Shown: one piece after another, positions 1 through 64,000 of the stretch
Position numbering within the stretch: position 1 is the first letter of the stretch
How the letters are laid out: every line of letters begins with the position of its first letter
NCBI RefSeq assembly: GCF_018873765.1
Contig: NC_057921.1
Coordinates: forward strand, 65,647,557 to 65,711,556
Reading direction: 5' to 3'
Source of the DNA: Telopea speciosissima
Lineage: Eukaryota; Streptophyta; Magnoliopsida; Proteales; Proteaceae
Length of the DNA stretch: 64,000 bases
The notes under the pieces: model-generated
The model's input: only the letters and a program-made list of their open reading frames with translations
Database searches by the model: none
What the model was told of the DNA's origin: nothing
Position numbers and translations under genes: made by a program

Positions 1-368
1 CTAAGCATTCAACATTTTGTTGTGAGACATAAATTTCATGTGTAGCAAAAACATTCTTGAATAGGAGTGCGTAATCATTGTCCCATAAAAACTGGTTCAT
101 ATTGAGTTAGGAAGGCATCAATAGGGTATTAGTTGTTTTCTCTGTTCATGTCACTCATATTTCTTAACTGTCAACTGAGATGTTGCAATTGCATAAACCG
201 TTATGTATACTCTCTCTCTCTCGCGCTGTGTGTGTGTGTGTGCTACTGCTGCTGCTGTATACAGTCAGTTCATATCATTTTTATGAACATGTATTAATAC
301 ATTTAGGGGCTATTTATTTATTTATTGTGGGCTGGTGCTGAACCTTCAAATCCTGGCCCTTGCTTCAG
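1..368 (+). other. Intron of ANGUSTIFOLIA with microsatellites
   Basis: This stretch lies upstream of the acceptor at 367-368 and should be intron of the AN gene, whose 5' exons are outside the window. It holds a CT run, a GT run and a CTG run between about 207 and 256. I see no coding sequence in it. Confidence 0.6.
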
Positions 369-3300
369 GTAAAGGAGATGCCCAATGTATTGATCCTTCC
401 CCACAGTGCAGATTATAGTGAAGAAGTATGGATGGAGATAAGGGAGAAAGCTATTTCTATGTTGCAAACATTTTTCATTGATGGGGTTATTTCAAGTAAC
501 GCTATCTCTGATGAGGATGATGCAGTAAGTGAAACAGGCTATGAAGAGGAACAATCTGAGAAACTAGACACAGAGAGTGCCTCACGGGATATTATCGGTG
601 AGCAGTTGACTGATGACATTCAATTAAGTCCAGAAAATTATCAGAAGAGTATTTTTCAATCAACAGAGTCACACAGCCTGCCTCAAGCTTCAGGTGCATC
701 ACAAACTCGAGCTGAGGGAAGGCATAGCAGGTCAGGGAAGAAGAGTAAAAAGAGACATACCCGCCGTAAATCTCAGCAGAAGTCTGATGACTTGGAAAGA
801 GATAGCAACTGTACCTCACAGCGAGACAATGATACTGCTTTGAGTAGCACAGATCAAGTATTAAGTTCCAGTTCTCGTTTTGCTTCCCCAGAAGATTCTA
901 GAAGTAGGAAAAATCCCATTGAATTGATAACAGAGTCAACTTCTGAGCGGCACACAAAATCAAACTTGGGGATTAGTAGGGCATCAGGTGAACTGCTAAA
1001 AGATGGGTATGTTATTGCTATACATGCAAGAGATCGTCCTGCTTTACATGTGTCCAGGCAAAGAGTACCTGGTGGTGGCTGGCTCTTGGACACAATGTGT
1101 AATGTGACTAAAAGGGATCCTGCAGCACAATTTTTAGTTGTTTTCAGGAGCAAGGTGTGTATTGAAACCTTTTTTTTTTTTTGTGTGTATGCTGAGTTTA
1201 ATAGAGGTGTTATTTGTCTTGCTAATCAACCAAACATACTTGTTTGAATGCCTTTTCTTCAGGACACAATTGGATTGCGATCTTTTGCTGCTGGGGGAAA
1301 ATTATTGCAGGTACTTACTATTATTTTCAATAATTCTGTTTCAATGGTTGAGAAATTTTTATGTGGGGAATGAAATATTAGTAAGCTCTAGAATCTCTTG
1401 CATTATTTTGATATCCAATACTTGCCCTTAGTCTAGCAAACGGTGGTTACCACCAGTGAGCACCCCCCCCCTCCCAAAAAAAAAGGATGAATAATCTCTG
1501 GACTTAAATTTTGTCAATAACTTAGATGATATTTCTGTGTGTCAAAATATACTCAACTCCACAACATTATCCCAACTTAATGGGGTCAGTTACATGGATC
1601 CTCTTTCGCTAATCAATTCTTCAAGGTCACACTTGTTACCAGTCCTAACCTATGCATGTCTTTCGTCACCACTTCTCCTAGAGTCATTTTAGGTCTGCCC
1701 CCAGCTCTTTAGCACCTCTGATATGAATCATTTCACTCCTGATGATTCAGATCCAAGGCACAAGGAGATTATTAAACAACCCAGCAAAGCCTTATCCCAG
1801 GATGACATTGAAACCTATTTCTCCCTCCAACTCTGTTTAATTTCATTTTTATATAGATATGTGCATAAAATTGCGACGATGTCTCTAATTGGATAAGATT
1901 TCTCCTATTAAAAGAAAATTGCATGCTATCTCTGGTAAGTTCTGAACCCTAGCATGAGTGTAGGGAGTGGGAGCTTAACAATGTTAGTCTCCAGATTCAG
2001 ATCACACAGCCATCTTGTACTTAGGATGTATAACTAAGAATAAGGACAATAAATTTGTTTATTTGATAGTGTTATTTGATTACATTCTGATGGTTATGGA
2101 TTGGTGACCTAGATCAGATTGTCGCTAAAATGCTTAACACTACATTGATGTTCCTGGATCCCCTAAATGATCAAGTGATTATTGTCATATTTAAAGAATG
2201 ATGCAGCTGCTTGCAGCTCCATACTATATAGAAGTAGAATTCTCTAGGAAATGTATACTTAGAACTTATTCTTCACTTGCCCCTATTATTAATACTTCAC
2301 GAGGCATGATTGTGAAAGCTTGATAATTTGACAAGTCGACAATGCATTTGAACATTTTTCAGACATATCGATGTTACCCCCATCAAAAGAATTTTCATTT
2401 CCCTTAAGAATGCTTATCTTCTCAAAGACCGTAAGTTAGATATCAACCTTCAATTTAGTCATGGCACTTAGTGGAGCAGATATTGGTACTCTAAAGCTGT
2501 AAAGCACTTGGTGGTTACTAGAAACTAGGGATGGTAGTTAGTCTGGTAGGTGATCTTTCTTGCCCCACCCACTTCTTTTTTTTTTGGGGGGGGGGGGGGT
2601 TGGCATGATGATTATTGGGATCTGTTTTTGTAGTTCATTTGGTAATTTTATTTTTTGGCACTTTGTCCATCAAACAAATGTAACACAGCAGAAGTTACAT
2701 GGAGGGAGTGGCTAGGATTGGGCTCCTAATGCAGCCTACCCCTTGTGCAACAACATGGGTTGGGGCAAGGGCCAGTTCTGTATTTTGTATAGTTACCAAT
2801 TGTTGCTACTCATTTTGCTAAGATTTGATAGATTTGTGTGGGTTTGGTTTGTAGTAGAATGGTTGGGAGTTAGATTATGTAAGCTATACCAAACCAGCTC
2901 ATTGCAGTTTCTACTGGAACTGGTGTGGATGTAGGGAAGCTGCAGAATAACCCATGCATGTGGGAGTTGATTTGTTTATTAGTGATAGGTTCAAAATTGA
3001 CATTTAAATAGCTCACATGATAAGGCCAGGCTATCTATTGATCTTCTGATCTTTGTAGTTCATGATTAAATGAAAAGATTGACCTTGATCATCATTCAAT
3101 TTGTAATTTGTTCAAATGTTGATTAGGTTTGGGAGAGGGCGGGCGTCAGCTCAACTGTAAGGTTGCTACATTGCAACCTAGTGGTCATGGGTTCGAGTCG
3201 GGAAATAGCCTCTCTGCGAAGCGGGGGTAAAGGCTGCGTACATTATGACCCTCCCCGACTTTGCAGTGGCGGGAGCCTCGTGCACTGGGTTCGCCCTTTT

Positions 3301-5059
3301 TTTGTTGTTGTTGGTTAGGTTTGGGATCCTCTTGATGGGCCATCCATCAAATTTGGTGGTATGGCCCATTATTTTGGGCTTTTTCCTTTATTTTCCAATT
3401 GGTTCTTTTTCAGAGACCTATTTGAAGTATTCAAATTGTTGATAGATGTGGTTGTAAAATTGACTTTCCGTGATGGGAGTGTCTGAATGACACCTCCATA
3501 GGTGTATTTTGAACTTGACACCTTCTTTTATCCCTTTTGTCTTATTCCCAAATGTTCTTTGAATTAGGGGTATAAAGGGGTTTTCAAAAACTATTTGAAA
3601 GGGACATGTCATTATCAAAAGGTGTCATTGTCATGCACATATTTAGAGTTCACATGTGAAATGACAATGTTTACCCTCGTTGGAAAAAAATGTATAATAC
3701 TAAAAGGGCAAAAAGGTAAGGTTACAATTTTTTTGACACCCCCCAATAAGAAAATCCCATTTATTTATTCAAATTCCTTCTGCAAGCCATCTTATGATGG
3801 TTGGTTTCTTAGGACTTTCTCTTGATCTATTTCTATTGGAAGATGACTTGTGCTGTTCCTGAAATCAGCTGCAGCAATGCCAATGGAATCCCCTTCTAGG
3901 GGCTTCCTTTCTTAGGTTTGAAACTTAATTTTATGTTTGAATTCCAGATAAACAGAAGAATGGAGTTTGTATTTGCTAGCCACAGTTTTGATGTTTGGGA
4001 GAGTTGGACGTTGGAAGGTGCTCTGGAGGAATGTAGGCTTGTCAACTGTAGAAATCCCTTGGTATGTTTCTTTGTTCACTAATGGTCTGTTCTCATTTTG
4101 GTTGAATTTTTCCTTCATATTTTTTGGTATATTATTCTCATATGATGAGGGTGGACCTTGGTGCAACGGTAAGGTTGCTCCATTGTGACCAAGTAGTCAC
4201 GGGTTCGAGTCTCTGGAAACAGCCTCTCCGCGAAGCGGGGGTTAAGGCTGCGTACGTTATGACCCTCCCCAGATCCCGCAGTGGCAGGAGCCTCGTGCAT
4301 TGGATATGCCCTTTTTTTTATAATTCTCATAAGATAGTGCTTTTGTTCTCAAATTTCCTATGATTCGATAACTTCCATAATGCTTATTTTATTATTGAGT
4401 GCCTTAAATTTCCACATTGAAACAAATTTAATAGTTTATTGTTTTGTCTTCTTTCTGTTGATGCTTTGTAGTTTTGTAGAGCTAGAGTTGATTTTCCCAG
4501 TACCACAACCCTTGCATTATTAAATCATGGAGATTTTATATTTGCTCTCATGTAGAAATCATGTGACCCAAAGCTTGATACTCATAATGAGCTGAGTATA
4601 CAATTCTAGGAGCTCTATAATATATGAAAGAGTAAATATACTCATATAACAAATGCAAGTTCTCTTTTAATTCAGTGATTTAACTCAGTAACTCACATTT
4701 GTGAGAGGAGTATTTCTGTGGTGTGAAGGAGGATTTGTTGAATCTCTCACTGTGGATGCTTGAGCTATGCTTTTTTTCGTTTATCAAGGATAAAACTTGT
4801 TTCTTATCTGATCAAAATGCATGTCATCAATGCAACATGGGGTCTACTGTCCTTGTTATCTTCTCTTATTGTTTAACTTAATTTTTCGTTTATCTGAAGC
4901 ATGGTATGGCCGTTGATAACATTTTGTAGAAGAAGCTTTTGATTATTGATGTTGGTGGATTACTTATCATTTTCTCGGCCACTGCAGGCTATATTGGAGG
5001 TTCGTATCGAGATTCTTGCAACTCTAGGAGATGATGGGGTTGCTCGCTGGCTTGATTAG
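369..5059 (+). CDS. AN: ANGUSTIFOLIA (plant CtBP/BARS-like), C-terminal part
   Basis: This is the 3' part of ANGUSTIFOLIA, a plant homologue of CtBP/BARS that controls cell shape, cortical microtubules and leaf width and acts in the cytosol around the trans-Golgi network. Four exons join in frame: 369-1154, 1263-1310, 3948-4061 and 4988-5059, giving 339 codons plus TAG. Visible family hallmarks are EMPNVLILPHSADYSEEVWM at the start, a basic nuclear-signal-like stretch (RHSRSGKKSKKRHTRRK), the SSSSRFASPEDSRSRK segment, then FRSK/DTIGLRSFAAGGKLLQ/INRRMEFVFASHSFDVWESW and the end GDDGVARWLD. The 2-hydroxyacid-dehydrogenase-like domain lies upstream of the window. Introns 2 and 3 shown here each carry a sense-oriented Au SINE. 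A REVEILLE gene follows on the same strand, as in Arabidopsis. The identification rests on near-continuous similarity to the remembered Arabidopsis C-terminus. Confidence 0.93.
1555..1725. repeat. Common plant dispersed repeat (possibly RTE-type LINE tail)
   Basis: The segment contains the phrase TTATCCCAACTTAATGGGGT followed by a ggatcctctttcgcta-like stretch and a region rich in caccacttctcctag. I recognise this as a dispersed sequence seen in introns of many plants, probably the 3' end of an RTE-type LINE, but the family name is from memory. A shorter related piece lies at 22032-22075. Confidence 0.4.
3135..3314 (+). mobile_element. Au-type SINE with perfect 12-bp target duplication
   Basis: A complete tRNA-derived SINE sits in an AN intron in sense orientation. 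The head has the B-box-like GGTTCGAGTC; the body has AGCCTCTCTGCGAAGCGGGG and GGCTGCGTACATTATGACCC; the tail runs through GCCTCGTGCACTGGG to a short T-rich end, all typical of the angiosperm Au family. It is flanked by TTAGGTTTGGGA at 3123-3134 and 3315-3326, a perfect target-site duplication, so the ends are well fixed and insertion is fairly recent. Confidence 0.88.
4147..4319 (+). mobile_element. Au-type SINE, second copy in AN
   Basis: A second full-length Au SINE lies in the last AN intron, also in sense orientation, with the same GGTTCGAGTC head, GCGAAGCGGGGGTTAAGGCT body and a CTCGTGCATTGG tail ending in a T run. Flanks ATTATTCTCATATGAT (4131-4146) and ATAATTCTCATAAGAT (4320-4335) match at 14 of 16 positions and are the probable target duplication. 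That makes this insertion somewhat older than the copy at 3135. Confidence 0.85.
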
Positions 5060-5570
5060 GGTGGCTTGGTGGGAGAAGGAAGTCCTTCCCATTTCCTTTC
5101 TTGGATTTTCTTGTTTGTAATTCTCTTCATTAACTTGTAAAGCATTTGATGTTGATCATCTTAAAATCGAACCTACAGTGTTGGTATTATGTAGTTTGTG
5201 CTGTAGCTCTCTCTCTCTCTCTTCATAGGGTATTCCTCTGTGTATCTGTTTCTAGAATGAAGAAAGTTGTTTTTTCTCCTTACATGGAAGAGGAGATTGT
5301 TGTTGGTAATTGTTATTAGGGAGAAAGAACGCCACCCGAACTGCCAGGGTGCGCCAGTCATTTTATGTGCCCGTGTCTGGGTGCAGGTGCACGCCACAAT
5401 GCGCAACCGGATGGTGTTCCTTTTCCCATGTTATTATGGTGAATTTTAGTGTAATTATTGGGGGGTTTTGGATACAAGGTAAATGGTAGTTTGACTGATT
5501 GTATGATATCCCCGCCCAAAGTCTTTTTGAACCTTAAATGGCACACAAAAAAATAAGGATGTCGTGAGAC

Positions 5571-5655
5571 TAGGCTGCGTTTGGTATGCATTCTGAGTGT
5601 ATAATTTTCACTGTTTTTATCATCTCAGAATGCTGTATCGACCAAACACAACCTA
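5571..5655. mobile_element. Candidate short MITE with inverted ends
   Basis: The segment starts TAGGCTGCGTTTGGT and ends in ACCAAACACAACCTA, which read as imperfect terminal inverted repeats. The inner arms (GCATTCTGAG / CTCAGAATGC) also pair. The GGCTGCGTTTGGT-type end is common in small non-autonomous plant DNA transposons. I found no clear target duplication. Confidence 0.45.
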
Positions 5656-8340
5656 AACTCTCAGCAAATTGAGGACAATTTCTGAGGATGCTAAAACAAA
5701 CACTCGTTGTAGGCCAAGGACCATATGGGTTTTTAGAACAAGGAATTGGTTTAGCTGATTTCTATCCTTTTCAATCGGTTAGATTTTGCCTAAACCTTAA
5801 AATCCCAGATTGGATTGCCTGCTCGGGAACAGCAGGAATTTCGATAGGGCTTAGCCAATTCCAAATCAAAGCACTAATTCACCCGATTTGATTCTGAGTT
5901 TTTAAATCCATGGGTCCATCTCAAGCTGGCCTTAGTTGCTCCCATGTTTATGTCTCATAGTTAGGGTCAGGTATCTACAGGCCAATTTTATGGTTTTTTA
6001 GACTGATTCATATTCTATCTGAATCCGAATCTGGCCGAGACCGGGTCACCGGATCCGAATCCCATTTCCAGGTTTTTAAACCCTGCCTAGGAATGGAAGG
6101 TATTGGTAATTGACCAAATCCAATGAAGCCCAAATTAAGAAAAATCAGCTTGAGAGTGGAGACAAGAAAACATACCCATTATTTTGGAAGGTAAGTACCC
6201 ACTTTAAATTTAAAGTTTTAAATTGGTTAGGTTACTCCTAATTCTTAACCCACCATGGATTAGCCTTTTCATGTCAAGTTTTTAGGCCCATGATCCATCT
6301 TAACTTTAGTTTCATTCATTAAACCAAAGCTGCCAAATTGACTCTTCATCTCTTAAATGATTTATTTTATCATATTTTAGAATGTTTTATACCTGTAAGT
6401 AGTGAAATTATGGTTCTTCAACAGATTCCAATTGTACAGTCCTTCTGAAGGGCAAAAAAAGAAGTAAACATGGAGAAGCATCGATTCATCTGCTAGAACA
6501 TGCTAGAATTAAAAAGTTAGAACTAGAATCTCCAACTTTTTCCCTCTATCTCTCCTTAACAAAATTTCATTTTTGCCTCCCAATTCTCAAGGTTTGCACA
6601 CTTTGCTTTGCTTTCTAACATAAACTTTTCTATTATAATATATAGCAATAGGGTAATACCAAAGTTTAAAAAAGAGTTTAATTCTAAATTGTCTTGATCC
6701 ACGCATAGATCTCTATATTTAGTAGTCTTGTTCAAACAACCTTACTTAAAAAAGAGATCTATATCATCCCGTGTATTGGCATGCATCCATATGTATGTTT
6801 ACGTACCCTTTATAATAGTTTATTGTGCATTCTTCGACATTTCTTCGAGAGAGAGAATGCTACTGGTTGTATGGCCTTTGCACCAGCACGAAGACCAATG
6901 AGAGCACAGACCCAAACATCTAATATGAGGTGTTGGGTGGTGCCTCACTCATCTATGCCAAAATATGTTTTCCAGTCATATACAATGAAAAAAGATTACA
7001 TAAGTGAAATCAAATTTTTTAAAAAGAAACTTTCTTTGAAAGCCCAAGTGCCAAGAGAACTTGGTTTTAAATCAAGATATTAGTAATGGTATCAGTCTCG
7101 GCCAATATCGATATCGATATCAATACAGATCGATCATATTGAACCAAATCATATGCTTTGGTCTCAATTCTGATTAAAGTTCATGTTTTAGACAAATTAC
7201 ATAATGGGTAATATCATCATCAGATCTAATCCTAACCAAAGAAGTGGAGCATACAATAAAATCCCTTTCCTCTCATACTCAATTATAATATAGTTTACTT
7301 ATGTGATTAAATATTCAAGTTGATGTAAGTGGATGCAAATGACCATATCTCCAGTGGTCAAACATGATACCGGCACGTTTGACCTCCCCACCCTCACATT
7401 TTGTAGAAGATTCTGGTTTATAATTATAAAAAAAAATCCACTTGATCATATATAATTTGCATACCCATTTTGGAATCAGCTTAGGAAAAAGACCACAAAT
7501 GTAATTAATTAATGAGAAACAGTTTCCCACGCATCCAATATACCCCGATTTCATGCCAGTAGGTTCCATGTGGATAATATCGTTTTTGACAACGATAATT
7601 ATTGATGTGGCGTGAGAGATTCCCCCACATTATCTATGTAGGGAACTCTCTCCCTTAATAATAAATGAGGAGAATGTTTTCTATCCGATACTATCACCTA
7701 CATCAGTAAAAAAAAATACCCAACCATTGCCTTCAAAAAGGAATCATTTCTAATTGACAGAGAAGTCATTTCAAGAGAAGGGATGAGAGAAATCAACATA
7801 AGAATGTTATCCCTGTCTCTCTCTAAAATCAGTTTTTGTAAGCATTGTTTCAACAACCGGATAGATCAGATCAATCGATTCAGATCAGAATTTGTCGTGA
7901 TCGATCCTCATTATAGATGTTCTACAACTTCCAATTCGAGGGTTTTTGAGACGGGACATCTAGGTTTTCAGTTTTGAGAGGTCGATTCTAAAGTTTTTGG
8001 GACCAATCCAGATTGAAATTGATAGAGATCGATTCCACCCCTGATTCTAAATTTAAAATCCTTGATTAGAAGCAAGATTCTAGCTTTAATCAAGCAAGAT
8101 TTTAGTTCACGATATCGATAAGGAAGAGAGACATGGACATGTATTAAATGCCAATTGGTGATTAAATAAATTGCAACCATATGATTCGATTTCCAAGTTT
8201 TAATCAGTAAATAACACTAATCGATATTGTGTCTGGATGTGTACTGCATGTCACGCGTAGAGATCTCTTACCTGCATGCCACGTATAGAAGCAAAGTAGT
8301 TGGTAAGGACCGTTTCATCCCGTCCAACCAACGTGACTTT

Positions 8341-8378
8341 TTATTTTTATTTCTATTTCTATTTCTATTTCTATTTCG
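8341..8378 (+). repeat. (TTTCTA)n microsatellite
   Basis: About five copies of a TTTCTA/TTTTTA hexamer lie immediately upstream of the REVEILLE TATA box, in its proximal promoter. Confidence 0.7.
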
Positions 8379-8415
8379 GAAGTCGTTTTCCTATACTTTA
8401 TTGTAATTCGATAGA

Positions 8416-8424
8416 TATATATAA
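8416..8424 (+). promoter_or_regulatory. TATA box of the REVEILLE gene
   Basis: TATATATAA lies about 215 bases upstream of the ATG at 8641. A pyrimidine-rich then purine-rich leader without splice signals follows, consistent with transcription starting near 8450. The start site itself is inferred. Confidence 0.55.
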
Positions 8425-8640
8425 GGTGGGCTAGAGTTGCGACCTCACCACAATTTTTCCTTTTCTTTTCTTTCCTTTAATCTCATCAACAAGTGAGGAG
8501 GTGACAACACCACCAACAGTAACTAAAGAAGAAGAAGAAAGCCAGAATAACATCGAACAAACGCAAAAGGAAAGAAGGAAACTGTCCCAGAAGAAGCAGC
8601 AAAGCAGAGAGGGACAAGAGAGAGAGAGAGCGTGTAGCAT

Positions 8641-11600
8641 ATGGTTTCCGTAAATCCAAACCCAACTGCACCAGAAGGTTTCTATTTGGATCCCATGGGA
8701 ATAGCTCTTCCTGGACTTGGCTCTTTAACAGCAACTACAACAGGTCCTTCTGCTACCATAGCTTCATGCGATGATCTCACCAAGAAGATTAGGAAGCCCT
8801 ATACCATCACCAAATCCAGAGAGAGTTGGACTGAGCAAGAGCACGACAAGTTCCTTGAAGCTCTTCAACTGTGGGTTCCCTTCAATCCTTCTTCTTCTTT
8901 TAGTTGAATTAATCTGTGTTTTCTTCCCCTCATTTGAGCTTTTTCAGTTGGTTTTTTTTCTAATGCATTTGTCTCGAATTGGGTTTTGGGAATAATTCAG
9001 TCTTGTTTTCTTATTACCAACTGCTTTGCATTTCGTTCTCTCCGAATTGCGGCGGAAGTTTTTTTGACGGCTAAGCATGTTTAGTATAATTGTACGGGAT
9101 GGATGGGATGCTTGTAGAGGGCGGAATTATAAATGGCATTTGGTCTTAGCCTACTAAGATTCTGGGTTATTGATTGCGATTCAGTTGCTGCTACTGAGTA
9201 CGAAATATCTTGCACATGCCTGGGTTTTCCAGGTACCTGGTTAAGGCTGTAAATTTATTGGGTTGGATGTGTTTAGGGTTTTAGTTATGTCGCGTGAATA
9301 TGCAGATTCCATAGACCCGTCTGTGGAACTTATATTTAACAGCTAATCTACTAGTTTTTTTTTCCATTGTACTGTACTAAAATTTACAGTGCTAAAATGA
9401 ATTTCAAGCTCCTGATTTGAAGCATATAATGGGAATGGGAATATACTTGTTTACGACTGGTAAGATTGGACTACTGAAAAGCTGAAAACCTTTTAAGAAA
9501 ATAGCAGTTTCTGTGCAGATCTGGAACTGTCTGCCGAGTTCTAATGACGGATTGGTGTCATTCTGCTTTTTTGTTGCTCATTTCCCCCCCCCCCCCTTCC
9601 TAGCAGCTATGTTTGTAGTTGTCAGATGACCGGGTCGCAGGTACTGGTTGTATGGATAATCTGTACATTTTGAGCATACAAATGCAAATTCGAAGAAGCA
9701 AAGGAGATACAGTTGCTAAGCTAGATGTATTAATAATACCCAACATGGAAAGCATTTAGGGAACACACACTGAATGGATGTAATTATGAATCTGAAAGTT
9801 GAAACATGTATTGAAAAACCCAAATGAACCATTTATCAAAAAGAAAGAAGTCTTTAGTACATGAGGTTAAAGGATTGAAATGTTAGTTCTATTGTTGGGG
9901 CAATAAGGACATTCATCTTCTGTGCCTAATTACTATACTTTTGACAATAACAGTTCACACTTTATGCTTGCCATACATCTAACTTAAATGAATCTATCCT
10001 TAATTTCCAGACAGTTTGTTCAGGTGGTTGAGATTTTTGCTAGTTTGCTAGAGATGGCAAAACAGGTTTCCTGTAGCCGACCTCGTTTAGTTGGAACAAT
10101 GCTTAATTTAGTTGATGCTGAAATTGTATTACATACCCTGAATAATGGGAGCCTAATCCTTAGATTTTGTTCGCATTTCTGTGGGTGGTGATCAATTTTA
10201 CCTAATATTACTAGCCTGTTTTGATTTTCAGCTTTGATCGTGACTGGAAGAAGATAGAGGCATTTGTTGGGTCAAAGACTGTTATCCAGGTAACTTCGAC
10301 ATGCGTGATTCCCCTCTTGTTAAAATGATCTACCCGCAAAAAACTGTATTATTTTCTTTATGTAGAGAAAGTGAAAAATGTAAGTAACTAGTTCTGAATA
10401 TCTTAGCTGCCTATTGGTTCATAGCATAGATGCTAGTTAGAATCCCTTCGGTGGGGTTGGGGTGGGACAGGTGTAGGGTGGGACGGGAATGGACTTTTTA
10501 ATCACTGTAACAGATTCAAGAGAATCCAAATTGTCCCAACTGTGAACCAGCACTCTGAACCATTGTACATCACAAAACAAAGAGACATGTTACCTAGCCA
10601 ACTCTATAATGCCTTCAAACACTTTGTATAGAGACTGTTCTTTTGATTATCCTTTATTCTTCTTCTTTTGGGGCAGTTGGGGGGATTTCCTGGTGGGGTT
10701 ATTTGGATTTTTGGCTTTTCTGGAAGCTTGTATGACTATATTTAATTAGTCTAAGACAAGATGCACTTTGTTGCTATTTCCATTTTTCATGAACTTACTG
10801 AGATTGGAACTGTCAGGTATATTTTTCAATTTGATACTAGGTTGCAGAACCAAAATTAGCTCTCTTACACTCTGCCTGTTTGTTGCAACATTGCTGGGCA
10901 CTCAGTGTACTTAAAGAAGATCACATTGCCTAATCAATATCATGAATTGCTTTAGATATGTTGTCTATGTTCCAGATATTAAAGGATGGCCTTTGCAGAT
11001 ACGGAGTCATGCACAAAAGTACTTTTTGAAGGTTCAGAAGAATGGGACAAGTGAACATGTACCTCCCCCTCGGCCAAAGCGAAAAGCAGCCCATCCATAC
11101 CCACAGAAAGCGACTAAGAATGGTTAGGATGGTTTGATTCTATTATAGTGAGTCTTCATAGTTAAATGCCTCGGTAAACCCTCTCAGCTTTTGCATGTTT
11201 TATGAACTTTGCAGCTCCAGTGCTCTCACAAGTGACAGGAGCATTTCAATCTCCAGCTGCTCTGCTTGAACCGGGATATGTTCTCAGGCCAGATTCGTCC
11301 TCAATGCTTGGAAATCCTATTACGAGTGCAGATGTGTCTTCATGGGCTCATAGTTCTGCACCTCCAGTCAGTATGTCCCATGTGGCAAAAGGTTTAATGT
11401 TTTTACCTGCTTTTATCTTGACAAACTTAACTCTGTTCTCGTTTCAAAAGCAGTGGCTTCTTATGCAAAAGTTATATTTTGATTTGATGTTATTTTCAGA
11501 TGATATGGGATTTGCAGGGCCTACAGTGGTAAACCATTGTTGCAGTAGCAGTGAAAGTACTCCAAGGACATGGCCAACTTGTGAAACAGCTGATCAAGGG

Positions 11601-14600
11601 AATCAAGGGCCACCAGTAAGAGGTAAGTGCTTATTCATTGGTAGTATTGCTATATTCAAGAAAAGTCAAATTCAGCAGAATTTTTTTGTACTATCTGGTA
11701 GGCCAAATTCATCGACTTTTCCCACTTCACCCCAGTTCCCAATGCCTGTTTGTACAAAGCACAAGTAGACTCTGCATCAGGGTTCCCTTTTCCCTCTCAC
11801 TTGGTCAAGACACTAAGCTCAGAAAAGCCCATTTCTCTATATTCCAGATTGAGCATAATTTTGTCTCACATGTTCTATTGACTCCTGGTCTCAGACCCCA
11901 CCCAAAAACAAAAGGCTTCTGGAATCTGGACTGATCTTTGAACTTCCAACTTCTGGGACAATGTCTTTCTTGTTGCTCATGTTTATGAATGCTACTATTG
12001 TCACTAGAATATTTTTTAGCGAGCCAAATGAGAGCCTCTTTTTTTTTTTGGTGCTCCATTTGTTTTGGTTAAATAATAAATCATATTTTCAATAAAAAAG
12101 ATTCAATTTAACACTTGTATAATTTCTATCACTATAAGATAAAATCAGAAGGCAAAAGAAAATAATTTAATAATGTTGTTGTCGGCATTGACATACACTT
12201 TAAAAATGCTTATTGTAATTTTCTGGGTGAGAAAAGAAATTGTATATGAGTCCTAAACAGTGACCGAGTTTTCAACAAACGAGAAAAAAAAAAAAGGCTT
12301 CGTCCTCCCGTTCAAGCTCATAGATTCCACTCAATTATTTACACCGATGTATGGCAAGGGGAGGGGTGGCTTCACATAGTTTACACCTTGGCTTCTGCTA
12401 AAATAATTAGCTTTGTAATGTATCTATTAATTGCAAGAAAAGTTGTAGATATCTAGTATTGTGGTTCTTGTTTCTTGTTATTATGGGGTTTTTTTTTTCT
12501 TTCAATTTAATATTATCTACATATTATATATATGCATGACCTACTTGATGCTTTTGGAGATTATCTACTTGTTTATGCGTAACTCTCTCAATCTATATGT
12601 CTTCTCTTCCCACTCTGACCCCCATTTTGCTTGATATCTTCTGGGGGCACATTTTTTTTAACACTTATTATCATGGCTCGCTTATTTTATTTTAGGTGCA
12701 GTTATGCCAGACTTTGCTCAAGTATATAGCTTCATTGGAAGTGTCTTTGATCCGAACACTAGTGGCCACTTGCTGAAACTAAAGGAGATGGATCCAATTG
12801 ATGTTGAAACTGTAAGTCTTCTAAATCCTAGACCAATTTTATCATTCTAAATGTATGAAGAAGTAGGATGTCTAAACAGTGAATCATGCTTAGTGGTGAA
12901 GCTGGTTACCTGGTCTGAGCTAGACACTACCTTACTAAGTTGGGGCCTCGAGTTGCTGTTTGCAGGGAGAGGGGGGTGGGAAGTGTTGAATGCTGAATTT
13001 GATATTGTTAAATTTAGTGCAATAGAAACTCTTAATTGGTGCTGTAGGAGTAAATATATTTTGTAAATACCAGATTAAATTTTAGAGTTCTATTTCTTTG
13101 TTTCACCTTTTAACAATTAATCTCACATTGCAATAAATCTCACATGAAATCCTTAAATGGATTGAAATTTGTTCATGAACAACTGCTGTATATTAATGCA
13201 ACATACCCTTCTGCTCTTGTACAGGTGTTGCTATTGATGAGAAACCTCTCCATCAATCTGTCAAGCCCGGATTTTGAAGATCATGTAAGTGCTTTCTTAC
13301 ACTGATCCCGTGATTTTTTTTTTTGGGGGGGTGGGAGTTGGAGAGGGAATTCAATGAATGATTCATTTTCTGCCATGAATCATTGGCCTTATAACCTATT
13401 TATTTATCATGCTCTTGTACATGTGATTTAGTTATTTAATTAGCAGATACTTGAAGAATGTCTCCAGTAGTGCCAAACTCTTCAGGCTCAGTGTGCTCTA
13501 CGAGATAGAAGCCCATCAGTCACATCCTTCTGAGTCAAACATATAGCTTTTTGGTGCTCATAGTGTTGGAATCCTCAAGACCATTTAATGTGTTGATTGT
13601 GCTATCAGATGCTTACGCCCTCTTTCTTTGTTCTCCCACAGCAACATAATCTTTTCTAAAGTTTACCCTTAGGTGTTGGTGTCATTGTTTACTTTGTCTG
13701 CAAGATTGCATCTTAATTCACCTTTTAACAATTAATAAGTTTAGCATGTCACCTATGAAATTGGAAACGAGCATCTTCAGGTTGCATCAGTGGGATATTG
13801 AAGCTAGGGTGTAAATGGATACCTATTTACCCGATTACTGGTCGAACCAATCTAGTTGTTACTTTGGTGATATTTAGTCTTCAACTCAATCTGGGGTCTT
13901 TATTGCTGAATGACTCTTCCATTGTGTGAAATATTCTCTCCATAGTTCGAAAACTCGTCTCGTTTCGGTGTCTCGACCTGGTTGAGACAATCGAAATATC
14001 AACGAAATTTCGCCGAAACATTGTATTTTTTTTCTGGGTTTTGCTTGGCCATTTTGGGGTGTAAAAGGCTGAAATACCGAAACAAAATAACCGAAATTTC
14101 GATGAAACGGTGCAATTTTTAGACTGAAATGAGCGAGATTCCAAAACAAAATAACCGAAATATCTGAAATTTTCAAAAATTTCGGTCAAAACATTGTCTT
14201 GTTTGAGTTCGACGTTTCGTATGATGTTTCGCCTCGGAGTGTTCAAAATTTCACCGAGTTTTTGAACTATGGATCTCTCGCACTTTCATGTTGCCTTATC
14301 CGCCCACTACTCACATGTTTGGTGGTGCTTATGCTCACATTAGTAGGGTAATAGAGTTCCTCATTCATGCAATTAAAAAAATTCTTCATCTTGTTGACAT
14401 GCATATGAATCTAATTCTTAAGTGTTAATGCAGAGAAAGTTGTTCTCATCATATGACGTCGACACTGAGAAGAAGAAATTGGGTGGTGGTACAAACAGCA
14501 CTTTCAATGCGGATGAGTCAAAGAGTGCTCTTTCATTTGGTAAGAAAAAATTGAATAATGTTGACCCTTTTAGAGCAATGTATTACAATTTACAATTACT

Positions 14601-14778
14601 GTCCATCTCCATCTCATTTTCATTTCTGCACAAGCTTTTTCTGACTGAGTTGGCAAAATATCAGGAGAAAGAGGGAACACTCACTGAGCTCATCTTGCAG
14701 TTGACTGTTGATAAAATCAATAAGCAATGCTTGTATGTAAGTAGGCAGAGTGTTCGGGCATCCAAGGTTCCATTGTAG
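8641..14778 (+). CDS. RVE: REVEILLE-type single-MYB (SHAQKYF) clock transcription factor
   Basis: This encodes a nuclear MYB-related activator of the LHY/CCA1-like (RVE3/4/5/6/8) group, which binds evening elements and sets the plant circadian clock. Exons 8641-8870, 10232-10289, 10999-11122, 11215-11391, 11500-11622, 12696-12811, 13225-13284 and 14434-14778 keep phase throughout and give about 410 codons. The MYB domain (about residues 50-110) shows [14 protein letters not shown], the [16 protein letters not shown] segment, the family-defining [16 protein letters not shown] and [16 protein letters not shown]. The C-terminal LCL domain reads [34 protein letters not shown] and SPDFEDH. The start MVSVNPNP matches RVE6-type proteins. 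The 3' end is uncertain: after SKSALSFG a GTAAGA could be a donor, and family members usually end near there, so the last 80 codons may not be translated. Position beside AN argues for the RVE3/RVE5 lineage. Confidence 0.9.
9203..9210 (+). promoter_or_regulatory. Evening-element core in REVEILLE intron 1
   Basis: AAATATCT, the core of the evening element bound by REVEILLE/CCA1 proteins, occurs in the first intron. The preceding base is G, so it is one base short of the full AAAATATCT. One 8-mer can occur by chance; regulatory meaning is inference. Confidence 0.3.
13939..14273. mobile_element. MITE-like inverted-repeat element in REVEILLE intron 7
   Basis: A segment of about 335 bases begins TCCATAGTTCGAAAACTCG and ends with the near-perfect reverse complement (CGAGTTTTTGAACTATGGA). 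The inside is rich in CGAAATTTCG-like words and carries ATAACCGAAATTTCGATG and ATAACCGAAATATCTGAA as internal direct copies. No transposase is encoded. It is a non-autonomous foldback-type DNA element; the superfamily is not clear to me. The short flanks (ATTCTC / TCTCTC) do not decide the target duplication. Confidence 0.6.
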
Positions 14779-15689
14779 TTTAGGTGTCAGAGTTGATCTA
14801 AGACTGCCCTGTTGTAAAAGCCCTTTGTAATGCAGAGATAAATATGATCCTTCTTCTCCGAGCTGTAGTTACCTGGAGGTCATCCTGTACAGAGCTTGTC
14901 TCTGTATCTTTTGAGTTTTCAACTGTATATTTGTTGTAATTATGTTTCAGAGTTTTGCAGAAGAGAATAATGATGCTTTAGAGACCCGACTGAATCCCTC
15001 TTAAACTGCAGCAGTTAGGACTAAAATTTTTGCCAAGTCACCCATGGCTCGTTGGTTGAGACTCCTAAACATATCACCAAATTGTCCATAGAAGTTACTG
15101 TTTTACAGGTTACTAGCTTTTTCTTCTTTTTCTGGCTCCTTAATCATTTTTATGACAATCATAAGCAATAATTACCCTATACATTAAGACTGGACTCCTA
15201 ACTCAACGGTTCCCAACAAGAGATGTAAGCTGAAGACTATGTGGGGATGATGATAACCATTTATATTTGTATGAATAGGGTGAATACAACATGCATGTTG
15301 GATCAGACAGCAGGGATCACATCAGAAAAAGGACTTCGAGCCAATGGCGTCGGATGGTCCTCTTAGCATGGCAGGATCCCAATGATCCATCCACATACTA
15401 AACAAGAAGATAAGATTAGCGACAAACTAATTCCAAAAGAAGACATTAGGGTGTCATTTGATAATATTTTTGTTCTGTAAGAGTGATTCTAAGTTAGAAG
15501 TGATTTTTTTGTGATTCTGATCCATGAGAGTGATTCTGCGACAGTGGAATAACGTTTAATAACATGGAAGTGTGTCTATACTTCTTCCCCTTTTCGCATT
15601 TTTTTCCTTTCATCTCCTTCATCAGACTGTTCTTCCACAACTAACTGGGGTGCCAGATAACTTGGAAGTTCGAATTGAAAATAACAAGA
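14779..15689. other. REVEILLE 3' flank and spacer
   Basis: No gene is seen. The first part is probably the REVEILLE 3' UTR. Around 15448-15545 the phrase GGGTGTCATTTGATAAT followed by repeated GTGATTCT words looks like one end of a small hAT-type element, without a recognisable partner end. Confidence 0.4.
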
Positions 15690-16185
15690 ACATATTCCAT
15701 CAATCGAAATCATAGCCCTTATGTTCGGTTCGGTCTCAAGGCACCTGATAAGCTACCTAAGAAAGGCTCTTGCTCGCTCACTACGGTGTACCACTCGAAA
15801 TCAAGATTTCTAACCCTAGAAGAATCGGAAGCTGCTCTTGTCCTCAACAAGATCACTCTCTCTAATGCCAGCATTCATGACATGCTTCCCAATTCAGTTG
15901 TTGAAACCCTAAATGCTGGATGCAACCCAAAAGATGGACAGTTGGCTGTGTTGAGGAACTCTTCAGTTGCTTTGGTTGGCATTTCTATTCTTTTTGACCA
16001 CTTCTATTTGGTTGTCTACTATTGCAGATGCAATTGCTGCCTTATCGCTTGAGGGCAACTCGGCAGCATCACTTTTTAATTCTCTGAGTTCCGGCGACAC
16101 TTTCTCCTCTAAGGACGAGGCAGTTGTGGCTAGTTACATTAAGAGTTTACTCATTTGCTTATATGCCGGATTGATTCGGATGTAA
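15690..16185 (+). pseudogene. Fragment of plant cytosolic histidyl-tRNA synthetase N-terminus
   Basis: The reading FLTLEESEAALVLNKITLS, then LPNSVVETLN and NSSVALVGISILFDH, follows the plant-specific N-terminal region of cytosolic histidine-tRNA ligase (remembered pattern: LTxEExxAxLxVLLNKLxLS, a CAxLxGISxxxDH segment, then DxxAALSCE). Similarity continues after about 16005 in another frame as TIADAIAALSLEGNSAASLF and SGDTFSSKDE, so there is a frameshift near 16000. It then stops: the catalytic core and anticodon-binding domain are absent. No introns are seen across it. It is best read as a broken partial copy, perhaps from a processed transcript. The family assignment is from memory. Confidence 0.55.
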
Positions 16186-16189
16186 TTTC

Positions 16190-17157
16190 AAAGACTCTAG
16201 CTGTCCGTGGTAGTTTCGCACGTGATTTTACTAGTTGATTCACATAAGGATGCAACTTGAGCCGGATTCTATTGGAAAGTGGTAAAAGGAATTCCGGTCG
16301 TAGTGAGTGTGGCAGCTGCAGAGGAAGGAATGTGGGACTACAAAAAGTTGCAAAGTAGGGATGGGGGTGAGAGTAGATGTGAGAAATGGGGAGGGAGTGT
16401 GCCTTCCGAAAAAGAGCTTGAATGTCAGGTTCACATTTGTTCTTAAAACGTTAAATAAAATTTTTTTTTTTAAATAATAAATAAATCTATCACAGGGCCA
16501 ATGTAAGCATGTGGCCAAACATCAAACAGGGGTGGGATCATCAATTGTGTCTCGACGTAGAGACCAAACAGCATTCTTTTTCCCAAAACAGATGAATGTA
16601 TTATGAACTAGTTTTTACTGTGGGAACACAAAATCAAACTAGTTTAGCAATTCCACTCTCAAAGCTTACCAGAATCACTCCCACAAATGGGACATAGGTT
16701 ACATCCCTTGGATACTCAAATTATTGATAAGCCTTAACCTCTTTTTTTTTTTCTTTTCTAATCAGAGTCTACCTCCTTATCTCAACGGAGAAATGTTAAT
16801 ATGCTGTCAACTTACCCGATAAGTCTACACCATCCACATGTGCTGCATTGAGAGGTCAAATAATTTCTACAAATTTTTTTTTTTTTTTTCATTTTGATTT
16901 TTTCTCATGGGTTTTTATTTATTCTCTTCAGACTTCAATCCATCTATAAACGTTTTCTTTTTCATTTTAGAATTGCAAAATAAAGAAAGAGTAAACCCAA
17001 ATTCTCAACCAGATGCCGATGGCAAATGGAATTTTATATAATACATACCAGACAAACTTCGGGAGAAAGAAACTCAAAACCCATCTCACTGCAAGGATTC
17101 ATGAGATCCAATATCGCGATGAACTTGCACCACACCACTCCCACGAAGTTTGATCTA
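16190..17157. other. Spacer between the HisRS fragment and CBE1
   Basis: I see no gene here. The right part, reading leftward from 17157, should hold the 3' UTR of the minus-strand CBE1 gene. T-rich runs occur at 16741-16760 and 16876-16890. Confidence 0.45.
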
Positions 17158-20100
17158 CTATCTGTATCTGAAGCCCATGTCAAGTTCATGACCGTACATA
17201 CCCATCCTATGGCCTGAAGCAGCAACGGGATGCAACTGTTTTGAGTTTGCTCTCAGTTCCATATCAATCAGCCGTTCCAATGCTTCAGGATGATTGATCT
17301 CTCCACCACCAACACCAGGACCTAAACACGCCACAATAAAATAAATTAGAATAAAACTGATGCCCCCCACCACCCTTCCCGCTAAAAAACAAAAAATGGT
17401 GCAGTAGCATTCAAAATTGGGATATCCACATCCCAGAATGTGCTAGAGAAGAAGAGAACTTCAATAATTATTGGTTCATAGGTGTTATTTCTGGCAGAGG
17501 AAGATAAGAAAAAGAACGCATCATTCATTTTTACAATGATACCACATGCTAATTGAACCAAGACACTGAGTTAACAGAATTCCAAATTAGAATATCATGG
17601 GTACATTATTTACCCAGTGTAGATGAAGATGACACTTAAAAAGGGCATACCCAGTGCACGAGGCTCCCGCCACTGCAGAGTTTGGAGAGTGTCATAATGT
17701 ACGCAGCCTTACCCCTGCTTTCACGACCGACACTTGTTTACCCCCAAAAAAATGAACTTTTCCATCAAACCTAAAAGCATAAAATAATTGCAGAATGGTA
17801 GGGAGCCCCTAAGCTTATATTTACCATCAGTCAACACTTAACTACTCCAATAGCGTCTACTTCAAGAAAACAACATATAATAGGCATGCAGAAAACACCA
17901 AACAGCGCATGTTTGCTTTACCTGGCATCGGAACCCTAAGGTCATTGTAGTTTGGTTGTCGATGATTCAGAGGAAAATCTTGCATTGGATTCATCTCAGA
18001 CATGAAACTAGCCATTTGATTGAAGGCATGAGGAGGTGGTGGTGAACCTCTAGGCAGTCCCTGAATAAAGTGACGTGGCGGAAAACTGTTTGGCATGTGC
18101 ATCAGCGGTAACATTGAATGCTGAGGAGGATCAAACCTTGTTGGCGCAGCAGATACATGTGGAAAATGAGGGTGACGTAACATATTTGCAGGAAAATGGT
18201 GTGGTGGTGGATCGTGATGGATGATATTCTCTGGACCCATGAATTTGATCTGGGAATTCATATGAGGATGATGAGCTTCTAATGAATGGAATACAGGTCT
18301 TCCATGATTCATTGGAGAGTGATGAAACTGTGGAGAAGATGGCTGACCAAACAGATTATGATACGGAAGCTCAGGTTCCACTGGATCATAAGGACCATGA
18401 AGAAATGGTGGACATTCAAAACCTGGCATTGGAGACCTTTCATCTTTAAGGGTAGCATTCAGAGCTGCCAGTTTTTCAGCAATGTCAACTGGTGTGTTTG
18501 AGGGAGATAACAGCTCATCTTTAGCTGCTTTCAAAGCAGGCATAAATGTTGAGTTTTGGAGGTTCACTGAATCAGCTACCATGATCAAGCTGTCCTCTTC
18601 AGGCAGTTTAATGTCCATTGTCCCATCAGCTCTATCTTTGAAGCCAACAGCACCACTAATCATCGACCCTAAATCAGTTTGGGGATCATCAAAGCCCAAC
18701 CAATGCCTCTCAATCTTCTCAGATTTTACTTTTGATGCCAAATGATTGCCCTCATGACTGCTCTTGTTGGATCCAAACTCACCAACTGTAGAAGAAAACA
18801 AACCATCATCAGAAACTGGAAATGGGGACCCATGAGGCTCTGAAACATCAGTTCTTCTAGCCACACCAGTTGATCCTCTATGTGTTGATACTGGTGCTTC
18901 CACTGAGTGCAGTTCCTTCATGAAGGCTGTCCCAAATAAAGTTTCAAGAGTAGGAGTCTTTTCAGAATTCTGAATGTTTCCAGTACTTCTCTCACCTGAC
19001 CTTTCAACCACAGGGCTAAGATTTCCCACCCCATAGACATTAGGTTTGTCTGTCACAACATCTACATTAGACAACGGTGGTGGATCTTTAATGCTTGTTC
19101 CTTTCTGTAACAAAGAAAGGAGATGTTGCGATGCGAGATCATCAACATCAACTTTTGCATCTGTCACACTCGAGGGTTGCACAGAATGCTGTAGACTTGA
19201 ACTGTTTTCATTTATCTCCTGTAGAATAGACTGTTCAAGATCTTCACACGTAAGCACTCCTGGAGTGGTGCCTGACTTGTTATGATGGTACACTGGTTCA
19301 GAGATTCCAACTGGTGCAGAAGTAGCAGTTGAAGTCATAAACCCGTTCGACAGTTCATCGCTTTCAAAAGGAAATATCAGTGGGATGTAGTCTGTGGCTT
19401 TCTCATCAGACACTCCAGACACCTGAGATCCATCTCTATCACTACTTGCAATCAGTGAAAGTAAATCCCTAGGTTTGCCACAAGAGAGATCATCTACTGG
19501 CTTCTTTTCTGCAGTTAAGACCGAAAATGGAAGAAGTTAGCTTTACTACATAATCTGCAGTAAGGTTCAGTGGAGAGTTTTCATCTTCAACAATGGTATC
19601 AAATTTACCTTTTCATGTGCTTATTGAACAATTTCTTAAAAATTATAAACCATACACTGATATGGGATTACCTTCATCAAGAAACCAATGTGCAAACTTT
19701 GATGACCGGGAGGCTACAGAACTCCGTGAATCATCTGCTTTACTATCATGCGCATGATGCTGGTGAAGCAAAGAAAGTGAAGGGTGTCAATTTCTATTGT
19801 ATATACTTAAATTCATCATAATCATATTCAAGAAAACACTACAACTCTCACCCATGTACTGCCACATTGTAGGTGATGAAGTATAAGGTCATCATTTTAA
19901 ACGTCACTATGATCCTAATGTTTATATTTCCCCTCCCCAACCCAAAAAAGGCTGCTACCAATAATACCCTAAAATAAAAAGAAATAGATCCAAGACAAAC
20001 ACTATGCTCAAGTGAAGCAAATAGTGTTACATACTTAACATGGTCAAAATTTAAATGGAGATGTCTCACAACTTCAGTTAAATAACTAAAAAGGAGACCA

Positions 20101-23100
20101 GGTTGTAAGAAATCAGACAAGATGCACTCTTTCTAGCACATCTAACCTTCCAACTGATAATCTCCACCAATAGCAAAGAAAGAGGGCCCTTGCCCAGGGG
20201 AGGGGGGGTTGAGGAGCACAATTGTATATGCTTAATCACAACATCCTAAAGAGAGGTTTCTGGATGAATCATTTAATCCATGGAATGGTGAATATTGAAA
20301 ATTCATGTATATAAGACAATCGGAGACATCTGATATCAACTAGTGTAAATGCTTAGAATACTTCCTGCAACGTGTCACACTGAAGACTGAAAGAGAAACA
20401 AACCAGTAGTACAAAAGTCAAAGCATGTATTTTGAATTACGAACATATGTACCTAGCAAAATTTGCAAGGCTCATAAGAATTTTTTGAAGAAATACAGAT
20501 AGAGAGTCAAAAGCCAACATTTAAGAATCATGTGTACCTCAATAAAGCTAGACGAACCAACAGCATTGGCTGTTAAAGCACTACCTAACAGCTTCTCTAA
20601 GATTGAAGTTGAATGACCCTGACCAGCTGTATTTACTATCTTATGCCCTGTCAATTTGTCAGTTTCTGTTGTAACCTCACCATAATTCTGTCCTTCACAG
20701 GCTTCTGACAGTTTAGAAGTTTTACACAATGTACTAACACCAGCTGAATTGTCAGAAACTTCTGCAGATGAAGGAGGAAACACAATCCTTTCACTTCCGT
20801 CCACTAAGGGAGCATTAACACTCTTAGCCTCATCATGCAGCTCAGTGCAGTCCATGCACCATGATTGTTTCGTGTCATGGTTATCAAAAGTTCCATTTGC
20901 GACTAGATTATCCTCAGCATGCTCAATGCTATCCCCAAATCCAACATTTCCAACCTGTAGAAGTAACAAAGTAGCAGACCACCAATGAAGGAGAAGTAAT
21001 CATGGATCATTTCAAGGCTGGAATTTGGGTAACCCATCTACGAGTCTCCTAAATCATATTCCCCCAAACTAAATAAATGAAATAATTAGGATGTACTATC
21101 GTCCCTCATACATTTGAACAGTTTAAAAGTTCAAACAACTGCAATATTGACTAAAACATAAAAGACAAACTGTGCATTTGCAAACAAATCGAACCTTTAT
21201 CAAATAGAATATTCATTTACAATACATAAGCCTCATTTCTGTGTTCCAATGGGACAAAATTAGGGAAGCAGAAACAGAATATGTCCCAGAAAATTTGTTT
21301 CTGCAGTTTGGATATGAAAATGATAGCTGTCAATGAAATTGGTCAACTCCATCCCTTTTAACTCCCCCCCCCCCCTCTCTCTCTCTCCCCCTAATCCTCT
21401 ATCCAGTAGCAAAAAGTTCTACCATTGGGGGACAAAACTGTATGAAACATGTTAAAAAAGGACTTAACAATTGAAGAGAAAGTAAATGAGATAAAAGTGG
21501 CTAAAACAACAGATTCAATGACACAAATACTATTCCCACGTAGAAAATCTAAGTACAGAAATAACTCAATTGATCACTACTGGAAGAAAAATTAGGAAAA
21601 TAAGAGCTGAATGAACGGAAATAATACGATGACAACATCCAAGATGACAACCACTGCTTGGCAATGTCAAATTCTCTAGTGAATTTTCCAGGGGTAATTT
21701 ATGGTAACTTCTTCTATTTTAATATTTTTTGCAATGCATTTCCATTAGAGCCTTAAAACATAGATACTAGAGGGGTAGTTTGAGGATATGGATGATAAAC
21801 TAGATCCTCCCTCCTACATGGGCTTAGCCCAAAGAGAAGGTCATAGTATTTGACGGGCCACAAGGGTATGTCCATGTAAGGGTATTATGGCACACCGACA
21901 CCCACAATTAAAAAAAAAAAAAAAAACTTTTATATTTTCTGATAGGTAATAAAATAGGTTTCTGTTTTCAACAAAAATAGCGCTGAGGAGCAGTCCTTGA
22001 CCACACAACCAAAAGAAGTTGGAAAACAACAACACTCAGCCTTATCCCAACTAAATGGGCCAATGGGGTAGGCTAAAAGAAGTTGGCAAACATTTAAAAG
22101 AAAATAAAAAGAAAAAGAAACAGAATATTTGTAGATCAGTTGCTATAGAACGCCTTTTTTTTTTTTTTTTGGCTATAAGACTTCACCCAAAAAGAAAGCA
22201 TAGTGGCTGAGCAAATTGAAGGCGAGAAATCCCCATAAAATTCAAGAACTTCTCTCTTCTTTCTGAGTACAGACAAACCGCAACGGCCTTAAAGATAAAG
22301 AATTAATTTTTTTTTTTAATTCTCAGCATTTTGGGCTCTTACCCTTCTTTAATTTAATCAATGGAGAGTATATACATAATACACTACAGAGGAGTCACTA
22401 GAAGGACTCCATTCTTTTTAGACAGAACAAAATCTCTCAATCATGTTGTAGAATGCTTTACAGCACATCCACAATCAACATCAATAGAATCTGAAATAAG
22501 CCGGCATATGCATCCATAGAGATGCAGCAGAGCATTGCAAGTATTTGAAATTTTCCAACACCCAAAAAATATATATTTTCCACTGAATCTGAGCAATAAC
22601 TAAATTTTTCCTGCTGTATACTGCAAGGCAACACTATTTTCTCGTGGTGAACCCCAGTTGATAAGGTTTGTTGAGAATAAGTACCTTTAGGTGATGCCTA
22701 TGAAACCATAATCCAACTTGATTATGGAATTTAAATTCGGGTGATAAATGAGAGAAAATAAAACAGAGATAGACAACTAAGTCCAGAAAAAGACAAGGAG
22801 AAACCAGAAGCAGCTCGACCAGTTTTCTCAGTATTACCCAATGTCCTTTACCATAGGGGTGAAGGAGGGAGGGGAAATAAAGGGTGAAGGAGGGAGGGGA
22901 AATAAAAGGGAGAAGCCCTTCCCTCCAATAGAGTAGCAGAAACAGATTATAAGACAAGATAATCTGCCAATCAAATTAAAGGGAAAAAAATGAGAGCTCC
23001 CCCCAAATGATATTTGCAAATTATTTATAATGAAATGAGAGAGATACAAGACCTATAGTAGTCCAACCTCAAATTGCACCAGTTGTTTTAAGACTCTCGT

Positions 23101-26100
23101 GTTAAGAGACCAAAATCTTGTAAGCGTTGAATTTTAAGCAAGATATGTTTTTCTTCTTTCAATAATAATCGGAACTGGATGATCAACTTTAACACCTATA
23201 AAAACCAGGGCAGCACACCTAAAAGCCTCTAGACAACCATTGATCTGTGGGTGACCGTTTAAGGTCCTCAATGCAGGTACCAGGGCAACCATGCAGGGAA
23301 ACTAGCTACATTAAGCACGAACTTTTGTAAGCTAAGCATTACTATTTGCAGCAGATCAATTCCAATTACTTGTGGTTACCTCAGCTGTAGAGGGAGGAAG
23401 CACTTTTAATCCCAGATTCTTCTCCAGAATAGAGCTTGTAAAACCTGGGGGTACAAGTGGTCTGGTGGCAGGAGTTTGTGTGGGAAAAGAAAACCTGGCA
23501 GAATCATTTTCCGAGACCAATGTTAGAACAGAGGCCTGTGATGCAATGTCTTTATTAGGAAGCTGCTTTTCATCTTCAGAACCCTCCAACAATGAAGTAA
23601 TATCTGTGCCAAAATTTTCTTTCTGCTTGTCTGAAACCTGTTTCTGCTTCTCTTGAAATGCTTTTTGTTGTTCCTTCCTCATCAACTCAAACGAAGCTGA
23701 TTCACCAAAAGTTATGAATGTTACTTTAGGATCCCCCATTTAGTTCCAAAAACTCTACCGGCTTCATACACATACACATGCATTGCGCACACAAAAACAA
23801 ACATAAAAGACTTGCAAAACCAGTTTGACAGCTAAGTTGGGGCCAACACCAGGCAATTGGAAGAAGAAAAAATACCTCTTCTCTTTCTTTCCTCCTCTGC
23901 TCTATCCTGACTTGAGCATTCAGTTGAACCAAATGTTTCATCATTAATCAAGTCAGTAGCATTCCTTCTTAAATGAGGTACTGCCTGGAAAGACAAGAAA
24001 AATGAATGAACATAATATCGTGGCAAAATTTAATAGTTTTCAGAAATAAGCAGATGGATTTTATTCTTTCTAGTTATCATCTATATTTTCTGCTCCACTA
24101 ATAAGCAGAGTCAAGCATCATTCAAACGAACTAAACAGTCAATTCTCTAAACCAATAAGTAGAACTAGTAAATAGGGTTAAGAGGAGCAAGAGATAAGAG
24201 GAGCAAAGAAAACCTTATAAGGGCGTGGGGGTTGATATGGTTCGTTACTAGGGCGAGGGGGTTGATATGGTTCGTTACTCCTACTGAGTTGATAATGACC
24301 ATTCCCTTGAAACTTTGGAGCAGAAACCCCTGCTGTATATCCAGGTGGTCTTAGAAAGGCACCAGCCGCACCACTTCCGAGAAGCCCATCTTGCTCTGAA
24401 TTTTGCCATGAACGTCGAGATTGGTTGCCAGAACGTCTTCCAGAATCTGCATAACAGAACATAACATTGAATAGACCACAGGGTCCGCCCAATTCCTATC
24501 TTTCAGTTTGCAGTCATATAGATAAACCACAATCTAGAAATTTTTCAGCAGGATACAATTAAATAATATATTTCATTATGGTAGCATTCACACTACAAGA
24601 CTAACAAACCAAGACAGCTTTTAAATACATAAAAAGCTGACCTTGGAGAGTCCTTTGACATGAAGTCATAAATATTTGCACATCAATAAGTGGATAGTCC
24701 ACCTTTGATATTCATAACCTAATTGTTTTGAAGAAAAATACATGGAGACGAAAGAAGATCCAAGAATATAGTAGAAGCAAATAGAGACAAGATTTTACCT
24801 AGGATTCTCCTATGCTTTCTAAAAGGAGAGAGAGAGAGAGAGAAGTAGCCAACATCTATTTATTAAATGCTAAATCTGTTTGTAACCGAGTTTGTTACAA
24901 CAAATATTGTAACCTCTCTTCTCAAACCCTATCATCACATTGTACACATTCTAAAACTGGGGACAGTTAAGCGTAATTTCACATTAGATTTAAGGGACCA
25001 CCCAAAATTTAGCAGGAGTATGTTGGTAAATTGAAATTGCATTGAAATAAAAAGATCCCTTCTCCTTCCTCATCTACAACCCCAATCTCCTGAGCACCAC
25101 TGCAAGTATCGGCCCAGGAACCACTGCAACTGGTCGATTTCCAAAGAAAATCCCAAGAACTATAGCTATCACCTTAATCCCCATAGATATGGAATCCTAG
25201 ATTGTTATTAAATTCAAAGTACACTCTAAGGCCAAGCTTAACCAAAACACACACACACCAAATCCAATAAATATGTTGTTGTGTGGAGGGATCATAACAA
25301 GGAACTAAAACCTATGTGTTCAGGGCACAAATTGGGGTCAAAACCAATGTACACCATATTATCAAAGGAACTGCATTAGTTGCTATGATTCTTAGGTGTG
25401 GGTATGGGTGTGGGTGTAAGTCAAACACGAACATAGAGTGTTAGGCTCAACAACTCCCAAAATATAGGATTGGTGTTCTGGTAGAATATATAATTTAAGT
25501 ATTTTAATAATATTAGTTGTTAGACGAATCAAATTAAATACAAAATTTGCCGGAATAAATAATTTAAGTATTTTAATGATATCACTTGTTAGATGAATCA
25601 AATTAAATATAAAATTAACTAGTTTAAAAAAAATTAACATATATTATGAATTTTATTACTAGAACCAAAAATTCAAATATAGGGCTTGATGATCAGGGTC
25701 CATACCTTTGGTTGTGGACCCTTGGTAATGTAATTCTAGATTGGTAGGAGACCGACTAGAAGCCAATAACCAGGATCTGTTATGAACAGGGTAGTTCAAA
25801 TTGGTCAAAATAGGTGTTTTGGGTTAAATTAGGGTTAGGTTTTAATGGGACCTAGGGTTTGATGGTAGGGTTATGCTAAGTTGATGTAGGGGAGTCTTCC
25901 AGTGAAGGTCTCGTTAAGTTATAATGGTGTTAAGTATGTAAACTTGAATTGGCAGCAGGTTAGGTTTAGGTTTTTTGGGTTTTTGAAAAGGGTATAATGA
26001 GGGAATCTAGGGTTTAGGATGGTCACCTAGGGCTGATACCTGGATCGAGTTTCCCTTGTAGTGAGAGAAGAATTCGATCCACAAAAGGAGGGATTTTGTA

Positions 26101-29100
26101 GGCTGGTTTGGTCTGGGCAGAATTTAGGTATTGGGAAAATTGAAAACAAAAGGGGGAATTTAGGGTTTAGGTGTATGGAAGGTTAGAAGAAGAATGATAG
26201 GGGCTGGGGATGATTCAAACTTACTTTAGTTGCAGTATTTCTTTGGCAGCAGCTTGCTTGATTGCAAAACTTGAACTAAAACTGGAATGTTGCAGCAATG
26301 GAGAACAAAGAGAGCTTGAACGAACCACCCGGGCTTCCCACTGTAAGGTGTCGATTAGATCAAACACCAATCCCACCAACCTTGATCAAACATAAGACAA
26401 AAAACTTCAATGGAGAAGAAGAGCAGCAAAAAGCTTTTCATTAATATCAAATTTCGTGTCCAATACTTGCCCCCTTACAACCTTATATAAAAGACTCAAA
26501 AATAGACTCTTACACTAAAAAGGAAAGGCCTAACCCAATCCTTAATCTATTAGGTAACCTAAACTGACTAGGAAACTGATATACTGAAGGAAATAGACTC
26601 AAAACGTGGCTGGACTTATAGTCCTAATCCAGCCCAACTTAAATAGTCACATGACCACTAAACCAAGTCACATGATCACTTAAGTGATCACATGACCACT
26701 AATTACATAAAAATAAAACTAAGTAAGGAATCCCGTATGCAACTAAATTACCCATATTTTAGACCCATAAAAATGGCCTATTACATAGAAAACCCATGGG
26801 ATCAAAGGCCCAACATCTATATAACCCCAATCCTAGACTTATTCTTAAGCAAAGAAGCCTAGTTTGGTGATAAATCTGCATCACTTGGTCAACTACATAT
26901 AATATACATCCGTAAAGTGAAATTTTGACATACAAGCGTGAGAAACTGACAGCTCAATGGAGAGCCTAGCTCCTTCAAGACTAGAACTAGAATAGATCTA
27001 ATCCTATGCAGGATCAAATAGAAAACCCTTCAATAGACAAGAAATCATATGAGGGAACCAAGAGAACAATGGGAACTTAAATGAGGGAACAATTTCCTTG
27101 GTTGAAGTAACAAATAAAAAAAACCCACAAATTTGTAACCTGTTGAAGCAGCAATGATCATGATGTGGTAATCTTCAAGAAATCGATGTGACAATCAGTT
27201 GAAAGAAATCCCAGTAGCTTGTAGCACTCTTCAGATCAATTTGAACAAAATTAGCATTTGGATTCAAGAACCGATGGAAGGGGATGGGGGAATGGAATGG
27301 GCATCTCACCATAAGCCTCTCACTCATCCTATCTCAGGATTTCAACATTGCATAAGCAACTTTTCTGTTCATTCAAATTCATGTACAATGCTGGCCTCCC
27401 TTACAAACTTATATAGAAGACTCAAAAATAGACTTAGACACTAAAAAGGAAAGGCCTAACCCTATCCTTAACTAATAAGGTAACCTAAACTGACTAGGAA
27501 ACTGAAAGAATAATAAAGGAAATAGACTCAAAACAGGAATCTAACTAAACTAATGAAGTAAATCCCGTTTCCCTACTTTCTACACATATTTTAGGCTTAT
27601 TAAATTGGCCAATTACAAAACCCATAGGATCAAAAGCCCAACACCTACATAACCCAACCCAAAGCTTATTTTCAATAAAATAAGCCCTTTAGGTAACTTA
27701 TCTATATCAATTATCCCCTACTTGAAAAAAAAAAACTCTTCCACGAGTTTGATAGAGATGCTCCATCGAACCAACAAAAACCCACCACATCATCAAACCA
27801 GGCTGCCTCTCACAACAGTTGAATCTCACATACTGGACTGGTTTTGGGGCTTGTTCCTGCGGCTACACATGGAGCTCTGATCTACATCACTAGCACTAGG
27901 CCCAAGGGTATCAACAAAGAGGACTTACACGAGTCTTGAGTCTTGAAAGAGCTCTGAAACAAGTACATTCCCCTCTTCATTCTTCTTTGTCTTCTTTCAG
28001 GGAACCTCGTCGCCTCCTCCTCTTTATTCCTTAGCTTTTCTTCTCCACCCCCCCCCCCCAAACCTCCTTCCCTTAAGCAATCGGATGGCACACCCATGGC
28101 CGAGTCACATGCCCACCGCTGAATCCATGTCCACAGTTACGTATATGTGTTTCAGCCAGGCAACAACTGAATCTGGGTAACATACATTGATCCTACCAGA
28201 AACTTGGAAATGGTTCAACAATCCCTAGGAAAGGAATTAAAAGAGCAGAGCATATTAGAAGGAAACATGAAAAGCTTTTGCATTCACACTTGCAAGGTTG
28301 GTAAAATCTGTGCACGTCGAGGCACAGACTTGGATTCAGAACTCATCAACATAATATTTAATAAAAGGAATAATGTCACTAGGACACAGCTTGCAGATTC
28401 CCTGAAAAGAAGCAAGCTTAAAACCCTATGAAAAAACCAAAATATTTAGCTTCTTACTAGGTTGGCAAAGCATGGGTAATGATGACACAAAACTGGACAC
28501 CTTATCCAATGCATGTGGATTTATTTTTCCACTTGGACGTGGATCATGATCCAATCAAAGGAACAGATAGGGCTTACTCTATACAACATTAACAATTAGG
28601 TTAATCACAACCCACTAAGTGATGCAGAATTGGTACATCAATTAGGTTTCAAACCAGGTCCATACCCGGCCCCTATTTGGGATTATTTAATTCCAATTTC
28701 CCAGCCTATATTCTGCCCAAGGATAGCTATCGACCAGCTAGTTTGGAGATAATTGACAAGATCTTGTGGGTCCCATGGCTAGCTATTGTTAAAGACCAAT
28801 GCTATTGCGTGGAAGACTGTTAGATAGATTAGTCCTTGTTTCTAATTAGAGGATTAGGCAGTTATTTGATGTAATTAGAGTTAGAAATAATTTAGGATTT
28901 TTTCCTTTAATGCGGTAAAGACTAAAGAGGAGGTATCTACTCAGATTTGGTGGGCCCATGACAGCTTGCGTGGAGTACTTTGAATCCAAAAAGGTTGCTG
29001 CCTACATGGGGTTTTAGAGGTTTATTATTTTAGTTATTTTCTAGATAGGAATAGGAATTTTATTTTAATTTGATTTTTGTTTTGAGATATTTCTAGAAGA

Positions 29101-30984
29101 ACCTAGGATGTAATCGGTTTGATTTATAAATAAAGGAATAGGCTGATAACCAGCCAAGTGGAGTTTGAAAAAAAAAGGTTTTGGTTAAACCTTGCTATGC
29201 TGTGAGATGCAGTGGGGAAGGGTGAGATGCCTGTACTTGAGTGGGTGAGAGACCCGGGAGAGAGTAGGATACTCGATCCAACCCTATCCTTCTTCTCTAT
29301 TTTCTATTTTCTTCTTTGTTTCTATTTCAATCAATTTCATTGTGTGATCTGCTACAAGTTCTGCAATCAATTAAGGAATATATGCTACAATTTCATCAAT
29401 TGTTGGCCAGTTTTGAAGACCAAACCAGTATTAAACTTTGTTCAAGAAGATCCTGCCTGGGGCTAGGTCCTTCGTGATCCAGCTCTACATTACTAAGCTG
29501 ATAAGAACACCATGCCCAAAAAATATTTACTTATCATGCCACTTATGGTTGCCAATACCTAGAGAAAAAAAAAGTCACAGGGAGGGGGTTTGGGAAAGAC
29601 AGCCCATCACCCATCAAAATTCACACCTGATTATGGTAAGACAAAATAGAGTCAAACCCAACAATGAAAGAAAAGGTTCAAATCAAGAAACTAATGCGCC
29701 ATCAAAAGTGGAAGTTTTAAACAATTTTATAATTCCACAAACACAGGAACTCTTTCCTTGGCAACGGCAAGCAAATAGGTCAAGAAAACGAACACCCTTC
29801 CCACATGGTTCAAATGAACAGAAATGCAACAACATACACAAAGAAAAGGATCTTCAACAAGCATACACTTCAACCATCCTCAGTCATCCATACCAAAGTG
29901 CCCAAGGGTCACAAGTATCTCATTACACATTAGCTCTGGTTGATCACTGTGGTTAATGGCATTGAAAATGACAAACATTGGTCTAGAGTCCCACTGTCAA
30001 TTTTCCTTCCTCACTTGTGCTACTTCTGGATTGGTGGAACAAGCACTTGAGTTCCAAGTTAGGGTAAGAAGTTCTGGATTAGATTTCCATTTTTACAGTT
30101 AAGATTGTGGAAAATTGTTCTCCAGTAGATAGCCTGGTGTTGAATCATTCCATCACAACATCATGTGATAATGGAACAATCCACCATTTCTTATTCTTTG
30201 AAAAAAATAGAGTCCGAAAACATAGAGAATGAAGAGTAAACGAGTCATTAATTGACATATTCAAACAGAATATGAATACAACATAAACTTTAAGTCTTGA
30301 CTACCTGAATCCCGATCTGTCTGTGAGTCAACATCTTTATCATTTGAATCAGACGCCCATCTCCCCTGGCTTCCTCGTGAATAATTATTGGAATCACCCC
30401 GGGTGGGTGGCGAAGATCCATATTCACTACGTCTGAAACTCTGCAAAGATAAACTTCCAGCAATTCTCTGCCGCTCTGGTATGCTATAGAACAAATCCTC
30501 AAATTCACTGTTTAAAATGGAAACACCAGATTAATTTCCACAATTGCAGGATGAAGCATGGAAACAACAGTCAGAATGCTAAATGTGATCCCTATAAACA
30601 GGAGAGCAGTACTCAGTCCTAATAATAGTTTTCTTATTCATACTCTGCCTTAAAACACTTGACCATGGGAACATGATTTCCACACTAAAAAAATATAGCA
30701 CCAGCCTACCTTAGAATTGATCGGTCCAAACCACTTGGCAGATTTTTGCAAACATCCAACTCGCTCAAAGACAGAAGAAAATCTCTTGTATAAGAAATCC
30801 TGGATTTCCAAATACCATGGAGGGGGGAGGGGGGGGGGGGAGAGAGATCATCAAATGAACCACCAAACAAAATATAAAAACTAAAACAAGAAAAGCGATG
30901 GAAGAAGGTTCTTTACTTTTGAGATTTCGGTTCAGTTTCAATTGGCTGTGCTGGTGAGTACTGATAAATATTCTCTGAGCTCAT
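17158..30984 (-). CDS. CBE1: CBE1-family eIF4E-binding protein (4E-T-like)
   Basis: This gene encodes a plant homologue of Arabidopsis At4g01290 (CBE1, conserved binding of eIF4E 1), a cytoplasmic cap-complex partner. Ten coding exons, in transcript order, are 30984-30917, 30799-30710, 30507-30305, 24446-24214, 23984-23876, 23696-23380, 20954-20538, 19759-19672, 19508-17922 and 17321-17158. Every phase matches, and the sum is 1091 codons plus TAG; the Arabidopsis protein is slightly shorter. Exon 2 opens with ISYTRDFLLSLSELDVCKNL, a canonical eIF4E-binding motif (Y-x4-L-hydrophobic). Further family marks are SSPPTRGDSNNYSRG, SRRSWQNSEQDGLLGSG, EPYQPPRPYK, DRAEEERKRRASFELMRKEQ, ILEKLLGSAL, FAHWFLDEE and a His/Pro-rich C-terminal third ending in DMGFRYR. 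Introns are large; intron 3 spans 5.9 kb of repeats and intron 6 spans 2.4 kb. The start MSSENIYQY was chosen because it gives the short first exon typical of the family. Confidence 0.92.
17636..17732 (-). mobile_element. 5'-truncated Au-type SINE in a CBE1 intron
   Basis: On the minus strand this reads the Au 3' half: GTACATTATGACACTCTCC, a CAGTGGCGGGAGCCTCGTGC segment and the terminal ATGCCC plus T run. The tRNA-like head is missing. It lies inside the last CBE1 intron, in the sense direction of that gene. Confidence 0.75.
22032..22075. repeat. Short copy of the TTATCCCAACT repeat
   Basis: CCTTATCCCAACTAAATGGG and the following bases match the dispersed repeat described at 1555-1725. It lies in CBE1 intron 6. 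Confidence 0.35.
22857..22906. repeat. Perfect 25-bp tandem duplication
   Basis: Two perfect copies of a purine-rich 25-mer beginning GGGTGAAGGAGGGAGGGG lie head to tail in CBE1 intron 6. Confidence 0.85.
24221..24280 (-). repeat. In-frame 30-bp coding duplication in CBE1 exon 4
   Basis: Two copies of a 30-base unit, one base different, encode SNEPYQPPRP twice in a row, directly before the exon 4 donor. The Arabidopsis protein, as I remember it, has the unit once. Because the unit is ten codons long, the frame is kept. Confidence 0.85.
25489..25617. repeat. AT-rich tandem duplication, unit about 67 bp
   Basis: Two diverged copies share TAATTTAAGTATTTTAAT and GAATCAAATTAAATA with the same spacing. 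They lie in CBE1 intron 3. No function is suggested. Confidence 0.65.
26350..27790 (-). mobile_element. Old Ty3/Gypsy-like LTR element remnant
   Basis: Two related blocks (about 26370-26880 and 27350-27720) read on the minus strand like two diverged LTR pieces. Both carry TAGTCAGTTTAGGTTACCT, a TTTTTAGTGT word and a TATA-like TATATAAG/TTATATAAG signal. Next to the second block, at about 27715-27765, is a CTCGTGGAAGAGTT / TTCAAGTAGGGGA-type junction as found at the end of the Gypsy polyprotein region. Almost all internal sequence is gone and the element is clearly broken. The visible divergence between the two blocks suggests an old insertion. It sits in CBE1 intron 3 in the same orientation as the gene. 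Confidence 0.5.
28670..29440 (+). mobile_element. LTR-like repeat block, possibly a solo LTR
   Basis: The block has promoter-like sequence (TTTATAAATAAAGGAATAGG near 29125), a short purine-rich leader and pyrimidine-rich sequence as in plant LTRs, but no coding partner and no ends I can define. It is treated as a probable fossil of an LTR element; family unknown. Confidence 0.3.
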
Positions 30985-31785
30985 TGTTAGATACTTGGAA
31001 TAATGGAAAAATAAAAGGGATTTCTAACAATGAGGAACAACAGTTATCCCCCAAACGTTTCAGTGATAGAGGCCAGCATACGTTAAGCAGCACCTTAAAA
31101 TTCAAAATTTCAAATCCAACTATCTCCGCAAATGTTGCTATTCGAAACTGCAACTTACTAAAAGGTTCCAAGCTTGGATCATCAGCAACTTATTATAAGA
31201 CTTCCGTTCGGAGACCAAAAAAATGCCTGGTAGAAAGCATTAATTCCGATTACTGCATACGGTAATCCAACAGTTCCAGCAGAAGAACTCTCTGGTTTCT
31301 AATACCGTCTTCAACGATCATTTATGCAAATTCAACAGATACCAACCGCCACTGATATCTTTAAAAGAACGTATTGACAACTAACTTTATAAACTGGTGG
31401 GGAGCTGTTTTATTCTCCAACAAATAAACCTACAAATCTACAATCAGAACGATGACATACGAAGATGAAATACAAAGTGAGCTACCCCTCGCAAATCCAC
31501 CCAGGACAAGATTCTCCAAGATCAAACTCAAAGTTTAAAGGCAAAAGATATGATTGTTAGTATGTTGTCATCGTAAACAGTAGAAAATCGGAAACAGAAG
31601 AAGCTCGTAATCTCCACCGAGCAAAATATCATCGAAAAAATGCTAAAGGCATGAAGAACTGCCAAAGAAGCATAAGAATGAACAATTCTTGACCGTCTAC
31701 CTCCTATTCGTTGACTTCCTCGGTAGGGCAAAACATCTGAAAAGAAAAAAAAAAAAACAACAGGAGCGACTATGAACAGCTACCT

Positions 31786-31990
31786 GAATCAAGAGAGATA
31801 TGGCAAATCATTCACAGTATAACGGGGAGTTAGTGGAATTTATGGTTTCGATCTTGAAATTTCTTTCTCCTTTTCAAACCTTTTTCGACGGCAAAGCGAG
31901 AGAGAGAGAGAGAGCGCGAAGGGACGGTGAGACTGGTAGAAGCCCCTCCCAATACAGATGTTGCAGAAACAAAGAGAAGAAATGACGTTC
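31786..31990 (-). other. Putative non-coding 5' leader exon of CBE1
   Basis: On the minus strand a pyrimidine-rich segment with a CT run (31895-31917) ends at GATTCAG followed by GTAGCT, a plausible donor at 31785-31784, some 800 bases upstream of the CBE1 start codon. This is the usual layout of a 5' UTR intron in plants. The transcription start was not located; no clear TATA box is seen. Confidence 0.35.
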
Positions 31991-31999
31991 CCCACCTTC

Positions 32000-33930
32000 G
32001 AGAATGAGAGGTTAAACAAACGAAATTGCAAGTTACTCATCAAAATTACAAAGCGGGTTAAAGTTGTTTGGAAAAGAAGAAAGGAGAACCGGAACAGGGG
32101 AGAGCAACAATGTGGGCAGTAGAACTGTTTTGTGAATAAGGGTAGAGTAGTCATTTAAAGTGAAGAGGAGCGATATCATTGTCTAAGAAATGGGAATCGG
32201 ATCTATCGAAATATCGAATGGCCTATTAGGATCGGAATCTACCTTGAACGATCTTGATTTTGGAAGTTCCGACTGGTCGATTTTAGGGTTTTTCTAACCG
32301 GAACACTTGATTTTTCAGATATTAGATGCCAATTTTAATTGGAGGCATTGACCGACTCAATCTAGATTATCATTTGACAAGGTATAGTAGGGGTATTAAT
32401 CGGCCGGTTTGAATCGATTTTGGTGTGAGAATGATTGAATTGAAAACATGATCCAATAAAGGTGCATCAGTTTTGGTTCAGTTTTGATTATTAATTTATT
32501 ATCAGGTTATATTGTTTTCGACTTGGTTTGTTAAGTTCAGTTCAATGTCTTATTGGGTTCGATGTAATCTAATGTCACAAAATCTCAATCTGAAACAAGA
32601 TCCAACAAACTCAGCTCGAGTTTCATGGGTTCAGGGCTATGAAAAGCGGAAGTGTTGGAAATGCTTACTGCCAATGTGGAAAGGAATTTACCATTCCAAG
32701 CTAATGGGCCCAGAGGCCACAGGAGGAGGCATTGCATGATTCGTATATAGAAGAGTTACCTATAAAGAAGGAAGGTGTCAAGATGAAAGAGAATGTATGA
32801 GAAGGTGTATGATACCCATGGAATTAAAAAATCTCATCCAACAATCTCTTGCCCATATATTATACATAAAAAAGTTCTATGGTCTATCGATCAAAGAAGG
32901 AACAATGTGGTCTAGAGTTCAAGACCATGCTAATGGAACAAAGTCCACCATTTGTTGAACGAAATGGTCCAAACGACACTCCCATTTTGTTCTCTCCCTC
33001 TCATACCCCCCCCCCCAAATGGTCAAATCCCATGTCTGTCCATCCAGTGAATCCCCTTCCCATATTATACATATAAGATTAAGGCAAGAGATATCTATAT
33101 GTTCGCATAGTGTCTACACAAGTGTCTGGATCAATGGGTGAGCATGCCTGGGTATCTACCCAGGGGACAGAGACATCATCTAACAATGCATTGCGAGAGG
33201 ACATAGGAAACACCACCAAGTAGAGATCTTTATCTCATAAGATTACATATATAAGATTAGAGAGGGGCTTGCTATGAGGCTGGTGTGGTCCCTACACTAA
33301 CACCACAAGTTCTTAGACCAATGTCAAAGTCTAAACTATTTTTATTAAGTCAAATTCCAACCATTTAATTGCTTTAGGATAGGTGTTAAGGAGTAAGTAG
33401 TGAAGGGTATTTTAGACTTTCAATAAATAGGAGGACAAGTTATAATTAACCTAGATTTGGGGGGTTTTTTTTCTTCCTTTCTTAGCCTAAAGATGCATCT
33501 CAAAATGCAACTTGGATTAAAATATGTCTTTTTGAAAAAAGAAAAAGGGAAAGAAAAAAAGGAGGATACAGGCCTTTTACTTTTGTATCCTCTTGTTAAT
33601 TATTGGTCTGATCACTCTGATCCAGCGTGGACTTAGACCGAAAGAGAAATGCCTTTACCAATCAAAACCAAGACTGACAAGGGTGTTTTAGTAAATTACG
33701 TTAACAATCTTCCAATTTTAACCTGTCACGGGGCTCCACTTCTAGTGGATACTGTGCCCGGGATCCGAAACTCAAGCCTGGTTATTGATTACGTGTCACT
33801 TAGCAATTCGTTGAGGACGCTCTATCTGGTATTTAGGTTATTATCACGAACATTAGGGGCATTTTGCTTCACTTACTGAGTAAATGCTGTTTGAGGGACG
33901 GAAAGGAAGGGACAGAGCTATCCTCTTCCT
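32000..33930. other. Intergenic region upstream of CBE1
   Basis: No gene is supported. The first 150 bases may hold the CBE1 promoter. About 32180-32420 is GATC-rich repeat debris like that at 7850-8060. The rest contains only short open frames without recognisable products. Confidence 0.45.
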
Positions 33931-33933
33931 CTC

Positions 33934-34018
33934 ATGGCGTCTTCTGTGATTTTCTCATCTTCTTCTTCTTCATTCCACGCCAGATTCCCTATCGTCAAGT
34001 CTTCCTCTCAGACTAGAG
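33934..34018 (+). pseudogene. Orphan first exon with plastid-transit-like start
   Basis: An ATG at 33934 opens MASSVIFSSSSSSFHARFPI, a Ser-rich, acid-free N-terminus typical of chloroplast transit peptides. It follows a purine-rich leader and is the kind of sequence found at the start of nuclear plastid genes. After about 34020 the sequence changes into repeat-like DNA with a TACGTGGTTTGGCAA phrase common in LTR elements, and I find no continuation exon. It may be a first exon cut off by an insertion. Function unknown. Confidence 0.35.
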
Positions 34019-34019
34019 C

Positions 34020-35110
34020 ATGTCTACTAGACAATGCATCATCATTCTACAGCAAACATAGTCCAAGAATATGCAGGAGAAATAACAAATACACAATACA
34101 CCAAGTATACGTGGTTTGGCAACAAGCTGCATACATCCACGGAGGAATACCCGTAAGGGTTTTGTATTTCTCAAATACTCAACTTGAATTCGACTACTAC
34201 AATAGCCCAGGTGCTACAACACTTGCTTCTGATTCCGTAACAGCGAAATCTAGGGCTACAACCCCAATCCAATCAAGCCCCAACTTGATTGGTATTACAA
34301 TATGAATATAAAAAAATAAAAAATAAAAAAATCAATTACAAGTTTCTCCCAATAACATGAACAAACTAAGATTCTTTTAACATGAATCAAACCCTAGATA
34401 TAAAATAGGACTTGTGAAAACAAAAGATTACATCTCCTTAAGTAATCCCGTGACCAACCCACTGCTTGAAGCCTTCCTGATGTTGTGCACGTTCTCCAAT
34501 GTTTAAAGCAACATCTCAGATCGATCAATTAGAATATTTCATGCATAATACCTCTTTCTCTGCGTTTTTTGCCTCTGAAAGTGATTCCAATAGATAGCTC
34601 TCGAAAAAATACATCGATTCAAAAAAAAAATTCATCCCATTTGGACTCCAGATGACCAAGATACGGCCTTCCAATAAAAGATACTCCAAAACCAATAACC
34701 AAGAGCATAATCGTAGTTCAATAGATTCTTTGTGACAAACCGCATGAGACGAGGCAAATATTCTGTTTGCTGCCATCCGTTTGATGATATCATCTATGAC
34801 TTCAACATGATTTATAAAAGTGTGTTTTGCTTTTACTATGAGAATATGCCATAGAATATGCTTTTTGCATACATATGACAAGATTTCATTTTCCTTAAAA
34901 TAAAATCTCATGGATCCATCAATGTACATGCTCAACACTCAAACACTACTTGCATAACACCATTAAAAGGTTGATATAATGGAGCACCAATACACAAATG
35001 TTGGTGCATCCAACCAATAAAAGTGCTTGCGCCAACATCAAATTCGCCTTGGTCATTCTGTGTCCTCTAAACGGAATCTAGCCACTAGAATCCAAGCGAA
35101 CGGTCCAAAA
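34020..35110. mobile_element. LTR-element-like repeat block
   Basis: Phrases such as ATACACAATACACCAAGTAT followed by TACGTGGTTTGGCAAC and CATCCACGGAGGAATA are typical of plant Copia-type LTR regions. I see no capsid or polymerase coding sequence and cannot set the ends. Treated as a broken fossil. Confidence 0.35.
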
Positions 35111-36194
35111 GATTTTGTAGTTTTAACAAAACAGTGGCAATCGACTATTTACAGAATGGTCATTAAACTTGAGTAAAAATTTTGGCTAAGTATGAGAGAA
35201 AACGTCCTTCTCCAGATTTGCTCTATTTTCGCGCAATGACACGAAAAACTCCATAACTTCCTTGTCTAACACCAAAAAGAGGTGAAACAAATTGAATTGT
35301 AACCATGATTCGATGAGCTACATTTATTGTGAAGAGTTTTTCTCCCAGCTATGCCATTAAGACTTTCAAAATTAGCTTCAAAGTAGATCCCACTGCGCGA
35401 TCCTATGAAATGTTAACTTTAACAGTATGAAACCTTCACCTGCTACTTCGGGCCTTCACCAAACACTTTGTAAGGACCTAATACACTTCCAAATGATGTC
35501 CCAAGCGTCTATATACCTCTGTAACCCGACCAACTAACCAAACTACCCTTGTCATTGTGTAGTTGACCGTTTGTTAATTCTAATTCTTCCAACTCACCAA
35601 ACACCATTGCCACATCATCAATATGACTAATAAGGTTGCCAATTATGACAACACCACTCCCTCCAGAATACCACAATTGATCCAGTTGACCAACAATTTT
35701 AGTCGGAAGACTTCAGTTTACCTCCAAAGAGAGGTTACACTTCTATTGTGGATCTTCCTAGAACCATGGCTGTTTCAGGTTATGGCGGTGGCCATTTTGG
35801 ATGTGGTGATGAACGAAAAGATGAGGAGAACAGATCGAAGAGAGGTTTGAGGAGGCCAGAACAGTTTGTTAAGTTGACTCCACTCCTTGCTTCAAGGGTT
35901 GAAGAAGGGAGATACTGGCAAGGTTTCTTTTATGTGACCCTAACAAAGAAGTTGAATCATCAGAGGGTGTTAATGGGGGCTCTGGTTGAATCTTTGAGAA
36001 AGATCCAATAGGTTTAAGGACTAATTATTTTAGGGACTTGCAGAGGAAGATGTTGAGATTTCCAAATGGCCTAGTCCTCACCATTTTAATGTATTTGATT
36101 ATTAAACATTTTGCTTCCTCATTTGATAAATGTAGTTCTATTAGGTTCTAGTGGATTGAATCTGGATTGCTTTTGTTTCTTACCTTTTTTGCAG
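35111..36194. other. Spacer before the ADNT1 remnant
   Basis: An open frame at 35748-36011 (starting near MAVSGYGGGHFGCGDERKDE) has codon-like composition but matches no family I know. It does not resemble the missing N-terminal half of ADNT1. Otherwise I see nothing. Confidence 0.35.
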
Positions 36195-37028
36195 AGGATG
36201 CTCAAGCGACTCCTGTTTTACGCCTTGGAGCTGGGGCAACTGCTGGAATTATTTGATCATTGTCATGTATTTGCTTGTTATACCAGCTTCTCTAAACTGT
36301 TGGCAAGTTCTTGCATGTGTTCTCTCTCTGACTGCTACAGAAACCTAGATTTCTCTGGTGATCATGGCATCTTCTTCAGCTGTTTGTATATAAATGAAAA
36401 AGCAAAATGAGAGGGATCATATAGATGAGATTTTCTTATACTACACCTTCCTCCAGAAGAACAAGTAATTTAAAAATATAGCATACCTAAAATTGAATCT
36501 TACCATTGTTTCTCCTCTGATTTTCTAAATCGCTTCCCTTTGCAAAATCCAAGCAGGAACTTTATACACTCACTAGCTTATACTGTTTCTTGCTTTTTGC
36601 AGATTCCGTATGTGGGTCTCAACTTTTCTGTTTATGAATCCCTGAAGGAATGGTTGGTCAAAACTAGACCATTTTTGGCCTAGTTGATGCTTCTGAGTTG
36701 AGCGTGACAACAAAGCTTGCTTGTGGAGCTGCTGCAGGAACTGTTGGCCAGACAGTTGCTTATTACCCACTTGATGTTATTCGCCGAAGAATGCAGATGG
36801 GGGAGCTGGAAGGATGCTGCTTCGATTGTCACCGGTGATGGGAAGCCAATCGAATATTCGGGCATGGTAGATGCATTCCAAAAGACAGTTCGGAACGAGG
36901 GCTTTGGAGCATTGTATAAGGGCTTGGTCCCCAATTCAGTGAAGGTTGTTCCAACCATTGCAATTGCGTTTGTGACATACGAGATGGTGAAGGATGTTCT
37001 TGGAGTTGAGATGAGAATATCAGACTGA
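36195..37028 (+). pseudogene. ADNT1: Broken copy of mitochondrial adenine nucleotide transporter ADNT1
   Basis: ADNT1 (Arabidopsis At4g01100) is an inner-mitochondrial-membrane carrier that exchanges AMP/ADP/ATP. Three pieces are recognisable: EDAQATPVLRLGAGATAGII at 36195-36254, immediately followed by a stop; IPYVGLNFSVYESLKEWLV from the exon acceptor at 36602, soon followed by stops; and the third carrier repeat (TTKLACGAAAGTVGQTVAYY, PLDVIRRRMQM, then after a one-base frame change SWKDAASIVTGDG, GALYKGLVPNSVKVVP and the exact family end DVLGVEMRISD, stop 37026-37028). The first 130 or so residues and the second repeat's core are missing, so no working carrier can be made. The C-terminal third is little changed, so inactivation is not ancient. 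It lies directly before the CIP1-like array. Confidence 0.85.
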
Positions 37029-38479
37029 AGCAAGGACTCTTAGGGATATCTGTTGAACAGTCACGCTATTTTTGTAGGGGAAGGAAAGAGAGATGGTGAA
37101 TGGCTGTTAGGTGAAATTCTTTCCACAAAGAATGTGGGTAGTGATGGACCTCATTTAGAGAATGTTGATAATCAAGAAAAGTTCACAAAGACAATGCCCC
37201 CATGAAATGGACTATTACCTCTGCGGAGTAAATTTGAAAAGTGGAAATGGAGCTGTTTCTCAAAAGCATGAATCCCATCCAATAATGTATAATAGAGAGA
37301 GCTACCACAATTTTGAAGGAATGCATTAAAAGAACAAAGTAAGAAATGGAGGCAAGTTGATATACAGCAAAGAGACAACCAATCTCCAGAGCGGGCTACC
37401 TTTCTTGGATCCTTTTTATCCGTTCAGTGATCATTCATAGAAGGGCATGAGTTGCGTTACAACCAGAACAAGTCTAGGTTTTTTACTGGGAAATCAGAGT
37501 TTGTCTGCTTCAGTTACGTACAAGGCAGAAGCTCATTATGACTAGGGCTGTATATCTACTCTATGGTTGCATATCTAAAGCCCGACTGTCCAAGTCTCTG
37601 TTATTTGTAAAGAAGAACAGGAATTCAGGATCTAGAAATGTTATTATTTAATTAAGCCTTTTTCTTTTGCACCCAAAAAACCAAAAAAAACAGAAGTTCC
37701 ATGGAATGATGGGTTGAAGGTTAAGCTAGGTTTGAGCAAAACCATTTGATTCTTTTTATCTTTTTCTGGTCAGATCTAGTATCGATCATACATGGACGGC
37801 AATTGGAGTCGGCAGCTCTCCTAGAGTTCCCTCATCTTGGATCCCTGTCATGATTTGAGGTATTAGTATCGTATCACCTTTTGCTAGTGACCGATCCCGA
37901 TACCATATCGGTGACATGGTACGCCGTACGGACAAGGAGTAAAACAATCAAAAAAAAATTTTTAAAAGAGAAATCAAGGGTAAATTTGTCCGAGGCCAAT
38001 CCATGCCACTACCATATCGGAATCATATCGATTTTGCACGGCAACCGATACCTAATCCAATACCATGCACTAAAACCATGATCCCTAGGGAAGAGGATCA
38101 AGTTGGACCTTTCTAACAATTTGATGCACTATCTCCATTCAACCCTTTGAGCAAAATGAGGCAAAAGGAAGGAAAATCACTTCTGTAAATAGAACCCTGA
38201 TCAATAAATGGAACGAATTAGTTTTCGACTCTCAGATTGGACAGTAAGAGTCGAAGAAGGGCAATCACTTCTGCTGGGGGAGGGGAGGGGGAGGTAGGAA
38301 GTTTTTCTTGAACTATGCATCGACTGAAAGGAAAGCTAAATTTGCTATTCATTTCTCATTTAGCTAATTTCTGAGTACTCAAATCAATTGACAAATCCAT
38401 CTGCCATACATGGGAAAAATTGAAAAAAATTGTGACAGACTGATTGGACTACATCCATTACAAGGAAGATATGAAAAAC

Positions 38480-41086
38480 TCAAGTCCTCCTCTGATTGCT
38501 TACTCTTGTCCAAATGAATAATTCCTTCAGATAATCAATTTGATCAAGGTGGTATTTGATCGTAATGCACAACTGCCTTATCACTTCTTTCTTCTCTTCC
38601 TCCTTGCTGAGCACCTCATCTTCTTTCTCTTTGAGTCTGTTCTCCAATTCTCTTGCCTTCTTCTTAAGTTCAGCTACACTTCTCAACAGTTTCTCCTTCA
38701 CTTTCTTGTTCTCATCCTGTAACATTGCAATCTCTCCCTGAAGCTCTTCTTGAATTCTCTGCAACGTTTCGATGGTTTGACGCTCCTTCTCTTGCAGATC
38801 ATTGACCTGTGCCTTTAAAGCCCTAATTTGAGCTGACCCTTCATTCTTGTTATCCTCAAGTTTCTTCAGTAGACTAGAAAGCTCACCTCCTCGCACTGAT
38901 AATATTCTCTCCAAAACCAAGATCTTATTTTGAAACCTTGTTCTCGTGAGCTGAAGTGCCTGGTTTTCTTCCCTCAACTCCTGTGCTTCATGACTCTTAA
39001 TTTTGATCTTCTCTTCCAGTTCACCTTTCTGTGCCAATAAAGAGTTCACCTCCGGTCGTAAGTTAGTCACCTGAACTGCCAGATTATCCTTCTCAAGGGA
39101 CAGGTTTTCAATCTTCTCATGCAACGAATCTAGTTCCTTATGGATAGCAGAGACTTCACCTTCCTTTTTCTGGGTTTGTAAAGAGGCCAGCTCGGATTCT
39201 AAAGCAGTTGCATCTGCCTCTAAACCCTTTACTCGAGCTGATGCTTCATTTTCAAACTGGCATACCATTTTGAGAGAAGAAAGTTCAGATTCACTCTCAT
39301 TGGACCTCTTTATCAACCGTTGAACTTTCTCTGTGAGTTCCTGTATTAGTCTTCGATTCTGTTCCATGGTATTTGAAATTTTTAAAATTGTTGGAACAAC
39401 TGCAGTGTTCACCTCCTGAGAACCCATTCCCTGAGTTAAATCAGCAGCTCTCTCATTGGCAAATTCCAGTCTTTGCTTCAGATCAGAAACGTCCCCTTTC
39501 AGAGCTTCCAGTTCTTGTTTTAGTGCTCCATTCTCAACCCACAATGTTGAATTCTCATCTTTCAACTGATCACCTCTGACTTGCAGGTCTTCAGAGAATT
39601 TCTTCCCCTCATCAATACTACTCAAAGCTTTGTGCATATCTGCTCTTAAAGCTTCTTTCTCTCTGTATGCATCTTCCAATCTCTGCTTCAGGTCAGAAAC
39701 TACTTGGTCATTTGCAGCTTCAAGTTTTTGTTTAGTGCTTTCATCCCACTTTTGAAGCTCATTTCTATGTTTTCTGTTTTCACTTGCTTTCTCCTTGAAA
39801 GAATGATCTGAATCGGAAACTGAGCTGGAACTAGGTGATAAGTGGCCATCTTTTTCATCTTGGTCATGAGATATCTCCTTTAACTCAGCAATAAGATGAT
39901 CATACTGTTCATTGAGTGATTGGCACTGTTCTTTGAAATCCTTGAAGGCGTCAAAAAGTTCTGACTCTCTGTTCGAGTTCCCTATGGAATTGTCCTCTTC
40001 TCCTCCATCTTGGATAAGCTTCAACAACTTCTTCAATTTATTCTCCATTTCTGCAATAGACAGGATGCTTCTTAAGCCATTACTTGAGTATCATGAACAA
40101 CTTAAGTTCTAAAAGAACAGATTAAATGTCCCATTCTCAAACTAATAAATAACATGTCATTAACAAATTGTGGGCAAAGAATCAAAGTGGAAATTCAAGG
40201 TTTGAAAAAAGAAAGGATAAACTGCGCAACTTGGACACAAGCAAGTAATGTATACAATTAAAATAGCAGTTATCCAAGAGAACAAACTGAAGAGATTCAA
40301 TCAGGTGACGCATCCTAAAGAAATTACTAAGGTTGAAATAATAAGAGCCATAGCATTTAGAAAAGAAGTAACAAAAAAAAAAGAGAGTACTTCTGCCATG
40401 CACTCAGATAATGTTAGTTGAGTAGTGAAATGTCTGTTTTGGGAGTGCTGGCACCATGTCCATTACAAGGGCATGATGGTCATCCACAGCTGGTGTTCAA
40501 GTTCTATAATGTGTCCCTCTTCAACACAGGCATAGACCAACTGCACAGCTGGAATCCCAACCATACATAACCACCAGATTATTTGAAGAGAGTGTTAGTA
40601 TTGTTCTTTTCTGTTCTTACAGGCTCATACCACCGAGGAAATGTTGAAATGATAATAACAAGATAAATTAACAGCAGAATGAGCATTATAAATTGGAAAA
40701 CAATTAATGGTCACTAAAACCATAGGATTTACAAAAAACTAGACCAAAACAGTGACTGAAAAACAATAAAACTAAAACCTTAACATATATGGCAAATAAG
40801 AAAATTAACCTACGACCGGACCTTGGTCGTCAAAAATAATTTTTTGTAGGCTGACAAAATATTCTAAAATTGCTTTACCTGACTTCCTAATTCCATTCTA
40901 TGTTGTCTTCTTTGAAGGAAAACTATGAATTTCTTCAATGACATTTGAAAGATTAAGAACATTGTCTAGAAGATCTGGAGCAAGAAAATCACCTTTTTTT
41001 GTCTGTATAAGCTGTTCAGTTTTTTCAGGAGCAACATGAGTCCCAAAAGTGGATTTTAGTGAATCCCTCCAGTGATCTTTCGCCAT
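38480..41086 (-). CDS. CIP1/myosin-heavy-chain-like coiled-coil protein, copy A (short)
   Basis: Two coding exons, 41086-40993 and 40050-38480, join in phase (codon split G|AA) to give 554 aa. The N-terminus MAKDHWRDSLKSTFGTHVAP, then TKKEMENKLKKLLKLIQDGG, matches the start of COP1-interactive protein 1 and its short relatives (NAB-like actin-binding region). A Ser-rich linker (SPSSSSVSDSDHS) and a long heptad-repeat coiled coil follow. The end VIRQLCITIKYHLDQIDYL is the CIP1 signature (compare EAIRQLCVWIDHHRSRCEYL). Family members associate with cytoskeleton or membranes; Arabidopsis CIP1 binds COP1 and acts in ABA signalling. Compared with copies B and C it lacks about 145 internal residues before RQTIETLQ and about 20 more after LDSLH, both without frame loss. 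The frame is open, so it may be functional. Confidence 0.85.
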
Positions 41087-41174
41087 CCTTGGTACTTCAA
41101 CTTTACCAGCAAATTGTTTATAATATACTTATAGGACAAGACCGTCTCCGTGACAAACTCAGAAGGACAAAGAT
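41087..41174 (-). other. Second leader segment of CIP1-like copy A
   Basis: A TTTGTTCCAG acceptor ends at 41175, so exon 1 probably begins at 41174 and carries 88 non-coding bases before the ATG at 41086. The same acceptor and leader are present in copies B and C. Confidence 0.5.
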
Positions 41175-42109
41175 CTGGAACAAAGAAATCAAATATTTGT
41201 CATGATTTAAACATGCTAAATATGACTCTGTACAAGAACTAGAAGGACTAGATTATTGCTCAATATATTTGAAGTCTGCCTGCACATGATTAATCAAATT
41301 TGCATGTATGAATGAGTATAGCAAGATTGGTATTACTGATAACTTAATCAGACAATTGAAATTGAAACTATAATTGAAAGATTTTCAACCTACTTATCTC
41401 AATGCTAATCAAGATAAGGAACTAATAATTTCTCCAAAACAAAAAAGGATTTATTGAAGAAAAAAACTATGTATTCCTAGTCTTCATATTAGGATGTAGC
41501 TAATTTCCTACATACAACAAGATCTTTAAAAAACATCCACAAGTCTCAGGAGAAAACACGAGGTATAGTTCGACACTGAGAAGAAGAGGGGGATGCGCGA
41601 GAGAGAGAAAGAGAAAAGAAGAATAAAAGAGAGGTATAGTTCGACACTGAGATTCAAATTTTGTTCATATGAAATTCATCGAGAGGACCTGTGCATCAAG
41701 AAAATTTTAAAGGGACAGAAACAGACGGATTCATGAAACCGTAAATTTTCTTTCCGAGCGGCCGAAAGAGACTTTTGTTCAGCCACGAACAAAATATGAA
41801 CAACTGTGAATTTTAATCAGCAAAACTAATTCATTCTCACGACATAATCGACCCCTGACTTTAGAAAACTATTGAAATAAATAGCAATTGAATCAAGAAT
41901 CAAAGAAATGCAACTGACGAGATTGAAATTTCAGAATAAATTTTCTTGCAAAAGCTTCACCTAGCCTACCCAAGATTCCCAGAGACAGGGAAGTCAAATA
42001 AACCAAAAAACTGAGCGGGGTGGGGAGGTTACCTTCCAGCAACTTTCATTCAAGAATTTCGACTAGTTTATCCGAAAAGAAAGAAGAATCAACCAGAATC
42101 CAATAGTAC

Positions 42110-42390
42110 CTGCGAGTTTGAGACCGGAGTCTTGGATATCGCCGCCGAAAAACGATCGGGATCTTCTTGAAAATTCGAAGACGAGTGGGAAGGAGGGGGA
42201 CCTTGTGATGTAAAATCAAGAAGAATGATTACTATCAGTGACAGTACTAGCTTCCGTCTTTCCGAAGAAGGGAAGGAGGAGCCATGACCAAATGCTACAG
42301 ATCAACTAGGGAGTGGAGACTGGAGAGTGGCCAGCCAGCAGTGGAGAAAAATATTAAAGCCCAACAAACCAAATTCTATTCTCCTTTCAT
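42110..42390 (-). other. First leader exon of CIP1-like copy A, with short upstream ORF
   Basis: A GC-richer segment ends at CTCGCAG with donor GTACTA (42109 downward) and starts about 30 bases below the TATA box. It contains an upstream ORF, 42285-42247, encoding MAPPSLLRKDGS and a stop. Equivalent leaders occur in copies B and C. Exon limits are inferred from conservation and splice signals. Confidence 0.5.
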
Positions 42391-42419
42391 GGGATAGGGG
42401 TTAGGGGCTCTCTTCTCTC

Positions 42420-42454
42420 TTTATAAAGGAAGGAGAACAGGTGAGATGACATCA
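42420..42454 (-). promoter_or_regulatory. Core promoter of CIP1-like copy A
   Basis: On the minus strand CTTTATAAA (42420-42428) is a good TATA box. About 20 bases upstream is TGATGTCA (42447-42454), a bZIP-like octamer kept in all three copies. Confidence 0.5.
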
Positions 42455-42581
42455 CGGCTGAATTCGTTTTCTTTTCCCGCGCTCTATATCGATAAACTAA
42501 AGGTTAGAGATTGGCCACATCAGGAATTCATAAGAACGCTAACCTCGTGTGGCTTCTGCACCAACACGGGGTCAATGAGAG

Positions 42582-42788
42582 TCATGGATTGAGGTGTCAA
42601 TATTGGATCAATCTGATCGTATCGGTATCTTGCCGAGGCTGATACTGATCTTGGATGGTGTATCGGTATTGAATCAAGGGTAAAATCGTTAAAAAATAAA
42701 AGTTTTTAATGAAAAGTAAGAATAAAATTGATCGATCTAAGCCGATCAGACCGATCCAGATCAGTATTCCAATATTTCAATCCTTGAT
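42582..42788. mobile_element. Inverted-repeat element upstream of copy A
   Basis: The ends TCATGGATTGAGGTGTCAAT and (reverse strand) TCAAGGATTGAAATATTGGA are imperfect inverted repeats, and the inside is rich in CCGATCCAGATC/GATCGTATCGG words. The same element is at 49318-49535 and 55479-55707, in the same place relative to each gene, so it was present before the duplication. No coding capacity. Confidence 0.55.
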
Positions 42789-42984
42789 GGGAGTGAACAC
42801 AAAGGCATTGGTTGTTGGAATTTTCAATTTCAGTGGGGGTTGAACAGTCTTTTTGCACACTCCTGTGTCTGAGCGTAGGAACCATGCGAACGTTCTTGTA
42901 CTTCAGTTTTAGTCGTATCAATTGGAATATTCCCAATCTTACATTTAACGCTACACTTGTTCTACATGAATATAAACTCACTAC

Positions 42985-43106
42985 AGGGTGTGGGGAGAAC
43001 CATAATGTATGCAGCTTTACCATTACTTTCGGAGAAAGACTGTTTCCAGACTCAAACCCGTGACCACTTGGTCACAATGGAACAACCTTCACCATTGCAC
43101 CAAGGC
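42985..43106 (-). mobile_element. 3'-truncated Au-type SINE
   Basis: Read on the minus strand it has the SINE head with a GGTCACGGGTTTGAGTCTGG-like box, the AACAGTCTTTCTCCGAAAG segment and GCTGCATACATTATGG, then stops before the CCTCGTGCA tail. It is present in unit A only. Confidence 0.7.
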
Positions 43107-44443
43107 AAAACCATATATTTTACACTATAATCAAATGGGCTCACTAGGATCTGATCTAAATGTTCATAGCGATAATCCTAGTTGCCACATCCTTCGTGTC
43201 ACATGGCAAAACCCTATATTTTGTGTTGTATGCATGGAGTTCTAGAATGCTTCTCTAGCCATCTTCCTCCACATCTTTAATATTTCGTTGGTTTGTTGTC
43301 TCATTTACTTCTTTCAGTCTTGCCAATGCCATTAAGCTTCAAACAGCTGCTGCAAGTAGCTTTAGTTTCTTGGAGGCTTTTTATGTTACTAGGACCAGTA
43401 AGCAAAACCAGGTCTTTAACATTCAAAGACCCAGCTCTCCCCTCACCCCACCTCCCCCCCCCCCCCCCCAAAAAAAAAAAAAAAACTGAAGGTCGTCCAA
43501 TGAGATTGATCAGGCTCCACCTATTTCTTGTTTCCTGGGTGATTTCCATCATCCCAAAAAATAAGGTAACCAAATAAAACTTTTGGTGTTGTTAAAAGCT
43601 CAGCATGTGGATTAAGCTTACAAATCCGACTGCAGTGTCGTGATGCTGAAAGCCATCTTCACATCAACAATGGTTCAAGTGCAGAAATTTATTAAGTTTG
43701 AATCAAATTATGGTTTCACACCTTAGACAACAAAGAGTAGAAAGCTTTAGCAAAAACTTTGCTGTTTTGTTCGCCACTGTCATCAAAACAATAAAGAACA
43801 ACATCGATGCCACCATTGCCAGATATCAATCTGCATTTTTCAACTTGCAGAAAGAAACAATGGAAAGGGTAGCCAGATATAAGATTCATCTTGCAGAAAA
43901 AGTAATAAAATAACACAATTTATAAGGAATGCATTAAAAGCACTAGTATCTAAGGCCCCTCACTATGACCCTTCATCAGGATGTATAAATGTTATTATAA
44001 AAGCTTTTTCTTTTGCACCCTCCTTGGGATGATGGGTCGATTCTTCCCCCAAGGTATGGAAGATTAAATGCTTCTAAACTGCAAAGAGATATGTTCACAG
44101 AGCCTCTTCACCATCTATTTGGAAGATCTGAAAAACCAATTGATTCATTTTTTTTTTTGGGTGGGGGGGAGGGGGGGGGGGGAGAGGTTAAAGTTCATTC
44201 AACTACTCTATTCTTTTTTCTTTTCTTTTTCCCTCCTGTTGGGGGAGGGGGGGGGGAGGAAATTTTTCTTGAACCTTACATAGACTGAAAGGAAAGCTAA
44301 ATTTTCTATTCATTTCTCATTTAGCTAATTTCTGATTACTCAATGCAATTGACAAATCCATCTGCCATACATGGGAAAAAATGAAAAAATTGGAGATGAC
44401 AGACTGATCCATAAAGAACAACCACAAGGAAGATATGAAAAAC

Positions 44444-47400
44444 TCAAGTCCTCCTCTGGTTGCTTACTCTTGTCCAAATGAATAATTCCTTCAGATAATC
44501 AATTTGATCAAGGTGGTATTTGATCGTAATGCACAACTGCCTTATCACTTCTTTCTTCTCTTCCTCCTTGCTGAGCACCTCATCTTCTTTCTCTTTGAGT
44601 CTGTTCTCCAATTCTCTTCCCTTCTTCTTAAGTCCAGCCACACTTTTCAACAGTTTCTCATTCACTTTCTTGTTCTCATCCTGTAACCTTGCAATCTCTC
44701 CCTGATGCTTTTCTTGAATTCTCTGCAACGTTTCGATAGTTTGACACTCCTTCTCTATGGTTGCAACTGCCTTGTCTAATTCTGTGGACTGAAGCCTTTC
44801 CTGAAGATCTTTATGAATCTCCTCCATTTTACTCAACACTGTTTTCAATGAAGTAATCACTTTTCTTCCAATTTCTACTTCTTTCTTCAGCTTCCCAGCC
44901 ATCCCTTGCGACACATTAATCATCTCATCTCTATAATCAATGTTTCTTAGCTTTTCGTGAAGATCTTCAATCATTTTTTGCACCACCTCGCGATTCTCCA
45001 GTGATTCCTGATACAGATCCTCAAATTGTTTATACTCTGTATTTAACTTCTTGATTCTATCCTCCTGCTCTTTCAGGAATTTCAGCTGATCAGAAGAAAC
45101 CTTCCAAGTTAACTCAATGTTCATATTCTCCACCTGAGTCTGTCTTTCTGCAATCTGTAAATCCAATTGGCTTTTCTGGGAGTGTAAGGAGTCCAACTCC
45201 ACTCGCAGATCTTTTACCTGTACCAATAAAGTCATAATTTCAGCTGACCCTTCATTCTTGTTATCCTCAAGTTTCTTCAGGAGAATAGAAAGCTCATCTG
45301 CTCTCTCTGATAATATCCTCTTCAAATCCAAAATCTGATCTTGAAACTTTGTTCTCATGAGCTGCAGCGCCTGGTTTTCTTCCCTCAACTCCTGTGCTTC
45401 ATGACTCTTAACTTTGATCTGCTCTTCCAGTTCACCTTTCTGTGCCAATAAAGAGTTCACCTCCGGTCGTAGGTCAGTCACCTGAACTGCCAGATGATCC
45501 TTCTCAAGGTACAGGTTTTCAATCTTCTCATATTCAGAACTTTCTTGGTTTTTTTTCTCAATTTGCAAATCTAATTGGTTTTCCTTAGTGTGCAACGAAT
45601 CTAGTTCCTTATGGAGAGCAGAGACTTCACCTTCCTTTTTCTGGGTTTGTAAAGAGGCCAGCTCGGATAGTAAAGCAGTTAAATCTGCCCCTAAACCCTT
45701 TACTCGAGCTGATGCTTCATTTTCAAACTCGTGTAGTTCAGCTTCACTCTCATTGGACCTCTCGGTCACCCGTTTAACTTTTTCTGTGAGTTCCCGTATT
45801 ATTCTCTGTTCCTGTTCCATGGTATTTGAAATTTCTACATTTTTTGAAACCAGTGCCATGTTCTCCTCCTGAGCAGAACCCAGTCCCTGAGTTAAATCAG
45901 CAGCTCTCTCATTGGAAAATTCCAGTCTTTGCTTCAGATCAGAAACGACCCCTTTCAGAGCTTCTAGTTCTTGTTTTAGAGCTCCATTCTCAACCCACAA
46001 TGTTGAATTCTCATCTTTCAACTGATCACCTCTAACTTGCAGCTCTTCAGAGAATTTCTTCCCCTCATCAATACTACTCAAAGCTTTGTGCATATCTGCT
46101 CTTAAAGCTTCATTCTCTCTGTATGAATCTTCCAATCTCTGCTTCAGGTTAGCAACTGCTTGGTCATTTGTAGCTTCAAGTTTTTGTTGGGTGCTTTCAT
46201 CCCACTTTTGAAGCTCATTTCTAAGTTTTCTGTTTTCACTGGCTTTCTCCTTGGAAGAATGATCCGAATCGGAAACTGAGCTGGAACTAGGTGATAAGTC
46301 ACCATCTTTTTCATCTTGGTTGTGAGATTTCTCCTTAAACATAACAGTAAGATGATCATACTGTTCATTGAGTGATCGGTACTGTTCTTTGAAATCCTTG
46401 AAGGCATCAAAAAGTTCCGACTCTCTGTTCGAGCTCCCTATGGAATTGTCCTCTTCTCCTCCATCTTGGATAAGCTTCAACAACTTCTTCACTTTATTCT
46501 CCATTTCTGCAATAGACAGGATGCTTCTTAATCCATTACTTGATTATCATGAACAACTTAAGTTCTAAAAGAACAGATTAAATGTCCCATTCTCAAACTA
46601 ATAAATAGCATGCCATTAGCAAATTGTGGGCAAAGAATCAATGTGGAAATTCAAGGTTTAAAAAAAGAAGGATAAACTGCATACCTTGGACACCAATTAA
46701 AATAGCAGTTATCCAAGAGAACAAACTGAAGAGATTAACTCAGGTGACGCATTCAAAAGAAATTACTAAGAATGAAATAATAAGAGCCATAACATTCAGA
46801 GAAGAACAAACAACAAATGAAAGAGAGTACTTCTGCCATGCACTCAGATAATATTAGTTGAGTAGTGACATGCTTGTTTTGGGAGTGCTGGCACCATTCC
46901 CATTATAAGGGCATGGATAACTGCACAGCTGGAATCCCAACCATACATTACCACCAGATTATGTGAAGAGCACAGTATTAGTATTGTTCTTTTCTGTTCT
47001 TACAGGCTCATACCATTGAGGAAATGTTGAAATGATAATAACAAGATAAAATAACAGCAGAATGAGCAGTATAAATTGGAAATCAATTCATGACACTAAA
47101 ACCATAGGATTTACTAAAAACTAGACCTAAAGAGTGTCTGGAAAACAATAAAACTAAAACCTTAACATATATGGCAAATAAGAAAATTAACCTACAACCG
47201 GACCTTGGTCGTCAAAAATAATTTTTTGTAGGCTGACAAAATATTCTAAAATTGCTTTACCTGACTTCCTAATTCCATTCTATGTTGTCTTCATTGGAGG
47301 AAAACTATGAAATTCTTCAATGACATTTGAAAGATTAAGGCCATTGTCTAGAAGATCTGGAGCAGGAAAATCACCATTTTTTGTCTCTATAAGCTGTTCA

Positions 47401-47468
47401 GTTTTTTCAGGAGCAACATGAGTCCCAAAAGTGAATTTTAGTGAGTCCCTCCAGTGATCTTTCGCCAT
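44444..47468 (-). CDS. CIP1/myosin-heavy-chain-like coiled-coil protein, copy B
   Basis: Exons 47468-47375 and 46506-44444 join in phase to give 718 aa. The start MAKDHWRDSLKFTFGTHVAP and TKNEMENKVKKLLKLIQDGG form the NAB-like head. Residues from about 110 to 690 are an almost continuous coiled coil with repeated LQVRGDQLKDE, SVAGLKKKGRELENR and VTDLRPEVNSLLAQKGELEE elements, and the end is VIRQLCITIKYHLDQIDYL. It keeps the middle block (LDSLHSQKSQLDLQIAERQT through LQSTELDKAVATIEKE) that copy A lacks. It has the most complete frame of the three and the best promoter together with copy A. Expected role as for copy A: a cytoskeleton- or membrane-associated scaffold of the CIP1 group. Arabidopsis CIP1 itself is about twice as long. 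Confidence 0.87.
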
Positions 47469-48896
47469 CCTTGGTACTTCAACTTACCAGCAAATTGTTT
47501 ATAATATACTTCTAGGACAAGACCGTTTCCGTGACAAACTCAGAAGGACAAAGATCTGGAACAAAGAAATCAAATATTTGTCATGATTTAAACATGCTAT
47601 ATATGACTCTGTACAAGAACTAGAAGGACTAGATTATTGCTCAATATATTTGAAGTCTGCCAGCACATGATTAATCAAATTTGTGTGTATGAATGAATAT
47701 AGCAAGATTGGTGGTACTGACACTTAATCAGACAATTGAAATTGAAACTATAATTGAAAGATTTTGAACCTACTTGTCTCAATGCTAACCAAGATAAGAA
47801 ACTATTATTTTCTCCAAAACAAAAGGGATTTATTGAAGAAAAAAACTATGTATTCCTAGTCTTCATATTAGGATGTAGCTAATTTCCTTCATACAACAAG
47901 ATCTTAAAGAAGCAGAAAACACGAGGTTTAACAACAGTGACAACAATAAATAATAATAGTTATTCATGTAACACGCGCAATGGCTTTCGCGCGTGACATA
48001 GAGACTGAAAATACATAAAATGAAAGAGGGAGGAACATCGAAAGTAAGAATCTAAACCATCAAAAAGGGGCACTTCTTTCCTCAAATGTTTTTTATTTTT
48101 GTTATTTTTTGTTTAAAAAGAGAGATATAAATGATAATTAAACGGGATAAAAGATGGGTCGTGGGATGAAGGGTGAAGACTCACCTGCGTCTTTATCTTT
48201 ATGCCGTTCCGTGAAGTGGCTCCAAGACAGATCTAACCTTGAATGCGAATTTCAGCTCTGGCCAAGGACACAAAAAAAAACAAAAACCAAATTAAAAACT
48301 GAAAAGAGAAGAAGAGGGGGATGCGAGAGAGAGAAAGAAGAATAAAAGAGAGGTATAGTTCGACGCTGAGGTTGAAATCTTGTTCTTATGGACTTCATCG
48401 AGAGGACCCGTGTGTCAAGAAAATTTAAAAGGGACAGACGACGGCCGGATTCATGAAACCGAAAATTTTCTTTCCGACCGGCGGAAAGAGACGTGTGTTC
48501 AGCCACGAATAAAATATGAATAACTGTGAATATTCATTTGCAAAACTAATTCATTTCTCACAACATAATCGACCCAGTTTCCAGACTTTAGAAAACTATT
48601 GAAATAAATAGCTATTGAATCAAGAATCAAAGAAATACTACTGACGAGATTGAAGATTCAGAATAAATTTTCTTGCAAAACATCACTTAACCTACCCAAG
48701 ATTCCCGGAGACAGGGAAGTCAAATGAACCAAAAAACTGACGAAGAAGGACCAATCCAGAATCCACTAGTACCTGCGACTTTGAACCCGGAGTCTTGGAC
48801 ATCGCCGCCGAAAAACGATCGGATCTTCTTGAAAATTCGAAGAAGAGTGGGAGGGAGGGGGACCTTGTGACTTAAAATCAAGAAGAATGATTACTA

Positions 48897-49083
48897 TCAG
48901 CGACACTGGCTTCCGTCTTTCCGAAGAAGGCAAGGAGGAGCCATGGCCAAATGGTGCAGAACTACAGATCAACTGGGGAGTAGAGACTAGAGAGTGGTCA
49001 GTCAGAAGTGGAGAAAATATTAAGCCCAACAAACATAAATCCTTCTCTCTTTCCAGGTGATAGGGGCTCTCTCTTTATAAAAG
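48897..49083 (-). promoter_or_regulatory. Promoter and upstream ORF of CIP1-like copy B
   Basis: On the minus strand CTTTTATAAA (49074-49083) is the TATA box; TGATGTCA lies just upstream at 49098-49105. The leader contains the upstream ORF 48944-48897 (MAPPCLLRKDGSQCR, stop). The leader-exon donor GTACTA follows CGCAG at 48772. Confidence 0.5.
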
Positions 49084-49317
49084 GAGAAAAGGTCAGATGA
49101 CATCACGGCTGCTTCCTTTTCCCGCGCTCTGTATTTTGTGTTGCGATGATCTGGTCCGGTCCGAACTCTGAACTCCTTAACTCCGAAAAGTTAAGGTGGT
49201 TTAAACTACAGGCTAGAGATTGGCCACGTCTGGACTCAGATCCCAATCGTACATTGGGAATTTATAAGAACGATAACCGGCCGTGTAGCTCCTGCACCAG
49301 CGCAAGGTTAATGTGAG

Positions 49318-49535
49318 TCATGGATTTAGGTATCGATGTTGGATCGGTTGGATCGTATTGATATCAGTCAAGGTCAAATCTTAGATTGGGTATCAGTAAG
49401 TATCAGATCAAGGGTAAAAACGTTAAACAAAAAACTCAATTTTAATGAAAAGTATGGATAAAATTGATCGATCTAAGCCAATAGGACCGATCCAGATCGA
49501 TATAGGTGGAGACTAATACCGATATCAATCCTTGA
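49318..49535. mobile_element. Inverted-repeat element upstream of copy B
   Basis: This is the unit-B counterpart of the element at 42582-42788, with ends TCATGGATTTAGGTATCGAT and, on the reverse strand, TCAAGGATTGATATCGGTAT. Confidence 0.5.
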
Positions 49536-50684
49536 TGAGAGTGCACACAAAGGCATTGGTTGATGGAATTTTTAATTTCAATGGAGGTTGAACGGTCTTT
49601 TTGGATTTACTTCTTTCAGTCTTGCCAAAGCCATTAAGCTTCAAACAGCTGCAAGCTTTAGTTTCTTGGAGGCTTTTTATGTTACTAGAACCAATAAGCC
49701 AAACCACGTCTTCAACATTTAATCTCAATGACCCCCCGGGAGGGAGAGGAGGGGGGGGGGGAATTATCTCCTCCAGTCTTGCCAAGTAAGAAATAGAGGC
49801 AAGTTGATATGCAACAACGAGACAACCAACCTCTAGAGCTGGCCACCTTTCTTGGATCCTTTTTATCCGTTCAGTGATCATTCATAGAAGGGCATGAGTT
49901 GTGTTACAACCAGAACAAGTCCAGATTTTTGCTTAGAAATCAGATTTGGTCTGCTTTAGTTATGTACAAAGCAAAAGCACATTATGACTAGGGCTGTGTA
50001 TCTACTCTATGATTGCATATCTAAGACCCAAATCTCTGTTATTTGTAAACAACATTTGGTATCTGTTGCCACTAGGGCTGTATATCTACTCTATGATTGC
50101 TTTTTCTTTCGCACCCTCCAAAAAAAAAGGCAAAAGCTCCATGGGATGATGGGTCGATACTTCCCCCAAGGTATGGAAGATTAAATGCTTCTAAACTGCA
50201 AAGAGTTATCCAATATGTTCACAGAGCCTCTTCACCATCTATTTGGAAGATCTGAAAAATCTTAGATCAATCAATATGGAACTTTCAGAGTAGATTAATA
50301 ACTGATTCATCTAGGAATCACAACAGGATTATTAACGAAAAGTACAGATAAGGTTAAGCTAGGTTTGAACAAAACCACTGGATTGATTTTATTTTTTTTG
50401 GGTGGGAGGGGGGGGAGGGTAAAGTTCATTCAAACTCTCTTTTTTTTATTTTCTTTTTCCCCCCCACCTTCTGTTGGGGGAGGTTGGGGGGGGGAGGAAA
50501 TTTTTTTTGAACCATACATAGACTGAAAGGAAAGCTAAATTTTCTATTTATTTTTCATTTAGCTAATTTCTGATTACTCAAATGCAATTGACAAATCCAT
50601 CTGCCATACATGGGAAAAAATGCAAAAAAAATGGAGATGACAGACTGATCCATAAAGAACAACCACAAGGAAAATATGAAAAAC

Positions 50685-53600
50685 TCAAGTCGTCCTCTGG
50701 TTGCTTACTCTTGTCTTAATGAATAATTCCTTCAGATAATCAATTTGATCAAGGTGGTATTTGATCGTAATGCACAACTGCCTTATCACTTCTTTCTTCT
50801 CTTCCTCCTTGCTGAGCACCTCATCTTCTTTCTCTTTGAGTCTGTTCTCCAATTTTCTTGCCTTCTTCTCAAGTTCAGCTACACTTCTCAACAGTTTCTG
50901 CTTCACTTTCTTGTTCTCATCCTGTAACCTTCCAAACACTCCCTGAAGCTCTTCTTGAATTCTCCGCAACGTTTCGATGGTTTGATGCTCCTTCTCTACG
51001 GTTGCAACTGCCTTGTCTAATTCTGTGGACTGAAGACTTTCCTGAAGATCTTTATGCATCTCCTCCATTTTACTCAACACTGTTTTCAATGAAGTAGTCA
51101 CTTTTCTTCCAATTTCTCCTTCTTTCTTCAGCTTCTCAGCCATCCCTTGCAACACATTAATCAACTCATCTCTATAATCAATATTTCTCAGCCTTTCCTG
51201 AAGATCTTCGATCTGTTTTTGCACCACCTCGCGATTCTCCAGTGATTCCTGATACAAATCCTCAAATTGTTTATACTCTACAGTTAACTTCTTGATTCTA
51301 TGCTCCTGCTCTTTCAGGAATTTCTGCTGATCAGAAGAAAACTTCCTAGTCAACTCAATGTCCAAATTCTCCATCTGAGTCTGTCTTCCTGCAATCTGCA
51401 ATTCCAATTGCCTTTTCTGGGAGTGTAAGGAGCCCAGCTCCACTTGCACATCATTGACCTTTGCCAAGAAAGCCATAATTTTAGCTGACCGTTCATTCTT
51501 GTTATCCTCAAATTTCTTCACTAGATTAGAAAGCTTCTTCAAATCCAAAATCTGATCTTGAAACTTTGTTCTCATGAGCTGCAGCGCCTGGTTTTCTTCC
51601 CTCAACTCTTGTGCTTCATGACTCTTAATTTTGATCTGCTCTTCCAGTTCACCTTTCTGTGCCAATAAAGAGTTCACCTCTGGTAGTAGGTCAGTCACCT
51701 GAACTGCCAGATGATCTTTCTCAAGGTACAGGTTTTCAATCTTCTCATATTCAGAACTTTCTTGGTTTTTTTTCTCAATTTGCAAATCTAATTGGTTTTC
51801 CTTAGTGTGCAACGAATCTAGTTCCTTAGGGAGAGCAGAGACGTCACCTTCCTTTTTCTGGGTTTGTAAAGAGGCCAGCTCGGATAGTAAAGCAGTTAAA
51901 TCTGCCTCTAAACCCTTTACTCGAGCTGATGCTTCATTTTCAAACTGGCATAGTTCAGCTTCACTCTCATTGGACCTCTCGGTCAATCGTTGAACTTTTT
52001 CTGTGAGTTCCTGTATTATTCTCTGTTCCTGTTCCATGGTATTTGAAATTTCTACATTTTTTGAAACCAGTGCCATGTTCTCCTCCTGAGCAGAACCCAG
52101 TCCCTGAGTTAAATCAGCAGCTCTCTCATTGGTAAATTCCAGTCTTTGCTTCAGATCAGAAACGTCCCCTTTCAGAGCTTCTAGTTCTTGTTTTAGTGCT
52201 CCATTCTCAACCCGCAATGTTGAATTCTTATCTTTCAACTGATCACCTCTGACTTGCAGGTCTTCCGAGAATTTCTTCCCCTCATCAATACTACTCAAAG
52301 TTTTGTGCATATCTGCTCTTAAAGCTTCCTTCTCTCTGTATGCATCTTTCAATCTCTGCTTCAGGTCAGCAACTACTTGGTCATTTGCAGCTTCAAATTT
52401 TTGTTTAGTGCTTGCATCCCACTTTTGAAGCTCATTTCTATGTTTTCTGCCTTCACTGGCTTTCTCCTTGGAAGAATGATCCGAATCGGAAACTGAGGTG
52501 GAGCTAAGTGATAAGTCACCATCTTTTTCTTCTTGGTCATGAGATTTCTCCTTTAACTCTGCAGAAAGATGATCATACTGTTCATTGAGTGATTGGTACT
52601 GTTCTTTGAAATCCTTGAAGGCATCAAAAAGTTCTGACTCTCTGTTCGAGTTCCCTATGGAATTGTCCTCTTCTCCTCCATCTTGGATAAGCTTCAACAA
52701 CTTCTTCAATTTATTCTCCATTTCTGCAATAGACAGGATGCTTCTTAATCCATTACTTGATTATCATGAACAACTTAAGTTCTAAAAGAACAGATTAAAT
52801 GTCCCATTCTCAAACTAATAAATAACATGCCATTAACAAATTGTGGGCAAAGAATCAAAGTGGAAATTCAAGGTTTGAAAAAAGAAAGGATAAACTGTAT
52901 AACTTGGACACGAGCAAGTAATGTATACAATTAAAATAGCAGTTATCCAAGAGAACAAACTGAAGAGATTAACTCAGGTGACACATCCAAAAGAAATTAC
53001 TAAGAATGAAATAATAAGAGCCATAACATTCAGAGAAGAACTAACAACAAATGAAAGAGAGTACTTCTGCCATGCACTCAGATAATGTTAGTTGACTAGT
53101 GAAATGTCTGTTTTGGGAGTGCTGGCACCAGGCCCATTATAAGGGCATGGTGGTCATCCACAGCTGGTGTTCAAGTCCTACAATGGGTCCCTCTTCAACA
53201 CAGGCATAGACCAATTGCACAGCTGGAATCCCAACCATACATTACCACCAGATTATGTGAAGAGCACAGTATGAGTATTGTTCTTTTCTGTTCTTACAGG
53301 CTCATACCACTGAGGAAATGTTGAAATGATAATAACAAGATAAAATAACAGCAGAATGAGCATTATAAATTGGAAAACAATTAATGGTCACTAAAACCAT
53401 AGGATTTACAAAAAACTAGACCAAAACAGTGACTGAAAAACAATAAAACAAAAACCTTAACATATATGGCAAATAAGAAAATTAACCTACGACTGGACCT
53501 TGGTCGTCAAAAATTAATTTTTGTAGGCTGACAAAATATTGTAAAATTGCTTTACCTGACTTCCTAATTCCATTCTATGTTGTCTTCATTGGAGGAAAAC

Positions 53601-53763
53601 TATGAAATTCTTCAATGACATTTGAAAGATTAAGACCATTGTCTAGAAGATCTGGAGCAGGAAAATCACCATTTTTTGTCTCTATAAGCTGTTCAATTTT
53701 TTCAGGAGCAACATGAGTCCCAAAAGTGGATTTTAGTGAATCCCTCCAGTGATCTTTCGCCAT
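50685..53763 (-). CDS. CIP1/myosin-heavy-chain-like coiled-coil protein, copy C
   Basis: Exons 53763-53670 and 52723-50685 join in phase to give 710 aa. The head MAKDHWRDSLKSTFGTHVAP, the Ser-rich linker, the coiled coil and the end VIRQLCITIKYHLDQIDYL are as in copy B. About ten residues (ILSERADELS in B) are missing near the middle without frame loss. The in-frame codons upstream of 53763 lack an ATG, so MAKDHW is the start. The promoter region has lost the TATA box seen in copies A and B. The frame is fully open. Confidence 0.87.
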
Positions 53764-55086
53764 CCTTGGTACTTCAACTTTACCAGCAAATTGTTTACAA
53801 TATACCTCTAGGACAAGACCGTCTCCGTGACAAACTCCGAAGCACAAAGATCTGGAACAAAGAGATCAAATATTTGTCATCATTTAAACATGCTAAATAT
53901 GACACTTAATCATGCAATTGAAATTGAAACTATAATTGAAAGATTTTGAACCTACTAGTCTCAAAAACAAAAAAGGATTTATTGAAGAAAAAGATTATGT
54001 ATTCGTAGTCTTCATATTAGGATGTAGCTAATTTCCTACGTACAACAAGATCTTTAAAAAACATGCACAAGTCTTAGGAGAAAACACGAAGTTTAATAAC
54101 AGTGAGAATAATAAATAATAATAGTTAGCGCATGTAGCAAAGAAAATGGATGCACTAAGGCAAAATACATAAATGAAAGAGGGAGGAACTCAAGGTAAAA
54201 GCCTGAACTTAGAGCATCGAAAGTAAGAATCTAAACCATCAAAAAGGAGCACTTCTTTCCTCAAATTATTTTTTTTGTTTAAAAAAGAGAGATATAAATG
54301 ATAGTTAAACGGGATAAAAGATGGGTCATGGGATGAAGAGTGAAGACTCACATGAGCCTTTATCTTTTTGCCGTTCCGTGAAGTGGCTCCAAGACAGATC
54401 TAACCTTGAATGCGAATTTCAGCTCTGGCCAAGAACACAAAAAAAAAAACGAAAACCAAATTAAAAACTGAAAAGAGAAGAAGAGGGGGATGCGAGAGAG
54501 AGAAAGAGAAAGAAGAATAAAAGAGAGGTATAGTTCGAAGCTGAGGTTGAAATTTTGTTCTTATGAACTTCATCAAGAGGACTTGTGGGTCAAGAAAATT
54601 TAAAAGGGACAGAGACGGACGGATTCATGAAACCTTAAATTTTCTTCCCGGCCGGCGGAAAGAGACTTCTGTTCAGCCACGAACAAAATATGAACTACTG
54701 TGAATTTTAATCTGCAAAACTAATTCATTCTCACAACATCATCGACCCAGATTCCAGACTTTAGAAAACTATTGAAATAAATAGCAATTGAATCAAAAAT
54801 CAAAGAAATGCCACTGACGAAATTGAAGATTCAGAATAGATTTTCTTGCAAAAACTTCACCTAACCTACCCAAGATTCCCAGAGACAGGGAAGTCAAATG
54901 AACCAAAAAACTGAGAAAAGAAAAAGAAGAAGAAGAAGAATCAATCCAGAATCCACTAGTACCTGCGAGTTTGAACCCGGAGTCTTGGGTATCGCCGCCG
55001 AAAAACGATTGGATCTTCTTGAAAATTCGAAGACGAGTGGGAGGGAGGGGGACCTTGTGATGCAAAATCAAGAAGAATGATTACTA

Positions 55087-55293
55087 TCAGTGACAGTACT
55101 GGCTTCCGTCTTTCCGAAGAAGGCAAGGAGGGGCCATGGCCAATTGGTACCGATCAAAATCCGGGAGGGGAGACTGGAGAGTGGCCAGTCAGCAGTAGAG
55201 AAAATATTAAGCTCAACAAGCCAAATCTTTTTTCTCCTTTCAGGGGATGGGGGGGTTAAGGGCTCTCCTCTCTCAACAGTTGAGATGACATCA
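55087..55293 (-). promoter_or_regulatory. Leader and TATA-less promoter region of CIP1-like copy C
   Basis: The upstream ORF is kept (55137-55087, MAPPCLLRKDGSQYCH, stop) and the TGATGTCA octamer is kept (55286-55293). The stretch that carries TTTATAAA in A and B is replaced here by CTCTCCTCTCTCAACAGTTG without a TATA box. The leader donor GTACTA lies at 54961-54956. Confidence 0.5.
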
Positions 55294-55478
55294 CGGCTGT
55301 TTTCTTTTCCCGCGCTCTATATTTTGTGTTGCGATGATCTGGACCCTTGATCCTGGTCCAAACTCCGAAAAGTTAAGGTTTTATAAACTAAAGGTTAGAG
55401 ATTGGCCACGTCCGAGGGCCAGATCCTAACCGTACATCAGGAATTCATTCACCAGTCGTGGAGACGAATCAATGAGAG

Positions 55479-55707
55479 TCATGGATTGAGGTATCGATAT
55501 TGGATCGGTCGGATTGTATTGTTATCCGGCTGAGGCTGATAGCCTGATACTGATGTTGGATTGTGTATCAGTATCGAATCAAGGGTAAAATCGATAAAAT
55601 CGTTAAAATAAAATAATTCAATTTTTAATGAAAAGTAAGAATAAAATTTTTCGATCCAAACTGACAGGACCGATCCAGATCGGTATACCAATATCTCAAT
55701 CCTTGAT
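55479..55707. mobile_element. Inverted-repeat element upstream of copy C
   Basis: Third copy of the element at 42582-42788, with the cleanest ends: TCATGGATTGAGGTATCGAT and, reverse strand, TCAAGGATTGAGATATTGGT. Confidence 0.55.
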
Positions 55708-57800
55708 GAGAGTTCACACTAAGGCATTGGTTGATGGAATTTCCAATTTCAGTGGTTAATTCAATTAGTGTTTTTTTTCCCTATATTCAAAGTCAAAGAC
55801 CTATAAATCCCCTTCCCTAACTTACAATAGGGTCGATTTTGATGATGCACCACCAGTCCTTCCCTACCACTAACATCCCCTTTTGGACACGTTGTACTCC
55901 GGTTTTAGTCATGTCAATCCGAATATTCCCAATCTTACGCATAACCATGCACTTGTGCTTCATGATTGGTTATAATTAACATTAAACAGTGGTGTGGTCT
56001 CAGAATCCACCATTCTCATTTTCTGATCCTTTGCTTTCTAGATGGGTTCAAACCCTATTCGATTTGGGAAAAATTTTTCAATTTCAAACCCTAAACGATT
56101 TATTGAATATGAGGGCAATTTGATCATTTTATTCTTTAATTTTGATGGATTTTTATTAGAGGGGCATTTTGATCATTAGATTCCCTAAAACTAATGTCTA
56201 ATGTCCCATTCTAATGGATTGAACCAAAATGCTACAATGTTTTGAAAATAGAAGGGAGTTTACAATTATAAAAGCTATAGGGGGCATTTGGACAAATGGG
56301 CATTTTAAGGGAGGCATTTGTCAAAAACCCTAAACTAAAAAAGGCTAGAGGTTGGCCACGTGCGGGGTCCCAAATCCCAACGTACATCGGAATTCATTAA
56401 GTTTTAATTAAAAAAATTAAAAAAATAAAAACTACACTTTAATCAAATAGACTCATTAGGATTAGGGATGTAAACAGATCCGAGTCAAATTACATCTATG
56501 ATTGTGTAACCCAGACCTTCCCCCAACAGATAAGATTCACTCTCAAGCCATGTTTTAGTCTCATAATTCTCATTTCCTCATTCTTTAGAATTTATTGAAT
56601 CTTCAAAAACCATCTATATCATTAGTTGGATGTCTATTTAGATCGAATAAATTTTTTTTTCCAAACTATTCAAATAAAAATTTGAATACCCCTAAACGAA
56701 AACAGATGCATATCGAATTCAGATTTTCGTGCACTCGATTACATCCCTGATTAGGATCTGATCTAAATGCTCATATTGATAATCCTAGTTTTCTGTGTAT
56801 GCATGGAATTTTGGATTTCCTCTTCGTAGTCATTGGATTTTCATGTAATGCTTCTCTAGCCGTCTTCCTCCACATCTTTCATATTTCATTGGTTTGTTGT
56901 CGCATTTAGTTCTTTCAGTCTTGTCAATGCCATTAACCTTCAAACAGCTGCAAGCTTTAGTTTCTTGGAGGCTTTTATGTTACTAAGACCATTTCAGACC
57001 ACTTAATATGACTTGGCTTCATTTAACTCTTTTGGGGTTTCTGAAGTGGATTCGGTTTCAGTATACATTTTCATGGTAGTAAGCTTCATTTAATGCCATT
57101 CTGGAATCAAACAAATGCATTATTTATTGGTTCATTTTTTGGAAAGAGTTCTAAAACCCTAGAGAGGAAAACTTGCCATGCTAGCCATTGAATTCATATT
57201 TCTAATACAAGAATAGCCACTAAAACCCAACCTGTACTGGAAGGCTAAATATAACAACAGCAGAAAGCTCCTCCACACACACACAGCCTTTTACAACTGA
57301 TCGAGTGCATCTGCTGTATCAGAATCCAGCTCTACCATCTGAGTTATCACTTGTTTGGGGGGTACCACCAAGGCAACAACCCTGATTAAGCTGCAACTAA
57401 AACTAAAAAGCCACCTGCTTTCATTAAAAAGGACCCACAGACACTTGGTGCACGAGATTGCTCAAATTACTAGCCATTCCACAGGAAACAGTTTCCTATT
57501 AAACAACATTAGCATGAATAGTTTCCTATTAAACAACATTAGCATATTCATGATATGCATTAGAAATTGCTGAAGCATTATACTACAAGGAGTCCAATCC
57601 ACTGCAAAATCCATTTACAACTGTGGGAACATTGTTCAATTGGGTGATAAAGCCTAGATAAACAACTACGTTGATTACAATGCATTTCCCTCTATATGCA
57701 TCTTATATATATTCTATACAAAAGGTAAAAGAGTTCTGCTATGATCTTTGTAACTGCTATTACTACTAATGCCATCTCCACCAAAGTGTATATCTCATGG
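55708..57800. other. Spacer between the CIP1-like array and TFIIIA
   Basis: The unit-C distal marker ends near 56990. Beyond it a 25-bp sequence is repeated at 57491-57515 and 57521-57545 (GTTTCCTATTAAACAACATT...). The region just below 57801 should contain the TFIIIA 3' UTR. No gene is seen. Confidence 0.5.
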
Positions 57801-59385
57801 TTACTCATTTACCCCAGAAAGTAACCATGCAATATAGTCGGGTCCCTGGTTCAAGACAGAATCCATCAGACTAGGTGGGTTCACCCTCTTACGTAGCAAA
57901 GTCTCCACACTAGGGCATGCCCTTTTACGCCCACCTCTTGGCCTTGACCGGAATAGTTCATCAGACTCCTCAAAATCCCCCTACACATAAATCAATAAAA
58001 GCAAGATATCAGCTGGATTTTTGCTACATGTCAACATATAACTAACCAAATTCATGCTCAAAAGTCAAAACACAGTATGCAACACAGTTGAAGTCTCACA
58101 TCCAGAGACTTACTTGGACATAAACATGGATTCCAGATTTCTCATGATTATCCCTCACATGTCTATATGGGAACTTCTTGTCACATCCACGAATTCGACA
58201 GGCAAATGGTCTGACCTCAAGGTGTGCTGCCTTAATGTGTTGATTGAGATTTGATTTCTGCAAGTAACAACAAATAACTAAGTACTGTTGGGTGGCTTTC
58301 AGAAAGAACTGAAAATGAATTACAGAAGAAAATCTGATTGATGCTCAGGTTCCTTCAAAATATAATCCTTCTTAAAAAAACATATTGGTATTATTGTTAT
58401 ACTAAAAATGTTATATAATGATAGAGAAAGAACGCTTCAGGGTTACATCAAGGTTCTTAATTTAAAAATGTTATATAATGATAGAGAAAGTACTTTTGGT
58501 CTAGAATAAGTTAACCCCCCCCCCCCACCTGCAGATTAACTACGAAATAGAAGTTAACAATTTGAGTTTCTTCTGGGGAAATTTAACAGACTGAAACAGG
58601 AAACAAAAATACAATGCTGAAAAGAAAATAGGAAAGTCTTACAGTAGTGAATGTGTGTGGGCAGCCCCTGAAACTGCATTTGATATCCCCGGACGAAACT
58701 CCAGCATCATGCATCCGCAGATGCCGCTTGATATTCTTCTTCAGATGCTTTTGTCCACAAACCTCACAGGTAACATGTTGGTGGCATGACTGGATATGAG
58801 CTTTAAGGCATTCATCATTTGTGAAATGTTTCATACAACCTGTCTCCCCACAAACCACTTCCACAGTATCTAGTTTAACTGTAGTGATAAAGATTGTCAG
58901 CAAAATTAACAATGCAAGAGCTGTAATAATCCAATACAAGTTAACCTATTTTCATAAGTTGTAACAGAAAATGAAGTAATGGAAACTGGAATAGGACCAT
59001 TGGGAGCTCTTGATACACTTGATATCCTTCTACAAAAAAGGATCAGTCTAATAGCTAGAGAGGGAGGGTAGGGGAGGTTGACCAGTAACGTAAATTTACC
59101 ATGGGAATCCTCGTGTTTCCTCAGCTTTGACACAAATTCAAACACCTTTCCACACTCCTTGCAAATATGCTGCTTTTGACCTCCAGTGTCGCAAGAGGAA
59201 GACACTTGTTCTTCATGAATCTCCTTCACATGTCTCTTCATATTACCCTGAAATGCAAACCTACGAGTGCAGTTCTCTACAGGACAATTGAAAAGCTTCC
59301 CTTGGTGCTGGAGCAGGTGACGGGCCAAGTGATCTTTTCTCCGGTAGCTTGACTGGCAGTCATCTACTGGGCAAGTAAACGGCCT
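57801..59385 (-). CDS. TFIIIA: Transcription factor IIIA, seven zinc fingers
   Basis: Plant TFIIIA is the nuclear C2H2 protein that binds the 5S rRNA gene and 5S rRNA and starts Pol III transcription of 5S genes. Exons 59385-59100, 58878-58643, 58257-58114 and 57980-57801 keep phase and give 281 codons plus TAA. Fingers in order: FTCPVDDC...[13 protein letters not shown]...HVKEIH, HICKECG...[13 protein letters not shown]...[13 protein letters not shown]...[13 protein letters not shown]...HIKAAH and FACRIRGC...HEKSGIH, then [19 protein letters not shown] and a tail ending [14 protein letters not shown] normally has nine fingers; the two that precede [10 protein letters not shown] are not found anywhere up to 61.3 kb. 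Exon 59385 has no ATG before a usable acceptor, so translation must start in an upstream exon. The P5SM cassette exon lies 97 bases upstream. Confidence 0.88.
58403..58490. repeat. 28-bp direct repeat in a TFIIIA intron
   Basis: The 28-mer starting TAAAAATGTTATATAATGAT occurs at 58403-58430 and 58463-58490, 60 bases apart, in the intron between the third and second last exons. Confidence 0.8.
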
Positions 59386-59481
59386 CTGCAGAACACGTGC
59401 ACAAGAACATGCTCTATAAAAGATGATGTTGAAGATTGGTCATAATTAACATTAACAAATGAACAAATTGTAAATCCTTAC

Positions 59482-59599
59482 AAGAGCTTCTCAGGAGGTC
59501 ACCCCACCTGGTACTGGTCCATTCAAGATTAAATCTACAGAGCCTCTTGCATTTTGGAGTTCTTCAAATGGGATCCAATGCTTCACACTATAACATCCA
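59482..59599 (-). promoter_or_regulatory. P5SM: P5SM: 5S rRNA-mimic cassette exon of TFIIIA
   Basis: On the minus strand a 118-nt segment flanked by an AG acceptor (59601-59600) and a GTAAGG donor (59481 downward) resembles 5S rRNA. It begins TGGATGTTAT, contains GGATCCCAT (59576-59568) and GAACTCC (59562-59556) spaced almost as in 5S rRNA, and near its end has GGGGTGACCTCCTGAGAAGC, one mismatch from the conserved 5S stretch GGGTGACCTCCTGGGAAG. This is the known plant element P5SM, a cassette exon in TFIIIA pre-mRNA that folds like 5S rRNA and is recognised by ribosomal protein L5. Because 118 is not a multiple of three and stops occur in it, inclusion gives a non-productive mRNA; skipping gives the protein. 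It lies in the expected place, just upstream of the [10 protein letters not shown] exon. Confidence 0.9.
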
Positions 59600-60865
59600 C
59601 TAGTTTCAACAATAATCTTAATCATTAGAAAATATAGTAACAGAAAAGATAGAGGTGGGGAGAGAAAGAGAGAGAGGGAGGGAGACCTAAACTCTGCAAG
59701 ATTGAAACTCTCTAACCCATAACACCAAAATACCAGCTCAATGCTTAGGGAAAGCAACATGATTTCCAAAAAACAAACAAATAAATAAATATTCAAGTTG
59801 CCAAAAGTACTTTTACTCAAAACAGTTCCATTGCTCAACCAAGCATGCAATAATGGAATATATACAACCTTGTTCAACTTGTTAATTAATTTCATTGGAA
59901 AACTTCAAACTTCATGGCCATGTCTGAACCATTATGCCAATAAATAATATCTTGTTAGACAGTTTTTAGGTTGCTTTTTCAATTGAATAAGTCTTATACA
60001 ACTATTTTTCGAATTAAATTCGCAAGATGCTTGATTCAATCTCCCAAAATGCAGAAGTAAATAACGCACCCCAACCAAGGCAGTGCCTCCACCAAACCAG
60101 GTTTTAACATATTGCACCATAACCATGAAATTAAAATGGATTCCAGACATTAATTCAACTAAAACAGCACCCCACAAAAACCAAAAACAAAATCAGTCTT
60201 AAATAAATCCTCGGCAATTAAAAGGAAGTATATAGTGAAAAAACAATAAACATTTAACACCGTAGAAATTGGAAACACAACATGGCATCGATCTGCCAGT
60301 ACCAAGCACCAACAATCAAAACCCCACAAAGGAAAAAACAGGGTTAAAGAAAGGAATATCAAAACAGACACAGGGATAACAAATTCCACTCGGAAAGGTT
60401 CAGTATTTTAATGCTGAGCGCATCATCAAGTCAAATATCAGAATTTCAGAAAGGGATGAGATGCTAAAACTTCCATACAAAAATAAAAAAAAAATGGAAT
60501 TGAGAAGAAGGAAAAAAGGAAAAGTGTAAACCAAGCGATTGATCATCTTGCAAGGTAGAGAGGTCTTCTACAGTAATGGGGATATCTCATAAGAGATGTT
60601 ACGACATTGCACTCCAAGACTAATTAATCCTTTTCATATTTAAAAAAAAAAAAAAACTGAATGGGCTCATCTGAATTCGTGGGTGGTTAGGTTATGAAAA
60701 ATGCAGAAATGATATATGGTGAAGAATGGGTGGAAATGATCCATTTCTTCAAACACCATCTGCATATAATCATGAAACCATTTCATTCCAGCCTAACAAC
60801 CAAGTCCATGAATAAAGCAATACAGAGGAGAGAAGAAGGAAAGCACAGCAATTCAAGAAGCATAC

Positions 60866-60919
60866 CAGCTTGACGGTGTCAAGATAAGCATTAGTAGCCG
60901 ATCTAGGGGACCAGCCCAT
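60866..60919 (-). CDS. Short coding exon resembling a DUF1442 protein start
   Basis: An ATG at 60919 in good context opens MGWSPRSATNAYLDTVKL and then meets a donor (CTG followed by GTATGC). The pattern WSPxxAxxAYxDTVK is the start of plant DUF1442 proteins, an uncharacterised family with a methyltransferase-like fold. No further DUF1442 exons are visible downstream between 59600 and 60860. The exon ends in phase 0, and the TFIIIA exon at 59385 starts in phase 0, so direct splicing would give an in-frame 299-aa fusion. Whether this exon belongs to TFIIIA, to a dead DUF1442 gene or to an alternative transcript cannot be settled from sequence alone. Confidence 0.4.
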
Positions 60920-61600
60920 CTCAGAAGTCTGAATCATCAAACAGGAAGAACTCCTTACAACTAATAGATCAGATTTCGCTTCTTCTGCACCTTTAAAGAG
61001 AAAGAACAAAATACCCTTGTGGAAATCCTTGAACGCCACAAATTCCAACTCTTCGTATAAGAATATTCTCCTTGATAAGGGAACGCACGAAAACGAAAAG
61101 GAAAGCAAAAGAAGCGAATAACTGATACAGGGAGGAGGTGGGGAAGGAACGGAGCACTGAATCGAAGGTTTGGTGGGGGCAACAGAAATGTAGAAATACC
61201 AAAATCAGTTACGAGATCAGCAGAGCATGCATGACTAAGAAAGAAGAAGATAGAGAAAACTGCGGGGTCGTTAGGCAGCCGTGGCCGAATATAACGGAAA
61301 CGACCGGCGACCAAATCCCGATTCTTTAGGGTGACTTAATTGGCTTTCTACTAGGCCAACGCAGGACACCCTTTTCATTTTGGGATTCCGATCATCTCTT
61401 CCACTTCCAACCGCCAACTACGACCAGACTGAACTGGACACAACACGTAATCCCACAAAAACAGCCAAGTAACGAAAAAGTCCATCTCATATATCTCTTT
61501 GGATTTTTACTACATTTTAATGGATCATTTCCTCAAAAATAATGAAATTCTATACCTACCGGAGTAGACTAGCCGCCTCACCAATGAGGTATGGGATCTT

Positions 61601-61763
61601 TATCACCTCCAGTTTGCTGACTGGCCCAATTCCCCAGTTCTTCTAACAAAAGGGGCTGAAATGACCTCTCTATCCATGCCCAAACACCCTGCCCGGGTGG
61701 GGTCCACCATCCCCCTATTAGAGGAACTGGGGAACTGGGCCGGTCAGCAAACTGGAGGTGATA
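61601..61763. mobile_element. MITE with about 45-bp terminal inverted repeats
   Basis: The left end TATCACCTCCAGTTTGCTGA and the following bases, through CCCCAGTT, are matched by the reverse complement of the right end with about three mismatches over about 45 bases. The element is 163 bp and non-coding. ATGAGGTATG occurs on both sides (61584-61593 and 61771-61780), a few bases from the ends. It lies just upstream of the promoter area for the 60.9-kb exon. Confidence 0.75.
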
Positions 61764-61976
61764 ATTTTCCATGAGGTATGACGATTTTATATATAAGAGG
61801 GTAGCAAGGTCATTTCATGTATGCTCAGCATCATTTCCCTATAAATATAATAGCCTCACCAATAACCACATAAGCAAATCATATGTAAAAATTAAAGAGC
61901 GACTTTACAAATGGACTTAGTTTTTCCTTAAGCCACGATGAAGGAATTCTTGACGGCCATCATTCTGCTTTAACAA

Positions 61977-62125
61977 GTGTCGGGCGAACAATGAAAGGTA
62001 TTTTGGACCTTCAATATATAAAAGTAATGATGACCTTAGATTTATGGGTGTCGGAAAACAATGAAAAGCATTTTGGACTTTTAACATAGAGGGAGAACAA
62101 TACTGACCTTAGATTTGTGGGTGAA
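61977..62125. repeat. Diverged tandem duplication, unit about 70 bp
   Basis: Two adjacent copies share GTGTCGG, AACAATGAAA, ATTTTGGAC and TGACCTTAGATTT in the same order. No function is seen. The following 62126-63478 shows no gene, but its right part probably contains the 3' UTR of the gene at 63479. Confidence 0.55.
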
Positions 62126-63478
62126 CCTTTCAGGATAAGAAACTTTCTCATTTACGAATTGGGAGACTGCACCCAAGAGTAAGAGGTTGCCTACTTCAAA
62201 AAACAAAAATATAAACAAAATGCAACCTTGGTTTTCCTCTGTTTTCAACACCTGAGTGTCCGAACTTAGCAACAGTGCCAAACCTGGATGTTCTGCCATT
62301 TTTTTAAAAAGGGTTTTTGACCTCGCCCTTCATCCTATAATAGGGGGTGGCCCTTCTTCTCTTTGTCTTGTAGGAGATATAAATAGTAAAGAAAATGCTC
62401 ATGTTACGACATCATAATTACATCTTATCTTATTATATTTTTCCACAATAAAGGAAGGAAGAAAAGAGTAGCATATTCCCTCTTCCATCTTTATCCCAGC
62501 TTTCTGGTGCCCAAATCAAGCCAGATCATACAGTGAGCAACAATTATGAATAAGAACTAAATATAGGTGATCTTCTGATAAACAGTTAATCATTAATTTG
62601 AACATTTCAAAATTGTCATTATTTGTTTTGGCAACAATTTTGCACTAAATAAACAATATGAAGCAGGTCTTGTTTTATATGATGAAAAAGACAATTACCT
62701 GCTGATAAACCCAATTCAATTTCATAAAAAATTAAATCAAGAATCAGTCATTTAACAAGTCCTACGGAAACGAAAAGCTCTTGCCCTAAGACATCTCTCC
62801 AAAATTCAAAACAGATTAGTGTAAGCCTGCACAACAGAATAATGCACCAATCAGCCTGAGATAATCTATGGCTAAAAGCAAGATAATATTCCCATTTTTC
62901 ATTACTTGAAAGAAGGAAAAAAATGACAGGACTTCAAATAAACCAACTGCCGAATAAACCAATCACTCGCTTGGGCTAATGGAGCTGTGAATGGTCCGGG
63001 TGGCCTACTGGGAGAAAAATGATGCCCAGACTTCGACTTTTTTAATCTTAATGTTGTTTTTGTTGATCCAGCAAGAAAATTAAAAATAGGAGATAGCATA
63101 CAAACCTGTTTAAACAGAAAAGCCTTTTGCTTCTTCAACAGTACATATTCGTGGAACAGGGATCAGCTCACTGCTGTCGGCATCTGCATCATTGGGTTTT
63201 TGAGAGTGTCAGTAGAAGAAAAAATTTGGTTCTCAATCTCGCCAGTTTTTTAACAAGGTTTCAACAACACATGATTGCCCGCTCAAGTGGTTCTAAGACC
63301 ATGAATACTGAGAACCATGTTGACACAACCGACGAGTTACTTCAATTGGGGGAACTAACCTGTATTCATTCCCCATGCTTGGCCAAGGTACGATATCATG
63401 CGAGAACCAAACCAGTACGAACCATATACTCCAGTATCTTGTATTGAGGATAAAATAAAGGAATCAACTTTCTAGTAG

Positions 63479-64000
63479 TCAACCTTCACTAGAAGAGATG
63501 ATACTAGATTTGGGAGTTTCACTCCCTCTGACTACTCTATTATAAATGACTTTGAAGGACTGTGATCCATATGGCCTATTGAGCAAACTTAGAGGCATTC
63601 GCAGTGTCTGTTTTCGGTTTCTACGTCCCCTAATTAAAATGCTGAAGCTTCCCTCTCCATCAATCCTTTGACTGTGTCTTGACACGTCTTTCTCAACACT
63701 GTCTTCTGACTTCTCATTTAGATCGCTGCCATCAGTTGGTTCACTTTTATCTGTTTCACCTCTACAAGATCTTGAGTTGTCATTTTCTTGCTTATTTTCC
63801 AATCCATTTTCAGCTACTTTGCCCCCACTCTCTTGGACCTCGCTTGCTAGATTACCCATGTTTTTGTTGGCTTCATCCTCTTCCCCGCTATCGATTGGTA
63901 GAGTTGAAGCTGAAATCATTGCCTCAAGATTATTGGATTGCATTTTTGGCTCCAACACAGGGTCAGCAATTGGCTCAACAACAGGTGGCAAGACAGAAAT
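63479..64000 (-). CDS. C-terminal exon of an unrecognised plant protein (partial)
   Basis: The frame is open from the window edge to a TGA at 63481-63479, giving at least 173 codons. The first 110 residues are acidic and Ser/Glu-rich ([33 protein letters not shown]), typical of a disordered nuclear linker. The end is basic and looks conserved: [20 protein letters not shown], then [16 protein letters not shown] and a Ser-rich tail. Composition and the ordered C-terminal motif support a real coding exon, but I do not recognise the family. The rest of the gene lies beyond the right edge. Confidence 0.6.

Follow-up and report, generated by a model that had tools for sequence, protein, structure and literature searches.

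The two N-terminal fingers of TFIIIA help hold 5S DNA. In Arabidopsis, we take AT1G72050 to be the TFIIIA gene of the type that carries a P5SM (5S rRNA mimic) exon, whose skipping L5 controls in canonical nine-finger plant TFIIIA. According to a review, TFIIIA is encoded by a single-copy gene, and it is debated whether its seven-finger form, TFIIIA-7ZF, arises from an mRNA of its own or by proteolysis; Layat 2012 is reported there as having found it to be a proteolytic product of the nine-finger gene (PMC6164485). The TFIIIA-7ZF protein has been seen in both A. thaliana and Nicotiana benthamiana (PMC6164485). Its first three fingers are pivotal for RNA-template binding and the fifth possibly contacts Pol II (PMC9521916), whereas no DNA-binding ability is known for it, and an interaction of its C-terminus with Rpb2 has been predicted and supported by experiments (PMC13152212). 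The papers that we found on TFIIIA-7ZF deal with viroids that use it. We know of no established role of this form for the plant itself. Duplicated TFIIIA is described in teleosts, whose gtf3a duplicates, likened to the present case by duplication, are set apart by ovary-specific transcription, and for which subfunctionalisation is proposed (PMC6991959). No dedicated seven-finger TFIIIA gene was found among the papers listed in literature searches that covered few subscription papers.

Here we describe a TFIIIA copy in the window, the 64,000-nucleotide stretch of the Telopea speciosissima genome that was analyzed (C6:65647557-65711556, C6 being the window's contig). The assembly searched holds 822,943,500 bases in 1287 contigs, and C1, C3, C6, C8, C9, C10, and C11 are 57-88 Mb each. 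The copy consists of four intact exons on the minus strand, which encode fingers 3-9 and the C-terminus and were delimited by a finger scan and spliced translation: the exon for fingers 3-5, here also called the RPFTC exon (59100-59385), that for fingers 6-7 and the start of finger 8 (58643-58878), that for the remainder of finger 8 and finger 9 (58114-58257), and, from the spliced translation, a last exon with the basic C-terminal region and the stop (57801-57980). Joined at canonical splice sites, the four give an unbroken frame of 281 codons plus stop; finger 8, interrupted by an intron, was read from the spliced protein. The introns are retained, which rules out a retrocopy. Among the best 60 of 82 structure matches, nearly all are zinc-finger proteins, and those named TFIIIA are 8ffz (E 3.4e-14), 1tf6 (E 7.6e-13), and two shorter ones. 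We take 8ffz to be the yeast protein and 1tf6 and the two shorter ones to be from Xenopus.

Plant TFIIIA genes with a P5SM exon share with this copy the finger sequences, the place of P5SM just before the finger-3 exon, and the basic C-terminus (PMC6164485, PMC5568362, PMC4374538). Unlike them, the window copy is without exons for fingers 1-2, has a DUF1442 exon upstream, and carries a P5SM exon with a 33-nt deletion. TFIIIA-7ZF of Arabidopsis and N. benthamiana has the same seven fingers and tail (PMC6164485, PMC9521916, PMC13152212), but it is described as a splice product, or per Layat 2012 a proteolytic product, of a nine-finger gene (PMC6164485), whereas the window copy can encode seven fingers only. 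The 281 intact codons hold fingers 3-9 and the basic C-terminus and nothing else, with a leader upstream of finger 3 that may differ; in contrast to TFIIIA-7ZF, they do not belong to a nine-finger gene, no finger 1-2 exons having been found for this copy. The earlier sequence-only reading of this DNA had reported seven of the usual nine fingers beside a DUF1442-like exon, and both the count and the juxtaposition prove sound.

That reading had also proposed a search of the genome for a second, nine-finger TFIIIA, and such a gene exists. The finger 3-5 exon has five matches in the assembly: the window itself, C8 (92% identical), C10 (in two pieces), and C9. The C8 gene is intact and has all nine C2H2 fingers in one frame, against seven in the window copy. 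At this locus (L018) finger 1 lies at 2567-2632, finger 2 at 2928-2990, and the P5SM exon at 3838-3985, between the finger-2 and finger-3 exons and followed by the later exons, with finger 8 again across an intron and a frame that ends two codons later than that of the window copy. The C10 and C9 copies are decayed, with stops and frame breaks, and serve as a control for what happens to unprotected copies in this genome.

The first two fingers are missing from the window copy by every search made. A relaxed C2H2 scan of the window found neither on the minus strand at coordinates higher than 59385. A tblastn search in which the C8 finger 1-2 protein was the query hit the window's own finger 4-5 exon at E 0.001 and seven other places at E 0.24 or worse, none of them on the minus strand in 59386-64000. 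The earlier claim that no finger 1-2 exon lies on the minus strand at 59.6-61.3 kb is thus upheld by the scan and by tblastn. Assembly-wide, the same protein has seven matches at E<=1, with none on C6 and none on C430, the contig that carries the orphan DUF1442 exon described below: the two exons on C8, finger-1 pieces on C2 (twice), C3, and C9, and, on C11, finger 2 in damaged form. C8 alone carries both finger exons, so one complete finger 1-2 pair was found. Together with the alignment to C8, these searches rule out hidden finger 1-2 exons upstream of the window copy or on C430. In that alignment, blastn pieces span the window from 57303 to 60494 and end at L018 3062, 62 bp into TFIIIA intron 2. 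The stretch at 59600-60494 (minus strand) is accordingly intron 2 from 62 bp past the finger-2 exon on, matched in several pieces with 122 substitutions in 749 aligned bases. Beyond it, window 60495-61500 is no more similar to the exon 1-2 region of C8 than shuffled sequence is (alignment score 223; 100 of 200 shuffles equal or better). Since homology with C8 begins inside intron 2, the 5′ end of the copy was cut there. The minus-strand segment from the homology start to the DUF1442 donor (60495-60865) matches only itself in the assembly, has no above-chance homology with the C8 TFIIIA 5′ region, and would be the 5′ part of DUF1442 intron 1.

The reading that we favor, tentatively and with slightly less than even confidence, is that a TFIIIA paralogue was cut in intron 2 and really joined, at 60494, to the remains of a broken DUF1442 gene, namely its promoter and first exon, with a seven-finger product like TFIIIA-7ZF. 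We infer the reality of the join, transcription and splicing across it, and a TFIIIA-7ZF-like action of the product.

Other fragments of TFIIIA in this genome were observed in passing. Three element copies, 93-94% alike (L043, C3:16194731; L044, C2:47560351; L046, C9:37777703), carry TFIIIA exon 1 with finger 1 and intron 1; they appear to be a Pack-TIR-like capture, with inverted ends deduced from cross matches. Window 26977-27701 matches both flanks of the L044 element (L044 2717-2255 and 715-482), which meet at window 27469, and looks like the same repeat without the element, that is, an empty site. A further piece, L045 (C2:24848415), runs from finger 1 through intron 1 into exon 2, where it ends sharply; it is 87% like C8 and has a stop. 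Transposon capture of the Pack-TIR type was considered for the window copy itself and rejected: among 25 of 46 inverted pairs listed, those enclosing 57285-60919 are at most 30 nt long and imperfect.

The P5SM exon of the window copy (59482-59599, minus strand) was recognized by alignment to the genome's own 5S rRNA and by comparison with the C8 and C9 copies. Rfam gave no match in the window at the gathering score, none in 57.5-61.5 kb at E up to 1, and on the C8 P5SM region one subthreshold, unrelated match; the genome's own 5S rRNA was therefore used. Scored as 59483-59599, the exon aligns to it with a score of 159, against a mean of 67.6 and a maximum of 123 in 1000 shuffles, none of which is as good, while an intron control scores 52, equaled or bettered by 236 of 1000 shuffles. 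Where aligned, window and C8 exons are 98% identical (2 substitutions in 114 bases), against a rate of 17% in introns and flank (P=1.8e-7). Relative to both C8 and C9, the window exon has lost 33 nt, and, judged by C9, this deletion and both substitutions are specific to the window copy. The lost segment includes what folding of the C8 P5SM predicts to be the 3′ strand of the closing helix, although the exons fold no better than shuffled sequences (window z +1.40, C8 z +0.19). Given the near-identity to C8 and the deletion particular to this copy, the sequence of the switch was conserved through most of its past, and the switch may now be impaired. The 5S-rRNA-like exon thus stands before the finger-3 exon in partly deleted form, and the suggestion that the copy still carries its 5S-mimic splicing switch is right for most of the exon and its 5S likeness, with the 33 nt missing.

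Strong purifying selection has acted on fingers 3-9 for the greater part of the time that the copy has existed. Between the window and C8, Ka is 0.044 and Ks 0.271 over 281 codons (Ka/Ks 0.163, bootstrap 0.097-0.271), and the alignment has no gap in 846 coding positions, against 424 gap columns in introns (173 in the intron-2 region and 251 in the regions of later introns). With equal synonymous change assumed on the two branches, placing every replacement on the window branch would still leave it with a ratio of about 0.33, and at most about one-third of that branch's history can therefore have been neutral, sampling error aside. With C10 and C9 as outgroups of the finger 3-5 exon, the nucleotide changes in replacement codons number 2 in the window (2 codons), 5 in C8 (4 codons), and 3 unplaced, and the synonymous changes 3, 3, and 4, respectively. 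With the presumed sequence of the Arabidopsis protein as outgroup, 5 changes are window-derived, 8 C8-derived, and 13 unplaced, in conflict with C10/C9 at residues 60 and 66. With C10 as sole outgroup, changes at codon positions 1, 2, and 3 of this exon are 4, 1, and 3 for the window, 3, 0, and 7 for C8, and 8, 6, and 7 for C10, small numbers that hint at relaxation on the window branch. Apart from that one count, the copy shows neither the broken frame nor the relaxed constraint of a pseudogene.

Most of this constraint could nevertheless date from a nine-finger past. A nine-finger paralogue may have worked until lately, when a real rearrangement removed exons 1-2 and left a nascent pseudogene with the DUF1442 exon as an accidental neighbor. 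The P5SM deletion, being specific to the window copy, fits such a history, and so do the scattered, damaged TFIIIA pieces, evidence of breakage and dispersal of the gene in this genome; yet the 281-codon frame holds no stop, frameshift, or indel, and the window branch shows no excess of replacements with the C10/C9 outgroups. We consider so recent a break rather unlikely, though it deserves serious attention, also in light of the DUF1442 evidence.

The exon upstream of the copy is a genuine DUF1442 first exon. It encodes MGWSPRSATNAYLDTVKL (60866-60919, minus strand) and ends at a phase-0 donor, GTATGC, with a score of 3.9 on a plant donor matrix; an in-frame upstream ATG at 60937 would extend it by MIQTSE. 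DUF1442 proteins (PF07279) have an 18-codon first exon ending in phase 0, as this one does. A profile search with PF07279 found at least five loci of the exon-2 type, two on C1 and one each on C430, C11, and C3, the last two in pieces. First exons of the same form were read in both C1 genes and in those on C11 and C3, and in these four and the window's a phase-0 GT follows directly (5/5). The claim of a DUF1442-like first exon with a good ATG and donor is thus well founded. In contrast to DUF1442 genes, the window has no domain-encoding exon 2, and none was found in it or in the next 10 kb. As to the remaining DUF1442 exons, for which a genome search had been suggested, an orphan exon 2 that matches was found elsewhere, with an intact frame at C430:31070-31719 (L021), very close to one end of that 32-kb contig. 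Its first codon, a phase-0 Cys codon preceded by CAG, lies 475 bp from the contig end, and the exon also matches Methyltransf_24 slightly above the family cut-off. With the window exon joined to it, its PF07279 score is 116.7 bits, against 94.6 bits without. Of the DUF1442 pieces recovered, at least five exon-2s and five exon-1s, this exon 2 alone has no exon 1 in its preceding 475 bp, and, of the five exon-1s compared, the window's alone has no exon 2 in the window and next 10 kb. By elimination, the C430 exon is probably the remainder of the window's DUF1442 gene. The two would then be halves of one gene, split in this assembly.

The split may be either a real rearrangement that joined DUF1442 exon 1 to TFIIIA or an assembly misjoin. 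The intact frame on C430 suggests that the gene was either broken recently or is unbroken and misassembled, and it is the main weakness of the chimera reading; it fits the recent break just discussed. In a misjoin at about 60.5 kb, DUF1442 exon 1 would truly adjoin the C430 exon 2, and the TFIIIA segment would come from elsewhere, its fingers 1-2 unassembled. C430 stops 475 bp upstream of exon 2 with no first exon readable in that stretch (the best match to the window exon in all of C430 has E 0.40), its terminal 197 bp are unique, as is the putative intron piece in the window, and the junction falls within an A tract, which reads as T on the coding strand. Against these points, the window is free of any N, and the search brought up no contig on which the missing exons for fingers 1-2 occur with the identity expected; of the other pieces, the best lies on C2, has a stop, and breaks off inside exon 2. 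Placement of C430 by synteny yielded only short repeat-like matches with C6 and the paralogous C1 stretch, which speak neither for nor against a position here. We regard a misjoin as improbable.

In the history that we favor, a TFIIIA paralogue of roughly the same age as the neighbor gene's paralogous stretch would have been cut in intron 2, losing exons 1-2 with fingers 1-2, so that P5SM, together with the four exons that encode fingers 3-9 and the C-terminus, would now lie behind the DUF1442 promoter and first exon. A transcript from that promoter, with P5SM skipped, would place an 18- or 24-residue DUF1442 leader in frame with fingers 3-9. Inclusion of P5SM, entered in phase 0, would bring a stop after three codons (TGG ATG TTA TAG), whereas use of an inner donor at 59508 would give a protein starting MDQYQ-RPFTC. 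Any full-length product would have seven fingers, equivalent to TFIIIA-7ZF, with the later fingers and basic tail kept; any fully translated product having fingers 3-9, the TFIIIA-7ZF set, the locus can be placed as a possible hard-wired seven-finger TFIIIA. The phase fit between the DUF1442 exon and the RPFTC exon, to which the sequence-only reading had given weight, is real, but it is a one-in-three coincidence: among ATG-to-donor combinations in 59386-63400, 5 of 15 are phase 0, two of these five being the DUF1442 exon with either ATG. What stands of the proposed 5′-truncated duplicate with a captured foreign first exon is therefore the truncation, in intron 2 of a sister of the C8 gene, and the adjoining genuine DUF1442 exon; its capture as a spliced, expressed chimera does not follow from the phase.

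The copy could also be expressed independently of the DUF1442 exon, either through a promoter within the old intron 2 or through P5SM-including transcripts that begin at the inner start, MDQYQ. The candidate start (59508-59522, minus strand), found by an ATG/donor scan, is in frame with RPFTC through the donor CAG/GTGGGG (score 4.8), and the same ATG and GT occur in the C8 and C9 copies; beyond its GT, however, this donor departs from the usual GTAAGT. We think such independent expression very unlikely.

Returning to the join with the DUF1442 gene, its strongest form would be that, after duplication, this copy turned into a gene dedicated to the seven-finger form, in which the DUF1442 promoter and first exon replaced the exons for fingers 1-2, with its own expression control and purifying selection; this we hold to be doubtful, and distinctly less probable than even. 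For the product, TFIIIA-7ZF is a closer parallel than the dominant-negative form suggested earlier. If the dedicated gene were real, isoforms would be partitioned between paralogues, and a form elsewhere reported only from a nine-finger gene, by a splice switch or proteolysis, would be fixed in a genome, a natural test of its use to the plant. A selected gene copy limited to seven fingers would separate both forms genetically and make a role in the plant testable. The whole-genome context raises the value of the case: a nine-finger sister is present, the seven-finger copy is constrained, and the likely other half of the DUF1442 gene is identified.

The age of the TFIIIA pair can be gauged from its neighborhood. 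The window is collinear with a stretch of C1 over one large upstream gene and its downstream flank, up to window 62581. This gene is presumably REC-like. For its C6/C1 pair, Ks measured over 577 codons is 0.243, near the 0.271 of the C6/C8 TFIIIA pair, which is therefore about as old; the two pairs may, but need not, stem from one whole-genome duplication. At the matching place C1 has neither DUF1442 nor TFIIIA and another gene instead, the best DUF1442 hit beside the C1 stretch having E 0.53, so that the DUF1442/TFIIIA stretch sits where collinearity has ended. The gene that follows in the C1 stretch lacks a close second copy and is thus of no use as an anchor on C6. Compared with 30 kb around the C8 TFIIIA gene, the window shows, besides TFIIIA, only short repeat-like matches.

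Two high-copy repeats were noted in the window. One, palindromic, occupies about 61591-61770 with arms at 61600-61646 and 61718-61764, and its scored copies elsewhere are 93-97% identical. Another lies just downstream of the TFIIIA copy, at about 55984-56341, with copies mostly 82-90% identical among the matches listed. Elsewhere in the window, three large minus-strand reading frames (38483-40090, 44447-46543, and 50688-52760) are closely similar over their first 160 residues and apparently form a tandem gene family.
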